In this document: piece by piece, positions 1 to 45,172 of the stretch
Position numbering within the stretch: position 1 is the first letter of the stretch
How the letters are laid out: each line of letters opens with the position of its first letter
NCBI GenBank assembly: GCA_015494395.1
Contig: WGBG01000123.1
Span: 1-45,172 of the forward strand
DNA length: 45,172 bases
Reading direction: 5' to 3'
Source: Deltaproteobacteria bacterium
Lineage (GTDB): Bacteria > Desulfobacterota > Dissulfuribacteria > Dissulfuribacterales > QOAL01
Notes under the pieces: generated by a model
What the model saw: only the letters and a program-made list of their open reading frames with translations
Told to the model about the DNA's origin: nothing
Database searches by the model: none
Made by a program: the position numbers and the translations under genes

Positions 1-7
1 ACAAAAA

Positions 8-1522
8 ATGCAGAAAAAGGTCTTGATGATAATTCGTGATGGTTGGGGTTGGCGCGATGAATGTACAGACAATGCAATATGCCAGGCACCGACCCCTAAC
101 TCGGACAGATATATGAAGGAGTATCCAAATACGCTGCTGGCTGCATCAGGGCTCGCAGTTGGAGTCCCGGAGGGGTACCAGGGAAACTCCGAGGTTGGAC
201 ACATGACCATAGGGGCAGGACGAATTATCTTTCAGTCCCTTGTCCGCATCAACAAGGCCATTACTGACGGTGAATTTTTTAAGAACAGGGCTTTTTTAAG
301 TGCCATAGAAAACTGCAGAAACAGGGGAACTCAGCTGCATATTGCAGGCCTTTTGCAGACCCAGGGAGTACACAGCCATATTCACCACCTGTTTGCACTT
401 CTTGACCTGTGCGCAAGGGAAAATTTCCATGATGTCCTAGTGCATGTAATAACCGATGGCAGGGACGCACCGGTTACCGAGAGTGAGGTGCATATTGCGG
501 CCCTGCAGAAAAAACTTTCTGACCTGGGCTTTGGAAAAATTGCCACTGTGAGCGGCAGGTTTTATGCAATGGACAGGGATCAGAGGTGGGACAGGACAAA
601 AAAGGCCTATGACTGCATTGTAAGCGCTTTGTGTGATGAGCGATTTTCAGACGCCCTGGAACTGGTAAAGAGGTGTCATGCAGCAGATGAGATGGATGAG
701 TTTATTGTCCCAAGGGCTGCAGAGTGGTACCAGGGCATTCAGGCAGGGGACAGCTTTATATTCTTTAATTTCCGTACAGACAGGACAAGACAGCTTACTA
801 GGGCCATGATAGATGAAGATTTTCCCGGTTGGGAGCGCAGGCCCCTGGATATTTTCTTTGTTGCCATGACTCAGTTTTATGCTGGCATGAATGCAAGGGT
901 GGCATTTGAGGAGCAGGAGCTTCATAATCTTCTTGGGGAGGTTATAAGCGGCTCTGGCATGAAACAGCTCAGAATAAGTGAGACTGAGAAATATGCCCAT
1001 GTGACGTTCTTTTTTAATGGGCAGAGAGAGGAGCCATTTCCAGGCGAGGACAGGGTACTCATCAACTCCCCCAAGGTAAAGACCTATGATTTGAAACCTG
1101 AAATGAGTGTTTTTGAGATTAGAGACAGGCTGGTTGATGAGATACGGTCAGGAAAATATTCGTTTATTGTGACCAATCTTGTAAACGGCGATATGGTGGG
1201 GCATACAGGCATTCCGGAGGCCATCATGAAGGCAGTAAGCGCTGTGGATCAGGCCCTTGGTGATATTGTAGAGGCTGGCCTTTCAGAAGGGTATGATATC
1301 ATGGTGCTTGCAGATCACGGTAATGCAGAGGATCAGACGCCGGAGTGGCGTACCAGCCATACAACCAATCCTGTGCCGTTTATTCTTATATCTTCTGATG
1401 CGGGCCTGCGTAATGCAAGGCTTGCCCAGGGCAGGGGGCTAGCGGATGTAGCGCCAACGGTCCTTGCCATATTTGGAATGGATAAGCCTGCTGAGATGAC
1501 AGGGGAGTCATTATTACACTGA
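8..1522 (+). CDS. gpmI: 2,3-bisphosphoglycerate-independent phosphoglycerate mutase
   Basis: This enzyme interconverts 3- and 2-phosphoglycerate in cytosolic glycolysis and gluconeogenesis using two Mn2+ ions and a phosphoserine intermediate. The 504-residue length is normal for the family. Near the N-terminus sits the metal-binding DGWG (D11), and GNSEVGH contains the phosphorylated serine, S61 here. The later ADHGNAED and TSHTTNPVPF segments carry C-terminal metal ligands and are intact. The ATG at 8 gives the canonical N-terminus; only 7 bases of upstream DNA are visible, so the ribosome binding site and promoter cannot be judged. The stop lies just before a compositionally different small gene. 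Confidence 0.97.
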   Translation: MQKKVLMIIRDGWGWRDECTDNAICQAPTPNSDRYMKEYPNTLLAASGLAVGVPEGYQGNSEVGHMTIGAGRIIFQSLVRINKAITDGEFFKNRAFLSAIENCRNRGTQLHIAGLLQTQGVHSHIHHLFALLDLCARENFHDVLVHVITDGRDAPVTESEVHIAALQKKLSDLGFGKIATVSGRFYAMDRDQRWDRTKKAYDCIVSALCDERFSDALELVKRCHAADEMDEFIVPRAAEWYQGIQAGDSFIFFNFRTDRTRQLTRAMIDEDFPGWERRPLDIFFVAMTQFYAGMNARVAFEEQELHNLLGEVISGSGMKQLRISETEKYAHVTFFFNGQREEPFPGEDRVLINSPKVKTYDLKPEMSVFEIRDRLVDEIRSGKYSFIVTNLVNGDMVGHTGIPEAIMKAVSAVDQALGDIVEAGLSEGYDIMVLADHGNAEDQTPEWRTSHTTNPVPFILISSDAGLRNARLAQGRGLADVAPTVLAIFGMDKPAEMTGESLLH

Positions 1523-1568
1523 GTTGTTTCGGACCTCTGTAAGTAAGCATGTTAGCTGGAAATGCAAA

Positions 1569-1979
1569 ATGGATAGAAAGGAATCAAGACAAGTGGCATC
1601 CAGCAAATCACTTTCCAAAAGTGAGTTATTATTATTCTTTCTGCACCAAGACAATTTGATGTGGAGTCGTCTACAAACAATGGGTGTTATTCAAATTGGT
1701 GCTATCAGTTCAGCATACGCACTTCGCTCAACGCGATGGCTCTCACTCTCCATTCTTTTTTTCGGGATTGTTTTAACACTTCTGCTTTTTTTTCTTATGA
1801 AAAGGGATGAGCTGATGCGTACGAGAATCGAGGAACAACTTGGGGCATTAGACTATCGGGTATTTAGAAAGTGGTATGCACCGATAAAGGGCAGCGAAGC
1901 AGCATGGATTATCATTATAAGTCTCTTAGCAGTGGATGTAATACTAGGGGTTTTGGTCGGTTTTACGACAATTCTGTAA
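1569..1979 (+). CDS. small integral membrane protein of unknown function
   Basis: A 136-residue protein whose family I do not recognise. The N-terminal 35 residues are hydrophilic and contain the segment HQDNLMWSRLQT. Two hydrophobic segments with a short turn follow (about residues 40-80), then a charged middle (KRDELMRTRIEEQ) and a last hydrophobic helix (about 112-134). The reading frame is open to a TTG at 1524, but the ATG at 1569 with GGAA about 10 bases upstream is a better start. The gene is visibly more AT-rich than gpmI, and an imperfect hairpin follows its stop at once. Small AT-rich membrane genes of this shape are common as integron cassettes, so lateral acquisition is possible but unproven. 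Confidence 0.6.
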   Translation: MDRKESRQVASSKSLSKSELLLFFLHQDNLMWSRLQTMGVIQIGAISSAYALRSTRWLSLSILFFGIVLTLLLFFLMKRDELMRTRIEEQLGALDYRVFRKWYAPIKGSEAAWIIIISLLAVDVILGVLVGFTTIL

Positions 1980-2000
1980 GCATCAACGCCGCCAACAAGT

Positions 2001-2067
2001 GCCATAACTGACTGCTATTACGCCGCGCTTAGTGGAGATAGCGGCAGGTGAGCTTTGTCGTTATGCC
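2001..2067 (+). repeat. imperfect hairpin resembling an integron attC site
   Basis: The arm GCCATAAC at 2001-2008 is matched by GTTATGCC at 2060-2067. Inside these, GAC/GTC, GCT/AGC and GCCGC/GCGGC also pair, with bulges, around a loop at about 2027-2040. The right end reads GTTATGC, close to the GTTRRRY core of integron recombination sites. It starts about 20 bases after the stop of the small membrane gene, as in a cassette. Against this, the internal boxes do not follow the usual attC spacing and the right arm overlaps the stop codon of the convergent PilZ gene. A plain convergent-gene hairpin is the alternative. Confidence 0.35.
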
Positions 2068-2405
2068 TTGGCGGTCTTCCAGAAAAGCGCCTGGATTACC
2101 TCCCGTATTCCTGATTCCTGTTCAGGCGTGACATTCAGAAACTGAATACCCAGGAAGTGTTTCATTCCGCGTTTTTTGTGCCAGCGGACAACACCATGAA
2201 CTTTAAGCCCTGCGCTCATGGGGATTGCCATTGTAATCTCAGTCCCTTCCTTAAGGCTCTTCATGCATTCAATCTGCATTCCTCCAAGACTTATGTCCAC
2301 TATATCACCGCTGAGAAGTAGTGAGCCGTCTGAAAAGTCCACGAGTGTGCCGTGACGAAGCCTGTCATGTTTACGCTTGTCAACAATTTGTCCTGATGCA
2401 GTCAT
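2061..2405 (-). CDS. PilZ domain protein
   Basis: A 114-residue single-domain PilZ protein, a family whose members typically bind cyclic di-GMP. The ligand motif is present as an arginine-rich RKHDRLRH near residues 11-18, followed by DISLGG (consensus D/NxSxxG) about 25 residues later. A beta-barrel-like remainder follows (GVVRWHKK, FLGIQF). The ATG has GGGA about 10 bases upstream. It is the last gene of the leftward glycosyltransferase operon, separated by 52 bases from the PAP2 gene. That position suggests, by inference only, c-di-GMP control of envelope glycan modification. There is no effector domain, so it would act through a partner. Confidence 0.85.
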   Translation of the reverse strand: MTASGQIVDKRKHDRLRHGTLVDFSDGSLLLSGDIVDISLGGMQIECMKSLKEGTEITMAIPMSAGLKVHGVVRWHKKRGMKHFLGIQFLNVTPEQESGIREVIQALFWKTAKA

Positions 2406-2457
2406 ATGTGCAAGTCCCTTTCATAAACAAGATGGAAGCCGGTTATTGCCCTGTGAT

Positions 2458-3066
2458 TTATTTCCCTTTTTCCACTAATCGGCACTTGTAAAAAGAAATA
2501 AAAGAAATTGCCGCCTTCCAGGCAGCTAGTCCCAGAATTATTCCTGTAACTGTGCCACCGGCAACGTCAAGCGGGTAGTGCACTCCAAGGTATATTCTGG
2601 ACCAGCACACCAGCATTGCAAGCACAATCACAGGCACGCCCCGCCACCTCCACCACGCAGTAAGGTATGAGGCAGCAGTCCACATGTTGGTGGCATGACA
2701 CGATGGCCATGCCAGCGTCCCTGAGATATGACTTCGAAACACAGGGTCAGTCACAAGCCATTTGGAGCTCTTTAACAGGTAAATGCCGTCAAGTACCTCA
2801 TAGGGCCTGGCCCTTCCTACTATTTCCTTGATTACCCTGGCACAGAGTAGGTCACTTATGCCGACAGCAACGATGCCTGCAATCCAGAGCATCCGCTCCC
2901 GTCTGTCTCCTTTGTAGAATCTCCACAACAGGAAGGGCACAATCACCGGTAGGAAAAATTTAAAATTGGATATTACAGGAAAGATAACATCCAGCAGGGG
3001 GTATCTTGCATGATTGATCCGGATAAAAAGTGATGTGTCAAGTTGAATAATTGATGAGATGTCCAT
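2458..3066 (-). CDS. PAP2-family membrane phosphatase
   Basis: A 202-residue multi-pass membrane protein of the type 2 phosphatidic acid phosphatase family, which dephosphorylates lipid phosphates such as undecaprenyl or phosphatidyl phosphates at the periplasmic face. The three catalytic motifs are visible: Kx6RP at residues 80-88, PSCH at 121-124 (Cys in place of the commoner Gly) and SRIYLGVH at 156-163 followed by PLDV. Four to six hydrophobic helices surround them. It sits 3 bases from the ArnT-like gene, so the two are translated from one message. A role in recycling the lipid carrier or trimming lipid A phosphate is plausible from context; the substrate is not shown. Confidence 0.9.
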   Translation of the reverse strand: MDISSIIQLDTSLFIRINHARYPLLDVIFPVISNFKFFLPVIVPFLLWRFYKGDRRERMLWIAGIVAVGISDLLCARVIKEIVGRARPYEVLDGIYLLKSSKWLVTDPVFRSHISGTLAWPSCHATNMWTAASYLTAWWRWRGVPVIVLAMLVCWSRIYLGVHYPLDVAGGTVTGIILGLAAWKAAISFISFYKCRLVEKGK

Positions 3067-3069
3067 GAT

Positions 3070-4674
3070 TTAATTTGGGCGCGGTTTGAACTGAGAACCA
3101 TAATAGATGTTGTACGCCCTAATCCTGTGCTTCCCCTTAATAATTGAAACAGAATCGATCTTTCTGAATTGGTGGAAATGCCTCGGCAGGTCTGCTGGCA
3201 GCTCCTTGTCCTGATCAACGATTATCAGGGCTTCCCAGCCGCTGAGCTTGTCAGGTCCTGGCCACAGCTCATACTGGGTGCTGATACGATTTCTATTGCC
3301 ACTCCACCGATAGGTTACAGGGTTTCCAGGCATGTAAAATGCAAGCTCTGATGCGGTTTGTCTCCTTCTGGTAATGATGAATGTTTTGTCAGGCCGAGGA
3401 AGTGTATTTTTTATAGCCTCAACCTTTGAGGCAAGATCCTTCCACCCTGTTACCCTGGTAAACGGGTCAAGTTTTGTGCCCTCAAGTGGTGTGGCAGGTA
3501 TGAGTACAGGAAGAGAGTAAAGGATCATTGCCATTATCCCACCTGTAATCAGGGCAGGTTTGACAAGATTCCTCATCCTGTTGATCTTTTTGCCAAGATC
3601 CAAAACACCACAGTACCAGGCTGCTGTAAATATCAGCGGGGCAATGTAAAAGGGTGCGGGCCAGTTTGCATTTACCCTTTGTTTTAGGCTTAATCCCGTA
3701 ATGGGAAGGAGTATGGCTATGCCTGAAAGAAGCAGCATTCCACTTGCCTGGCGGTGCAGAATGGGCAGTGTGATTTTTTTTGACGTTTTATCTATGGGAG
3801 TGTTTCGGAATATAAATGTTTTGTACATTAAAAGCCCAGTAATTCCGGTAAGAAACACCAGAAAACAGGTTACTGGTGAGATAACTGCCAGTTGGGAACC
3901 TGCAAATTCTGAAAAAGTCTTGAGAGATTCAAGCAGGCTGCGGTCCGACTGTTCAAAGTGGTGGGCAGTGTGGGTAAGGGTAATCCATTGATGTTGCATG
4001 TTCCACCAGATAACAGGGGCAAGTGCAAGTATTGAGACCAATACCGCAAGATGTAATCGCCAGGATTTTATCAAATGCCTGGTATCTTTCCCTGCCATGA
4101 TAAATGTCAGGAAAACGGGCCAGAAGGCAAACATGGTCTGCTTGGAGAGGAATCCGGCACCTGCAGCGGTTCCGGTAATGAGCCACCATGCCAGAGAAGT
4201 AGCTGTTTTTCTGTGTTGAAGTTCTGCCTGCACTGCATTCCATGCAGAGAATAGTGCCATTGCCCAGAAGCACAGCAGCGGGGCATCAATGGTCATCACA
4301 AATCCTGCTACACATGCCCCAGGGGAGGCAGCAGCAAGGAGGGCGGCAAAGATGCCAGTTTTTGGATTAAACATTGCCCTTCCAACAAGCAAGCAGAACA
4401 GGATTGAAAGGGTAGCGAAAATTGCAGCGGGGAGCCTGACAGCGAATGCCGAGTTTCCCAGAAGGTGTGTGCCACCAGCTATTATCCATGCAACCATGGG
4501 TGGTTTACTGTAATAGCCCCAGTCAAGCCTTCGGGACCAGTCCCAGTAATATGCCTCGTCAGGGGATAGCTCTATGGGGGCGAAGTACAGAAAGGTGATG
4601 CGCCAAACAAGTAGCATCAGTATGAATAATGCACCCAGCAGTTCCCACCTTGAATTTTTTTGAACATGTTCCAT
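3070..4674 (-). CDS. ArnT/PMT-type membrane glycosyltransferase
   Basis: A 534-residue polytopic protein of the dolichyl-phosphate-mannose/ArnT superfamily (GT83/GT39-like), which moves a sugar from a polyprenyl-phosphate carrier onto an acceptor on the outer side of the inner membrane. The first periplasmic loop carries the hallmark acidic DEAYYW (about residues 39-44) and GYYSKPP shortly after. About 10-12 hydrophobic segments follow, then a soluble C-terminal domain from about residue 410. The ATG overlaps the stop of the upstream YbhN-like gene by one base (TAATG), indicating coupled translation. With the upstream polyprenyl-phosphate glycosyltransferase it forms a donor-synthesis and transfer pair. 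The acceptor may be lipid A, a protein or another glycan. Confidence 0.87.
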   Translation of the reverse strand: MEHVQKNSRWELLGALFILMLLVWRITFLYFAPIELSPDEAYYWDWSRRLDWGYYSKPPMVAWIIAGGTHLLGNSAFAVRLPAAIFATLSILFCLLVGRAMFNPKTGIFAALLAAASPGACVAGFVMTIDAPLLCFWAMALFSAWNAVQAELQHRKTATSLAWWLITGTAAGAGFLSKQTMFAFWPVFLTFIMAGKDTRHLIKSWRLHLAVLVSILALAPVIWWNMQHQWITLTHTAHHFEQSDRSLLESLKTFSEFAGSQLAVISPVTCFLVFLTGITGLLMYKTFIFRNTPIDKTSKKITLPILHRQASGMLLLSGIAILLPITGLSLKQRVNANWPAPFYIAPLIFTAAWYCGVLDLGKKINRMRNLVKPALITGGIMAMILYSLPVLIPATPLEGTKLDPFTRVTGWKDLASKVEAIKNTLPRPDKTFIITRRRQTASELAFYMPGNPVTYRWSGNRNRISTQYELWPGPDKLSGWEALIIVDQDKELPADLPRHFHQFRKIDSVSIIKGKHRIRAYNIYYGSQFKPRPN

Positions 4675-5609
4675 TACGGGTGTATCTCCGTTTTTTTATA
4701 GTTTCCAGTGGAGTAAACCACCCCACCGATAAGACTTGCAACAACCTGTATTGCAAAAAAGGCAAGGCTGAGCCCTATGGCCTTTGTTTCGGATACACCG
4801 TAAAGCCCCATAAAGTAGATAAAGCCACCCTCTCTGACTCCAATACCATTCAAGGAGACTGGCAGCATGGTGAATATTGCCACCATGGGAAAGGCGGCAA
4901 AGTACAGTGCAGGAGGGACATCAATACCCATGCTTATTCCTGCAATAAAACAGATAATAATGCATAGTAACTGGATTATCAGGGAAAAAAACAGGCACAG
5001 GATAAGAACAGAAGGGTGCTTCCAGAAGGCAAGCAGGGCGTTTACCGCCTTTTTAATTATCTCATAGGGCAGTTTTGATGTGATATTACCCAGAAGGGGT
5101 GCACCTGTAAGTACCAGCAATGTTATTGCCCCTGAGAGTTTTAATATGGTTTCCAGATATCCTGGCAAGAGCCCGGGGTGTACAATCACGGTGTATGCGC
5201 CTATTATTAGAAGTGCAAACATACCGAGCAACCTGTCAGCAAATACACTGTATGAGGCAAGCAGTTTTTGTGTTGCGCCCTTTCCCCTTGAAATCAGGAA
5301 GATTTTTAGAAAATCCCCGCCAATGCTGGTAGGCAGAAACAGGTTGAAAAACATCCCGCTGAAGTAATAGTTAAGATAGTTGATCCATTTCCCACGGAAT
5401 CCGAGCACCCTGGAAAGCAGGTACCATCTTGTGGTGCTTATGCACTGGGAGACAAGGTAGATGATAACCAGAAGGGGCCAGAGCCAGTTTGGGACATCTG
5501 AAAAGGAGCGGCCAAGCTGATTCCAGTCTGTCCGGGCAAAAAACCATGTCAACAGACCTGCGCTGACCGCAATTTTAAGAAATGTTCCGGTTAGTCTTCC
5601 AGATGTCAT
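4674..5609 (-). CDS. YbhN/UPF0104 lysylphosphatidylglycerol synthase-like membrane protein
   Basis: A 311-residue integral membrane protein of the UPF0104/LPG-synthase transmembrane family, with about eight hydrophobic segments. Family landmarks are FNLFLPTSIGGD (about residues 88-99) and LNGIGVREGGF near residue 255. The soluble aminoacyl-transferase domain of MprF is absent, so it is not a lysyl-PG synthase. Such stand-alone proteins recur beside polyprenyl-linked glycosyltransferases and hopanoid or lipid A genes and are thought of as lipid transport or flippase-like proteins; that role is inference. I take the ATG at 5609 as the start; a TTG at 5621 extends the frame by four codons. The stop overlaps the ArnT-like start. 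Confidence 0.85.
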   Translation of the reverse strand: MTSGRLTGTFLKIAVSAGLLTWFFARTDWNQLGRSFSDVPNWLWPLLVIIYLVSQCISTTRWYLLSRVLGFRGKWINYLNYYFSGMFFNLFLPTSIGGDFLKIFLISRGKGATQKLLASYSVFADRLLGMFALLIIGAYTVIVHPGLLPGYLETILKLSGAITLLVLTGAPLLGNITSKLPYEIIKKAVNALLAFWKHPSVLILCLFFSLIIQLLCIIICFIAGISMGIDVPPALYFAAFPMVAIFTMLPVSLNGIGVREGGFIYFMGLYGVSETKAIGLSLAFFAIQVVASLIGGVVYSTGNYKKTEIHP

Positions 5610-5637
5610 ATTCCCACGCAAGTGACGGAACCGGTAA

Positions 5638-6615
5638 TCAGCCGCAAATTTTTCTTACTGCGTAGATGCGTTTTCCTGAAGACTCGTAGTATGTCCTCAT
5701 TACAAGCTCGGCAAGCAGACCAATTCCTCCAAGCACCAGGCCTGTTATAATCAGCAGTGCACCCAGGAGGAGAAGGGGACGCCCACCGATATCTTCACCG
5801 TGCCAGAGTTTAAGCCATGTGAGATATGTTTCGATTCCAAAGCCTGTTATTAACAGCGCCCCCCCTGTGAGCCCGAAGAACTGTAGCGGGCTTGTGGCAA
5901 ATTTCTGAAAAAAAAGCATGAGCAGCAGATCAATTATGACCCGGTATGTCCTGCCAATGCCGTATTTGCTGCTCCCGGCTGTTCGGGGGTGGTGCCGTAC
6001 TTCAACTTCGGTAATGCAGGCACCGTACTGGCTTGCAAGAACAGGGATGAATCTGTGAAGTTCACCGTATAGAAGGAGCTTTTTTGCAACATCCCTCCTG
6101 TACGCCTTTAACGAGCAGCCATAGTCATGAAGCATGACACCTGTGCTCTTCCCGATGAGCCAGTTTGCAACAACCGAAGGGAGTCGCCTGGAGATCAACT
6201 TGTCTTTCCTGTCCTTGCGCCAGCCACTTACTACGTCAAAGCCCTCTTCAAGCTTTTCTATCAGAAGCGGAATGTCTCCTGGGTCATTCTGCAGATCTCC
6301 GTCCATGGAGACAACAATCTCTCCCCTTGCATGGTCAAAACCCGCTGTCATTGCGGCAGACTGGCCGAAATTTCGCCTGAAAATAATGGATTTCAGCTCC
6401 GGAACCATTCTGCTCTGTTCTTCAAGTATGGATGCGGAGCCGTCAGTGCTTCCATCGTCAATTATTATAATTTCAAAGGTTCGGCCTGTAAGTCTAAGCG
6501 TTTCAACTGTCTTTTTTATGAGCAGAGGCAAATTTGCCGATTCATTGAACACAGGAATGATAACGGATATTTCAGGTGCATGTTCCTGGCTGCTGCTTTT
6601 GTTATTCGTTGGCAT
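5638..6615 (-). CDS. polyprenyl-phosphate glycosyltransferase, DPM1/ArnC-like GT2
   Basis: A 325-residue family-2 glycosyltransferase with a C-terminal two-helix membrane anchor. The GT-A domain shows the opening SVIIPVFNES, the nucleotide-binding DDGSTD (53-58) and the metal-binding MDGDLQNDP (104-112). The last 90 residues contain two hydrophobic segments. This architecture is that of ArnC/DPM1/GtrB proteins, which transfer a sugar from a nucleotide donor to undecaprenyl phosphate on the cytoplasmic side. It is the first gene of the five-gene leftward operon and probably supplies the lipid-linked donor used by the ArnT-like enzyme. The sugar cannot be deduced. It diverges from the bacteriohemerythrin gene across about 48 bases. 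Confidence 0.92.
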   Translation of the reverse strand: MPTNNKSSSQEHAPEISVIIPVFNESANLPLLIKKTVETLRLTGRTFEIIIIDDGSTDGSASILEEQSRMVPELKSIIFRRNFGQSAAMTAGFDHARGEIVVSMDGDLQNDPGDIPLLIEKLEEGFDVVSGWRKDRKDKLISRRLPSVVANWLIGKSTGVMLHDYGCSLKAYRRDVAKKLLLYGELHRFIPVLASQYGACITEVEVRHHPRTAGSSKYGIGRTYRVIIDLLLMLFFQKFATSPLQFFGLTGGALLITGFGIETYLTWLKLWHGEDIGGRPLLLLGALLIITGLVLGGIGLLAELVMRTYYESSGKRIYAVRKICG

Positions 6616-6663
6616 TTATAACCTTTTCGCTTGTTAAAGTTACTTGAACAGGAAGTGAAATCG

Positions 6664-7101
6664 ATGAAGGAAATTGCGTATATACAGTGGAATGATTCCT
6701 ATTCCGTAGGCTATAGATTTATAGACAGGCAACATAAAAAGCTTGTGGATATTGTCAACACCTTTTATGAGGCAGTGAAACATGGTCAGGAGGCTGATTT
6801 GCCTTATAAAATTTTAAACAGGCTTACTGCCTATGCTGAAGAGCATTTTCGTGATGAAGAAACTGCAATGGAGTTTGCAGGATGCCCCGCTGATATGGTT
6901 GAAAAACATAAGGCAGTGCACGAGGAGCTGGTAAAGGAAATATTCAAGGTGGCAGAAAAGGCTTTGACGGATAACTCTGCAAAGGCCCTGGCTGAGACAG
7001 GGGATCTGTTGAGGCGCTGGCTTTTGGAGCACATCCTGGATGAAGACATGCAGTATGCGCCCTGGGTGTCAAAGTTGAAGGGGCCTTTAAAAAAAATGTG
7101 A
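6664..7101 (+). CDS. bacteriohemerythrin
   Basis: A 145-residue four-helix-bundle di-iron O2-binding protein of the hemerythrin family. All seven iron ligands can be assigned: H24, H61, E65, H82, H86, H123 and D128, in the order and spacing expected (H, HxxxE, HxxxH, HxxxxD). The N-terminus IQWNDSYSVG matches the usual W-containing opening. I choose the ATG at 6664, preceded by GGAAG about 9 bases upstream; an in-frame TTG at 6631 would add 11 atypical residues. There is no attached signalling domain, so it is a soluble protein for O2 binding, delivery or scavenging, common in microaerophilic and anaerobic bacteria. Confidence 0.94.
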   Translation: MKEIAYIQWNDSYSVGYRFIDRQHKKLVDIVNTFYEAVKHGQEADLPYKILNRLTAYAEEHFRDEETAMEFAGCPADMVEKHKAVHEELVKEIFKVAEKALTDNSAKALAETGDLLRRWLLEHILDEDMQYAPWVSKLKGPLKKM

Positions 7102-7155
7102 CTACTCATCCCCTTTCAGGAAAATTCCTATAACGAAAAGATGTTTTTCACGCAG

Positions 7156-7267
7156 CGAATCTGCTGGCAGGGTACTGCAGATGCAAGGCTTAAGGGGCAT
7201 GAGGCGGTCCCCCTGTACTTCGAGTCTCCGACAACGCAGCAGACGCGGTGCCCTGCGAGCAGATACG
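7156..7267. repeat. imperfect long inverted repeat
   Basis: The segment 7156-7178 pairs with 7245-7267. Read on the same strand the arms share ATCTGCT and GCAGGG and agree at about 18 of 23 positions. The inner sequence can pair further around AGGGG (7193-7197) and CCCCC (7209-7213). It lies between the convergent bacteriohemerythrin and PEP-CTERM genes, outside any supported gene. It could be a small non-autonomous mobile or REP-like element, or the 3' structure of the hemerythrin transcript; no T-run follows it on the plus strand. Confidence 0.55.
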
Positions 7268-7275
7268 AACGTCCA

Positions 7276-7311
7276 TAAAAAAGCCTGCATATATGGCGGT
7301 ATATGCAGGCT
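7276..7311 (-). terminator. intrinsic terminator of the PEP-CTERM gene
   Basis: A perfect 12-base-pair stem, AGCCTGCATATA at 7282-7293 and its complement at 7300-7311, encloses a 6-base loop. On the minus strand it is followed directly by six T residues (complement of 7277-7282). It lies about 50 bases downstream of the PEP-CTERM stop codon in the right orientation, so this is a textbook factor-independent terminator. Confidence 0.93.
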
Positions 7312-7359
7312 ACAATCAGAAGGGATATGTGTTGGAGGTGGGGAATTAAATGGAAAAGA

Positions 7360-8193
7360 TCAGCTTTGCCTTTCCAAATTTAATTTTTTTCTTGTAAATC
7401 CGGCTATTCCAAGGAGTCCAACGCCCATTAGGACAATTGTCGCAGGTTCCGGAACAGGGGCAGTACCCTGACCCATCAGGTCGTCGTTTCCGCATTCCAT
7501 GGTGAAATGTGCGGTGAAGTCCATTTTTTCAATGCCTTCACTATCAAGTATGGGATCAAGATCAAAGCTTACAACATAGTGGTAAGCGTCACCAAGCAGC
7601 CCTTTTTCATTCACAAGTTCCTCAGATAACAGGCTAATTTCAAAGTTGCCGGTGATTCCTGTGTCTGTTCCATTGGCGTCAAGCTTCCAAGGATTGGAAT
7701 CCTGCTTGTAAGTGGTCTTTAGGAAGGTACTCTGGGCGTTTAGCTGGTAAAGTGTGTATGAACCACTTGTCCAGTCCACGTCAAAAACATAGTCATAGCC
7801 ATAAGCAGAAGCATGATTCACTCCGTCCACATCAATAAATATGTCTCCTGAAGTGTATTTGCCGTCTCCATCCCTGTCATAAATCCCAGAAGCACCGTCG
7901 TGTCCGTTCACAAAGTCCCATTCCCCTACCAGTGAAAGGTTAGTGCCGTTAAGGAACATTGCCTCAAGGTCCCAAACGTGACTTCTTGCCGTTGCAGGCT
8001 CTGTCTCTTCGTCTTCCTGCCCAATGCCTTGACCTGTGTACCAGTTTTTGCTGGTATCTTCCTGTCCGTCAAATATGGTTATGTTGGTACCCAGGGTTGC
8101 ATTTGTACCATTGAGTACTGGGTACGCCCAGGCTGTAATGCTGGTAAAGATAAACAAAAGGGTTGTGGTCAGTGTTGTAATTGTCATTTTCAT
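7360..8193 (-). CDS. PEP-CTERM sorting domain protein
   Basis: A 277-residue exported protein with a Sec signal peptide (residues 1-23, hydrophobic stretch ending AWA). The C-terminus is a tripartite PEP-CTERM signal: VPEPAT, a hydrophobic helix, then a basic RKK cluster. Such proteins are processed by an exosortase (EpsH-like) and are usually linked to extracellular polysaccharide or biofilm. The mature region is acidic, contains DGDGKYTSGD reminiscent of a calcium-binding or dockerin-like loop, and matches no enzyme I recognise. GGAG lies about 11 bases before the ATG. It is monocistronic, with a sigma-54-type promoter upstream and a strong terminator downstream. No exosortase is in the window, so it must act in trans. 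Confidence 0.92.
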   Translation of the reverse strand: MKMTITTLTTTLLFIFTSITAWAYPVLNGTNATLGTNITIFDGQEDTSKNWYTGQGIGQEDEETEPATARSHVWDLEAMFLNGTNLSLVGEWDFVNGHDGASGIYDRDGDGKYTSGDIFIDVDGVNHASAYGYDYVFDVDWTSGSYTLYQLNAQSTFLKTTYKQDSNPWKLDANGTDTGITGNFEISLLSEELVNEKGLLGDAYHYVVSFDLDPILDSEGIEKMDFTAHFTMECGNDDLMGQGTAPVPEPATIVLMGVGLLGIAGFTRKKLNLERQS

Positions 8194-8250
8194 GGTAAGC
8201 TGATCTCCTTTTTGAAAAAGTTTATTAACTTTTCATTTGTCAGGACTATA

Positions 8251-8268
8251 TAGCATAAAGTGTGCCAA
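8251..8268 (-). promoter_or_regulatory. sigma-54 (RpoN) type promoter for the PEP-CTERM gene
   Basis: On the minus strand this 18-base segment contains TTGGCACA, four bases, then ATGCTA. Compared with the consensus YTGGCACGNNNNTTGCW, the invariant GG and GC doublets are present and exactly 10 bases apart. The start site would fall near 8241, giving a leader of about 48 bases before the ATG at 8193. A weak dyad, TTGGT-GAA-ACCGAA, lies about 60 bases upstream (near 8320) and might be an activator site, but that is speculative. RpoN control of PEP-CTERM genes has been reported in other bacteria. Confidence 0.7.
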
Positions 8269-8431
8269 TTTTTTTTGTGTGAAAAATCCGCTTGATTGCG
8301 TTCAAAAAGTATTTATTTGGTGAAACCGAAATGGCAAAGAAATTTTTTTCCGATGGATTTGGGAATTATTTTTCTTTTCTGCGGATTGGGGCTTAAATGG
8401 ACAGCTTATTTGATGAGGCTTTCTTCTTTTC

Positions 8432-8461
8432 TTGACATTTTGTGGCTTAATCATTTAATAT
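8432..8461 (+). promoter_or_regulatory. sigma-70 type promoter for tRNA-Gly
   Basis: A perfect TTGACA at 8432-8437 is followed after about 17-18 bases by TTAATA/TAATAT (8455-8461). The predicted start near 8468 is about 50 bases upstream of the mature tRNA 5' end. The rest of 8194-8520 holds the divergent sigma-54 promoter and otherwise AT-rich non-coding DNA. Confidence 0.75.
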
Positions 8462-8520
8462 AGGCAGTCTCTGGAAAGGGCGGCGTATATCAGGTTGCCG
8501 CCGTGAGTCAGGGTGAAAAG

Positions 8521-8596
8521 GCGGGTGTAGCTCAGCTGGCAGAGTACAAGCTTCCCAAGCTTGGGGTCGCGGGTTCGATCCCCGTCGCCCGCTCCA
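8521..8596 (+). tRNA. tRNA-Gly (anticodon CCC)
   Basis: A complete cloverleaf can be drawn. Acceptor stem GCGGGTG pairs with CGCCCGC (8586-8592). The D arm GCTC/GAGT, anticodon stem CAAGC/GCTTG with loop TTCCCAA (anticodon CCC at 8554-8556) and T arm with GTTCGATC are all present. CCA is genome-encoded at 8594-8596. It reads GGG glycine codons. It stands immediately upstream of the rimP-nusA operon, the place held by metY (initiator tRNA) in Escherichia coli. Confidence 0.97.
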
Positions 8597-8730
8597 TCCC
8601 TTTTTGAGGTTTTAACTGCGTGCCCCTTGGTTTGAAAATGGGGCTGCAGGGCTTACTTCGATTAGTGGAGATGTCAAATCATGCACAGGGATGCCTGGAA
8701 TGGCATTGCTGTTGACCTCTACTGATGAAG

Positions 8731-8755
8731 AGTGGGCTGTGTTGCCCACTTTTTT
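8731..8755 (+). terminator. rimP-leader hairpin terminator/attenuator
   Basis: AGTGGGC (8731-8737) and GCCCACT (8744-8750) form a perfect 7-bp stem with a 6-base loop, directly followed by TTTTTT. It is preceded by GATGAAG. The placement and sequence resemble the conserved hairpin found upstream of rimP in many proteobacteria. It would end tRNA-Gly transcription and set read-through into the rimP operon. The remaining non-coding DNA from 8597 to 8944 shows no convincing gene; a second promoter there cannot be excluded. Confidence 0.8.
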
Positions 8756-8944
8756 ATTGTCTTGCAGGCCGTTAATTCAACTGATTAGAACAGTTAAGCA
8801 GCGACAGTTAAGGCTACACACCATGTTTCAGCCTTGGCCAGGGCATACAAGAGGCCGGGGTTTGGTGAGCGGTGTTGTTGTGCCTGCTGTTCAGTTATTT
8901 ATTCAGAGTGTTTTGGGCCGCCATAAAGTGGCGAACTATAAAAT

Positions 8945-9388
8945 TTGGAAGAGAAATTACGGGAAATAATCGAGCCCCTGGTGCTGCATGCCGGAATGGA
9001 CCTGGTGCAGGTGGAGTATCTGCGCGCACAGGCAGGCATGACCCTTCGTATAACCATTGACAAGGCGGGGGGAGTAAGTGTGGAGGATTGCGCACAGATA
9101 AGCAGGCTTGTCAGCGATGTGCTTGACGTAAAGGATCCAATTCCCGGGGCATATAATCTGGAAGTTTCCTCGCCCGGCATTAACAGGCCACTGGTAAAAG
9201 AAGATGATTTCAGGCGTTTTGCTGGAGAGAAGGCTTACATAAAGACACGCACCATGATAGATGGTCGCCGCCGTTACCGTGGAATCATAAAAAAAATAGA
9301 AGATGGCCGCGTGCATGTTGAGGCTTCTGATGGCGAATTTGTCATACCTTTTGATGAAATTTCCCGGGCCCGTCTGGATATAATTTAA
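8945..9388 (+). CDS. rimP: ribosome maturation factor RimP
   Basis: A 147-residue cytosolic factor needed for 30S subunit assembly. The two-domain layout is visible: an N-terminal alpha/beta domain with LVQVEYLRA and VSSPGINRPL, and a C-terminal SH3-like barrel ending FDEISRARL. The start is a TTG at 8945, giving the expected MEEKLREIIEPLV opening; no ATG upstream is in frame and the Shine-Dalgarno is poor, which suggests low or structured initiation. It is the first gene of the nusA-infB operon, 11 bases ahead of nusA. Confidence 0.95.
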   Translation: MEEKLREIIEPLVLHAGMDLVQVEYLRAQAGMTLRITIDKAGGVSVEDCAQISRLVSDVLDVKDPIPGAYNLEVSSPGINRPLVKEDDFRRFAGEKAYIKTRTMIDGRRRYRGIIKKIEDGRVHVEASDGEFVIPFDEISRARLDII

Positions 9389-9399
9389 AGGAAAATAGT

Positions 9400-10956
9400 A
9401 TGGATGCAGATCTCAAGAGAATTATAGAACAGGTTGCCAGGGAGAAGGGGCTTGAGCCCAAGGTGCTGATAGATGCCCTGGAGGAGGCCATAAAGTCTGC
9501 AGTGCGTAAGCGTTATGGTGTCAGGCTTGAGCTTGAAGTGGCTTATAATGAAAATACCGGTGAGGTTGAGGTCTATCAGTACAGAGATGTTGTTGAGAAG
9601 GTTTCAGACCCTGAGACCGAGATTTCCCTTGAGGAAGCACTGGAGCTTGACCCTGAATCCGAGCTGGGCGACAGCATCGGGACCTTGATGGATATAAGTA
9701 ACCTCGGCAGGATTGCTGCCCAGTCAGCCCGTCAGGTCATAATACAGAAGATGAAAAATGCTGAACGCGATCTTATTTACGAAGAGTTCAAGGATCGGGA
9801 GTTCGAGCTTATAAACGGCATTGTTCAGCGTTTTGAACGCGGCGGCGTCATAGTTAATATTGGCAGGACAGAGGCATTGTTGCCTTCATCCGAGCAGATA
9901 TCCTCTGAAAGTTACCGCAGGGGAGACCGCATCCGCGCCATTATAATAGAAGTAAGAAAGGGAGTCCGTGATACCCAGGTTATTCTCTCACGCACCCATC
10001 CGCAGTTTCTGGTCAAGCTTTTTGAGCTTGAGGTGCCTGAAATAGCAGACGGGATTGTCAAGATTATGGGGGTTGCACGTGAACCCGGGAGCCGGGCCAA
10101 GATTGCGGTAAGCTCCAGCGACTCCTATGTTGATCCGGTGGGGGCATGTGTTGGCATGAGGGGTTCCAGGGTGCAGGCAGTGGTGCAGGAACTTCGAGGT
10201 GAGAAGATAGATATTATTCCGTGGAGCCCTGACCCTGCCAAGTATGTTTATAATGCCCTTGCACCTGCAGAATGCAGCCAGGTCATTGTTGACGAGGCAA
10301 ATGAATCTCTTGAAGTGGTGGTTCCTGATGACCAGCTTTCCCTTGCCATTGGCAGGCAGGGGCAGAATGTACGACTTGCAGCCAGACTCCTTGACTGGAA
10401 GATTGATGTCAAGAGTGAGACGCGATATGCCCATTATCAGGATCCCAAATATGTGGAAATGCTTAAGCTTGAGGGCATGACAGAAAATATTGCGGACAGG
10501 CTGTATAAAAACGGCATTACATCCATCATCAAACTTGCCAAGAGTGACCCGGCAGAATTGAGACATGACGTTGCTGCCCTGGTTGATACCGCAAGGGCAT
10601 ATCTTGCTGAAAAGGGTGTTGATTGGGAGACTGCCTTGGACGAAGATATTGAGGCCGAATCCCGGGATGAAGGTGTCCAGGCATCTGATGAAGAAGTTGA
10701 TGCTTCAGAAGAAAATGATGCTGAACCTGAAGAAGATGCGCAAGTTGAGCCTGTTGATTCGGATGACCAAGAGGCCATAGATGAAGAATCTTCTCCAGAT
10801 GAAGATGATGAAGAAATTTCAGGTCAAGGCCGGGTGGATGAAGAGGAGCCGGAAGAAAACGCAATTAAGAATAATGAGCAGGATGCTTCAGTCCATAGTG
10901 ATGTGGAGCAGGAAGAACTTTCTGAAAAACCGGAAACTCAGAAGGTTCCGGCTTGA
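9400..10956 (+). CDS. nusA: transcription termination/antitermination factor NusA with acidic tail
   Basis: NusA binds RNA polymerase and nascent RNA and modulates pausing, termination and antitermination. Order of domains in the 518 residues: RNAP-binding N-terminal domain (1-125), S1 (about 135-200), KH1 with GMRG, KH2 with IGRQGQNV, and one helix-hairpin-helix-like repeat ([15 protein letters not shown]). The core ends near residue 410. The last 100 or so residues are an Asp/Glu-rich low-complexity tail, unlike the short end of most NusA proteins and unlike the paired AR domains of enterobacteria. The ribosome binding site AAGGA lies 9 bases before the ATG. ylxR follows at 14 bases. Confidence 0.97.
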
Positions 10957-10970
10957 TACTCACTTGATGA

Positions 10971-11204
10971 ATGGTAGGAAAGTCCAGGCACAAGCCCATC
11001 CGTACATGCATTGTGTGCAGGCAGCAGCGATATAAAAAGCAGATGACAAGGCTATGTGTCAGCGGTGCTCTGGTGATGGTGGATGAGAAACAGACCATGC
11101 CAGGGCGGGGAGCTTATGCCTGCCCTGATAGTTCATGCCTTGAGCGTGCACTTGATAATTACAGGGGATGCCTAAACAGGGCGTTTAAGACAGGTAATTT
11201 GTAA
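10971..11204 (+). CDS. ylxR: YlxR/DUF448 RNA-binding protein
   Basis: A 77-residue basic protein of the YlxR (DUF448) family, the usual partner encoded between nusA and infB. The family signature RTCIVCRQQR, with two cysteines, is at residues 11-20, and GRGAYACPDSSCLERA follows. In Firmicutes the family member was reported to bind RNase P RNA (RnpM) and affect its activity; whether that holds here is unknown. The start ATG follows nusA by 14 bases with no strong ribosome binding site, so coupling to nusA translation is likely. A 400-base gap separates it from infB. Confidence 0.92.
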   Translation: MVGKSRHKPIRTCIVCRQQRYKKQMTRLCVSGALVMVDEKQTMPGRGAYACPDSSCLERALDNYRGCLNRAFKTGNL

Positions 11205-11236
11205 CTGCTCAGCGTACTTATGTTAATAAAGGTTGA

Positions 11237-11410
11237 TAAATGGTCTTATTTTTCCGTTCCGGTGAACAATTTCTTGTTTTTCTAAGGCTTGCTACGCCAA
11301 AATCGCGAAACTCGCTTGTCCCTCGCTCAGACAGACGCGATTTTTGTGGCTTCGCTTCGCCAAGAAAAACTACGAAATTGTTCAAAGTCACTCCAAAATA
11401 AGACCATTTA
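11237..11410. repeat. long imperfect inverted repeat element inside the nusA-infB operon
   Basis: The outer arms are a perfect 16-bp inverted repeat (TAAATGGTCTTATTTT at 11237-11252, complement at 11395-11410). Inside, GAACAATTTC pairs with 11374-11383, GTTTTTCT (11276-11283) with 11363-11370, and AAAATCGCG (11299-11307) with 11336-11344. The arms also hold GGC...GCC mini-hairpins, and the apical loop contains CTCGCTTGTCCCTCGCTCAG. The whole 174 bases can fold as one long hairpin. It encodes no protein, so it is a MITE/REP-like repeat or a structural RNA element. It must be transcribed if nusA and infB share a message. Confidence 0.85.
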
Positions 11411-11528
11411 CCACGCTGAATAGATACGGAAATTTGAAGGTGTTGGCAAATCAGTTACGGGTTTAGTACAGGCAATAAGCAGCGCGCAAATTTTGGGACA
11501 CAGATAATATATAAAAATATTCTCTTTG

Positions 11529-11570
11529 CCGGAAAGGTTTCCGGTGTGGACTGCACTGTCCCTGCAGGGA
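11529..11570. promoter_or_regulatory. two tight palindromes upstream of infB
   Basis: CCGGAAAGGTTTCCGG (11529-11544, 7-bp arms, 2-base spacer) and the perfect 12-base palindrome TCCCTGCAGGGA (11559-11570) lie 35-75 bases before the infB start. They may be RNA hairpins in the infB leader or protein-binding sites. No T-run follows, so they are not terminators. Function is not known. Confidence 0.4.
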
Positions 11571-11604
11571 TGGCGCATAATAGTTTCGGGGGTTAATTGC
11601 AGGA

Positions 11605-14600
11605 ATGGCTAAAATAAGGGTCCATGAGCTGGCCAAGGAATTTGGAATTGCCAGTAAGGAGATGGAGAGCCGTATCAAGGATATGGGCTTTCCCATTAAA
11701 AATTATATGAGCACTCTTGAAGACTATGAAGTCCAGGAGATCAGGCGAAAATTAAAGGCAGAGTTCCAGCAGGAAAAGGAAGAGAAGGAAGTCAAGGCCA
11801 AAAAGCCTGTACGACGCAGGCACAAAGTGGTGCGAATTAAGAAGGTGGTGCGCATCAAGAAAAAGGCGCCTGAATCTGAAGAGGCTGTGACGCAGGATAC
11901 AGGTGCAGAGCGTTCTGCGCCTGTTGAAGAGGACAATGCCCAGGCCGTTTCTGAAAAGCCTCAGTCTGCTGAACTGCCCCCAAAAGTATCTTCAGAACAA
12001 GAAGCACCGCCAACTGAAGAAACTGCAGAGGCATCTGCCCCCGGTGCCGAAGAGCAGGCTTCCGGTGTCGCTTCTGAGAAATCAGAAGGGGCCGAAGAGC
12101 AGGCAGTGCAGGCAGAATCCGAAGGTGCAGAATCTGAAGATTCCGGGAAGGAAAAGCAGACTGTTTCAACCAGTGTCATGGAAGAGCCTCAAGCCCGGGA
12201 AGAGACCGCTTCCGAATCACCTGAAACTGCGCCAAAGGCACAGGATGAGGTTAAAACATCAGAGCAGAGCAAGGATGAGGCATCTCCTGTTGAGGTAACA
12301 GAAGAAAAGAAGCCGGAGGCTGCGGCGTCTGATGAGGGTGCTAAAGAAGAGGCAGAAAAGATAGAGACAGCACAAAAAACTGAGAAGCCCCCTGCTTCTG
12401 AAAAGAAAAAAGAGGGTAAGGCATCAAAAAAGAAAAAGGCACCCAAACAGTATGTGAAGATTGTTGACAGGGTAAAGATTGACCTTTCCAAGACTGCAAA
12501 ACCGGCGCGTCCGGCAAAACCTGAACGGCCACGCAAGGGACCTGCTGCCAAAAAGCCGACGGCTGCTGCAAGCGCTCCGGCCACCGGTCCTGCCCCTGAT
12601 GTTGGTGGCGGCATGCCAAAGGGTGGCAAGGGCCGTAAGAAGGGCAAGCGCGTTGTTCAGGCAAGTGAGCTTGGAGGTGGAAAACGTCAGAAGAATCTTA
12701 AACAGCGCTGGGGCAAGCACAAGTCCATTGACCGCATCCTTGCGGAGGAAGATGGCGTAATCAAGGGCAAAAAGGGCGGCAAGTCCAAACAGCAGAGCCA
12801 GCCAACAGGCACAGCTCCCATCAAGGCAGAAAAACGCAAGTTTGCCATTTATGAAACTATTCAGCCTGTTGAGATGGCAAAGAAGATGGGTGTGAAGGTT
12901 GGCGATATTATCATGAAACTCATGTCACTTGGTGTCATGGTTACTGCCAACCAGTCCATTGATTATGAAACCGCTGCCCTTATTGCAGATGAATTCGGCT
13001 ATGAAATTGAAAAGAAGGCGGTTGCCGAAGACCTGATCCAGATGGAGGATAACAGGGAAGGAGGCAAGGAAGAACCAAGGCCTCCAGTCATTACGGTCAT
13101 GGGCCATGTTGACCATGGAAAGACATCACTCCTTGATGCCATACGCAGGGCAGATATAGCAGCCCGTGAGGCAGGCGGTATTACCCAGCACATTGGTGCC
13201 TATCGTGTAAAACTTAATTCGGGAAATGAGGTCGTATTCCTTGATACCCCGGGCCACGAGGCATTTACCTCCATGAGGGCTAGGGGGGCAAGTGTAACCG
13301 ATATCGTTGTGCTGGTTGTTGCCGCAGACGATGGTGTCATGGCTCAGACAAGGGAGGCAATTGACCATGCCAGGGCTGCTGATGTCCCGATTATTGTTGC
13401 AGTAAACAAGATAGATAAGCCCGGCGCCGAGCCCGACAGAGTCAAGCGTGAACTTGCAGAACTGGGGCTTGTTCCCGAGGACTGGGGCGGAGATACAATC
13501 TTTGTTAATGTTTCAGCCAAGCAGGGTACAGGAATTGATGAACTGCTTGACATGATGGTGCTCCAGGCAGAGGTGCTTGAGCTTAAGGCAGATCCTTCCA
13601 GAAGGGCAAGGGGACATGTTATCGAATCCCGCCTTGACAAGGGAAGAGGCCCTGTTGCCACACTGCTGGTGGAAGAGGGCACACTTCGTGTTGGCGAGGC
13701 AATGGTTGCAGGGCTTTATCATGGCAAGATAAGGGCAATGATGAATGACCGGGGAGAGAAGATAAAAGAGGCAGGACCTGCCACCCCTGTGGAGGTACAG
13801 GGGCTTTCCGGAGTGCCTGAGCCGGGCAGTGAGTTTGTTGTCCTTGAAGATGAGAAGAAGGCGCGTGAGGTGGCTGAATACCGTCAGCTCAAGAGCCGTG
13901 AAGCAGACCTTGTCAAGGGCACTGCTGTAAGCCTTGAGAATATGTTCAAGAAGATGGAAGAGGACAAGCTCAAGGTGCTGAATATTGTCCTTAAGGCAGA
14001 TGTTCAGGGCTCCCTTGAGGCAATTTCAGATTCTCTTAAAAAACTTGCCACTGACAAGATTCGAATAGAGATCGTTCGTGGAGGCATTGGAGCAATTACT
14101 GAATCAGACGTTCTTCTTGCAACCGCATCCAACGCCATTGTGCTTGGCTTTAATGTAAAGCCTGTTCCCCAGGCTAAGGCGCTGGCAGAACAGGAAGGCG
14201 TAGAGATTCGTTTTTATGATGTAATCTATCATGCCATTGATGAGATAAAGGCTGCAATGGTGGGCATGCTTGAGCCTGTTTATCGTGAACACGAGCTTGG
14301 ACGCGCCGAGGTGCGCGAGACATTCCATATATCACGGGTTGGAACCATTGCCGGCTGCAAGGTGACTGAGGGCGTGATAAGGCGTAATGCCGAGGCACGT
14401 CTGCTCAGGGATAATGTTGTTGTCTATAAGGGCAAGATTGCCTCGCTGAAACGTTTCAAGGACGATGCCAGGGAAGTCCAGGCAGGATATGAGTGCGGTA
14501 TTGCCTTTGACAAGTTTAATGACATCAAGGTTGGCGATGTAATTCAGGCATTTGAGATGGAAGAAGTTGCGCCTGATCTTGGCACCGCGATTTCAGACAA

Positions 14601-14622
14601 GAAGGAAAGTGATGAGGGCTGA
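11605..14622 (+). CDS. infB: translation initiation factor IF-2
   Basis: The GTPase that delivers initiator tRNA to the 30S subunit. At 1005 residues it is longer than the E. coli protein. Residues 1-52 form an IF2N domain. From about 53 to 410 there is a very long low-complexity Glu/Ala/Ser/Lys linker. A second IF2N domain lies at about 411-475. The G domain carries GHVDHGKT (500-507), [12 protein letters not shown] and a SAK motif, followed by domains II-IV. GTP-binding motifs are intact. The ATG at 11605 gives the canonical [12 protein letters not shown] opening. A GGGGG run lies about 15 bases upstream. Confidence 0.98.
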
Positions 14623-14669
14623 TACAGACTGTGGCAGCAGGTGCAGGTTGTTGAGTTCTGCCTGTTGAT

Positions 14670-14996
14670 ATGGTGGTTGGTACAGTGAGAATAAGGCTCA
14701 GGCTTGCCGGAAACAGCTCGCTTAAGGGGAAACGCAAGGTGGTAAAGAGCCTAGCTGCACAGGTACGCAACAAGTTTAACGTATCGGTTTCTGAAGTCGG
14801 CCTTAATGACGTGCTGCAGGATTCAGAGATTGGAATAGTGACTGTTGGTAACAGTGCCTCATTTGTAAACTCGGTGCTGGACAAGGTTATGGATTTTGTT
14901 GATCACATTACCCCTGCTGAGATTATCAATTCAGAGATTGAGCTGGTTCACATGGGAACTGACTGGGGTACGGCTATTGATGTCTATGATTTTTAA
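14670..14996 (+). CDS. ylxP: YlxP/DUF503 family protein
   Basis: A 108-residue protein of the DUF503 (YlxP-like) family, a small ferredoxin-like fold found next to infB and rbfA in many bacteria. Family features are the opening VVGTVRIRLRL, SLKGKR and the VSEVGLNDV segment. It probably has a role in ribosome biogenesis by gene association, but no activity is established that I can name with confidence. It starts 47 bases after infB and ends 5 bases before rbfA. Confidence 0.9.
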   Translation: MVVGTVRIRLRLAGNSSLKGKRKVVKSLAAQVRNKFNVSVSEVGLNDVLQDSEIGIVTVGNSASFVNSVLDKVMDFVDHITPAEIINSEIELVHMGTDWGTAIDVYDF

Positions 14997-15001
14997 AGAT
15001 T

Positions 15002-15346
15002 ATGCCTGAGTATTATCCACGTTCAGTAAGGGTGGCAGACCTCATAAAAGAGGAAGTAGCCTCCATCATAAGCAATGAGCTCAAGGACCCTGGGATACAG
15101 GGGTTTGTAACCCTTGTGCTGGTAGAGCTTACCCGTGATATTACCTCTGCAACGCTCTGGGTTTCAGTATTGGGCACTGAAAAGGAGAAGGCGTCAACCA
15201 TGCAGAGTCTTAATCGTGCAAGGGGCTTTGTAAAAACCCTTCTGGGGCGCAGGCTCAAGATAAGAAAGATGCCGGATATCCGTTTCAAACTGGACCGGTC
15301 TCTTGATGCCCAGGAAGAGATTGAGAGGCTCCTGAAAGATGTTTAG
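15002..15346 (+). CDS. rbfA: ribosome-binding factor A
   Basis: A 114-residue KH-type 30S assembly factor that binds near helix 1 of 16S rRNA. The family is recognised by the basic N-terminus (RSVRVADLIKEEVASII), the DPGIQGFVTL segment and the C-terminal helix-strand IRKMPDIRFKLD. The start follows ylxP by 5 bases. The stop overlaps the start of nrnA by 8 bases, so the two are translationally coupled. Confidence 0.97.
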   Translation: MPEYYPRSVRVADLIKEEVASIISNELKDPGIQGFVTLVLVELTRDITSATLWVSVLGTEKEKASTMQSLNRARGFVKTLLGRRLKIRKMPDIRFKLDRSLDAQEEIERLLKDV

Positions 15347-16418
15347 GTTGAGCCATCCTGAAAGGCTTGGGGCCGTGGCTGGAGCGCTTGATGAAAGTGA
15401 GAGGGTGGTGCTCACCTGTCACGTGCGGCCAGACGGTGATGCCGTGGGCTCCATGCTTGGCATGGCCGCAGCCCTTGAGAATGCCGGAAAGGAGGTCATC
15501 TGTTACTGTCAGGATGAGCCGCCTGGGAATCTTTCTTTTCTTCCAGGTTTTGAAAGGCTTGTTCACACGCCGCCGCTTCCGTTTCCAGAGGGCAGCGCAC
15601 TGCTGGTCCTTGATTGCAGTGAGGCTGACAGGATAGGCGAGCACGGCGCCCGTATGGTGGATGAAGCCCACAGGCTCATAGTAATTGACCATCATCTGGG
15701 CCAGGATATGTGTGAAGGCAGTGACACGTCTGAAAAGCAGTCTGATGCCAGGTCTGATGATTTCTGCGTCCAGTACATCGACCCTGATATCTTTGCAACA
15801 GGTGCACTCTGTTTTGCAGTGCTTAGCCAGCTTAAATGGAATATAACACCTGAGATTGCCACCAACTTTTACACAGCCATCCTGACCGATACCGGCTGTT
15901 TCAGGCACAGTAACACCACAGCCCTTGCCTTTGATATGGCAGCGCGCCTGGTTGAAATGGGCGCTGATCCCTATGATATTTCAGACAGGATTTTTGAAAG
16001 GGTGCCGTTTCGGAAACTCGCCCTTCTGAACCTTGCCCTTGATACCCTTTCACTTGATTTGCAGGGCAGGGTGGCAATGCTTCACATAACCCGCAGCATG
16101 CAGGCGCAGGCAGGGGCTTCAGTGCAGGACAGTGACGATTTTGTGCGTTATGCCCGCTGCATAGATGGCGTGGAGGTCTCAGCCTTCATTAAGGAGATTT
16201 CCGATGAACTTGTCTCTGTGAGCCTGCGTTCCCGGTCTTGGTTTAATGTTGCTGCTGTTGCAAAATCCCTTGGCGGTGGTGGTCATTTTCATGCCGCAGG
16301 TTTCAGGGCCAAAGGGGATGCCCCTTTATGGCGTCAAAGGCTTGTAGGCATGTTGCAGCCCATTTTTGAGCAGAGAGAACACAAGAGCAGCATGGCAGCA
16401 CAGGAGGCCGCTGGCTGA
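15339..16418 (+). CDS. nrnA: DHH/DHHA1 phosphoesterase, NrnA-like nanoRNase/pAp phosphatase
   Basis: A 359-residue bifunctional oligoribonuclease/pAp phosphatase-like enzyme. The N-terminal DHH domain has HVRPDGDAVGS (first metal motif), a central acidic motif LVLDCSEAD and IDHH. The C-terminal DHHA1 domain ends GGGGHFHAAG, the substrate-binding loop. Between IDHH and the next conserved YIDPD there is an insertion of about 16 polar residues compared with common family members. Position between rbfA and truB is typical. It likely degrades 2-5-mer RNA and pAp in the cytosol and starts inside the rbfA gene. truB overlaps its stop. Confidence 0.93.
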   Translation: MFRLSHPERLGAVAGALDESERVVLTCHVRPDGDAVGSMLGMAAALENAGKEVICYCQDEPPGNLSFLPGFERLVHTPPLPFPEGSALLVLDCSEADRIGEHGARMVDEAHRLIVIDHHLGQDMCEGSDTSEKQSDARSDDFCVQYIDPDIFATGALCFAVLSQLKWNITPEIATNFYTAILTDTGCFRHSNTTALAFDMAARLVEMGADPYDISDRIFERVPFRKLALLNLALDTLSLDLQGRVAMLHITRSMQAQAGASVQDSDDFVRYARCIDGVEVSAFIKEISDELVSVSLRSRSWFNVAAVAKSLGGGGHFHAAGFRAKGDAPLWRQRLVGMLQPIFEQREHKSSMAAQEAAG

Positions 16419-17383
16419 TGCTCCAGGATATGGCAATGCAGACCAGTTATGCCCCTGCTGAGGGGGTAATACTTGTTGACAAGCCCAGGGGTATAAGCTC
16501 TTTCGGAGTTGTTAAGGCGGTGTCCCGTATTGTTGGCATCAAAAAAGCCGGACATGCTGGCACCCTTGATCCAATGGCAACAGGCCTTCTTGTTGTCTGT
16601 CTTGGCAGGGCAACCCGTATAAGCAGGTTCTTGATGGAAGGCTTTAAGGAATATCATGGCATTATGCATCTTGGTGTTGTTACAGACACCTATGATGCTG
16701 AGGGAAAGGTTATGGAGACCAGCCCCCTTCCTTCAGGAATGTCAATTTCAGATATACGTACGGAGGCCGCTTGCTTTACAGGCCAGTTGCTTCAGTCTCC
16801 GCCGCCTTTTTCTGCTGCCAAGCACAAGGGAAATCCACTTTATAAGCTGGCACGGCAGGGAAAGATCGTTCACAAGGAGCCAAAAGAGATTTTTGTTAAA
16901 GAATTTTCAGTAGAGGATGCCGGGCTGCCTGACGTGAAATTCAGGATAAGATGCTCCCGTGGCACATATGTGCGCTCTCTCTGCCATGAACTTGGAGCAA
17001 AACTGGGGTGTGGCGCACACATGACAGAATTAAGGCGCACCAGATGCGGCAATCTTTCTGTTGACCAGGCACTGACTCTGGAAAGGCTTGAAGAGATTGT
17101 TTCAGAAATGCCTGTTGATGAATTCATGATTCCGGTAAATGAAGCCCTTGGTCATATTCCGGCACTGGAAATTAGTAATGCCCAGGCAAGGCGTTTGCGC
17201 CTTGGCCAGGGAATGATGTTTGATGATTTTCTGGACTTATTGGAAGCCTTTTTGCCTGATATTCCCCGAACCGGCCTTGTCCGCCTTGTAACACACAGCC
17301 AAGGCAAGGAGGAACTGGTTGCAGTTGCACGGATAGAGCCTGATGGGCGGGGTAGGCTGAAGACTGAAAAAATATGGAACTGA
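16418..17383 (+). CDS. truB: tRNA pseudouridine-55 synthase
   Basis: TruB isomerises U55 in the T-loop of tRNAs. The 321-residue protein shows VDKPRGISSF, the catalytic GHAGTLDPMATG with nucleophile D51, the FSAAKHKG motif and CSRGTYVRSL of the TruB catalytic core, plus a PUA-like C-terminus (about 250-321). The ATG overlaps the nrnA stop by one base; an AGGAGG sits about 12 bases upstream. In-frame ATGs at codons 5 and 7 are possible alternatives. It precedes rpsO by 46 bases. Confidence 0.97.
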   Translation: MLQDMAMQTSYAPAEGVILVDKPRGISSFGVVKAVSRIVGIKKAGHAGTLDPMATGLLVVCLGRATRISRFLMEGFKEYHGIMHLGVVTDTYDAEGKVMETSPLPSGMSISDIRTEAACFTGQLLQSPPPFSAAKHKGNPLYKLARQGKIVHKEPKEIFVKEFSVEDAGLPDVKFRIRCSRGTYVRSLCHELGAKLGCGAHMTELRRTRCGNLSVDQALTLERLEEIVSEMPVDEFMIPVNEALGHIPALEISNAQARRLRLGQGMMFDDFLDLLEAFLPDIPRTGLVRLVTHSQGKEELVAVARIEPDGRGRLKTEKIWN

Positions 17384-17429
17384 ATTTTTGTAATAATACT
17401 TTCAATAATTTTTAAGGAGGAACACAAAA

Positions 17430-17699
17430 GTGGTTTTAGATGCTGAAAGCAAAAAAGCAATAATCGAGAAGTTCAAGACCCATCCTACGGATACAGGTTC
17501 TCCAGAGGTGCAGATAGCGCTTCTAAGCTCTCGAATAGCGTATCTTACCGATCATTTCAAGGTACACAAGAAGGATCATGGTTCGCGCCGGGGACTTTTG
17601 AAACTGGTTGGACAGAGGCGCAGGCTTCTTGACTACCTCAAGGCCCAGGATGTTGAGAGATACAGAAGCCTTATCAAGGAACTTGGTATTCGTAAATAG
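17430..17699 (+). CDS. rpsO: 30S ribosomal protein S15
   Basis: An 89-residue primary 16S rRNA-binding protein with the normal family length. The signature [17 protein letters not shown] and the basic [21 protein letters not shown] are present. The start is GTG at 17430, supported by a strong GGAGG at 17416-17420. It has its own short leader of 46 bases after truB, as expected for an independently boosted ribosomal protein gene. Confidence 0.98.
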
Positions 17700-17756
17700 A
17701 AGAATCCTGCATTAAAGGCGGTATGGTTGCCTTGTGCGTCATCTGCAAGTGCTGAT

Positions 17757-17812
17757 TGAGCTTTTTGTGCTCAGGCGAAGTCTGTGATGGTGACAGGCAG
17801 CTACCTGTTCTT
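17757..17812 (+). promoter_or_regulatory. hairpins in the rpsO-pnp intergenic leader
   Basis: Two small stem-loops lie in the 207-base spacer: TGAGC/GCTCA (17757-17761 with 17769-17773) and ACAGG/CCTGT (17793-17797 with 17804-17808), the second followed by TCTTTT. They may act as a weak terminator after rpsO or as a processing site in the pnp leader; in E. coli the pnp leader hairpin is cut by RNase III for autoregulation. Stems are short, so this is tentative. Confidence 0.35.
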
Positions 17813-17906
17813 TTAACGACTGAGTGCGTTACCCCTGAATAATGTGCAATCCCAAAAGTCGTAATGAAAAAATCAGGGTGAATGTAAACAAGAGGAAAAT
17901 TGGTTA

Positions 17907-19988
17907 ATGATCAAATTAGAGACAAGGTTGAATAATACAGCAATATCCTTTGAAACCGGCAGGCTTGCAAAGCAGGCAAACGGCTCGGTTCTTGCGTCAT
18001 GCGGTGACACCCGTGTTCTGGTAACAGCCACGGCATCAGCAGAGCCAAGGGAGGGGGCAGATTTTCTGCCTCTCATGGTGGACTACCAGGAGATGTTTTA
18101 TGGTTCCGGCAAGATTCCCGGAAACTATTTCAGGCGGGAGATTGGGAGGCCAAGCGAGAAGGCGACACTCACTTCTCGACTCATAGACAGGCCGCTTCGT
18201 CCGCGTTTTCCCAACGGCTACACTTATGACACACAGATTATTGCTACAGTGCTCTCGGTTGATCCCTCCATTGACCCTGATGTTATTGCAATTACAGCAG
18301 CCTCTGCAGCACTGACTGTTTCCGACATACCCTTTGATGGACCAATTGCCGGTTTGAGGGTTGGCCGTGTTGACGGCAAATTTATCCCGAATCCAACTAT
18401 AGAACAGCTTTCACAGTCTGACATTGATATTGTGGTTGCCGGTTCCCGTGAGAATATAGTCATGGTTGAGGGATGGGCAGCGATCCTGCCTGAAGAAGAG
18501 GTGCTTGAGGCCATTCTGTTTGCCCGGGATGCCCTGAAACCTCTGATAGAGATTCAGGATGAGCTTGCTGAGAAGGCTGGCAAGCCGAAATTTGCTGTAC
18601 AGGCCCCTGAACCTGACAGCGAAGTGGTAGCCGCATTGGAGGAAAAGGGTGCAGAGCTTCTGAGAGAGGTGATCTCCATTCCTGAGAAGGTTGCCCGAAA
18701 CACCAGAAAGAGAGAGGTTAAGAAGCAGCTTGTTCAGGCCCTGGCCGAGTCATACCCCGACAGGGAGAAGGAGATTGGCGCTGCAATCAAGGATATTGAA
18801 AAGCGCTTGATGCGCCAGATGATAGTAAAGGAACGCCGCAGGCTTGATGGCCGTGGTTTTACAGATGTAAGACCCATCACATGCACTGTTGGTGAGCTTC
18901 CCAGGGCACACGGTTCAGCGGTCTTTACAAGGGGCGAGACACAGGTGCTTGCTGTGGCAACACTTGGAAGCGCTGATGATGAGCAGCGCATAGATACCCC
19001 CTTTGGTGACCGTTACAAGCCGTTTATGCTCCACTACAACTTTACCCCTTACAGTGTTGGCGAAGTAAGGATGATGCGAGGGCCTGCAAGGCGTGATATT
19101 GGTCATGGTGCATTGGCTGAGCGGGCTGTTGCAGCAGTTATCCCCCTGCCTGAGGATTTTCTCTATACAATCAGGGTGGTTTCCGAGGTGTTGGAGTCCA
19201 ACGGTTCATCATCCATGGCATCTGTCTGTGGTGCAACCCTTGCTTTGATGGATGCAGGTGTGCCTATACGGGACATGGTAAGCGGCGTTGCCATGGGGCT
19301 TATCAAGGATGAGGAGAGCGGTGAGGCAATTATCCTCACAGACATCCTTGGTGACGAAGACCATCTTGGAGATATGGATTTCAAGGTGGCAGGCACTGAG
19401 GAGGGGATTACCGCCCTTCAGATGGATATAAAAATTAATGAGATTGATGAGGATATACTCAAACGGGCCCTTTCACAGGCAAGAGAGGGGCGGATTCATA
19501 TTCTCGGGAAGATGCAGGAGACCATGAAGGAGCCACGCTCAAAGCTCTCGGAGTTTGCACCGAGAATTACCTCGATCAAGATAAATCCTGAGAAGATCAA
19601 GGATGTAATTGGCCCTGGCGGAAAGGTGATCAAGGGTATAATTGCAGATACCGGGGTCAAGATGGATGTTGATGATTCCGGTACAGTGAACATTTTTTCA
19701 TCGGATTCGCAAGCTGCTGACAAGGCACTGCAGATAGTTAAGGATATCACAAGAGAGCCGGAGATTGGCGAGGTCTATACAGGTACTGTAAAAAAGATTA
19801 TGGACTTTGGTGCCTTTGTGGAGATACTACCCCGGGTTGACGGGCTTGTTCACATCTCCCAGCTTGAAAAGCACCGCGTGGAAAATGTCCGTGACGTGTT
19901 AAAGGAGGGCGATACCGTAAAGGTAAAGGTCATAGATATAGACCGTCAGGGCCGAATCAAGCTTAGCAGAAAGGCACTGCTGGACTGA
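17907..19988 (+). CDS. pnp: polyribonucleotide nucleotidyltransferase (PNPase)
   Basis: A 693-residue 3'-5' phosphorolytic exoribonuclease, trimeric core of the RNA degradosome. Order: first RNase PH domain (with PGNYFRREIGRPSE), linker helices, second RNase PH domain (TRGETQVLAVATLG; catalytic ESNGSSSMASVCG and ILGDEDHLGDMDFKVAGT), KH domain with IGPGGKVIKG near 570, and S1 domain ending about residue 690. The glycine-rich and acidic extensions beyond S1 seen in some homologues are missing. AGAGGA lies about 9 bases before the ATG. The M16 peptidase gene follows after 5 bases. Confidence 0.98.
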   Translation: MIKLETRLNNTAISFETGRLAKQANGSVLASCGDTRVLVTATASAEPREGADFLPLMVDYQEMFYGSGKIPGNYFRREIGRPSEKATLTSRLIDRPLRPRFPNGYTYDTQIIATVLSVDPSIDPDVIAITAASAALTVSDIPFDGPIAGLRVGRVDGKFIPNPTIEQLSQSDIDIVVAGSRENIVMVEGWAAILPEEEVLEAILFARDALKPLIEIQDELAEKAGKPKFAVQAPEPDSEVVAALEEKGAELLREVISIPEKVARNTRKREVKKQLVQALAESYPDREKEIGAAIKDIEKRLMRQMIVKERRRLDGRGFTDVRPITCTVGELPRAHGSAVFTRGETQVLAVATLGSADDEQRIDTPFGDRYKPFMLHYNFTPYSVGEVRMMRGPARRDIGHGALAERAVAAVIPLPEDFLYTIRVVSEVLESNGSSSMASVCGATLALMDAGVPIRDMVSGVAMGLIKDEESGEAIILTDILGDEDHLGDMDFKVAGTEEGITALQMDIKINEIDEDILKRALSQAREGRIHILGKMQETMKEPRSKLSEFAPRITSIKINPEKIKDVIGPGGKVIKGIIADTGVKMDVDDSGTVNIFSSDSQAADKALQIVKDITREPEIGEVYTGTVKKIMDFGAFVEILPRVDGLVHISQLEKHRVENVRDVLKEGDTVKVKVIDIDRQGRIKLSRKALLD

Positions 19989-19993
19989 TTTTT

Positions 19994-21280
19994 ATGACAG
20001 GTAAAAAGATACAGAGCAGATTTGAAAAGACTGTTCTTCCAAACGGGCTCACTGTCATAACCGAGAGTGTGCCAGGCGTCCGTTCGGTAGCCATAGGCGT
20101 ATGGGTTAATGTTGGCTCAAGGGATGAGTTTCCCCAGGAGTCCGGTGTATCCCACTTTATTGAGCACATGATTTTCAAGGGTACTGAGCGCCGCAGTGCC
20201 TTTGATATTGCCAAAACCTTTGACCGTTTGGGCGGGTTTTCAAACGCTTTTACCTCCAGGGAGACTACCTGTTTTCACGCACGGGTCCTTGATACACATA
20301 TTGATACAATCAGTGATCTCCTTGCAGATATTGTCCTGAACTCCCGATTTGATGAGTCTGAGGTTGAGCGTGAACGCCAGGTAATACTCCAGGAAATCAA
20401 CATGGTTGAGGATACCCCTGACGACTATGTCCATGAACTGTTTAACAGTTTTATCTGGGGTGATAATCCACTTGGCCGGTCAATCCTTGGGTCCCGCGAT
20501 TCTGTTACTGCGGTAACCCCTGATTTTTTAAAGTCATTTGTAAACAAGGCATACGTTGCCCCCAGGACCTTAATTGCCGCTGCCGGAAACCTTTCCCATG
20601 AAGCATTCGTTGAGAGCATGGAGCGCCTGTTTGAGAAACTTCCTGCAGCAGATGCACAACTTCCCCACCGTATAACTCCGTCACTTGAAGGCGGTGCACG
20701 TTTTTATCAAAGGGAATGTGAACAGGTTCATATGTTGATGGGGTTTAACGGTATATCTGCCTCTGAAGAGATGCGTTACGCTGCCACATTAATGAATGTC
20801 ATTCTGGGCGGCTCAATGAGTTCAAGGCTCTTTCAGGAGGTGCGTGAAAAACGCGGGCTTGCATATTCAGTGTACTCATTTCTTACCTCTTACCACGACA
20901 GTGGTGTGATGGGTATGTATGCAGGCACTGCCCCCGAGTCGGTCTCAACCGTTGCAAATCTGATGCAGCATGAGCTTGAAAGGCTGTCGAAAGAGCCTGT
21001 CACCAGCTCAGAACTTGAGGATGCAAGGGACCAAGTCAAGGGCGCCATTTTTCTGGCGTCCGAGAATATGGATTCCCGCATGTCACGCATTGCCAAGAAT
21101 GAAATCAATCTTCATGACCAGGTCAGTTACGAGGAGATAGAACAGAGGTTTGATGAGATAACCCCTGATGACATCATGCAGGTTGCCGGGATGTGTCTCA
21201 ATTCGCCTGCTGCCCTTGTAACCTTGGGACCAGTGCCTGACGATGAAGCCAGGAGATGTGAGGAACTGCTTGGAAAATGA
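19994..21280 (+). CDS. M16-family zinc metallopeptidase (YmxG-like)
   Basis: A 428-residue inverzincin. The zinc site HFIEH occupies residues 54-58, with the distal glutamate in the EVERERQVILQEI segment about 75 residues later. The C-terminal half has the non-catalytic repeat with the REKRGLAYSVYSF loop. This is the single-chain mitochondrial-processing-peptidase-like type (YmxG/PqqL-like) that often follows pnp and precedes dut. No signal peptide is seen, so it is probably cytosolic. Its stop overlaps dut (ATGA). Confidence 0.92.
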   Translation: MTGKKIQSRFEKTVLPNGLTVITESVPGVRSVAIGVWVNVGSRDEFPQESGVSHFIEHMIFKGTERRSAFDIAKTFDRLGGFSNAFTSRETTCFHARVLDTHIDTISDLLADIVLNSRFDESEVERERQVILQEINMVEDTPDDYVHELFNSFIWGDNPLGRSILGSRDSVTAVTPDFLKSFVNKAYVAPRTLIAAAGNLSHEAFVESMERLFEKLPAADAQLPHRITPSLEGGARFYQRECEQVHMLMGFNGISASEEMRYAATLMNVILGGSMSSRLFQEVREKRGLAYSVYSFLTSYHDSGVMGMYAGTAPESVSTVANLMQHELERLSKEPVTSSELEDARDQVKGAIFLASENMDSRMSRIAKNEINLHDQVSYEEIEQRFDEITPDDIMQVAGMCLNSPAALVTLGPVPDDEARRCEELLGK

Positions 21281-21729
21281 GTGTTAAGGTGCAGATTAAA
21301 CGCCTTGCCAATGGAAAGGGGATTTCTCTGCCACGGTTCATGTCACAGATGGCTGCCGGCATGGATATAAGTGCAGCCATCCCTGCCCCTGTTACTGTGA
21401 AAAGCGGTGAAATCGTTTTGATTCCCACGGGATTTGCCGTTGCACTGCCGGAAGGTTATGAATTTCAGATACGGCCCAGGAGCGGGCTTGCCATAAAAAA
21501 GGGCCTTACAGTAATCAATGCCCCTGGAACCATAGACGCTGATTACCGGGGAGAGGTAAGGGTAGGGCTTATTAACCTGGGAAAGGAACCTGTTGAAATT
21601 AAGCCAGGTGAAAGAATAGCACAGATGGTGCTTTCAAGGGTGTGGCAGGTGGAATGGGAAGAAGTAGAGGATCTTGACGCTACCCGGCGTGGAGAAGGCG
21701 GTTTCGGACATACAGGTAGCACGGTGTGA
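21277..21729 (+). CDS. dut: deoxyuridine 5'-triphosphate nucleotidohydrolase (dUTPase)
   Basis: A trimeric dUTPase that hydrolyses dUTP to dUMP and PPi, 150 residues. All five family motifs are present: AAGMDISAA (I; Met replaces the common Tyr), RPRSGLAIK (II), GTIDADYRGEVRVGLIN (III, catalytic D87), GERIAQMVL (IV) and RGEGGFGHTG (V). The ATG overlaps the peptidase stop by four bases. It ends the rightward operon and is convergent with flaG; no clear terminator is visible in the 45 bases between. Confidence 0.97.
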   Translation: MSVKVQIKRLANGKGISLPRFMSQMAAGMDISAAIPAPVTVKSGEIVLIPTGFAVALPEGYEFQIRPRSGLAIKKGLTVINAPGTIDADYRGEVRVGLINLGKEPVEIKPGERIAQMVLSRVWQVEWEEVEDLDATRRGEGGFGHTGSTV

Positions 21730-21774
21730 AAGTTATTTGCGGGCTTTTGAAAAAAACATTATTTTCAGGCTGTT

Positions 21775-22239
21775 TTATATCTTCTTGTCAAAAAGCACTC
21801 CACTCATCTCTTTAAGTTTTTCTGCAAGGTCAAGAAGCTCTTCAGGTGGCAGTTGTTTGATTACTTCTCCAGTATCCTGATCAATGATTTTTACAACAGT
21901 CCTGCCTGTATCTTCATGCACGGAAAATTCCAGCCGGTTATGCTTTATTTCTTCAAGTGCATTATTAAGTTTTTGAACTGTCTCTTCGCTGTTCTCCCTG
22001 CTTGAAACCTGCTTGTCTTCTCCTGAAGTCCCTTTACCTGGCTGCTGGGACTGTACAATGCTAACTTCAGGGGCTGATGCACTGTCTGAGGGTGTTCTCG
22101 GAAGATTGATGCCGGTTCCGGGCGGGGAACTGTCACTGTAAGTGCCAGCTTTTCGTTTCTCCTGTCCGGCAGGTGTACCAGTCTGCCTTATTTGAGACGG
22201 TTGGTATTTTACTGCATTTGCAGTATCACTGATTATCAT
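21775..22239 (-). CDS. flaG: FlaG family protein
   Basis: A 154-residue protein with a disordered Ser/Pro/Gln-rich N-terminal part and a conserved FlaG domain in the last 55 residues (LEFSVHEDTGRTVVKIID, then GEVIKQLPPEELLDLAEKL). FlaG affects flagellar filament length in several bacteria. The ATG at 22239 has GGAGAG six bases upstream and is preferred; the frame extends to a TTG at 22260. It is last in the fliC-fliD-fliS-fliT-like-flaG set. Confidence 0.92.
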   Translation of the reverse strand: MIISDTANAVKYQPSQIRQTGTPAGQEKRKAGTYSDSSPPGTGINLPRTPSDSASAPEVSIVQSQQPGKGTSGEDKQVSSRENSEETVQKLNNALEEIKHNRLEFSVHEDTGRTVVKIIDQDTGEVIKQLPPEELLDLAEKLKEMSGVLFDKKI

Positions 22240-22297
22240 GATATCTCTCCAACAAATCAAAAATAAATTTCAATTTAAGTTTCAAACAAGAAGTAGT

Positions 22298-22603
22298 TCA
22301 TGCGGCTGTCTGTGTAGCATACTGTTTAAGGACATATTTTTGTCTTGCTAACCGCTGCATTTGCCTTTTTAATCTGGCACGTTCATCAGCAATTATTTTT
22401 ACGCACTGCAATTCAAGTTTAAGTGTGTCTTCAAGGATCTGGGTCGCCTGTTCCGAGTCCGGCCAGCCTGCATCTTCAAAGCGGGCAAACAGATGGTTTC
22501 GTTCCTCCAGTAATGGTGCAAGCTTTCCCTTATCATAACTGGTTCTCAGGATATCAAGCACAATCCTTGTAAGTTCGTTGTACCGCAGATAATCCTGTAT
22601 CAT
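22298..22603 (-). CDS. FliT-like flagellar export chaperone (putative)
   Basis: A 101-residue all-helical charged protein located directly after fliS. Length, helix content and the pattern LLEERNHLFARFE followed by a second amphipathic helix (TLKLELQCVKIIADERARLK) fit the loosely conserved FliT/FliS-partner chaperones, which in other bacteria bind FliD or export components. I place the start at the ATG 22603, five bases after the fliS stop. A longer reading from 22684 would overlap fliS by about 77 bases. The assignment rests on position and shape, not on a diagnostic motif. Confidence 0.65.
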   Translation of the reverse strand: MIQDYLRYNELTRIVLDILRTSYDKGKLAPLLEERNHLFARFEDAGWPDSEQATQILEDTLKLELQCVKIIADERARLKRQMQRLARQKYVLKQYATQTAA

Positions 22604-22607
22604 TTGT

Positions 22608-23072
22608 TTAATACCCGGCAGCCGCCTGAATTGGCTCGTTTCGGGTATGTGATGCTTCAGCCCCGTTATCTGTTGTGCTGCCATTATGACCGTTTTGTTC
22701 TCTTCTAATCTCAGACCAGGCCTGGCCGAGCGGCTTCATGGTGTTTATGACTTCATCTATAAGATGGACATCATTCTTTACATTTGCCATCAGAAGTCTG
22801 TTGGTTGCAAAAGAGTAAAGAACGTACAGGTTTTCAGCTATTTCTCCACCCTTTTCCATGTCAAGGGATGCCTGGAGTTCACCTATTATTGTCAGGGCAT
22901 GGCCGAGTTTTTCGCCCTTTATGGCTGTCTGGCCCTTTTCCATTGCATCCTTGGCAGTCATAAGTGAGCGCTCCATGGCCTGATATAGTCTCTCTATTAT
23001 TGCAGCAGGCGGGAGTGTGAGGATGTCATTCTGCTGGTAAGCCTTGTACATGTTATTTGGCCTGGCATACAT
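22608..23072 (-). CDS. fliS: flagellar export chaperone FliS
   Basis: FliS binds the C-terminus of flagellin and prevents premature polymerisation in the cytosol. The 154-residue protein has the family opening (YKAYQQNDILTLPPAAIIERLYQ, residues 10 onward, not exact for the usual LLxMLYD) and the helix pair around ALTIIGELQASLDMEKGGEIAENLYVLY. The C-terminal 30 residues are a polar, poorly conserved tail. AAGGA precedes the ATG. It follows fliD by 7 bases. Confidence 0.93.
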   Translation of the reverse strand: MYARPNNMYKAYQQNDILTLPPAAIIERLYQAMERSLMTAKDAMEKGQTAIKGEKLGHALTIIGELQASLDMEKGGEIAENLYVLYSFATNRLLMANVKNDVHLIDEVINTMKPLGQAWSEIRREQNGHNGSTTDNGAEASHTRNEPIQAAAGY

Positions 23073-23079
23073 GGTCCTT

Positions 23080-24498
23080 TTATCCTTTTCGTGAAATATA
23101 GGAGTTTATGTTTGAAATAGAAGAAAGCTGCTGTTCAAGTCGGGACGCCGTGTCCTGGAACTGTGCCATCAGGAGTTCAAGGTGATTGAACTGCTTGCGC
23201 ATGTTTTCTTCACGCTTTGCAAATCGTACTTCCATCTGCTCTATGCGGTCTTCAATGTCGTCTATTGAATCCTGCATCCCCTTTTCCTTGGCTGACAGGA
23301 TTCCAGTGGAACTCTTGAGGTAGCCATCAAGGAAGTTGTACATCTTTACCGCAATGCCTTCGTTGTCTGTTTCATCAGACGTAAAGAATGTTGCAACATC
23401 ATCAGGATACGTCTCCATTGCGCTGTTGAGCTTGTCCTTGTCAAGGCTCAGGTGTCCGCTGTCATCAATTTCGATCCCCAACTTGCTGAGGCTGTTAACA
23501 GAGCTGTCAACACCATCGACACCCTGGTAAACCATGGAAGAAAGTGACTGCGCTATTCTGCTTACCGTACTGTCACCAAGAAGGGTGCCGTTTGTTGCCT
23601 GATCCCCGTTGTATGCAGTCTGCTCTGCAAGTGTATCAATTAACGCATTGTAACTCTTTATAAAACTGTCCAGTTTTTTTGTAAGACCGCTGTAGTTTTT
23701 GGTAGAACTTACAGAAACGGTCCTGGCAGGGTCAGCGTCTTTCAAGGTGATGGTTATTCCATCGATAAGATCATCAATTTCATTGGTAGAACGTACTATA
23801 TTGGCAATGCCGTTAACGGTAAGAACTGCATCAGCCGCTGCCTGTGTCTCTGTCAGTGTCTGGGCTGCAGGGTCTGTGTAGATTGATGACAGGCCTGCAT
23901 TGTCAGTGTTTATGCCATCATCATCCTGCATGGTAAGAGTGATGGTGTTGGATGCGCCGGTCTCTTTGCCTTGAAGCGTAAGGTAGTAGTTTGTTCCATC
24001 GTAAATGACCCCGGCTGTTACATCGGTATCGCTCTCATTTATGGCCTGTGCAATTCCTGCCAGGGTGTTATGGTCGCTGTCTATGGTAATGTCAACAGAG
24101 TCATTGCTTCCAACCTGTATTGTCAGTGTTCCGGTTCCAATCTCGGTATCTGATGCGGAAAATGCAGCACCTCTGACATGCTGTTCGCTGGCAATGTTGT
24201 TGACAATGATATTGTAATTGCCGGGTTGAACATCATCCCCGGCGGAAACTTTAAGTATATCCGTGTCACTGGATGTGGCGCTGTAGGAAATGAAATCATC
24301 AGAAGACTTTAATGAGCTGACAGCAGATTTGAGATCCGACATGGAACTTTTTACCACTCCAAGCGCGGTAATTTTTGCCTGGTACGCCGCTTCTTTCTGC
24401 TGCAGAAGCATTTCCGGGCGTCTTTCCAGACTCATCAACTGAGAGATGATGGAGTCTGTATCAAGCCCGGACATGAGTCCTGATACGCCGAGTCCCAT
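23080..24498 (-). CDS. fliD: flagellar filament capping protein FliD (HAP2)
   Basis: FliD forms the cap under which flagellin subunits assemble at the filament tip. The 472-residue protein has the conserved N-terminal segment (VSGLMSGLDTDSIISQLM, residues 5-22), D2/D3-like beta-rich middle domains, and a C-terminal coiled coil (KEENMRKQFNHLELLMAQFQ-like heptads) ending SSISN. GAGG lies 7 bases before the ATG. A stem-loop separates it from fliC upstream, so it is probably read from the fliC promoter at lower level. Confidence 0.96.
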   Translation of the reverse strand: MGLGVSGLMSGLDTDSIISQLMSLERRPEMLLQQKEAAYQAKITALGVVKSSMSDLKSAVSSLKSSDDFISYSATSSDTDILKVSAGDDVQPGNYNIIVNNIASEQHVRGAAFSASDTEIGTGTLTIQVGSNDSVDITIDSDHNTLAGIAQAINESDTDVTAGVIYDGTNYYLTLQGKETGASNTITLTMQDDDGINTDNAGLSSIYTDPAAQTLTETQAAADAVLTVNGIANIVRSTNEIDDLIDGITITLKDADPARTVSVSSTKNYSGLTKKLDSFIKSYNALIDTLAEQTAYNGDQATNGTLLGDSTVSRIAQSLSSMVYQGVDGVDSSVNSLSKLGIEIDDSGHLSLDKDKLNSAMETYPDDVATFFTSDETDNEGIAVKMYNFLDGYLKSSTGILSAKEKGMQDSIDDIEDRIEQMEVRFAKREENMRKQFNHLELLMAQFQDTASRLEQQLSSISNINSYISRKG

Positions 24499-24532
24499 GA
24501 TAAAACCTCTATGATTTCAGTGAATTAATATT

Positions 24533-24556
24533 GGGAGACGGCTCTTGCCGCCTCCC
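24533..24556 (-). terminator. stem-loop between fliC and fliD
   Basis: GGGAGACGGC (24533-24542) pairs with GCCGCCTCCC (24547-24556) around a TCTT loop, nine pairs with one A/C mismatch. It begins about 20 bases after the fliC stop. There is no proper T-run on the minus strand, so it is more likely a partial terminator or a 3' stabilising structure that keeps fliC mRNA above fliD. Confidence 0.6.
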
Positions 24557-24577
24557 TGTTAATTGATGTTTTATTGT

Positions 24578-26086
24578 TTACTGAAGAAGTGTCAATGCTG
24601 CCTGGGGAAGTGTGTTTGCCTGTGCAAGCATTGCAGTGCCAGACTGCTGCAGGATCTGTGCCCGGGTCATGTTGGCTGTTTCCTCTGCAAAGTCAGCATC
24701 CATGATTCGTGACCTGGCTGCTGATATATTTTCAGAAACATTCATAAGGTTGGAGATGGTTGACTCAAAACGATTCTGCACGGCACCCAGATCAGCTCTC
24801 AGATCATCAATGTAGGAAAGCGCTCCGTCAATGACGTTAATAGCGGCATTCGCCCCATTCTGGGTTCCTACATCAATTTCACTTACCTTCTCGAGGCTTG
24901 AAGAGTATGCAGTGTCTGCAGCGGTAACGAGATCTGATGCAACATTACTGGTAACAGTATAGTTTTTGGCGGAATCAAACACCACGGTGCCACCTACGGT
25001 CGCACTGCCAGTACCTGTAACATTTACGGTATCTGCTGTCTCAGAACTTGCAGTATCCCACGTAGCGCCGGTGGCAAAATTATCAGGATGTTTGATGCCG
25101 ACCAGATCAAATGTCCTGCTACCAGAGGCCCCTTCGATTGTTATGTCATATCCTTCACTATTGGTTAGAAGGATTGCGTCTTTGGAATCATTGAGGGTAG
25201 CCGTGACCCCTGTTTTCCCTGATACATCATTTATAGCCTTTGCGAGATCAGTCAGGTCATCGGTGTCTGATATCTGTGCACTGATTCGTATTTCGTCACT
25301 TTCATTCTGGCCATACATATCAAAAGCGACGGTGCCTGCACTGTTGACATTATCAATTTTGGCGTATGTTACAGCTGCAGCGTTGACTCCTGATGCGTCA
25401 GCCTTGTTATTAATTGCAGTGGCAATGTCTCTTGCCGAATCACCAGCGCCAACAGTTACGGAAGCGGTACCAAGGGAACCCTCTATTGTGAGCGTCTGGG
25501 CTGCTACATTATTGGTGGTACCGCTAACGGCATTTGAAATAGATCCGGTAGAATATACAGTATTAAACCTGTTGTAACCGATTTTGGTAGCACGGGTATC
25601 GCCCATCTGAACATTGATGATCTGATTGGCCTCAGCTCCTACGTGGATTTTTGCGTTACCGAAGGTGCCATCAAGCAGCTTCTTGCCGTTAAACGCAGTA
25701 GTGTTGGCAATACGATTAAGTTCGGCCTGGAGCTGTGACACTTCTTTCTGGAGACTTGCCCTGTCTGACGCGGTGTTGGTATCATTTGCAGACTGGACTG
25801 CAAGTTCTCTCATTCTCTGAAGTATATTGGTTGATTCCTGAAGGGCACCTTCAGCAGTTTGTGCCATTGAAATACCATCATTGGCATTTCTAACTGCTTG
25901 GTTCAGACCTCTTACTTGAGCTGTCATCCGGTCTGAAATGGCAAGGCCAGCAGCGTCGTCCTTTGCGCTGTTGATTCTGAGTCCTGTGGAGAGTCTCTGA
26001 ATGGAACGGGTGAGTGATTTGTTTGTTCCTACGAGGTTTCTCTGGGCGTTAAGTGAAGATACATTGGTATTAACAACTAGTGCCAT
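24578..26086 (-). CDS. fliC: flagellin
   Basis: The filament subunit, 502 residues. The N-terminal D0/D1 region ([18 protein letters not shown], then [20 protein letters not shown]) and C-terminal D1/D0 region ([12 protein letters not shown] through ALTLLQ) match the family exactly. The middle, about residues 175-400, is a variable surface-exposed domain rich in Thr, Ser and Asn, the place where O-linked glycans are usually attached. GGAGG lies 8 bases before the ATG. A sigma-28 promoter lies about 110 bases upstream, and the Maf and TPR-glycosyltransferase genes diverge from the same region, which implies a glycosylated filament. Confidence 0.98.
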
Positions 26087-26202
26087 GATATAATCCTCCG
26101 TGATTATTTGTTTGGGCTTTCCTTGCCCTGTATTTTTTTATTTAAGGGAAACTGGCTGATTACCTAAAACCTCCTGTGCCCTAAATTTTCCCTTTTGTAT
26201 TT

Positions 26203-26230
26203 ATATCGGCACCATGTAGTATGGACTTTA
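26203..26230 (-). promoter_or_regulatory. sigma-28 (FliA) promoter of fliC
   Basis: On the minus strand TAAAGTCC (26230-26223) is followed after 12 bases by GCCGATAT (26210-26203). The FliA consensus is TAAAGTTT-N11-GCCGATAA. Predicted start is near 26196, leaving a leader of about 110 bases with a GGGAAA/TTTCCC pairing and ACGGAGG at the ribosome binding site. The -35 end is only 24 bases from the ATG of the divergent Maf gene. Confidence 0.82.
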
Positions 26231-26253
26231 ATTTTTTCTAAGCATGGGATGGC

Positions 26254-28218
26254 ATGATGTATAATGAATCAGGTCGGGAGACACAGGTGAATATCGTTGA
26301 TAAATTGAGAGCGGCATCTGCTTATGAACGTCCCGGAATAATTGAGAATATTTATTTAAAAAATCGTCAATATTTTTCGGAACACCATCCTCATATCTAT
26401 GCCTGGCTTGAACAATGTGAATGTCCATATCACATTGATATAACGGATGACTTTCTAAATATAGTGCATTCTCCCACAGGGGCGCTGTGTCATCCTGAAT
26501 CAGGTCTGGATTCGTTAGCCGAGGCGTTAGCTGATCCTTCCGGCATAGCCTGGAAAGAATTAATGTGTCTTGGAAACGACATTCCATCGGAGCGTTTCCG
26601 TCACGGTAAACTTCTATGGTCACTCTATGAGCAACTTTTACGTTACTCTCCGGATTTCGGTAAGAGAACAGCAAGTTTAACTAAACCTGCCCCTGCCTCC
26701 TGTAATTCGTCAGTTATCTTTATCGGTGTTTTTCATGGTCTGCATATATCCGCTTTCCTGCACCACAATGATGCAGCTCGGATTATGCTACTGGAGCCTG
26801 AACCGGAACGATTTATGGTTTCATGTTATTTCCTGGATTATTCAGAATTACATGAGCGTTTCGGAGAGCTCATGTTGGGACTGGGAATTTCTGGCCTAGA
26901 CGGGCTATTCAGGAAGTTTTTTGCCTGGCAAAATGTGACTGCCCAGGTGTGGACCCGGATATTGCTTGGCTATACCTCACCATCTATCCCTCAGTTGGTA
27001 GAGCATCTTTCTTCTGTTCAGAAATGTCATCTAAACCATGTGAGACCTTTTGACCTGGATATTGAGGGCATAAAGAATACTTTCAGAAATCTTGAATCAG
27101 GTGTACCAGCTCTTTCAGGCTATCCTGAGCTTTCTGCCGGTTCAAGGATTATGGTTGTTGGTTCAGGCCCGTCACTAGAGAATGACCTTGAATGGATCAG
27201 GGCAAATCAGAACATGTTTATAATTTTCGCTGTACATAGTGCAGTAAAAATTCTTGTAAAGAATGGAATTATTCCGGATTTCCAATTTGCTATTGATATT
27301 CATTTAAACGGTACTGTTATCAAACGGCTTGGAATGTTGCGGGACAGGCCACTTATCGGTACATCAAAAATTAACCTGGAGTGGTTTAACCATGTTAATA
27401 ATGTCTGGATGGTTGAGTCAGATATAAGAGCCGGGGGGGTAAAATTTTTTAAATATGTAAGGCATATTTATCCTACTACCGGTAATTTGGCCATTGGAAT
27501 GGCCTGTTTTTGCAAACCTGCCATGATTTTGCTGGCTGGCTTGGACTTTGGCTTTAAATCCAATGACAAACGACATGCGAATGGAGGTTTTTACAATAAC
27601 AGGAAAAAACAAAATCTGGCAGGCACCTTTGAAATATCAGCCAACTTCAGTTCATCAAAACCAGTGCACACCACCACATATTTTAATATGGCCATAGCTT
27701 CCGCCCAGGCCGCCCTGTCAGAATTGTCATCTGTTAAGGTGTACAATCTGTCTGATGGTGCAAGTATAAAAGGTGCTGTCCCTTTTCATTCATCACAATT
27801 GGAACTGGAAGAATATATTGAAAAACAACGTGATATACGTCGTATAAATGATGTGTTCCAACCTGCCAGATCTGGTTATAACTGGGAGGAATATAGTGTG
27901 ACCGGTAGCGATCTGATAGAACAGTTCAAGTCCATGATAAAAGAATATCTAGAGATGGAAATTTTTGAGATGAACGATTTTACCCAAAGACTGGACAATA
28001 TGTTTGTAAATGTGATAGCACATTTCAAGGAAGAAGATGGTGGCTCCCGGGTAGAAGTATATCTTAAATTCGTACTGGATGTTGTGGTAATGTTTTATCG
28101 TTTTATTCTTATGGAAGGTGATGAACGTGCAAGAGCAAAATTTTATTATGCTGCATTACCAGAGGTCTTTAAAATTGTTGATAAAATTGATTGGCCAGAC
28201 AGCCAATCTGTAAAATAG
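26254..28218 (+). CDS. Maf-type flagellin glycosyltransferase (DUF115, MptE-like domain)
   Basis: A 654-residue motility accessory factor. The central domain of the DUF115/6-hydroxymethylpterin pyrophosphokinase MptE-like superfamily begins with MVVGSGPSLENDLEW (G303-L308 core) and continues through NGIIPDF and PTTGNLAIGMA to LLAGLDFGF. Maf proteins transfer nonulosonic acids such as pseudaminic or legionaminic acid to flagellin. Flanking N-terminal (1-280) and helical C-terminal parts are typical. The ATG at 26254 is the longest start, but a GTG at 26287 has a better GGGAG at 6 bases, so the true start may be there. It is divergent from fliC. Confidence 0.88.
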   Translation: MMYNESGRETQVNIVDKLRAASAYERPGIIENIYLKNRQYFSEHHPHIYAWLEQCECPYHIDITDDFLNIVHSPTGALCHPESGLDSLAEALADPSGIAWKELMCLGNDIPSERFRHGKLLWSLYEQLLRYSPDFGKRTASLTKPAPASCNSSVIFIGVFHGLHISAFLHHNDAARIMLLEPEPERFMVSCYFLDYSELHERFGELMLGLGISGLDGLFRKFFAWQNVTAQVWTRILLGYTSPSIPQLVEHLSSVQKCHLNHVRPFDLDIEGIKNTFRNLESGVPALSGYPELSAGSRIMVVGSGPSLENDLEWIRANQNMFIIFAVHSAVKILVKNGIIPDFQFAIDIHLNGTVIKRLGMLRDRPLIGTSKINLEWFNHVNNVWMVESDIRAGGVKFFKYVRHIYPTTGNLAIGMACFCKPAMILLAGLDFGFKSNDKRHANGGFYNNRKKQNLAGTFEISANFSSSKPVHTTTYFNMAIASAQAALSELSSVKVYNLSDGASIKGAVPFHSSQLELEEYIEKQRDIRRINDVFQPARSGYNWEEYSVTGSDLIEQFKSMIKEYLEMEIFEMNDFTQRLDNMFVNVIAHFKEEDGGSRVEVYLKFVLDVVVMFYRFILMEGDERARAKFYYAALPEVFKIVDKIDWPDSQSVK

Positions 28219-28294
28219 ACTGTTCAGTAAAACAGAAAATGAAACCATGTGTCAAAGAAATGGATATCAGGAAGATTAGCGGGTTTATAATTTA

Positions 28295-29983
28295 ATGGAA
28301 TCCATTGAATCGATAATTCAAGAGATAAATCATTTATTGTCAGAAAACAGATTACATGAGGCGGCAGTCCTTGCTACCCATGGATTAGAAATATTTCCTG
28401 ATCAAGTGGATATGATTCTGTGTGCTGGCGATGTCCAGGAAAAGGCAGGTAATCTTGACGATGCAATAGTCTGCTATGAAGCAGCCAGGAAGATGGAACC
28501 CCAGTCCGTTAAGCCCGTTTCCAGGATGGCAAACATGCTGATTAGACAGCATCGTTGGCATGAAAGCATACCATTCCTCGAAAAAATGCTTCAGGCAGAA
28601 CCGGATAATCCAACGGTTCTGCTCTCTTTGGGAACGGCCTGTTTACGTCTATCTCAGCATGAAAGGGCAGTAAAATTTCTTGAAAAAGCGAGGCAACTTG
28701 CTCCTCATGATATCGCAATTCTTACTAATCTTGGTGTCACTTACCGTTTTCTGAGGCGTTATAAGGATGCCATTGAGACGCTTAGGGCTGGGTTGCAACA
28801 AAATAGCCGTGATGGCTTTTTGATAAGTGCGTTGGCATCAGTTTATACTGATATGGGAGACTATAAAAATGCATATTATTATGCGCAAAAGACACTGCAT
28901 TCTTCACATCTTGATGCGGGAATTCTAGCCGGTGCTGCTTATCCTCTTGTAAAGTTAGGATATTATAAAAAAGCCGAAGATTTGTACCGTAAGGCCCTCA
29001 AGTTTGATCCGCTGCATGCAGGATCTCGGTTTGGGCTGGGGTGTATTTTGTTTTTGAAGGGAAAGTTCCATGAGGGATGGCCCTTTTATCAGGCCAGATT
29101 TGATATTATGCAATCATGGTTGAATGGGCCATGGCCGGCATGGCAGGGAGAGGATCTCAGAGGGAAAAGGCTTTTTGTGAGGGCTGAGCAGGGAGCAGGG
29201 GATACAATTCAGTTTTGCAGATACATTAAGGTATTGCACCAAATGGGAGCAGAGGTAATGTTCTCTTTTCAACCTCCTCTGGGACGGTTGCTATCTTGCA
29301 TGAATAAGTATGCACGGTTATTTCCAAAAAAAGAAATAAATATTGATGAGATAGATGCGGATTATCAAACTGCTCTACTTGATCTGCCGTTCTTACTCGG
29401 GATTAAAAAAAAATCTCATATAACAGCGGATGGTCCTTATTTGGAAGTATCCACCAACGTTCTTGGCAAATGGCGTGAGATTTTATCAGCGTATCCTGAA
29501 TCGTTGAAAGTTGGTCTGGTGTGGGCAGGTAATCCCAATCATGTGGATGATCACAACCGTTCTATAAAACTTTCCAAACTGGCTCCATTGAGTACCATCC
29601 CCGGTGTCCGGCTATTCTCTCTGCAGATAGGCGAGGCATCCAGTCAGTTGGAAGAGTGCAGGGATACTTTGGACATAGTGGATTTGACGCAAGAGATAAC
29701 AGATTTTGCGGATACCGCCGCATTAATTAAAAGCCTTGATGTTGTTGTGTCAGTGGATACAGCTACAGCTCACCTTGCAGGTGCCCTTGCTAAGCCGGTT
29801 ATTATTCTGCTGCCGTTTTCACCAGACTGGCGGTGGTTTCTGGACAGGGACGATTCTCCCTGGTATCCAACTGCCAGGTTGTTGCGGCAGCCTGCCCCGG
29901 GGGAATGGGGGCCAGTTATTGAAAAACTCGTTGAACTCTTGAGAGGGTGGGGAAAAAGTCAAGGCCACCTTCAAGGCAATTAG
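28295..29983 (+). CDS. TPR-repeat glycosyltransferase
   Basis: A 562-residue protein. Residues 1 to about 270 are at least six tetratricopeptide repeats (for example AVKFLEKARQLAPHD, AEDLYRKALKFDP). From about 285 a GT-B-like, glycosyltransferase-9-type domain follows, with FRAEQGAGDTIQFCR-like loop (RAEQGAGDT), LVWAGNPNH near residue 407 and VVSVDTATAHLAGALAKPV near 485. This TPR-GT architecture is common beside flagellin genes and in surface glycan clusters, so it may extend the flagellin glycan begun by Maf. The start ATG has only a weak, distant AGGAAG. Confidence 0.85.
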   Translation: MESIESIIQEINHLLSENRLHEAAVLATHGLEIFPDQVDMILCAGDVQEKAGNLDDAIVCYEAARKMEPQSVKPVSRMANMLIRQHRWHESIPFLEKMLQAEPDNPTVLLSLGTACLRLSQHERAVKFLEKARQLAPHDIAILTNLGVTYRFLRRYKDAIETLRAGLQQNSRDGFLISALASVYTDMGDYKNAYYYAQKTLHSSHLDAGILAGAAYPLVKLGYYKKAEDLYRKALKFDPLHAGSRFGLGCILFLKGKFHEGWPFYQARFDIMQSWLNGPWPAWQGEDLRGKRLFVRAEQGAGDTIQFCRYIKVLHQMGAEVMFSFQPPLGRLLSCMNKYARLFPKKEINIDEIDADYQTALLDLPFLLGIKKKSHITADGPYLEVSTNVLGKWREILSAYPESLKVGLVWAGNPNHVDDHNRSIKLSKLAPLSTIPGVRLFSLQIGEASSQLEECRDTLDIVDLTQEITDFADTAALIKSLDVVVSVDTATAHLAGALAKPVIILLPFSPDWRWFLDRDDSPWYPTARLLRQPAPGEWGPVIEKLVELLRGWGKSQGHLQGN

Positions 29984-30076
29984 TGTCCATATAGCCAAGG
30001 GGGAAATGAAAATTCTCTAGACAGCTTGTAATAGAAAAGATAGCCGATTGAAAAAATACTAATAATTATATTTTGT

Positions 30077-30559
30077 GTGTCAATAATAGCGCCTTTTGTT
30101 ATTAATCTGCCTGTTGCCAGGGCCGAAGGTGACACCTTCACTCAAAAAGACAGGGAGCTACTGATTCGTCTTGATGAACGGCTTGATCAGATAGACAAGC
30201 GCTTTGATCAGATAGATAAACGTTTCGAAGAATTGCGGCAGGACATGAACAAACGCTTTGAGCAGGTAGATAAGCGTTTTGAGGAGCTGCGCCAGGACAT
30301 GAATAAACGTTTTGAACAGGTAGACAAACGTTTTGAATCTCTCCAGACCATGATGATGGCCATGGTAGGGGCGTTTGCTGCCATCGTGGCTGTAACTATA
30401 GGTTTTGCCATCTGGGACAGGCGCACAATGGCAAAGCCCTTTGAGTATAAGATCCAGGAGAACAGCCGTAAAATCGATGAAATTGTGAATGTTCTAAAGG
30501 AACTGGGGCGCCATGATGAGCGTATAGCAACAGTCTTGAGGAGTATTTCCCTGCTATAA
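30077..30559 (+). CDS. coiled-coil membrane-anchored protein, Bdr-like
   Basis: A 160-residue protein if started at GTG 30077. An exported N-terminus ends LPVARAEGD. A repetitive coiled coil (about 25-90) follows with tandem 18-residue units RFEELRQDMNKRFEQVDK, then a transmembrane helix (92-113) and a hydrophilic C-terminus. The GTG start leaves the signal peptide without a positive n-region. Reading in frame upstream, the codons from 30047 would give xEKILIIIFCV, an ideal signal start, but the codon is ATT. Either ATT is used, the ATG was mutated, or a shorter protein is made. Similar coiled-coil/TM proteins occur widely in deltaproteobacteria; function unknown. Confidence 0.65.
   Translation: MSIIAPFVINLPVARAEGDTFTQKDRELLIRLDERLDQIDKRFDQIDKRFEELRQDMNKRFEQVDKRFEELRQDMNKRFEQVDKRFESLQTMMMAMVGAFAAIVAVTIGFAIWDRRTMAKPFEYKIQENSRKIDEIVNVLKELGRHDERIATVLRSISLL
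30221..30328 (+). repeat. 54-bp tandem duplication within the coiled-coil gene
   Basis: Two adjacent 54-base units (30221-30274 and 30275-30328) encode the identical 18-residue sequence, yet differ at several synonymous positions (for instance GAAGAATTG versus GAGGAGCTG). The duplication is therefore old and kept by selection on the protein. A shorter, related unit precedes it. Confidence 0.9.
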
Positions 30560-30568
30560 AGTAGGCCA

Positions 30569-31732
30569 CTACTGGATAAAATCAGCCGCAGCCCTTCCGG
30601 CACGTGTTCCAAATACAAGGCAGTTGGCTATCATCATTCCCCCGATCCTGTCACCCCCGTGCATTCCCGTGGTAACCTCGCCTGCAGCAAACAGGCCTGG
30701 AAGTGCAGTTTCTCCATTTTCTCCTGTAATAACACCACCGTTATTTGCCTGCACAAATGGCAAGATTGTATATTCACATCGACCTGTCTGCCTGTTGATA
30801 ACTTCAATTCCCCTGCCGTGCCTGTCAAGGCTAAGCAGGATTTCATCTACAATGCGGTCCTGCTGAAGATTGCTGATTGGCACGTGGGTCATGCGTTTAC
30901 GCAGAACTGCTGTACCCAGTGTATCAAGGCTTGCTGTTTTTCCTTCTGTGGAACGAAACAGGTATTCTGGCTTCCATAGACAGGAAAGTCGAAAACGCTT
31001 TTTCGGAGCAGATATGTCTTCCCATACCTTCTGTTGAAAATTCATGTTGGAAAACCGGATTAAAGCTTCGTGCTTGATATCTTCCAAGAGCTTATATCCA
31101 TCACCGGTAAGGCCAGGCTCTGTAATATGATGGCTGAAGACAGAAGCATTACCCCCTGTTGCAATTATAGCAGTTCTAGCCTCTATCTTGATGAGCTGAT
31201 TTTTATGACTGGCGTTAATTCCTGTAAATTTGTTTGATTTTATGATGATTTTTTCTGCCTTTGTCTCAGGTAGCAGTTTGACCCTCTCCCAATCAATTTG
31301 CCTATTGCAACTTTCTGCAAACTGTTTGCAGGATTTTATTATGGCTGCTAGGGGTTCTGTGCAGAAACATGGCGCTACTCTATTGATTTTTCCATCCTTT
31401 CCATTTTGGAATTCAACGCCCCATGAGAGAAGCATTTCAAACGCGGAACAGGATTCCTTAACCAATATTCTGGAAAGGTAAGGTACGTTTGTTCCCTTGC
31501 TGATGGAATTTATTCTGTTTTCCAGGTAATCCCCTTCAGTTTCATTTTCCGCGAATGTAATACCCCACTGATTGTTAATGTTGGCAAAAGTAGAGCCCGA
31601 CTGAAAGAGCCGTCCCTTGGATATTATTAAAACGTTTTTGATCTTTTGCTGGGCCGCGATGGCAGCGGACAGGCCGGCTGCTCCCGCGCCTATGATTACG
31701 AGGTCTGTATTGATTTTCTCAATATGGTGCAT
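30569..31732 (-). CDS. short FAD-dependent oxidoreductase of the fumarate reductase/NadB superfamily
   Basis: A 387-residue flavoprotein. The dinucleotide-binding IIGAGAAGLSAAIAA is at residues 13-27, and the C-terminal FAD loop LPGLFAAGEVTTGMHGGDRIGG with CLVFGTRAG ends the protein. It therefore has the FAD and capping domains of fumarate reductase/L-aspartate oxidase proteins but not the helical C-terminal domain (usual length is above 500). The NadB-type loop histidine near HxCGG is replaced by ANNGG. It probably oxidises or reduces a C-C bond of a small acid; the substrate is unknown. It lies 15 bases after gmd and may be the last gene of the cluster. Confidence 0.75.
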   Translation of the reverse strand: MHHIEKINTDLVIIGAGAAGLSAAIAAQQKIKNVLIISKGRLFQSGSTFANINNQWGITFAENETEGDYLENRINSISKGTNVPYLSRILVKESCSAFEMLLSWGVEFQNGKDGKINRVAPCFCTEPLAAIIKSCKQFAESCNRQIDWERVKLLPETKAEKIIIKSNKFTGINASHKNQLIKIEARTAIIATGGNASVFSHHITEPGLTGDGYKLLEDIKHEALIRFSNMNFQQKVWEDISAPKKRFRLSCLWKPEYLFRSTEGKTASLDTLGTAVLRKRMTHVPISNLQQDRIVDEILLSLDRHGRGIEVINRQTGRCEYTILPFVQANNGGVITGENGETALPGLFAAGEVTTGMHGGDRIGGMMIANCLVFGTRAGRAAADFIQ

Positions 31733-31747
31733 TCATGTCATAGCCCG

Positions 31748-32746
31748 TTAATCCTTCTGTTTACTCTTCTTAATTAATAAAATATCATTATTCACCATTT
31801 CGTGCACCAGCTCCCTGAAAGACATCCGAGGCCGCCAATTCAGTTTTGACGCAGCCTTTGCAGGGTTACCGACAAGTTGAGCGTCTTCTTTCCTGTAAAA
31901 TCTGGGGGAGGAGACGACATGGTTTCTGTAATTAAGGCCTGCATAACTAAATGCTTCCTCACAAAAATCTCGTACAGAGTGCAGTTTGCCGGTACATATT
32001 ATGTAATCATCCGGTAAAGGTTGCTGAAGCATCTGCCACACAGCATGCATATACTCCCGGGCATGACCCCAGTCCCGCCTTGCCTCAAGATTTCCAAGTT
32101 CAAGTTTTTCAGCAAGACCTGATTTTATTTTGGCCACATGGGAAGATATTTTTCTGGTCACAAATTCAAATCCCCGCCTTGGAGATTCATGGTTATACAG
32201 TATTCCTGAACATGCAAATATTCCGTAGTTGTCCCTGTAATTCCTTGTAAGGTGAAACCCTGCAACCTTGGAAATGCCATAGGCAGAGCGGGGCATGAAA
32301 TGGGTATTTTCAGTCTGCGGAACTTCATCGGGTCTACCGAACATCTCACTTGTGCCGGCAAAATAGAATCTGCACTCAGGCGCCAGGTCCTGGCATGCTG
32401 CAAGCATATGGTGTGTTCCGTTTATATTGGTGTTAAGGGTGGAAAATTCATCGTCAAATGAGTAGTTGACATAACTCTGGGCTGCAAGATGATATACCTC
32501 ATCAGGTTTTGATTGTTTTATTGCCTTGTATATTGAGGGAAAGCTTTCAAGGGAGCCGGCGAGGAGTTCAATGTCGTCCAGTATGTGGGCTATCCTGCTC
32601 ATTCGGTGGGTGGTGTCTTCAAAAGTAACACGGCGCACCAGCCCGAATACTTTGTAACCTTTTTCAAGCAGAAGCTCTGCCAAGTAACTTCCGTCCTGGC
32701 CCGTTATGCCTGTTATCAGAGCGGTGCGTTGTTTCATAGCAATCAT
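31748..32746 (-). CDS. gmd: GDP-mannose 4,6-dehydratase
   Basis: A 332-residue short-chain dehydrogenase that converts GDP-D-mannose to GDP-4-keto-6-deoxymannose. The NAD(P)-binding GITGQDGSYLAELLL is diagnostic of Gmd. The active site has GTSEMFG (S133, E134) and Y156xxxK160. NHESPRRG and DWGHAREYMHA are also Gmd-specific. The ATG at 32746 is very near GGAG; the ATG at 32737 is equally possible. No GDP-fucose synthase or reductase (Fcl/Rmd) is visible nearby, so the next step to fucose, rhamnose or perosamine is elsewhere or unusual. The leader of 156 bases upstream holds an isolated TATAAT. Confidence 0.95.
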   Translation of the reverse strand: MIAMKQRTALITGITGQDGSYLAELLLEKGYKVFGLVRRVTFEDTTHRMSRIAHILDDIELLAGSLESFPSIYKAIKQSKPDEVYHLAAQSYVNYSFDDEFSTLNTNINGTHHMLAACQDLAPECRFYFAGTSEMFGRPDEVPQTENTHFMPRSAYGISKVAGFHLTRNYRDNYGIFACSGILYNHESPRRGFEFVTRKISSHVAKIKSGLAEKLELGNLEARRDWGHAREYMHAVWQMLQQPLPDDYIICTGKLHSVRDFCEEAFSYAGLNYRNHVVSSPRFYRKEDAQLVGNPAKAASKLNWRPRMSFRELVHEMVNNDILLIKKSKQKD

Positions 32747-32902
32747 AACTCCGCAGCATAAACGTTTTTTGATATTCTCCTGAAGTTATACATATCGCGA
32801 AATTATACAGATCTATTTTGCGGGCATGCTGGAAATCCGACAATCGCTCACATTAGGATATATGCAGCTAATCTGCTTTTGGGCAGCGAAAATCAATGTT
32901 CT

Positions 32903-33721
32903 TTATGTTTTACCGTTGATCGCCAGCCATTGGCGCGCTTTTTGTGCGCATTGTATGGATTCTTTTAGGAGCCTCTTATATCGTTCAGGAGAATGCTGAC
33001 CGGTTTTGCGTTCAGGCCCATGCCACCTGACGGAATAGAGTATTCGGGGCAGATGCTGGAATCGGCAGCCTTTCATTGCAAAGCGCAGATAATGATCATA
33101 GTCGTTTGCGCCGGTGATGGATTCGTCCATTAGTCCAGCGATGTCGTGCAGTTTGGTTCGATAGAGTTTACTAACACCCAGGTGATACCACTGGGCGAAA
33201 CATCTATGGAAATCATAGTCCGGCATCCGCATCTGTCGTATGATACGGCCTGTATCGTCTAAAAGGTTCATGTCCGAATAGACAAAATCTACGGGGGTCG
33301 TCTCCAGCACAGTGACCATTTCCTCAATCATATGCGGATGGGGCAGGTCGTCTCCAACAATGTATGTGCAATATTTGCCCCTTGCACGTTTAAGCCCTTC
33401 ATTTATGGTTCTGGTGGGGCCAAGATCATTTTGGAATGTTGTTATCTCTAACTGTCTATCTTGGGGATAGACCAGGACAGGTTCCCGGATTATCGTGCCG
33501 TTTCTGTCCATACGGGCAACTGGCGTCATGGTGGTTGAAACAATTTTCTCCGGTAGATTCTCAAGGTATTTTTTGGTCGAGTCAGTGGAGCCACCGTCGA
33601 TAACAATGATCTCCAGGTTAGGGTATGTCTGGAAAAGACAGTGGTCCACGCATGCCGGCAAGTATTGTCCTTGGTTGAAGGTGGGAATGACAATGGTTAC
33701 AAGCGGAGTTGATCTGGACAT
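32903..33721 (-). CDS. family 2 glycosyltransferase
   Basis: A 272-residue soluble GT-A glycosyltransferase. It opens VTIVIPTFNQGQYL, with DGGSTD at 42-47 for nucleotide binding and GDD (123-125) in place of the DxD metal motif. A charged insertion of about 30 residues lies between them. The C-terminus (residues 200-272) contains GANDYDHYLRFA, a common acceptor-side motif (ED/DYD). It transfers an unknown sugar in the surface or flagellar glycan pathway. It follows the sulfotransferase-like gene by 9 bases. Confidence 0.9.
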   Translation of the reverse strand: MSRSTPLVTIVIPTFNQGQYLPACVDHCLFQTYPNLEIIVIDGGSTDSTKKYLENLPEKIVSTTMTPVARMDRNGTIIREPVLVYPQDRQLEITTFQNDLGPTRTINEGLKRARGKYCTYIVGDDLPHPHMIEEMVTVLETTPVDFVYSDMNLLDDTGRIIRQMRMPDYDFHRCFAQWYHLGVSKLYRTKLHDIAGLMDESITGANDYDHYLRFAMKGCRFQHLPRILYSVRWHGPERKTGQHSPERYKRLLKESIQCAQKARQWLAINGKT

Positions 33722-33730
33722 GCGCTGGAA

Positions 33731-34723
33731 TTACGGCAGTAGATGACTTTTTTCCGGATAGAAAAAGCGGATTGGTTCCCTAAACCTGACCAGAAGTTCT
33801 TGAGTTATAGCCGGGTCCATACGTTTGGAAAAGTCCTCTCTCCAGTATAGGCGGCGTGAGGGTGTACCGGGCGGGATAAAGCCCTCTGGCCGCTCACCAA
33901 GCAGGCTTGCTAGACTCTCTATTGTTCCCTGGAAATCCAGATAAAAATCTTCAAAACGCAGAACATCCAATTTTGCAATATATTGTAGCCATCTGAGGTG
34001 AAGGGGAATATAGCTGCTGATTATCTGCCATTCCGGTCTTACAGGCGTAAGCCTGTAGTTGGGACGATCCGATTCAGGGGCAATCATCCTGGCCCATTTA
34101 TAATAGGTGTCCGGGAAAAAACTAATCAGAAAGAGATGAGGGACATATCGGTACTGTGGATAGTGTAGCGGCCTCATAAAATGGGTTTTTATAATATACC
34201 CCCTGCCAGACTTTGGGCCATAAAACACGTGTCCATCGTCTCGCCGCCTTCCGTTGGGGAATGGATAGACAGAGGCGTAATCGATATCTAATGTCCTTCG
34301 GAGATTTTCTATAAGATAGTCAGTGCCGCTACGGGGTTGGCTCTCCAGGATCATGCGGATATTTTTCCCCTCTTCTGTAAAGAGAGAGATGGTGGGCAAT
34401 TCCGCCAAGGGCGATTTAGACAAGGTTTCTTGAACCTGTCTGACATGGAGGGGTGCTGTAGTAATCAATATGGCTTCAGCCTTACCTTGATGAGCCTGGT
34501 TTAGTGACCTGGTATCAATGAAGCCGGCAAAATATTCTTCAATACAGTTGCTGACTACTTGGCCGGTGTGACCACTACCAAAGAGTAAGACCCTTGAATA
34601 CCCCTTGCCCTTTATAAATGAACGGATTTTATGGCACAATTCAGGAGGGACCTGGTTCTGGAGTGAGATCTCCTCGTAAGATGTTACTGGCAGGTTTATA
34701 GACAGAAAATGTTGGGGAGCCAT
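33731..34723 (-). CDS. sulfotransferase-like protein with N-terminal Rossmann-like domain
   Basis: A 330-residue protein. Residues about 35-105 look like a small nucleotide-binding or sugar-sensing fold (SRVLLFGSGHTGQVVSNCI). From about 125 a sulfotransferase-type domain follows: SQPRSGTDYLIENLR is a good 5'-phosphosulfate loop (usual RSGTTxL) and RFEDFYLDFQGTIESLASLLG is the C-terminal signature helix of sulfotransferases. It may sulfate a sugar or lipid with PAPS as donor. The Thr to Asp change after SGT is unusual. No sulfate-activation genes are in the window. The ribosome binding site is weak. Confidence 0.65.
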   Translation of the reverse strand: MAPQHFLSINLPVTSYEEISLQNQVPPELCHKIRSFIKGKGYSRVLLFGSGHTGQVVSNCIEEYFAGFIDTRSLNQAHQGKAEAILITTAPLHVRQVQETLSKSPLAELPTISLFTEEGKNIRMILESQPRSGTDYLIENLRRTLDIDYASVYPFPNGRRRDDGHVFYGPKSGRGYIIKTHFMRPLHYPQYRYVPHLFLISFFPDTYYKWARMIAPESDRPNYRLTPVRPEWQIISSYIPLHLRWLQYIAKLDVLRFEDFYLDFQGTIESLASLLGERPEGFIPPGTPSRRLYWREDFSKRMDPAITQELLVRFREPIRFFYPEKSHLLP

Positions 34724-34762
34724 ATCACATAATATTCACTGCGCTAAACAGCAGGGCCTATT

Positions 34763-35470
34763 TTAAGGTTTTACCCCTGTTAACAACAGGTTTCTTACCT
34801 GTTTGGTGAAGAAATCAAAGCGGTTTTCACCTGTCATAATATGTCCAAAATGGGTGGAAAAATATCTTGCCAGCATCTCTTCTGATGAAAAAAGAAAAAG
34901 ATTCTGGCCATCCCGATAGTCTCCAGGCAGGTTTACCCTGATAATATTTTCCCCAACGTGTTCAGCCCCTTGCAGTATCCAGTTATCAGGATGATTTGTG
35001 GACACCAGTATCCTGCCCCCTTTTTTTAGTACCCGGGCGTATTCACCAATGGTCTTTTTGACTGCCTCTTCTCCCTGCACATAATGAATGACATTCATGG
35101 ATAACAGAAAGTCAAAGGAACCGTCTTCATAGGGAAGATTTTCATTTTCGCCTACCTTTACATGGATATCAAACCCGTATGCCTTTATGGTCCTACGGGC
35201 ATGTTCCACAATCTCCTGGTTTATTTCACAGGCTTCAACCTCCCAGCCCATCATGGCAAACGTTACGCTGTTAAAACCAGAGCCGCAGCCTACATCGAGC
35301 ATCTTTCTGCCATTACCCTCTTGAAGCCCGCTGCCAAGGTAGCCTCCCCTTAATAGGTGCAGCAAGTATTGCATTCCAGGGGCCGAGATCCTTCTGTTGT
35401 TTTGGGCATGACGAGTGGTGTGGTAATATTCGTTGTGCCTCTGTTCAAAATCCTCTGACATGTTTACCAT
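34763..35470 (-). CDS. class I SAM-dependent methyltransferase
   Basis: A 235-residue cytosolic methyltransferase of the UbiE/methyltransferase-11 type. Motif I LDVGCGSGFNS, the acidic motif II (VEACEIN), and LPYEDGSFDFLLSMNVIHY are all in order. The last 90 residues form a lid or substrate domain with no diagnostic motif. It probably methylates a sugar or peptide-like intermediate in the cluster. The start at ATG 35470 is preceded by AAGGGC; a second ATG lies three codons in. Confidence 0.88.
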   Translation of the reverse strand: MVNMSEDFEQRHNEYYHTTRHAQNNRRISAPGMQYLLHLLRGGYLGSGLQEGNGRKMLDVGCGSGFNSVTFAMMGWEVEACEINQEIVEHARRTIKAYGFDIHVKVGENENLPYEDGSFDFLLSMNVIHYVQGEEAVKKTIGEYARVLKKGGRILVSTNHPDNWILQGAEHVGENIIRVNLPGDYRDGQNLFLFSSEEMLARYFSTHFGHIMTGENRFDFFTKQVRNLLLTGVKP

Positions 35471-35492
35471 AGAGTCTGCCCTTGCCCGCTAT

Positions 35493-36659
35493 TTAAAATT
35501 TTCTGCAACACCTGTTACACGCCGGGAAGTTTCCATATTTTAATATGTACTGGCGGAACTGCTGTGCCCTGTTGCCATTCCAGATGTCCTGAAATCTCTC
35601 TTCAAAGATATTGCCGATAGAATCTGAACAGCAACGTCCGTTAAATACCACGTCTCCGTTGTAAAGGATCTGGCAATGGCTCCAGGGGACATTACACGTG
35701 ATCTCAGGGTGCATGAAATCATCGGTGCAGAACCACTGATAGAGTTCCTTTGTCGATAGTTCACACGGGAAAAAGTAGTAATGAAATTTGTCCTGGGGGT
35801 ATCTTTGTTTGAGCTCCGATATCTCCTCTTGGAGTTTCCCCACATCAACTGCCTCCCTTGCGCTGTCTGATAGGCTGCTTTCAGTTACGGGCGCAAGGCT
35901 GAAGTTAATGGTGTTCATCTGTTCTGCCTCCCTGCCCGTTATGAAACGCAGGAAACTGAACGAAACGTAGATTTCAGGCAGGATACCCTCCTGCTCCAAG
36001 TGTTCCATGAACGATAGGATATGATTGAAATTGTGTCCGGATATGGCCATTGATATCCCTAAAACCGGGTGATCAGAGCATAGTTCTTTTTTTATTTTTA
36101 TTACCTTTTGCAATCCCTCAATCACCCGGTTGAAAGTCCCAGGTATACCACGGATCTTGTCATGAATTTCAGGTGGCCCGTCCAGGGATACCCTAAGTAC
36201 ATCAGTTCCTGTTTCAACTGCCTGCCTGGCGTATTTTGAAAGAAGCACTCCATTGGTCTGTAAGTTAAAGACAAGCCCTTTGGATTTGACATATGATCCA
36301 AAGGTAAACAGGTCCTTGCGCATCAAGGGCTCAAGGAAGGTTGGACGTATGATGCACCTGAAAGGCGCTACCTCATCAACAAGCCTGTAGAGGACATCCA
36401 GTGGGATCTCTTCAGCGGCCTTTTTGTCGCCAGTGCCCCGGAGATAGAAGAAATTTTTCAGATTTTTTGAGCGCTTTTGGCTGCCCACATCACAGTGGGC
36501 ACAACGGAGGAAACAGGTGTTATTGACGGCAAGAGAGATGGTATGCGGCATTGGGGCAACGGTTCCGCGTAGTTTGTATCCTTGCGCCCGTTTTTCAAAC
36601 TCCAGCTGTCTGTTATAATACGCCTTTGAACTTTCCTTTATAAATTGGCGGGTGGGCAT
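35493..36659 (-). CDS. radical SAM/SPASM-domain protein
   Basis: A 388-residue radical SAM enzyme. The cluster-binding Cx3Cx2C is C49-C53-C56 (CFLRCAHC). The 4Fe-4S/SAM barrel extends to about 240. The C-terminus has a Cys-rich SPASM-like segment (CNVPWSHCQILYNGDVVF, then RCC and a final CNRCC) that would bind auxiliary clusters. SPASM enzymes modify peptides, proteins or, as in sugar-dehydrogenating members, small substrates. No precursor peptide is visible next to it, and gaps in the cluster are too short for one. It is adjacent to a second radical SAM/SPASM gene, 34 bases away. Confidence 0.85.
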   Translation of the reverse strand: MPTRQFIKESSKAYYNRQLEFEKRAQGYKLRGTVAPMPHTISLAVNNTCFLRCAHCDVGSQKRSKNLKNFFYLRGTGDKKAAEEIPLDVLYRLVDEVAPFRCIIRPTFLEPLMRKDLFTFGSYVKSKGLVFNLQTNGVLLSKYARQAVETGTDVLRVSLDGPPEIHDKIRGIPGTFNRVIEGLQKVIKIKKELCSDHPVLGISMAISGHNFNHILSFMEHLEQEGILPEIYVSFSFLRFITGREAEQMNTINFSLAPVTESSLSDSAREAVDVGKLQEEISELKQRYPQDKFHYYFFPCELSTKELYQWFCTDDFMHPEITCNVPWSHCQILYNGDVVFNGRCCSDSIGNIFEERFQDIWNGNRAQQFRQYILKYGNFPACNRCCRKF

Positions 36660-36693
36660 ATGTGATGACCTTAAGGTTTATTGATGTTATTTG

Positions 36694-37830
36694 CTACGAG
36701 ACCTCATTGAGTATGGTCTGCTTCATTTTAAACAGAGATTGTTCTTTATTCCTCATAGATATATTTCGGCTTCTATGCCCGGAGCACCTGCGGACTGCCC
36801 TGACGAGATAGTCTTCCATGCGGGCGATTTCAGAGTAAAAATTATCAGGTAAGTGATAATCTTGCTGCCACTTAATGGTGCATTTACTGCAAAGACTCCC
36901 ATTTTTCTCAATTTTAGTGTAGTGGTGATCCAGAATGGCCTTGCGAAATCTTAACATCCTGTCATGGTTCCATATCTCCATGAATCCTTGCCGGGCCAGG
37001 TCCCCTATGACATAACGGTTATCGAAGTCATAGTTGCATCCCACGGCACTTCCGTCGCTATTTATGGAGAGCAGGTCCCACGGGGTGTTACAGCATGGAT
37101 ATTTCGCTGGGGATTGGTTGTTGAGTTCCCGGTATGCCAAATTGGCCTCTTCTATAGTACCCATATGGTTGAAAAGGGTGCCGGTTACTATGTGATGGAA
37201 GGGGAACCTGGAGAAAAATTTTTGAAATTCTTCTAACTCCTTCCTGTTTTTTTCCTGTTCGATTATGCCCAGGATTACAGCAAGATGATATCCTTTTTTT
37301 TCGTAGCGGGCCTCAAAGAGATTAAAAAGGTTTTCAATAACCCGGCGGAATTTCCCGCCTTTTCTGATTTTTTCGTATGTTTCAGCCCGTGCCCCATCAA
37401 TAGAGATGTGAAGGTAGTCAAGTCCTGAGTCCACAAGTCTGGCCGAATTTTCACGGGTCAGGAGGGATGCATTGGTATTCATCAGGGTGAAAAATCCCTT
37501 TTTGGCCGCATAATTAATTATTTCAAAGATCTTTTTATGGAGGAGAGGTTCACCAACTCCTGTGAACTGGATCTTTGTATGAAGTCTCAGATGTTCAATT
37601 TCATCTATCCTGCGTTTGTAAAGTGATACATCCAGGTACGATGGTTTGCGGCTTAAGGCGCCATTATGCACACAGTGTATGCATTTATAATTGCATACAT
37701 TGGTGGGCTCTATATAAATTTTTCTCGGAGGGAAATTGCAGTATATCTCCTTGTTTAAGGTGGTCTTGATATATTTGAGGCGGTCCCTTTGGATATTAAG
37801 CTCAAACTCCACCATGTCTTCGAATTTCAT
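36694..37830 (-). CDS. radical SAM/SPASM-domain protein
   Basis: A 378-residue radical SAM enzyme with C46-C50-C53 (CNYKCIHC), the GEPLLH motif (SAM binding) and DGARAETYEKIRKGG typical of SPASM enzymes. C-terminal cysteines (YPCCNTPW, GCNYDF, CSKC) suggest auxiliary Fe-S clusters. A 45-residue basic tail follows. It is the first of two successive radical SAM genes, is distinct in sequence from the second, and has a clear GGGAG ribosome binding site about 6 bases before the ATG. The target is unknown. Confidence 0.87.
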   Translation of the reverse strand: MKFEDMVEFELNIQRDRLKYIKTTLNKEIYCNFPPRKIYIEPTNVCNYKCIHCVHNGALSRKPSYLDVSLYKRRIDEIEHLRLHTKIQFTGVGEPLLHKKIFEIINYAAKKGFFTLMNTNASLLTRENSARLVDSGLDYLHISIDGARAETYEKIRKGGKFRRVIENLFNLFEARYEKKGYHLAVILGIIEQEKNRKELEEFQKFFSRFPFHHIVTGTLFNHMGTIEEANLAYRELNNQSPAKYPCCNTPWDLLSINSDGSAVGCNYDFDNRYVIGDLARQGFMEIWNHDRMLRFRKAILDHHYTKIEKNGSLCSKCTIKWQQDYHLPDNFYSEIARMEDYLVRAVRRCSGHRSRNISMRNKEQSLFKMKQTILNEVS

Positions 37831-37854
37831 AGTCTTCTCCCACAGTATAAAAGG

Positions 37855-39048
37855 TCAGGGGGCTCGACAGACAACAAATTCAAGGGTGGCCTCCACCTCG
37901 TTGGCCCTGTTCCAGGCCTCTGCCCTGTCTCTTCCTGATGTAACCACGTACCCTGCCCTGGAGAGGCTGTTGGGGAGGTGGCCTACCATATCACCGGGCC
38001 TTTTCACTATCCCAAAGTCAAGGATGCCGGGAAGTTGTTTGGCCTTGTTGATGTTTCTTATTTCAACCAGGCGTCCCCTTGGCGGGTTGAAAAAACGGTA
38101 ACATGCCCCCTTGAGAAAAAACGGGGTCATGGCCGGTTGCTCGCCGCTCAATATCCTTGCCAGAAGGGCGGGCATGTTCAGGCCGGTGGTGGCCTCAACA
38201 ATGGTGGAGAAGATATGGCCACCGCCGCCTCTACCTCCGATTTCAACAAGATAGGGCTCTCCTTCATCACTTACAATAACCTCTGTGTGGGTGGCAGAAT
38301 GCGTAAGGCCCAACGCGTAAACAGCACGATGAACAAGCCTTCGGACCTTTGCCATGGTCTGTTCATCAAGATATGCCTGGTAATTAAGGCTTGTTGCCAC
38401 CCTGGTCTTAAGTGGTGGTTTGAATTTGTCTGAAGTTGCGAGAATTTCATGTTTCCCCTGGCATACCAGGCCCTCTATCGTTAGCTCAGTGCCTTCAATG
38501 AATTCTTCCAGTATGATTTTTCCGTTTCGGGCAAATGGCCGGGCGAATTCATAGGCTGATTTAAGTTCTTCCAGGGCAGTTACTATCATAATTCCACGGC
38601 CTGACCCCCCACTGTCCGCGGGCTTTATTATTGCAGGAAAGCCTATTTCTCGGCTGGCTTCCATGGCACCGTCAAAATTGGTGAAAACTGAAAATCTGGG
38701 TTGGGAAAGTCCTGCAGCGCGCCATACATTCCTCATACGTTCCTTGTCAACAATAGCCTCAACACATTCAGGCCCGTTGCCTGGGAGCCCAAGTTTGTCT
38801 ATTACATAGGCGTGGCTGCGCATGCCAAATTCGTTTAATGGCATTACGCAATCCACCGCCCTTTTTGCCGCTATGCTTAAAACCCCTTTTCTGTCACTGA
38901 TATCAACCGGATAGAATTCGTCTGCCAAGGGGCCAGCCGGGGCATCTTTGTCACGGTCAATGGCGATAACATGCCAATTATCCCTTTTGAGGCAATGGAC
39001 TATCCGAGCGTGGTATAAGCCTGCCCCCAAGATCAGCACTTTTTTCAT
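37855..39048 (-). CDS. ATP-grasp carboxylate-amine/thiol ligase
   Basis: A 397-residue ATP-grasp protein. An N-terminal pre-ATP-grasp Rossmann domain (KKVLILGAGLYHARIV) is followed by the ATP-binding FPAIIKPADSGGSGRGI and ILEEFIEGTELTIEGL, and the metal/phosphate loop THTEVIVSDEGEPYLVEIGGRGGGG. A C-terminal domain of about 90 residues completes it. Such ligases (PurK/BacD/carnosine synthase type) join a carboxylate to an amine through an acyl phosphate. The start ATG at 39048 overlaps the stop of the RraA-like gene (ATGA), so the genes are coupled. It could form an amide on an amino-sugar or an amino acid conjugate; this is inference. Confidence 0.85.
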   Translation of the reverse strand: MKKVLILGAGLYHARIVHCLKRDNWHVIAIDRDKDAPAGPLADEFYPVDISDRKGVLSIAAKRAVDCVMPLNEFGMRSHAYVIDKLGLPGNGPECVEAIVDKERMRNVWRAAGLSQPRFSVFTNFDGAMEASREIGFPAIIKPADSGGSGRGIMIVTALEELKSAYEFARPFARNGKIILEEFIEGTELTIEGLVCQGKHEILATSDKFKPPLKTRVATSLNYQAYLDEQTMAKVRRLVHRAVYALGLTHSATHTEVIVSDEGEPYLVEIGGRGGGGHIFSTIVEATTGLNMPALLARILSGEQPAMTPFFLKGACYRFFNPPRGRLVEIRNINKAKQLPGILDFGIVKRPGDMVGHLPNSLSRAGYVVTSGRDRAEAWNRANEVEATLEFVVCRAP

Positions 39049-39692
39049 GGCCTTTCCCTGTATTTTTTCAGGCAAACTGTTTCAAACGTATTCCATTTAA
39101 GCCGGTCAATGCAGTCAAACCATTGGTCTTCCAGGTCCTCTATAGCCTGCAATCTTTTTATAAAATCAAGAGTTTGTTTCTCACGCGGTATTATTACCAC
39201 TCCGGAATCGTCACAAACGGCTATGGCGCCTTCATAGGGCCTTCTCAGCTCCCTCTCCCTTTCGGGGGGAAGGAACGCATGGCTTTCCCGGTTAAAGCAT
39301 CCAATGGGGGTAGGCCCTTCATACCAGATAGGCCATTCTTCCTTGATGAGGTGGGGAATATCACGCAGTTTACCCTTTACCACTATTCCTGCAGCCTGGC
39401 GGTACAGCATGAGGAATTTAGAGACGAGAGACCCAAAGAGGGCACGATCATTACAGTCGATGGCATCCACAACCAGGATCTGGTTCTCTGGAAAATTCTG
39501 GATCATGTAATGCAGGGCCCAGTTGGACTCATTATAACCATATGCCCAGAAGACTTTTCCAACCCTGAACTGTTTTCTCGTAATAGGCATCAAACCCGGT
39601 ATGACCCCGGATTTGTCCAGGCAATCTGATATCTCTGTAGAGCTGATACGATTCCGCCTTATCGTGTCTATGATGGTATCTTGAATGTCCAT
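39045..39692 (-). CDS. RraA-like/aldolase-fold protein
   Basis: A 215-residue protein of the RraA/HMG-aldolase (dimethylmenaquinone methyltransferase-like) superfamily. The core GSLVSKFLMLYRQAAGIVVKGKLRDI has the family GxLV...RGxxGxVxxGxxRD pattern, including the catalytic-type R-D pair, but Lys replaces the usual Asp before the Gly. In the family, members either bind RNase E or cleave 4-hydroxy-4-methyl-2-oxoglutarate-like compounds. RNase E regulation is unlikely from this context. The operon partners are the amidohydrolase-like gene (3 bases upstream) and ATP-grasp ligase (overlapping). A retro-aldol or lyase activity on a keto-acid is the best guess. Confidence 0.72.
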   Translation of the reverse strand: MDIQDTIIDTIRRNRISSTEISDCLDKSGVIPGLMPITRKQFRVGKVFWAYGYNESNWALHYMIQNFPENQILVVDAIDCNDRALFGSLVSKFLMLYRQAAGIVVKGKLRDIPHLIKEEWPIWYEGPTPIGCFNRESHAFLPPERERELRRPYEGAIAVCDDSGVVIIPREKQTLDFIKRLQAIEDLEDQWFDCIDRLKWNTFETVCLKKYRERP

Positions 39693-39695
39693 TGC

Positions 39696-40484
39696 CTACC
39701 CCGTTTTGTCAGAATGAATTTGAGGGAAAAAACGCAAGATATTGGCCCCCAGGATACCTCCTTCTTCCAGGATTTTCGGTGTGTATCCCAGTCCTGTGAG
39801 GGTATTAAGGACTTTGCCCATATCCCCTTCAGGAAAATCCGAACCTATGCAAAGCCTCTTTTCAAAGGTGTCAAGGAGAAATGCAATGTCATCACCAATT
39901 GAGGAGCGGGCAAATCTGGTTAGTGTCAGGCTGACATCCAAGAGTACATTTTCCAGAGGACGAATCACCTCTGAGGTGGCAAGCACCTCAAAGTATCCGC
40001 CGTGTACAATAATCAGCCTTGTTTCGTCATGTTTTGTGCAAAGTTCATGAAGAACGTCATAAAGTGGACGCCCAAGAGGTGGCATGGGGGGGCGCTGTAT
40101 CGTGCAGATCATTGCCGTCAGGTTGTGCCTGCCTGCGGTTTTGATTGCAGTATGAACCCCATCTGACAGGAAGGTGGTTCCTGAAAGCCGGGGATGAATC
40201 TTGATCCCCATAAAACCCAGGGCTGCAGCCTCTTTTACCGCTTGGGTTATGCTTTCCAAAGGCATTCCGGTATCAATTCCGCAAACCGGGATGAAATGGG
40301 AAGGATGGTGGCAACATGCATCAAGGATGAGCCGGTTGTCTGAAAAGGTAGGAATGCCAGTCAGTACAGCCATGTCAACCGCATTTTTTCGCATGGACTC
40401 AAGCAGGGCAGAGAGTGACGCATCATAATCTCCGCTGAGCCATTTCCCATCTTTAGTAATATGGGTAAGTGCGTCAACAATCAT
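39696..40484 (-). CDS. amidohydrolase-2-like TIM-barrel protein
   Basis: A 262-residue TIM barrel of the amidohydrolase_2/ACMSD-like superfamily, which includes metal-dependent decarboxylases and hydrolases. Family landmarks are GFMGIKIHPRLSGTTF, IVHGG and IGSDFPEGD. The N-terminal HxH metal motif, normally near residue 5-9, reads DALTH, with Leu in place of the first His. Either the metal site is altered or the enzyme has a different activity. It starts the three-gene module with the RraA-like and ATP-grasp genes and is 23 bases after the GT4 gene. Confidence 0.72.
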   Translation of the reverse strand: MIVDALTHITKDGKWLSGDYDASLSALLESMRKNAVDMAVLTGIPTFSDNRLILDACCHHPSHFIPVCGIDTGMPLESITQAVKEAAALGFMGIKIHPRLSGTTFLSDGVHTAIKTAGRHNLTAMICTIQRPPMPPLGRPLYDVLHELCTKHDETRLIIVHGGYFEVLATSEVIRPLENVLLDVSLTLTRFARSSIGDDIAFLLDTFEKRLCIGSDFPEGDMGKVLNTLTGLGYTPKILEEGGILGANILRFFPQIHSDKTG

Positions 40485-40507
40485 GGTATGGTGTCCCGGT
40501 GCTGTCT

Positions 40508-41680
40508 TTATTCAAGTGTTTGACCTGACAGGAGTTCTTCTCCCAGTTTAATGGTAGATGCGATGCTTACCGGAACGCTGTGGTATTTAACAATAAAATC
40601 ACGGCCCCTGCTCCCCATCTCCTCCCTGTAGTTCGGGTCATCTGACAACCTTTCAAGGCCATCTGCCACGTCATCTGCCGTAAGTACATTTATGTTCGGT
40701 ACCGGCGGTTCTCCTACATTTTTTCTATGTTCATGATCTATATAGCTGCAGACAGGGGTGGCTGTGGACATTGCTTCAAGAAGCAGTGCCCCATGATTTC
40801 CGATTTCCGGGAATATCTGGTCCAACACCACGTCTGACATGTTGAGTTTTTCCACCAGGCCCAGTTTACAACATGGAGGTAACCATCTGGTGATCTTTTC
40901 AAGCCCTTCGCTCTTAACAAGTTGCTTGGCCCTATGCCTGTCCCAGCCTCGATACGTCATCCACAGTTCCACCGGTCTGGAGGTGCGAGTCAGGAATTTT
41001 TTCACCCCCTGTATAAATATGTCAGTACCCTTGGAATAATTGAGCTCCCTTATCTTGATATAGTGGAGCTGGGAGGGGATAAAGATGACAAACTTATCCG
41101 CGCACCCCTCTTCCTTTCGCAGTAATGCACGCTTTTCAGATGAAAATGGATGAAAGAGTTCGGTATCCACGGGTTGAAGCCAGGTTCGGAACCGCTCACG
41201 GGGTAACCCCAGGCGTTCCACCAGATCTATATGCCGCTTGGAATGGAGACCATTCAGAATAAACCCTGCCTCCTCAAGTATGGTCTTCATGTAGACATGG
41301 CGCGACTTTTCCGTGGCATTGCCCTTCTGGAATATCCATCTGCTTACGTCACCACCAAATGGGATATAGAGAAAGGGTTTGTTGGCAATAACCGCCCAGT
41401 ATGCTGAGAGCCCCATACATACCATGAAATCGCACTCCCCGATCTGGGATAATATGGTCTGTCCACCGGGTGAAAATGGAGTGGTTCCAGTAAAGTCCAG
41501 TGTCCTTATATTTGCACAGTCCTCGTCTGATATCTCAGGTTGATCCCAGGCTATGGCCATTCGGGGATGTACCCCAGCCTCCATAAAAAAGAGTGATGAG
41601 TGACCAGCCTGCCTAATGCCCTTGGATATCAGATAGAGGAGCGGGGTGTTACCTAGACAGTTTATTTTCAGTGTTTTCAT
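40508..41680 (-). CDS. GT4-type glycosyltransferase
   Basis: A 390-residue GT-B glycosyltransferase. The C-terminal half shows the usual family-4 pattern: donor-binding region VDTELFHPF, FIPSQLHYIK..KGTDIFIQG, and DVVLDQIFPEIGNHGALLLEAMSTATPV, the acidic E-(x)7-E-like segment in the nucleotide-sugar site. The C-terminus SRGRDFIVKYHS matches GT4 ends. The sugar is unknown. Its start lies 32 bases inside the upstream radical SAM/TPR gene, so expression is coupled. Confidence 0.83.
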   Translation of the reverse strand: MKTLKINCLGNTPLLYLISKGIRQAGHSSLFFMEAGVHPRMAIAWDQPEISDEDCANIRTLDFTGTTPFSPGGQTILSQIGECDFMVCMGLSAYWAVIANKPFLYIPFGGDVSRWIFQKGNATEKSRHVYMKTILEEAGFILNGLHSKRHIDLVERLGLPRERFRTWLQPVDTELFHPFSSEKRALLRKEEGCADKFVIFIPSQLHYIKIRELNYSKGTDIFIQGVKKFLTRTSRPVELWMTYRGWDRHRAKQLVKSEGLEKITRWLPPCCKLGLVEKLNMSDVVLDQIFPEIGNHGALLLEAMSTATPVCSYIDHEHRKNVGEPPVPNINVLTADDVADGLERLSDDPNYREEMGSRGRDFIVKYHSVPVSIASTIKLGEELLSGQTLE

Positions 41681-43037
41681 AACCGTTAGTATATCCAGCT
41701 TTTTTTATCTCTTCTTTTGCACGTACAAACCTTGCGCTTTCATTGCGAAATATTAATGCCTTTTCAATGTGATATAAGGCATCTCTGTATTTACCCATGG
41801 CTTCAAGGCTCCGGGCAAGCCCAAAATTTGCCTGGGGAGAGCAGTGGTCGTGACTTAGGGCATCTTTGAAGTTTTTGTGTGCCCTGTCAGGATGTCCGGA
41901 ATACAATTCCATTTCGCCCCTGTTGCAGGCGGCGGCACACCTGTCGATTTTCTTGGCAATAGTCTTGTAAATACGCAGATAATTATATTCACAATTTTTA
42001 CATCTGGCTGGGAATTTTTTTTCATGAAGTGCCTTCATGAGATGAAGACGGTGGCGGTTGTTGATAATTTTCCATAGGCTGTCATTGTGAATATTACCAA
42101 ACATATATTTTTTGTAACGTCTTAACGGACAGCAAAGAGACATGTTTCCCAACAGTTCTCTTTCTGTGAATTGAATCTGACCAAAATTGAGCCACATACA
42201 ATCAAACGCTGTCCAGCATGGCACCGGTTTGGTTAAAATATCCTCAAGTGGTTCTTTGTGGAGGTTTGTGAGTATTGCCGAGTAAAGGGGTTGGTTGAAG
42301 TTGATCCCAACTTTTTCAGCCAGTTTATTGCCCTCCTTTATTATCCCGAATATCTCATTTTGACTTTCAAAGTCCTTGAAAAATAATCCATCAGTGCTGT
42401 ATTCCATTTCAACCACCATCTTTGCAAAAAAATTTTTTATTCCAAGGTCATGGGCAATTTTTATAACCTTTTTCAGGGAATGAATATTTTGGGGTGTGAT
42501 GATGAAATGGAGGTTTAGACTGGTAGCGGATTGTTTTTTCGCAATAAAGGAAGACGCCTTTTCTATGTTTGCCAGGGTGGTCTCAAAACATGATCCAGGG
42601 CGGGTTTCCTCATATTCTCGCTTGTTTCCACCATCCAGGTTGGTATTAATTGCCTTGATTCCAAGGTCAATACAGCGTTCAATGTAAGGGGCAGCAGGAA
42701 GGGAAAAGTTACTCACCACACTAAACGGGATACTGAGCGATCTGGCTTTCTCCATCATTGGAATTAGATGAGGGTTAAGAAAAGGTTCACCAAGTCCTGA
42801 GAAGTTGATGGAAAAAGATTCCCCATTTTCTTCGTAAAATTGCCATAACTTGGTGATTTGTTTGCCAAATATCCCTTTGTTAAGCATGAAATTGGGGGCT
42901 CGCACCGCAGGGATACCCTTTGCGAGCTTCCTGGAATGGTAAGGGCAGTAAACGCACTTAAGATTGCAAACATGTGTGGTATTGATACCTATAAATGAAG
43001 GTAAGCGGTCCTTGATTTTGACAGGAGAAGAAGTCAA
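41649..43037 (-). CDS. radical SAM protein with C-terminal TPR domain
   Basis: A 462-residue protein if started at the TTG at 43037, which has GGAG about 7 bases upstream and lies just after the NodB-like stop. A longer TTG start at 43112 has no ribosome binding site and overlaps that gene by 71 bases. The radical SAM core has C24-C28-C31 (CNLKCVYC) and GLGEPFLNP. A Cys-rich SPASM-like part (CWTAFDCMW, CCPLRR, CKNCEY) follows, then two TPR-like repeats (about 375-450; GHPDRAHKNFKDALS, GKYRDALYHIEKAL). The TPR fusion may dock a protein partner. Target unknown. Confidence 0.8.
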   Translation of the reverse strand: MTSSPVKIKDRLPSFIGINTTHVCNLKCVYCPYHSRKLAKGIPAVRAPNFMLNKGIFGKQITKLWQFYEENGESFSINFSGLGEPFLNPHLIPMMEKARSLSIPFSVVSNFSLPAAPYIERCIDLGIKAINTNLDGGNKREYEETRPGSCFETTLANIEKASSFIAKKQSATSLNLHFIITPQNIHSLKKVIKIAHDLGIKNFFAKMVVEMEYSTDGLFFKDFESQNEIFGIIKEGNKLAEKVGINFNQPLYSAILTNLHKEPLEDILTKPVPCWTAFDCMWLNFGQIQFTERELLGNMSLCCPLRRYKKYMFGNIHNDSLWKIINNRHRLHLMKALHEKKFPARCKNCEYNYLRIYKTIAKKIDRCAAACNRGEMELYSGHPDRAHKNFKDALSHDHCSPQANFGLARSLEAMGKYRDALYHIEKALIFRNESARFVRAKEEIKKAGYTNGYENTENKLSR

Positions 43038-43041
43038 TGAG

Positions 43042-43806
43042 CTACTCCGTTTTGCTGGTCGGTTCGATGCATCCTTTAAGCTGTTTATTAATGCCGCGGG
43101 CAACCCGTCCAAGGGTCTCGCATGTCAGTAAATTGGCCTTTACCCCTTCCATTATCCTTTTTAAGAGATTAAGTGTCCCGTCCTTTTCATTAGAGATCAT
43201 TTCCCTGCGGTATCTCTTTTCCGGTGGTGTTGCCCTGAGTTTCCTGAAAGTCTTTGGCCCAAGATTATGAAACAGGCTTACCGGATGAAAACAGAATATT
43301 TTGAGGCCGCTGTTAAGTAGTCCTCCTGGAATATCGGGCCTGATACCGTGGACCAAATGCATGCCCTCAGAAAAAAAGATTGGAAGTTGCAATAGGCCCG
43401 ACGGAAGAATGATAGGCTCAAGGCCGGAAACAAGTGCCATGGGCCAAGAACTTTCGTAAATGATGCCCATTTTCGGCAGGGCATTATAAATATTACCGTT
43501 ACAGGCCAGTTGATGGCAGCGACAGCCAACTGCATCCGGAATGAGTCTGTGTACCGCCTTTACCGGTGCGATAATTTCCTCAATGCTTCGCAGGGATTGC
43601 AGGACAGGGTGTATGGCCTTTTCATGCGGAGGTAGGATGTTTTTGTACGGCCTGTCACAGAAAAATGTCCCAGGTATGTTGTAAGAATCCAAAAGGTCAG
43701 TAACAAAATCAATGGCAAAGTCAGGACAGTTGTCAGTGTCAAAGGTAAAACACACAACGGTTTCCTGGAACAGGGGCTTGCTGATGGGGGCAAATGGTAA
43801 TCCCAT
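43042..43806 (-). CDS. NodB-like polysaccharide deacetylase family protein
   Basis: A 254-residue protein with a carbohydrate-esterase-4-like fold. FTFDTDNCPDFAIDFVTDLL resembles NodB motif 1 (TFDDG), and GTFFCDRPY follows as in the family. PHEKAIHP offers two histidines but not the standard H(S/T)xxH spacing, and GCRCHQL replaces the RxPxG motif. It is close to the WbmS-like group in surface polysaccharide loci. Activity is uncertain because the metal site is not classical. It lies 7 bases after the upstream gene and leads into the radical SAM-TPR gene. Confidence 0.68.
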   Translation of the reverse strand: MGLPFAPISKPLFQETVVCFTFDTDNCPDFAIDFVTDLLDSYNIPGTFFCDRPYKNILPPHEKAIHPVLQSLRSIEEIIAPVKAVHRLIPDAVGCRCHQLACNGNIYNALPKMGIIYESSWPMALVSGLEPIILPSGLLQLPIFFSEGMHLVHGIRPDIPGGLLNSGLKIFCFHPVSLFHNLGPKTFRKLRATPPEKRYRREMISNEKDGTLNLLKRIMEGVKANLLTCETLGRVARGINKQLKGCIEPTSKTE

Positions 43807-43812
43807 TGGTAT

Positions 43813-44649
43813 CTAATCCAGTATGAGCATGCGGAGGAAAGAATCGGTAATGATTGCTGAAATCTCCTCTCTGAATCTGAAAGGTTCCCGCCGGGCTCTT
43901 GCCGCAATGGATATCGCTTCATCCAGGCAGGAGGTGCCATGACAAAATTCTCTCAGTGCTTCCGGCGCCTGGCCAGTTATGGTGGCGCCCGCACATAGCA
44001 GACATGAGAGTTCGAAACTCCACTGGGTTTGTTCATGAAACCCTGGAATGTGAAAGCACGTGTAATGGGCAAGGCGTTCGGCCATTTCCCCGATATGCCC
44101 GGATGGGCACAAAAATACCAGGGAGGTATATCCGTTTGAGTCGAGCAAATATTCCCGCTGAAGCGCGCGTGACTGCTCATGGATGACAGGTGGCATTATC
44201 ACCGCCAGCTCCGGCCGGGGTCCTGGAGTCCTCAAAGGATTTAAGGGGTCTGTATCTACAAGTTTCATGGGTGGAATAAGTACAGGGGCAATATCTTTCT
44301 GTCCTGAAAAATGGGGAGACCATGTCTCGTACCAACCTGAAGCCCCGTGTTTTTTGTGCCATTCTGAGATAGATCTGGCGTAGGATAGTACGTAGTTGGC
44401 AGAATATATCCGTCTGCAGGGGCATGTTCTTGAAAGTTCATCAAAGAAAGGCTTAAATGGAGGGTCGTAGAGGATCGTAGTTGCGGCCCTCTCCACATGT
44501 TTGATGAGGGTGTCATGGGAGGCCTGATAGTGCTGGTAGCAGACTATGGTTACAGGGCCCCCGGTACTTTTGGCTATGGCCTGAGACATTGCCTGAACCG
44601 GCAGTGGTATGGGAATTGCCTTTGTAATAATAAGTACCTCTTCAGGCAT
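43813..44649 (-). CDS. unknown protein in glycan cluster, possibly GT-B glycosyltransferase
   Basis: A 278-residue protein I do not recognise. The ATG at 44649 has a good GGAGG eight bases upstream and overlaps the end of the upstream methyltransferase gene. Visible: a hydrophobic strand opening (EEVLIITKAIPIPLPVQA), a central Pro-rich stretch (ELAVIMPPVIHEQSRAL), a Rossmann-like strand YTSLVFLCPSGHIGEMAE, and a C-terminal SFELSCLLCAGATITGQAPEAL followed by a helix. The last pattern resembles the acceptor/donor switch of GT-B enzymes, which is only a guess. No transmembrane segment or signal peptide. The context is the glycan operon. Confidence 0.6.
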   Translation of the reverse strand: MPEEVLIITKAIPIPLPVQAMSQAIAKSTGGPVTIVCYQHYQASHDTLIKHVERAATTILYDPPFKPFFDELSRTCPCRRIYSANYVLSYARSISEWHKKHGASGWYETWSPHFSGQKDIAPVLIPPMKLVDTDPLNPLRTPGPRPELAVIMPPVIHEQSRALQREYLLDSNGYTSLVFLCPSGHIGEMAERLAHYTCFHIPGFHEQTQWSFELSCLLCAGATITGQAPEALREFCHGTSCLDEAISIAARARREPFRFREEISAIITDSFLRMLILD

Positions 44650-45172
44650 CAGGCATCCTCCAGATGTGAAGCCATTCCAGGCGATAATCACTTCCACGGT
44701 AAACCGGATAGGTTCCCTTGGTGTTTGTTGGCACAGTCCAAGCCAGTGACCTGTCCGGTACAGGCAGGTCATGTGTTTGCAGAAAATCCTTCCAGTGAGC
44801 AGGGTTAAGTAACATTATTCGGTGATTTTCTCCCATATTTCCCCGTCTGTATTCTGAATTTGAGCCAGCCGGTACCCCCAGGATGTTTATAACGCAAAGC
44901 CCTCCACAGACCCTTAACAGTTCATGAATCGCCTCTGCAGGAGATGGCAGGGTATATAGCACACCCATTGCCATCACTATGTCAAAGGAGTTGGGCAGAA
45001 AGGGCAGGTTGAAACAGTCGCCCTGGATAAGGTTCTCTATTTCGTAATATTTGCGTCCCTCTGACAACCTTGAAATGGACATGTCTATGCCGCTGTACTG
45101 GATGTTGTTAATTTGCCGCACTGCCAGCATGGCGCTGAATGCCCCTGAAGCACATCCCACGTCCAGTATCTG
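44642..45172 (-). CDS. class I SAM-dependent methyltransferase (5' end outside the window)
   Basis: The reading frame is open to the right edge (the last codons read QILDVGCASGAF), so the N-terminus is missing. The 177 visible residues contain motif I (LDVGCASGAFSAM), motif II (SGIDMS), LPFLPNSFDIVMAMGVLYTLPSP and a C-terminal substrate segment ending RMPDA. It is a methyltransferase-11-type enzyme, the first gene seen of the leftward glycan operon. The stop overlaps the next gene start by 8 bases. The substrate is unknown. Confidence 0.85.
   Translation of the reverse strand, partial: QILDVGCASGAFSAMLAVRQINNIQYSGIDMSISRLSEGRKYYEIENLIQGDCFNLPFLPNSFDIVMAMGVLYTLPSPAEAIHELLRVCGGLCVINILGVPAGSNSEYRRGNMGENHRIMLLNPAHWKDFLQTHDLPVPDRSLAWTVPTNTKGTYPVYRGSDYRLEWLHIWRMPDA

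Follow-up and report, generated by a model that had tools for sequence, protein, structure and literature searches.

Why does a long near-palindrome sit in the middle of the nusA-infB operon, and does it belong to a mobile element or to the operon itself? The window is the whole 45,172-nucleotide stretch of DNA that we analysed. An earlier note had described in it a 174-bp near-palindrome at positions 11237–11410, with a perfect 16-bp outer arm (TAAATGGTCTTATTTT / AAAATAAGACCATTTA), paired blocks further in and a CTCGCT-type apex. The palindrome is present and far beyond chance, and the arm, the inner blocks and the apex can all be seen in the sequence. It also lies inside the operon as described, flanked by ylxR and infB, with rimP and nusA upstream. 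What had to be revised is where the element ends, as 11237 and 11410 give too small a unit. Comparison with other copies puts the mobile repeat unit at 11201–11427 (227 bp), and the palindrome is only its core. We ruled out the inner positions as ends because conservation extends out to GTAACTG...TAGATAC, and this is where the target duplications sit. The 227-bp element is a MITE, a gene-less non-autonomous transposon, and its parts and flanking genes are as follows.

10971–11204, plus strand: ylxR, cut short to 77 aa by the insertion (PF04296, E 1.6e-17)
11193–11200, no strand: left target-site duplication GGTAATTT, 8 bp, identical to the one copy that the sister species has at its empty site
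11201–11427, plus strand: complete MITE copy, 227 bp (from repeat boundaries and target duplications in 134 copies, and the empty site in the sister species)
11201–11215, plus strand: left terminal inverted repeat GTAACTGCTCAGCGT, 15 bp, whose TAA is the ylxR stop codon
11216–11236, no strand: asymmetric spacer from left terminal repeat to hairpin, 21 bp, with the lowest conservation of all parts (mean column identity 81%)
11237–11252, no strand: left outer hairpin arm, 16 bp, perfect
11263–11283, no strand: left inner paired blocks (GAACAATTTC, GTTTTTCT)
11299–11347, no strand: apical stem AAAATCGCG...CGCGATTTTT with the CTCGCT..CGCTCA loop region
11363–11384, no strand: right inner paired blocks (AGAAAAAC, GAAATTGTTC), with a conserved internal loop in ACTACGAAAT
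11395–11410, no strand: right outer hairpin arm, pairing with 11237–11252
11413–11427, minus strand: right terminal inverted repeat ACGCTGAATAGATAC (inward reading GTATCTATTCAGCGT), 15 bp
11428–11435, no strand: right target-site duplication GGAAATTT, matching the left one at 7/8 positions
11605–14622, plus strand: infB (translation initiation factor IF-2)

On the right side the terminal repeat starts two bases past the hairpin core. No listed open reading frame of at least 80 aa falls within the 227 bp, so the element has both the size of a MITE (less than about 600 bp) and the lack of genes. Lacking a transposase reading frame, it does not count as an IS66 element in its own right but is mobilised in the manner of one.

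To decide whether the element is mobile, we looked at its copies in the host genome (G000, a draft MAG of 206 contigs, 3.2 Mb and 92% completeness) and in a second species of the same genus (G001), whose NusA is 97% identical to that of the host. The element is not unique: the genome search gave about 270 candidate places in the host, with 40 full copies scored among them. Allowing up to one mismatch, terminal repeats occur 382 times in the host genome, and a control pattern occurs 0 times. From these repeats we put the host copy number at about 190 or more, or about 1.3% of the genome, and the number in the sister species is similar. The copies themselves were sampled from stretches chosen by content, and a copy number extrapolated from them would be biased. 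The median identity of copies to the consensus is 94%, and the window copy reaches 95.6% against a consensus built from 134 full copies in the two species. The 8-bp target duplications match at 7 or 8 of 8 positions in 108 of these 134 (71 perfect, 37 nearly perfect), a match reached by less than 1% of randomly paired unrelated flanks.

The sister species also shows us sites before insertion. Six of the 14 comparable host loci, including the one in the window, are empty there with a flank overlap of exactly 8 bp; this ratio is not an unbiased rate, as most of the sequences compared were obtained by matching to the MITE. One locus is polymorphic in the reverse direction. The earlier note had left mobility as a condition, and it is borne out by the copy number, the target duplications, the site that is exactly empty in the sister species and the occurrence in other genomes of transposases whose elements have matching ends.

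At the ylxR-infB site the sister species has a single GGTAATTT, and its YlxR ends in ...TGNLKVLANQLRV* (also given as ...RAFKTGNLKVLANQLRV). This is nine residues longer than the YlxR of the window, which ends in ...RAFKTGNL followed by a TAA that comes from the GTAA of the element. From this difference in length, the insertion struck the last codons of ylxR, so that nine C-terminal residues were lost and the element's own GTAA end supplied the stop codon.

The repeat family has some unusual members. Very short derivatives of about 37–106 bp retain the terminal repeats (L100:707-748, L077:375-411, L173:3892-3962, L181:11797-11875 and L167:13506-13611), several of them with intact 8-bp duplications; they probably arose when the hairpin was deleted across. 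At L183:7577-8016 and L202:879-1314 there are larger units, of about 440 bp and flanked by perfect 8-bp duplications, in which one MITE is possibly nested in another. Other MITEs have the same ends around different cores, with total lengths of about 105–215 bp. At L184:425-560, L016:135 and L151:149, the terminal-repeat-like GTAACTGTTCAG adjoins CTTTGCGTTCTTGGCGTCCTTAGCGG-type repeats, and we consider these to be another repeat family with a common end motif. As for carriage by phages or plasmids, we found no match to the MITE core in viral contigs and none to a related core in plasmids. A search with a degenerate core pattern gave one match, which had no terminal repeats and which we rejected as chance.

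What moves the element? A scan of the phylum with the exact 13-mer GTAACTRTTCAGC gave matches in 90 of 395 genomes, with a maximum of 398 in one and controls near zero; G353, G387, G182, G411, G375, G154, G218, G277 and others, which belong to several lineages, have it 33 to 398 times each. The earlier note had proposed looking for a transposase with the same ends, and one with nearly the same ends is present in another genome of the phylum (L251, from G248); none was found in the host. This autonomous IS (L251:596-2352) is 1757 bp long, with ends GTAACTATTCAGC and a target duplication AAAACGCC that matches at 8/8 positions. It has a single transposase of 471 aa (PF03050, E 1.3e-45; NF033517 for IS66, 295 bits against a cut-off of 180), which is IS66-family and ISBst12-like. 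A second element, of 1661 bp (L258, from G173), has ends GTAACTATTCAGCGTT and GTAACTATTCAGTGAA and an 8/8 duplication; its interior is masked and its transposase was not read. ISDge4, from the single-ORF ISBst12 group of IS66, has ends GTGACTACTCAGCA and GTAACTGCTCAGCA with an 8-bp direct repeat, and its transposition was observed experimentally (PMC12898284). The left end in the window matches GTAACTGCTCAGCA at 13 of 14 positions.

Given the ends and duplications of these three elements, we favour reading the window element as a MITE that an ISBst12-group (IS66-family) transposase copied in trans, by recognising GTAACTRTTCAGCG-type ends and cutting with an 8-bp stagger. We put the probability of this reading at roughly 0.9. 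That such a transposase moved the window copy itself we infer, as the host assembly contains no intact transposase of this kind; it may have been lost, may be unassembled, or may have acted transiently. We found no intact IS with MITE-type ends (GTAACTGTTCAGCG) in the host or the sister species, which for a draft MAG of this completeness is weak evidence of absence, and the transposase of L248 has no match in either genome. Lone terminal repeats in relatives were tried as a route to the parent element and had mostly unrelated flanks, and a possible IS66 relic in G002 (L305) was too degraded to use.

The genome does have an IS66 copy of its own, and we considered whether the MITE belongs instead to the classical IS66 group (tnpA-tnpB-tnpC, GTAAGCG ends) and was moved by that copy. 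The 8-bp duplication and the GTAA start are common to both, and the only IS66 of the host (G000:C132, L081) has tnpA, tnpB and a split tnpC, interrupted by an in-frame TAA. However, its ends GTAAGCGCTT match those of the MITE at just 4–8 of 14 positions, versus 10–13 for ISBst12-group ends. The other IS66 copies of the phylum with placeable ends mostly carry GTAAGCG, with 8-bp duplications, and the window element does not have these GTAAGCG terminal repeats. We consider a classical IS66 origin very unlikely.

The hairpin may instead have been domesticated as a terminator, attenuator or mRNA-processing site selected for ylxR-infB expression. It sits in a key operon and its pairs co-vary, and the predicted RNA fold is strong on both strands. 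On the plus strand the palindrome folds at -59.8 kcal/mol (z -7.3, with 0 of 200 shuffles as good) and on the minus strand at -70.0 kcal/mol (z -7.8 against shuffled sequence). If transcribed, it would form a strong RNA hairpin between ylxR and infB, as the earlier note had supposed. On our main reading, in which the element is a MITE, transcription of the operon would continue through it into infB, given that infB is essential and that no signal of an intrinsic terminator was found in the element. The nusA-infB transcript would then include a long hairpin, which could be a substrate for RNase III.

The placement of the copies tells against a domesticated role in the operon. The element is absent at ylxR-infB in the sister species, and across copies there is no orientation bias (17 same, 22 opposite). 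Consensus scans found no promoter or terminator in 10900–11700 and no sigma-70-like promoter for infB downstream of the element, and a search of the element against Rfam matched no family. The earlier note had called the tolerance of the insertion here notable, which was an overstatement: about two thirds of intergenic copies (39 of 57) lie between co-directional genes, close to the background of 61% of intergenic bases and no clear enrichment. Only 7 of 64 copies overlap a predicted open reading frame, in sampled DNA of which a simple ORF rule predicts 85% to be coding. The pattern is consistent with selection against insertions in genes and tolerance at other sites, and not with a dedicated regulatory role; we give the domesticated hairpin little chance.

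A few other features of the window are worth recording. The stretch directly 5' of infB (11520–11604, CTCTTTGCCGGAAAGGTTTCCGGTGTGGACTGCACTGTCCCTGCAGGGATGG) is nearly identical in the sister species and not in G002, and is possibly an infB leader. There is a tRNA gene at 8521–8593, upstream of rimP, and a minus-strand protein at 7360–8193 ends in VPEPATIVLMGVGLLGIAGFTRKK, which resembles a PEP-CTERM sorting signal.

The repeat could also have spread in a transposase-independent way, by REP-like (Y1 HUH transposase) or retro-mechanisms that use the hairpin as their substrate. Such an origin would fit its hairpin-rich sequence, its intergenic placement and its high copy number. Against it, exact 8-bp duplications and terminal inverted repeats, both located at the true ends, point to a DDE transposase, and REP-type elements are not known to have target duplications of this kind. 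We regard this origin as extremely unlikely.

We return to the MITE moved by an ISBst12-group transposase and to its hairpin core. The arms do co-vary: across the 134 copies the structure of the window copy is paired in 95% of cells, and it shows 47 double changes, where slid controls give no more than 14 and shuffled ones no more than 21. When run on just the alignment of the 134 copies, RNAalifold recovered only the inner pairs. MITEs from another family of the phylum (f52, in G334, G254, G387 and G353) share their type of ends with the window element and have a core homologous to its own (64–71% identity over 81–162 bp); wherever the two flanks could be compared, their 8-bp duplications are mostly exact or nearly so. 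In an 18-sequence alignment across these genomes, the 41 predicted pairs hold in 94% of cells, and 18 of them have changes on both sides. There are 123 double-change cells, against 48 (sd 6) in shuffled and at most 22 in slid controls; these controls somewhat favour the structure, which was itself drawn from this alignment of related sequences.

The mismatched loops are kept as well, and at most loop positions the conserved mismatches are paired in only 0–2 of 134 copies. Given that these mismatches persist, we rejected correction of one arm by the other (template switching) as the dominant cause of the pairing. As to the RNA versus the DNA level, rare departures from pairing are equally G-U (25) and A-C (24), so they show no preference for one strand. 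From the alignments, selection on the structure of the element is most likely the cause of the paired core. Since the pairs co-vary and the mismatches persist across host families, the imperfect core would be kept for its benefit to the element, through the transposase, a host factor or the geometry of strand transfer. We are more tentative, and somewhat short of even odds, on the wider proposal that this MITE superfamily has a conserved functional nucleic-acid structure, a covarying imperfect hairpin with loops that persist between host families and that the element uses. If true, the core could serve recognition by the transposase or a host factor, or could protect host transcripts after insertion, and it would explain why genomes in several lineages of the phylum have as many as about 200 copies each.

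Our literature search found no paper joining ISBst12 and MITE, and an abundant MITE group with ISBst12-type ends in Desulfobacterota-type bacteria is apparently undescribed. The locus matters for two reasons. It catches an insertion re-shaping a core gene, in that ylxR, within the nusA-infB operon, now stops at a codon supplied by the end of an element. The covarying core also offers a case, open to testing, of a MITE in which constraint seems to act on the interior as well as on the ends.

Among known systems, the ISBst12 group (ISDge4, PMC12898284, and ISBst12 of Bacillus stearothermophilus) is like the MITE in its ends and its 8-bp duplication. ISDge4 and the L251 element each have one transposase of about 450–470 aa, whereas the window element has none, and at 227 bp it is much shorter than the 1.66 and 1.76 kb of the IS found here. 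The Correia elements have a TA target and IS630-type ends, in contrast to the IS66-type ends and 8-bp duplication of the window MITE. Correia / NEMIS elements of Neisseria are, like ours, short inverted-repeat MITEs beside host genes, and they are reported to bind RNase III and IHF (PMC2649163). The palindromic MITEs of Candidatus Thiomargarita likewise have a high copy number and a long hairpin and interrupt host genes, but they have TATAG ends or 10-bp repeats, and their parental IS was not identified (PMC4853749). MITEPsy1 of Pseudomonas syringae differs in being 100 bp long and IS5-like, with a 4-nt duplication and few copies, but it is also gene-less, and there the transposase of the parental IS acts in trans, with movement shown experimentally (PMC3189936).
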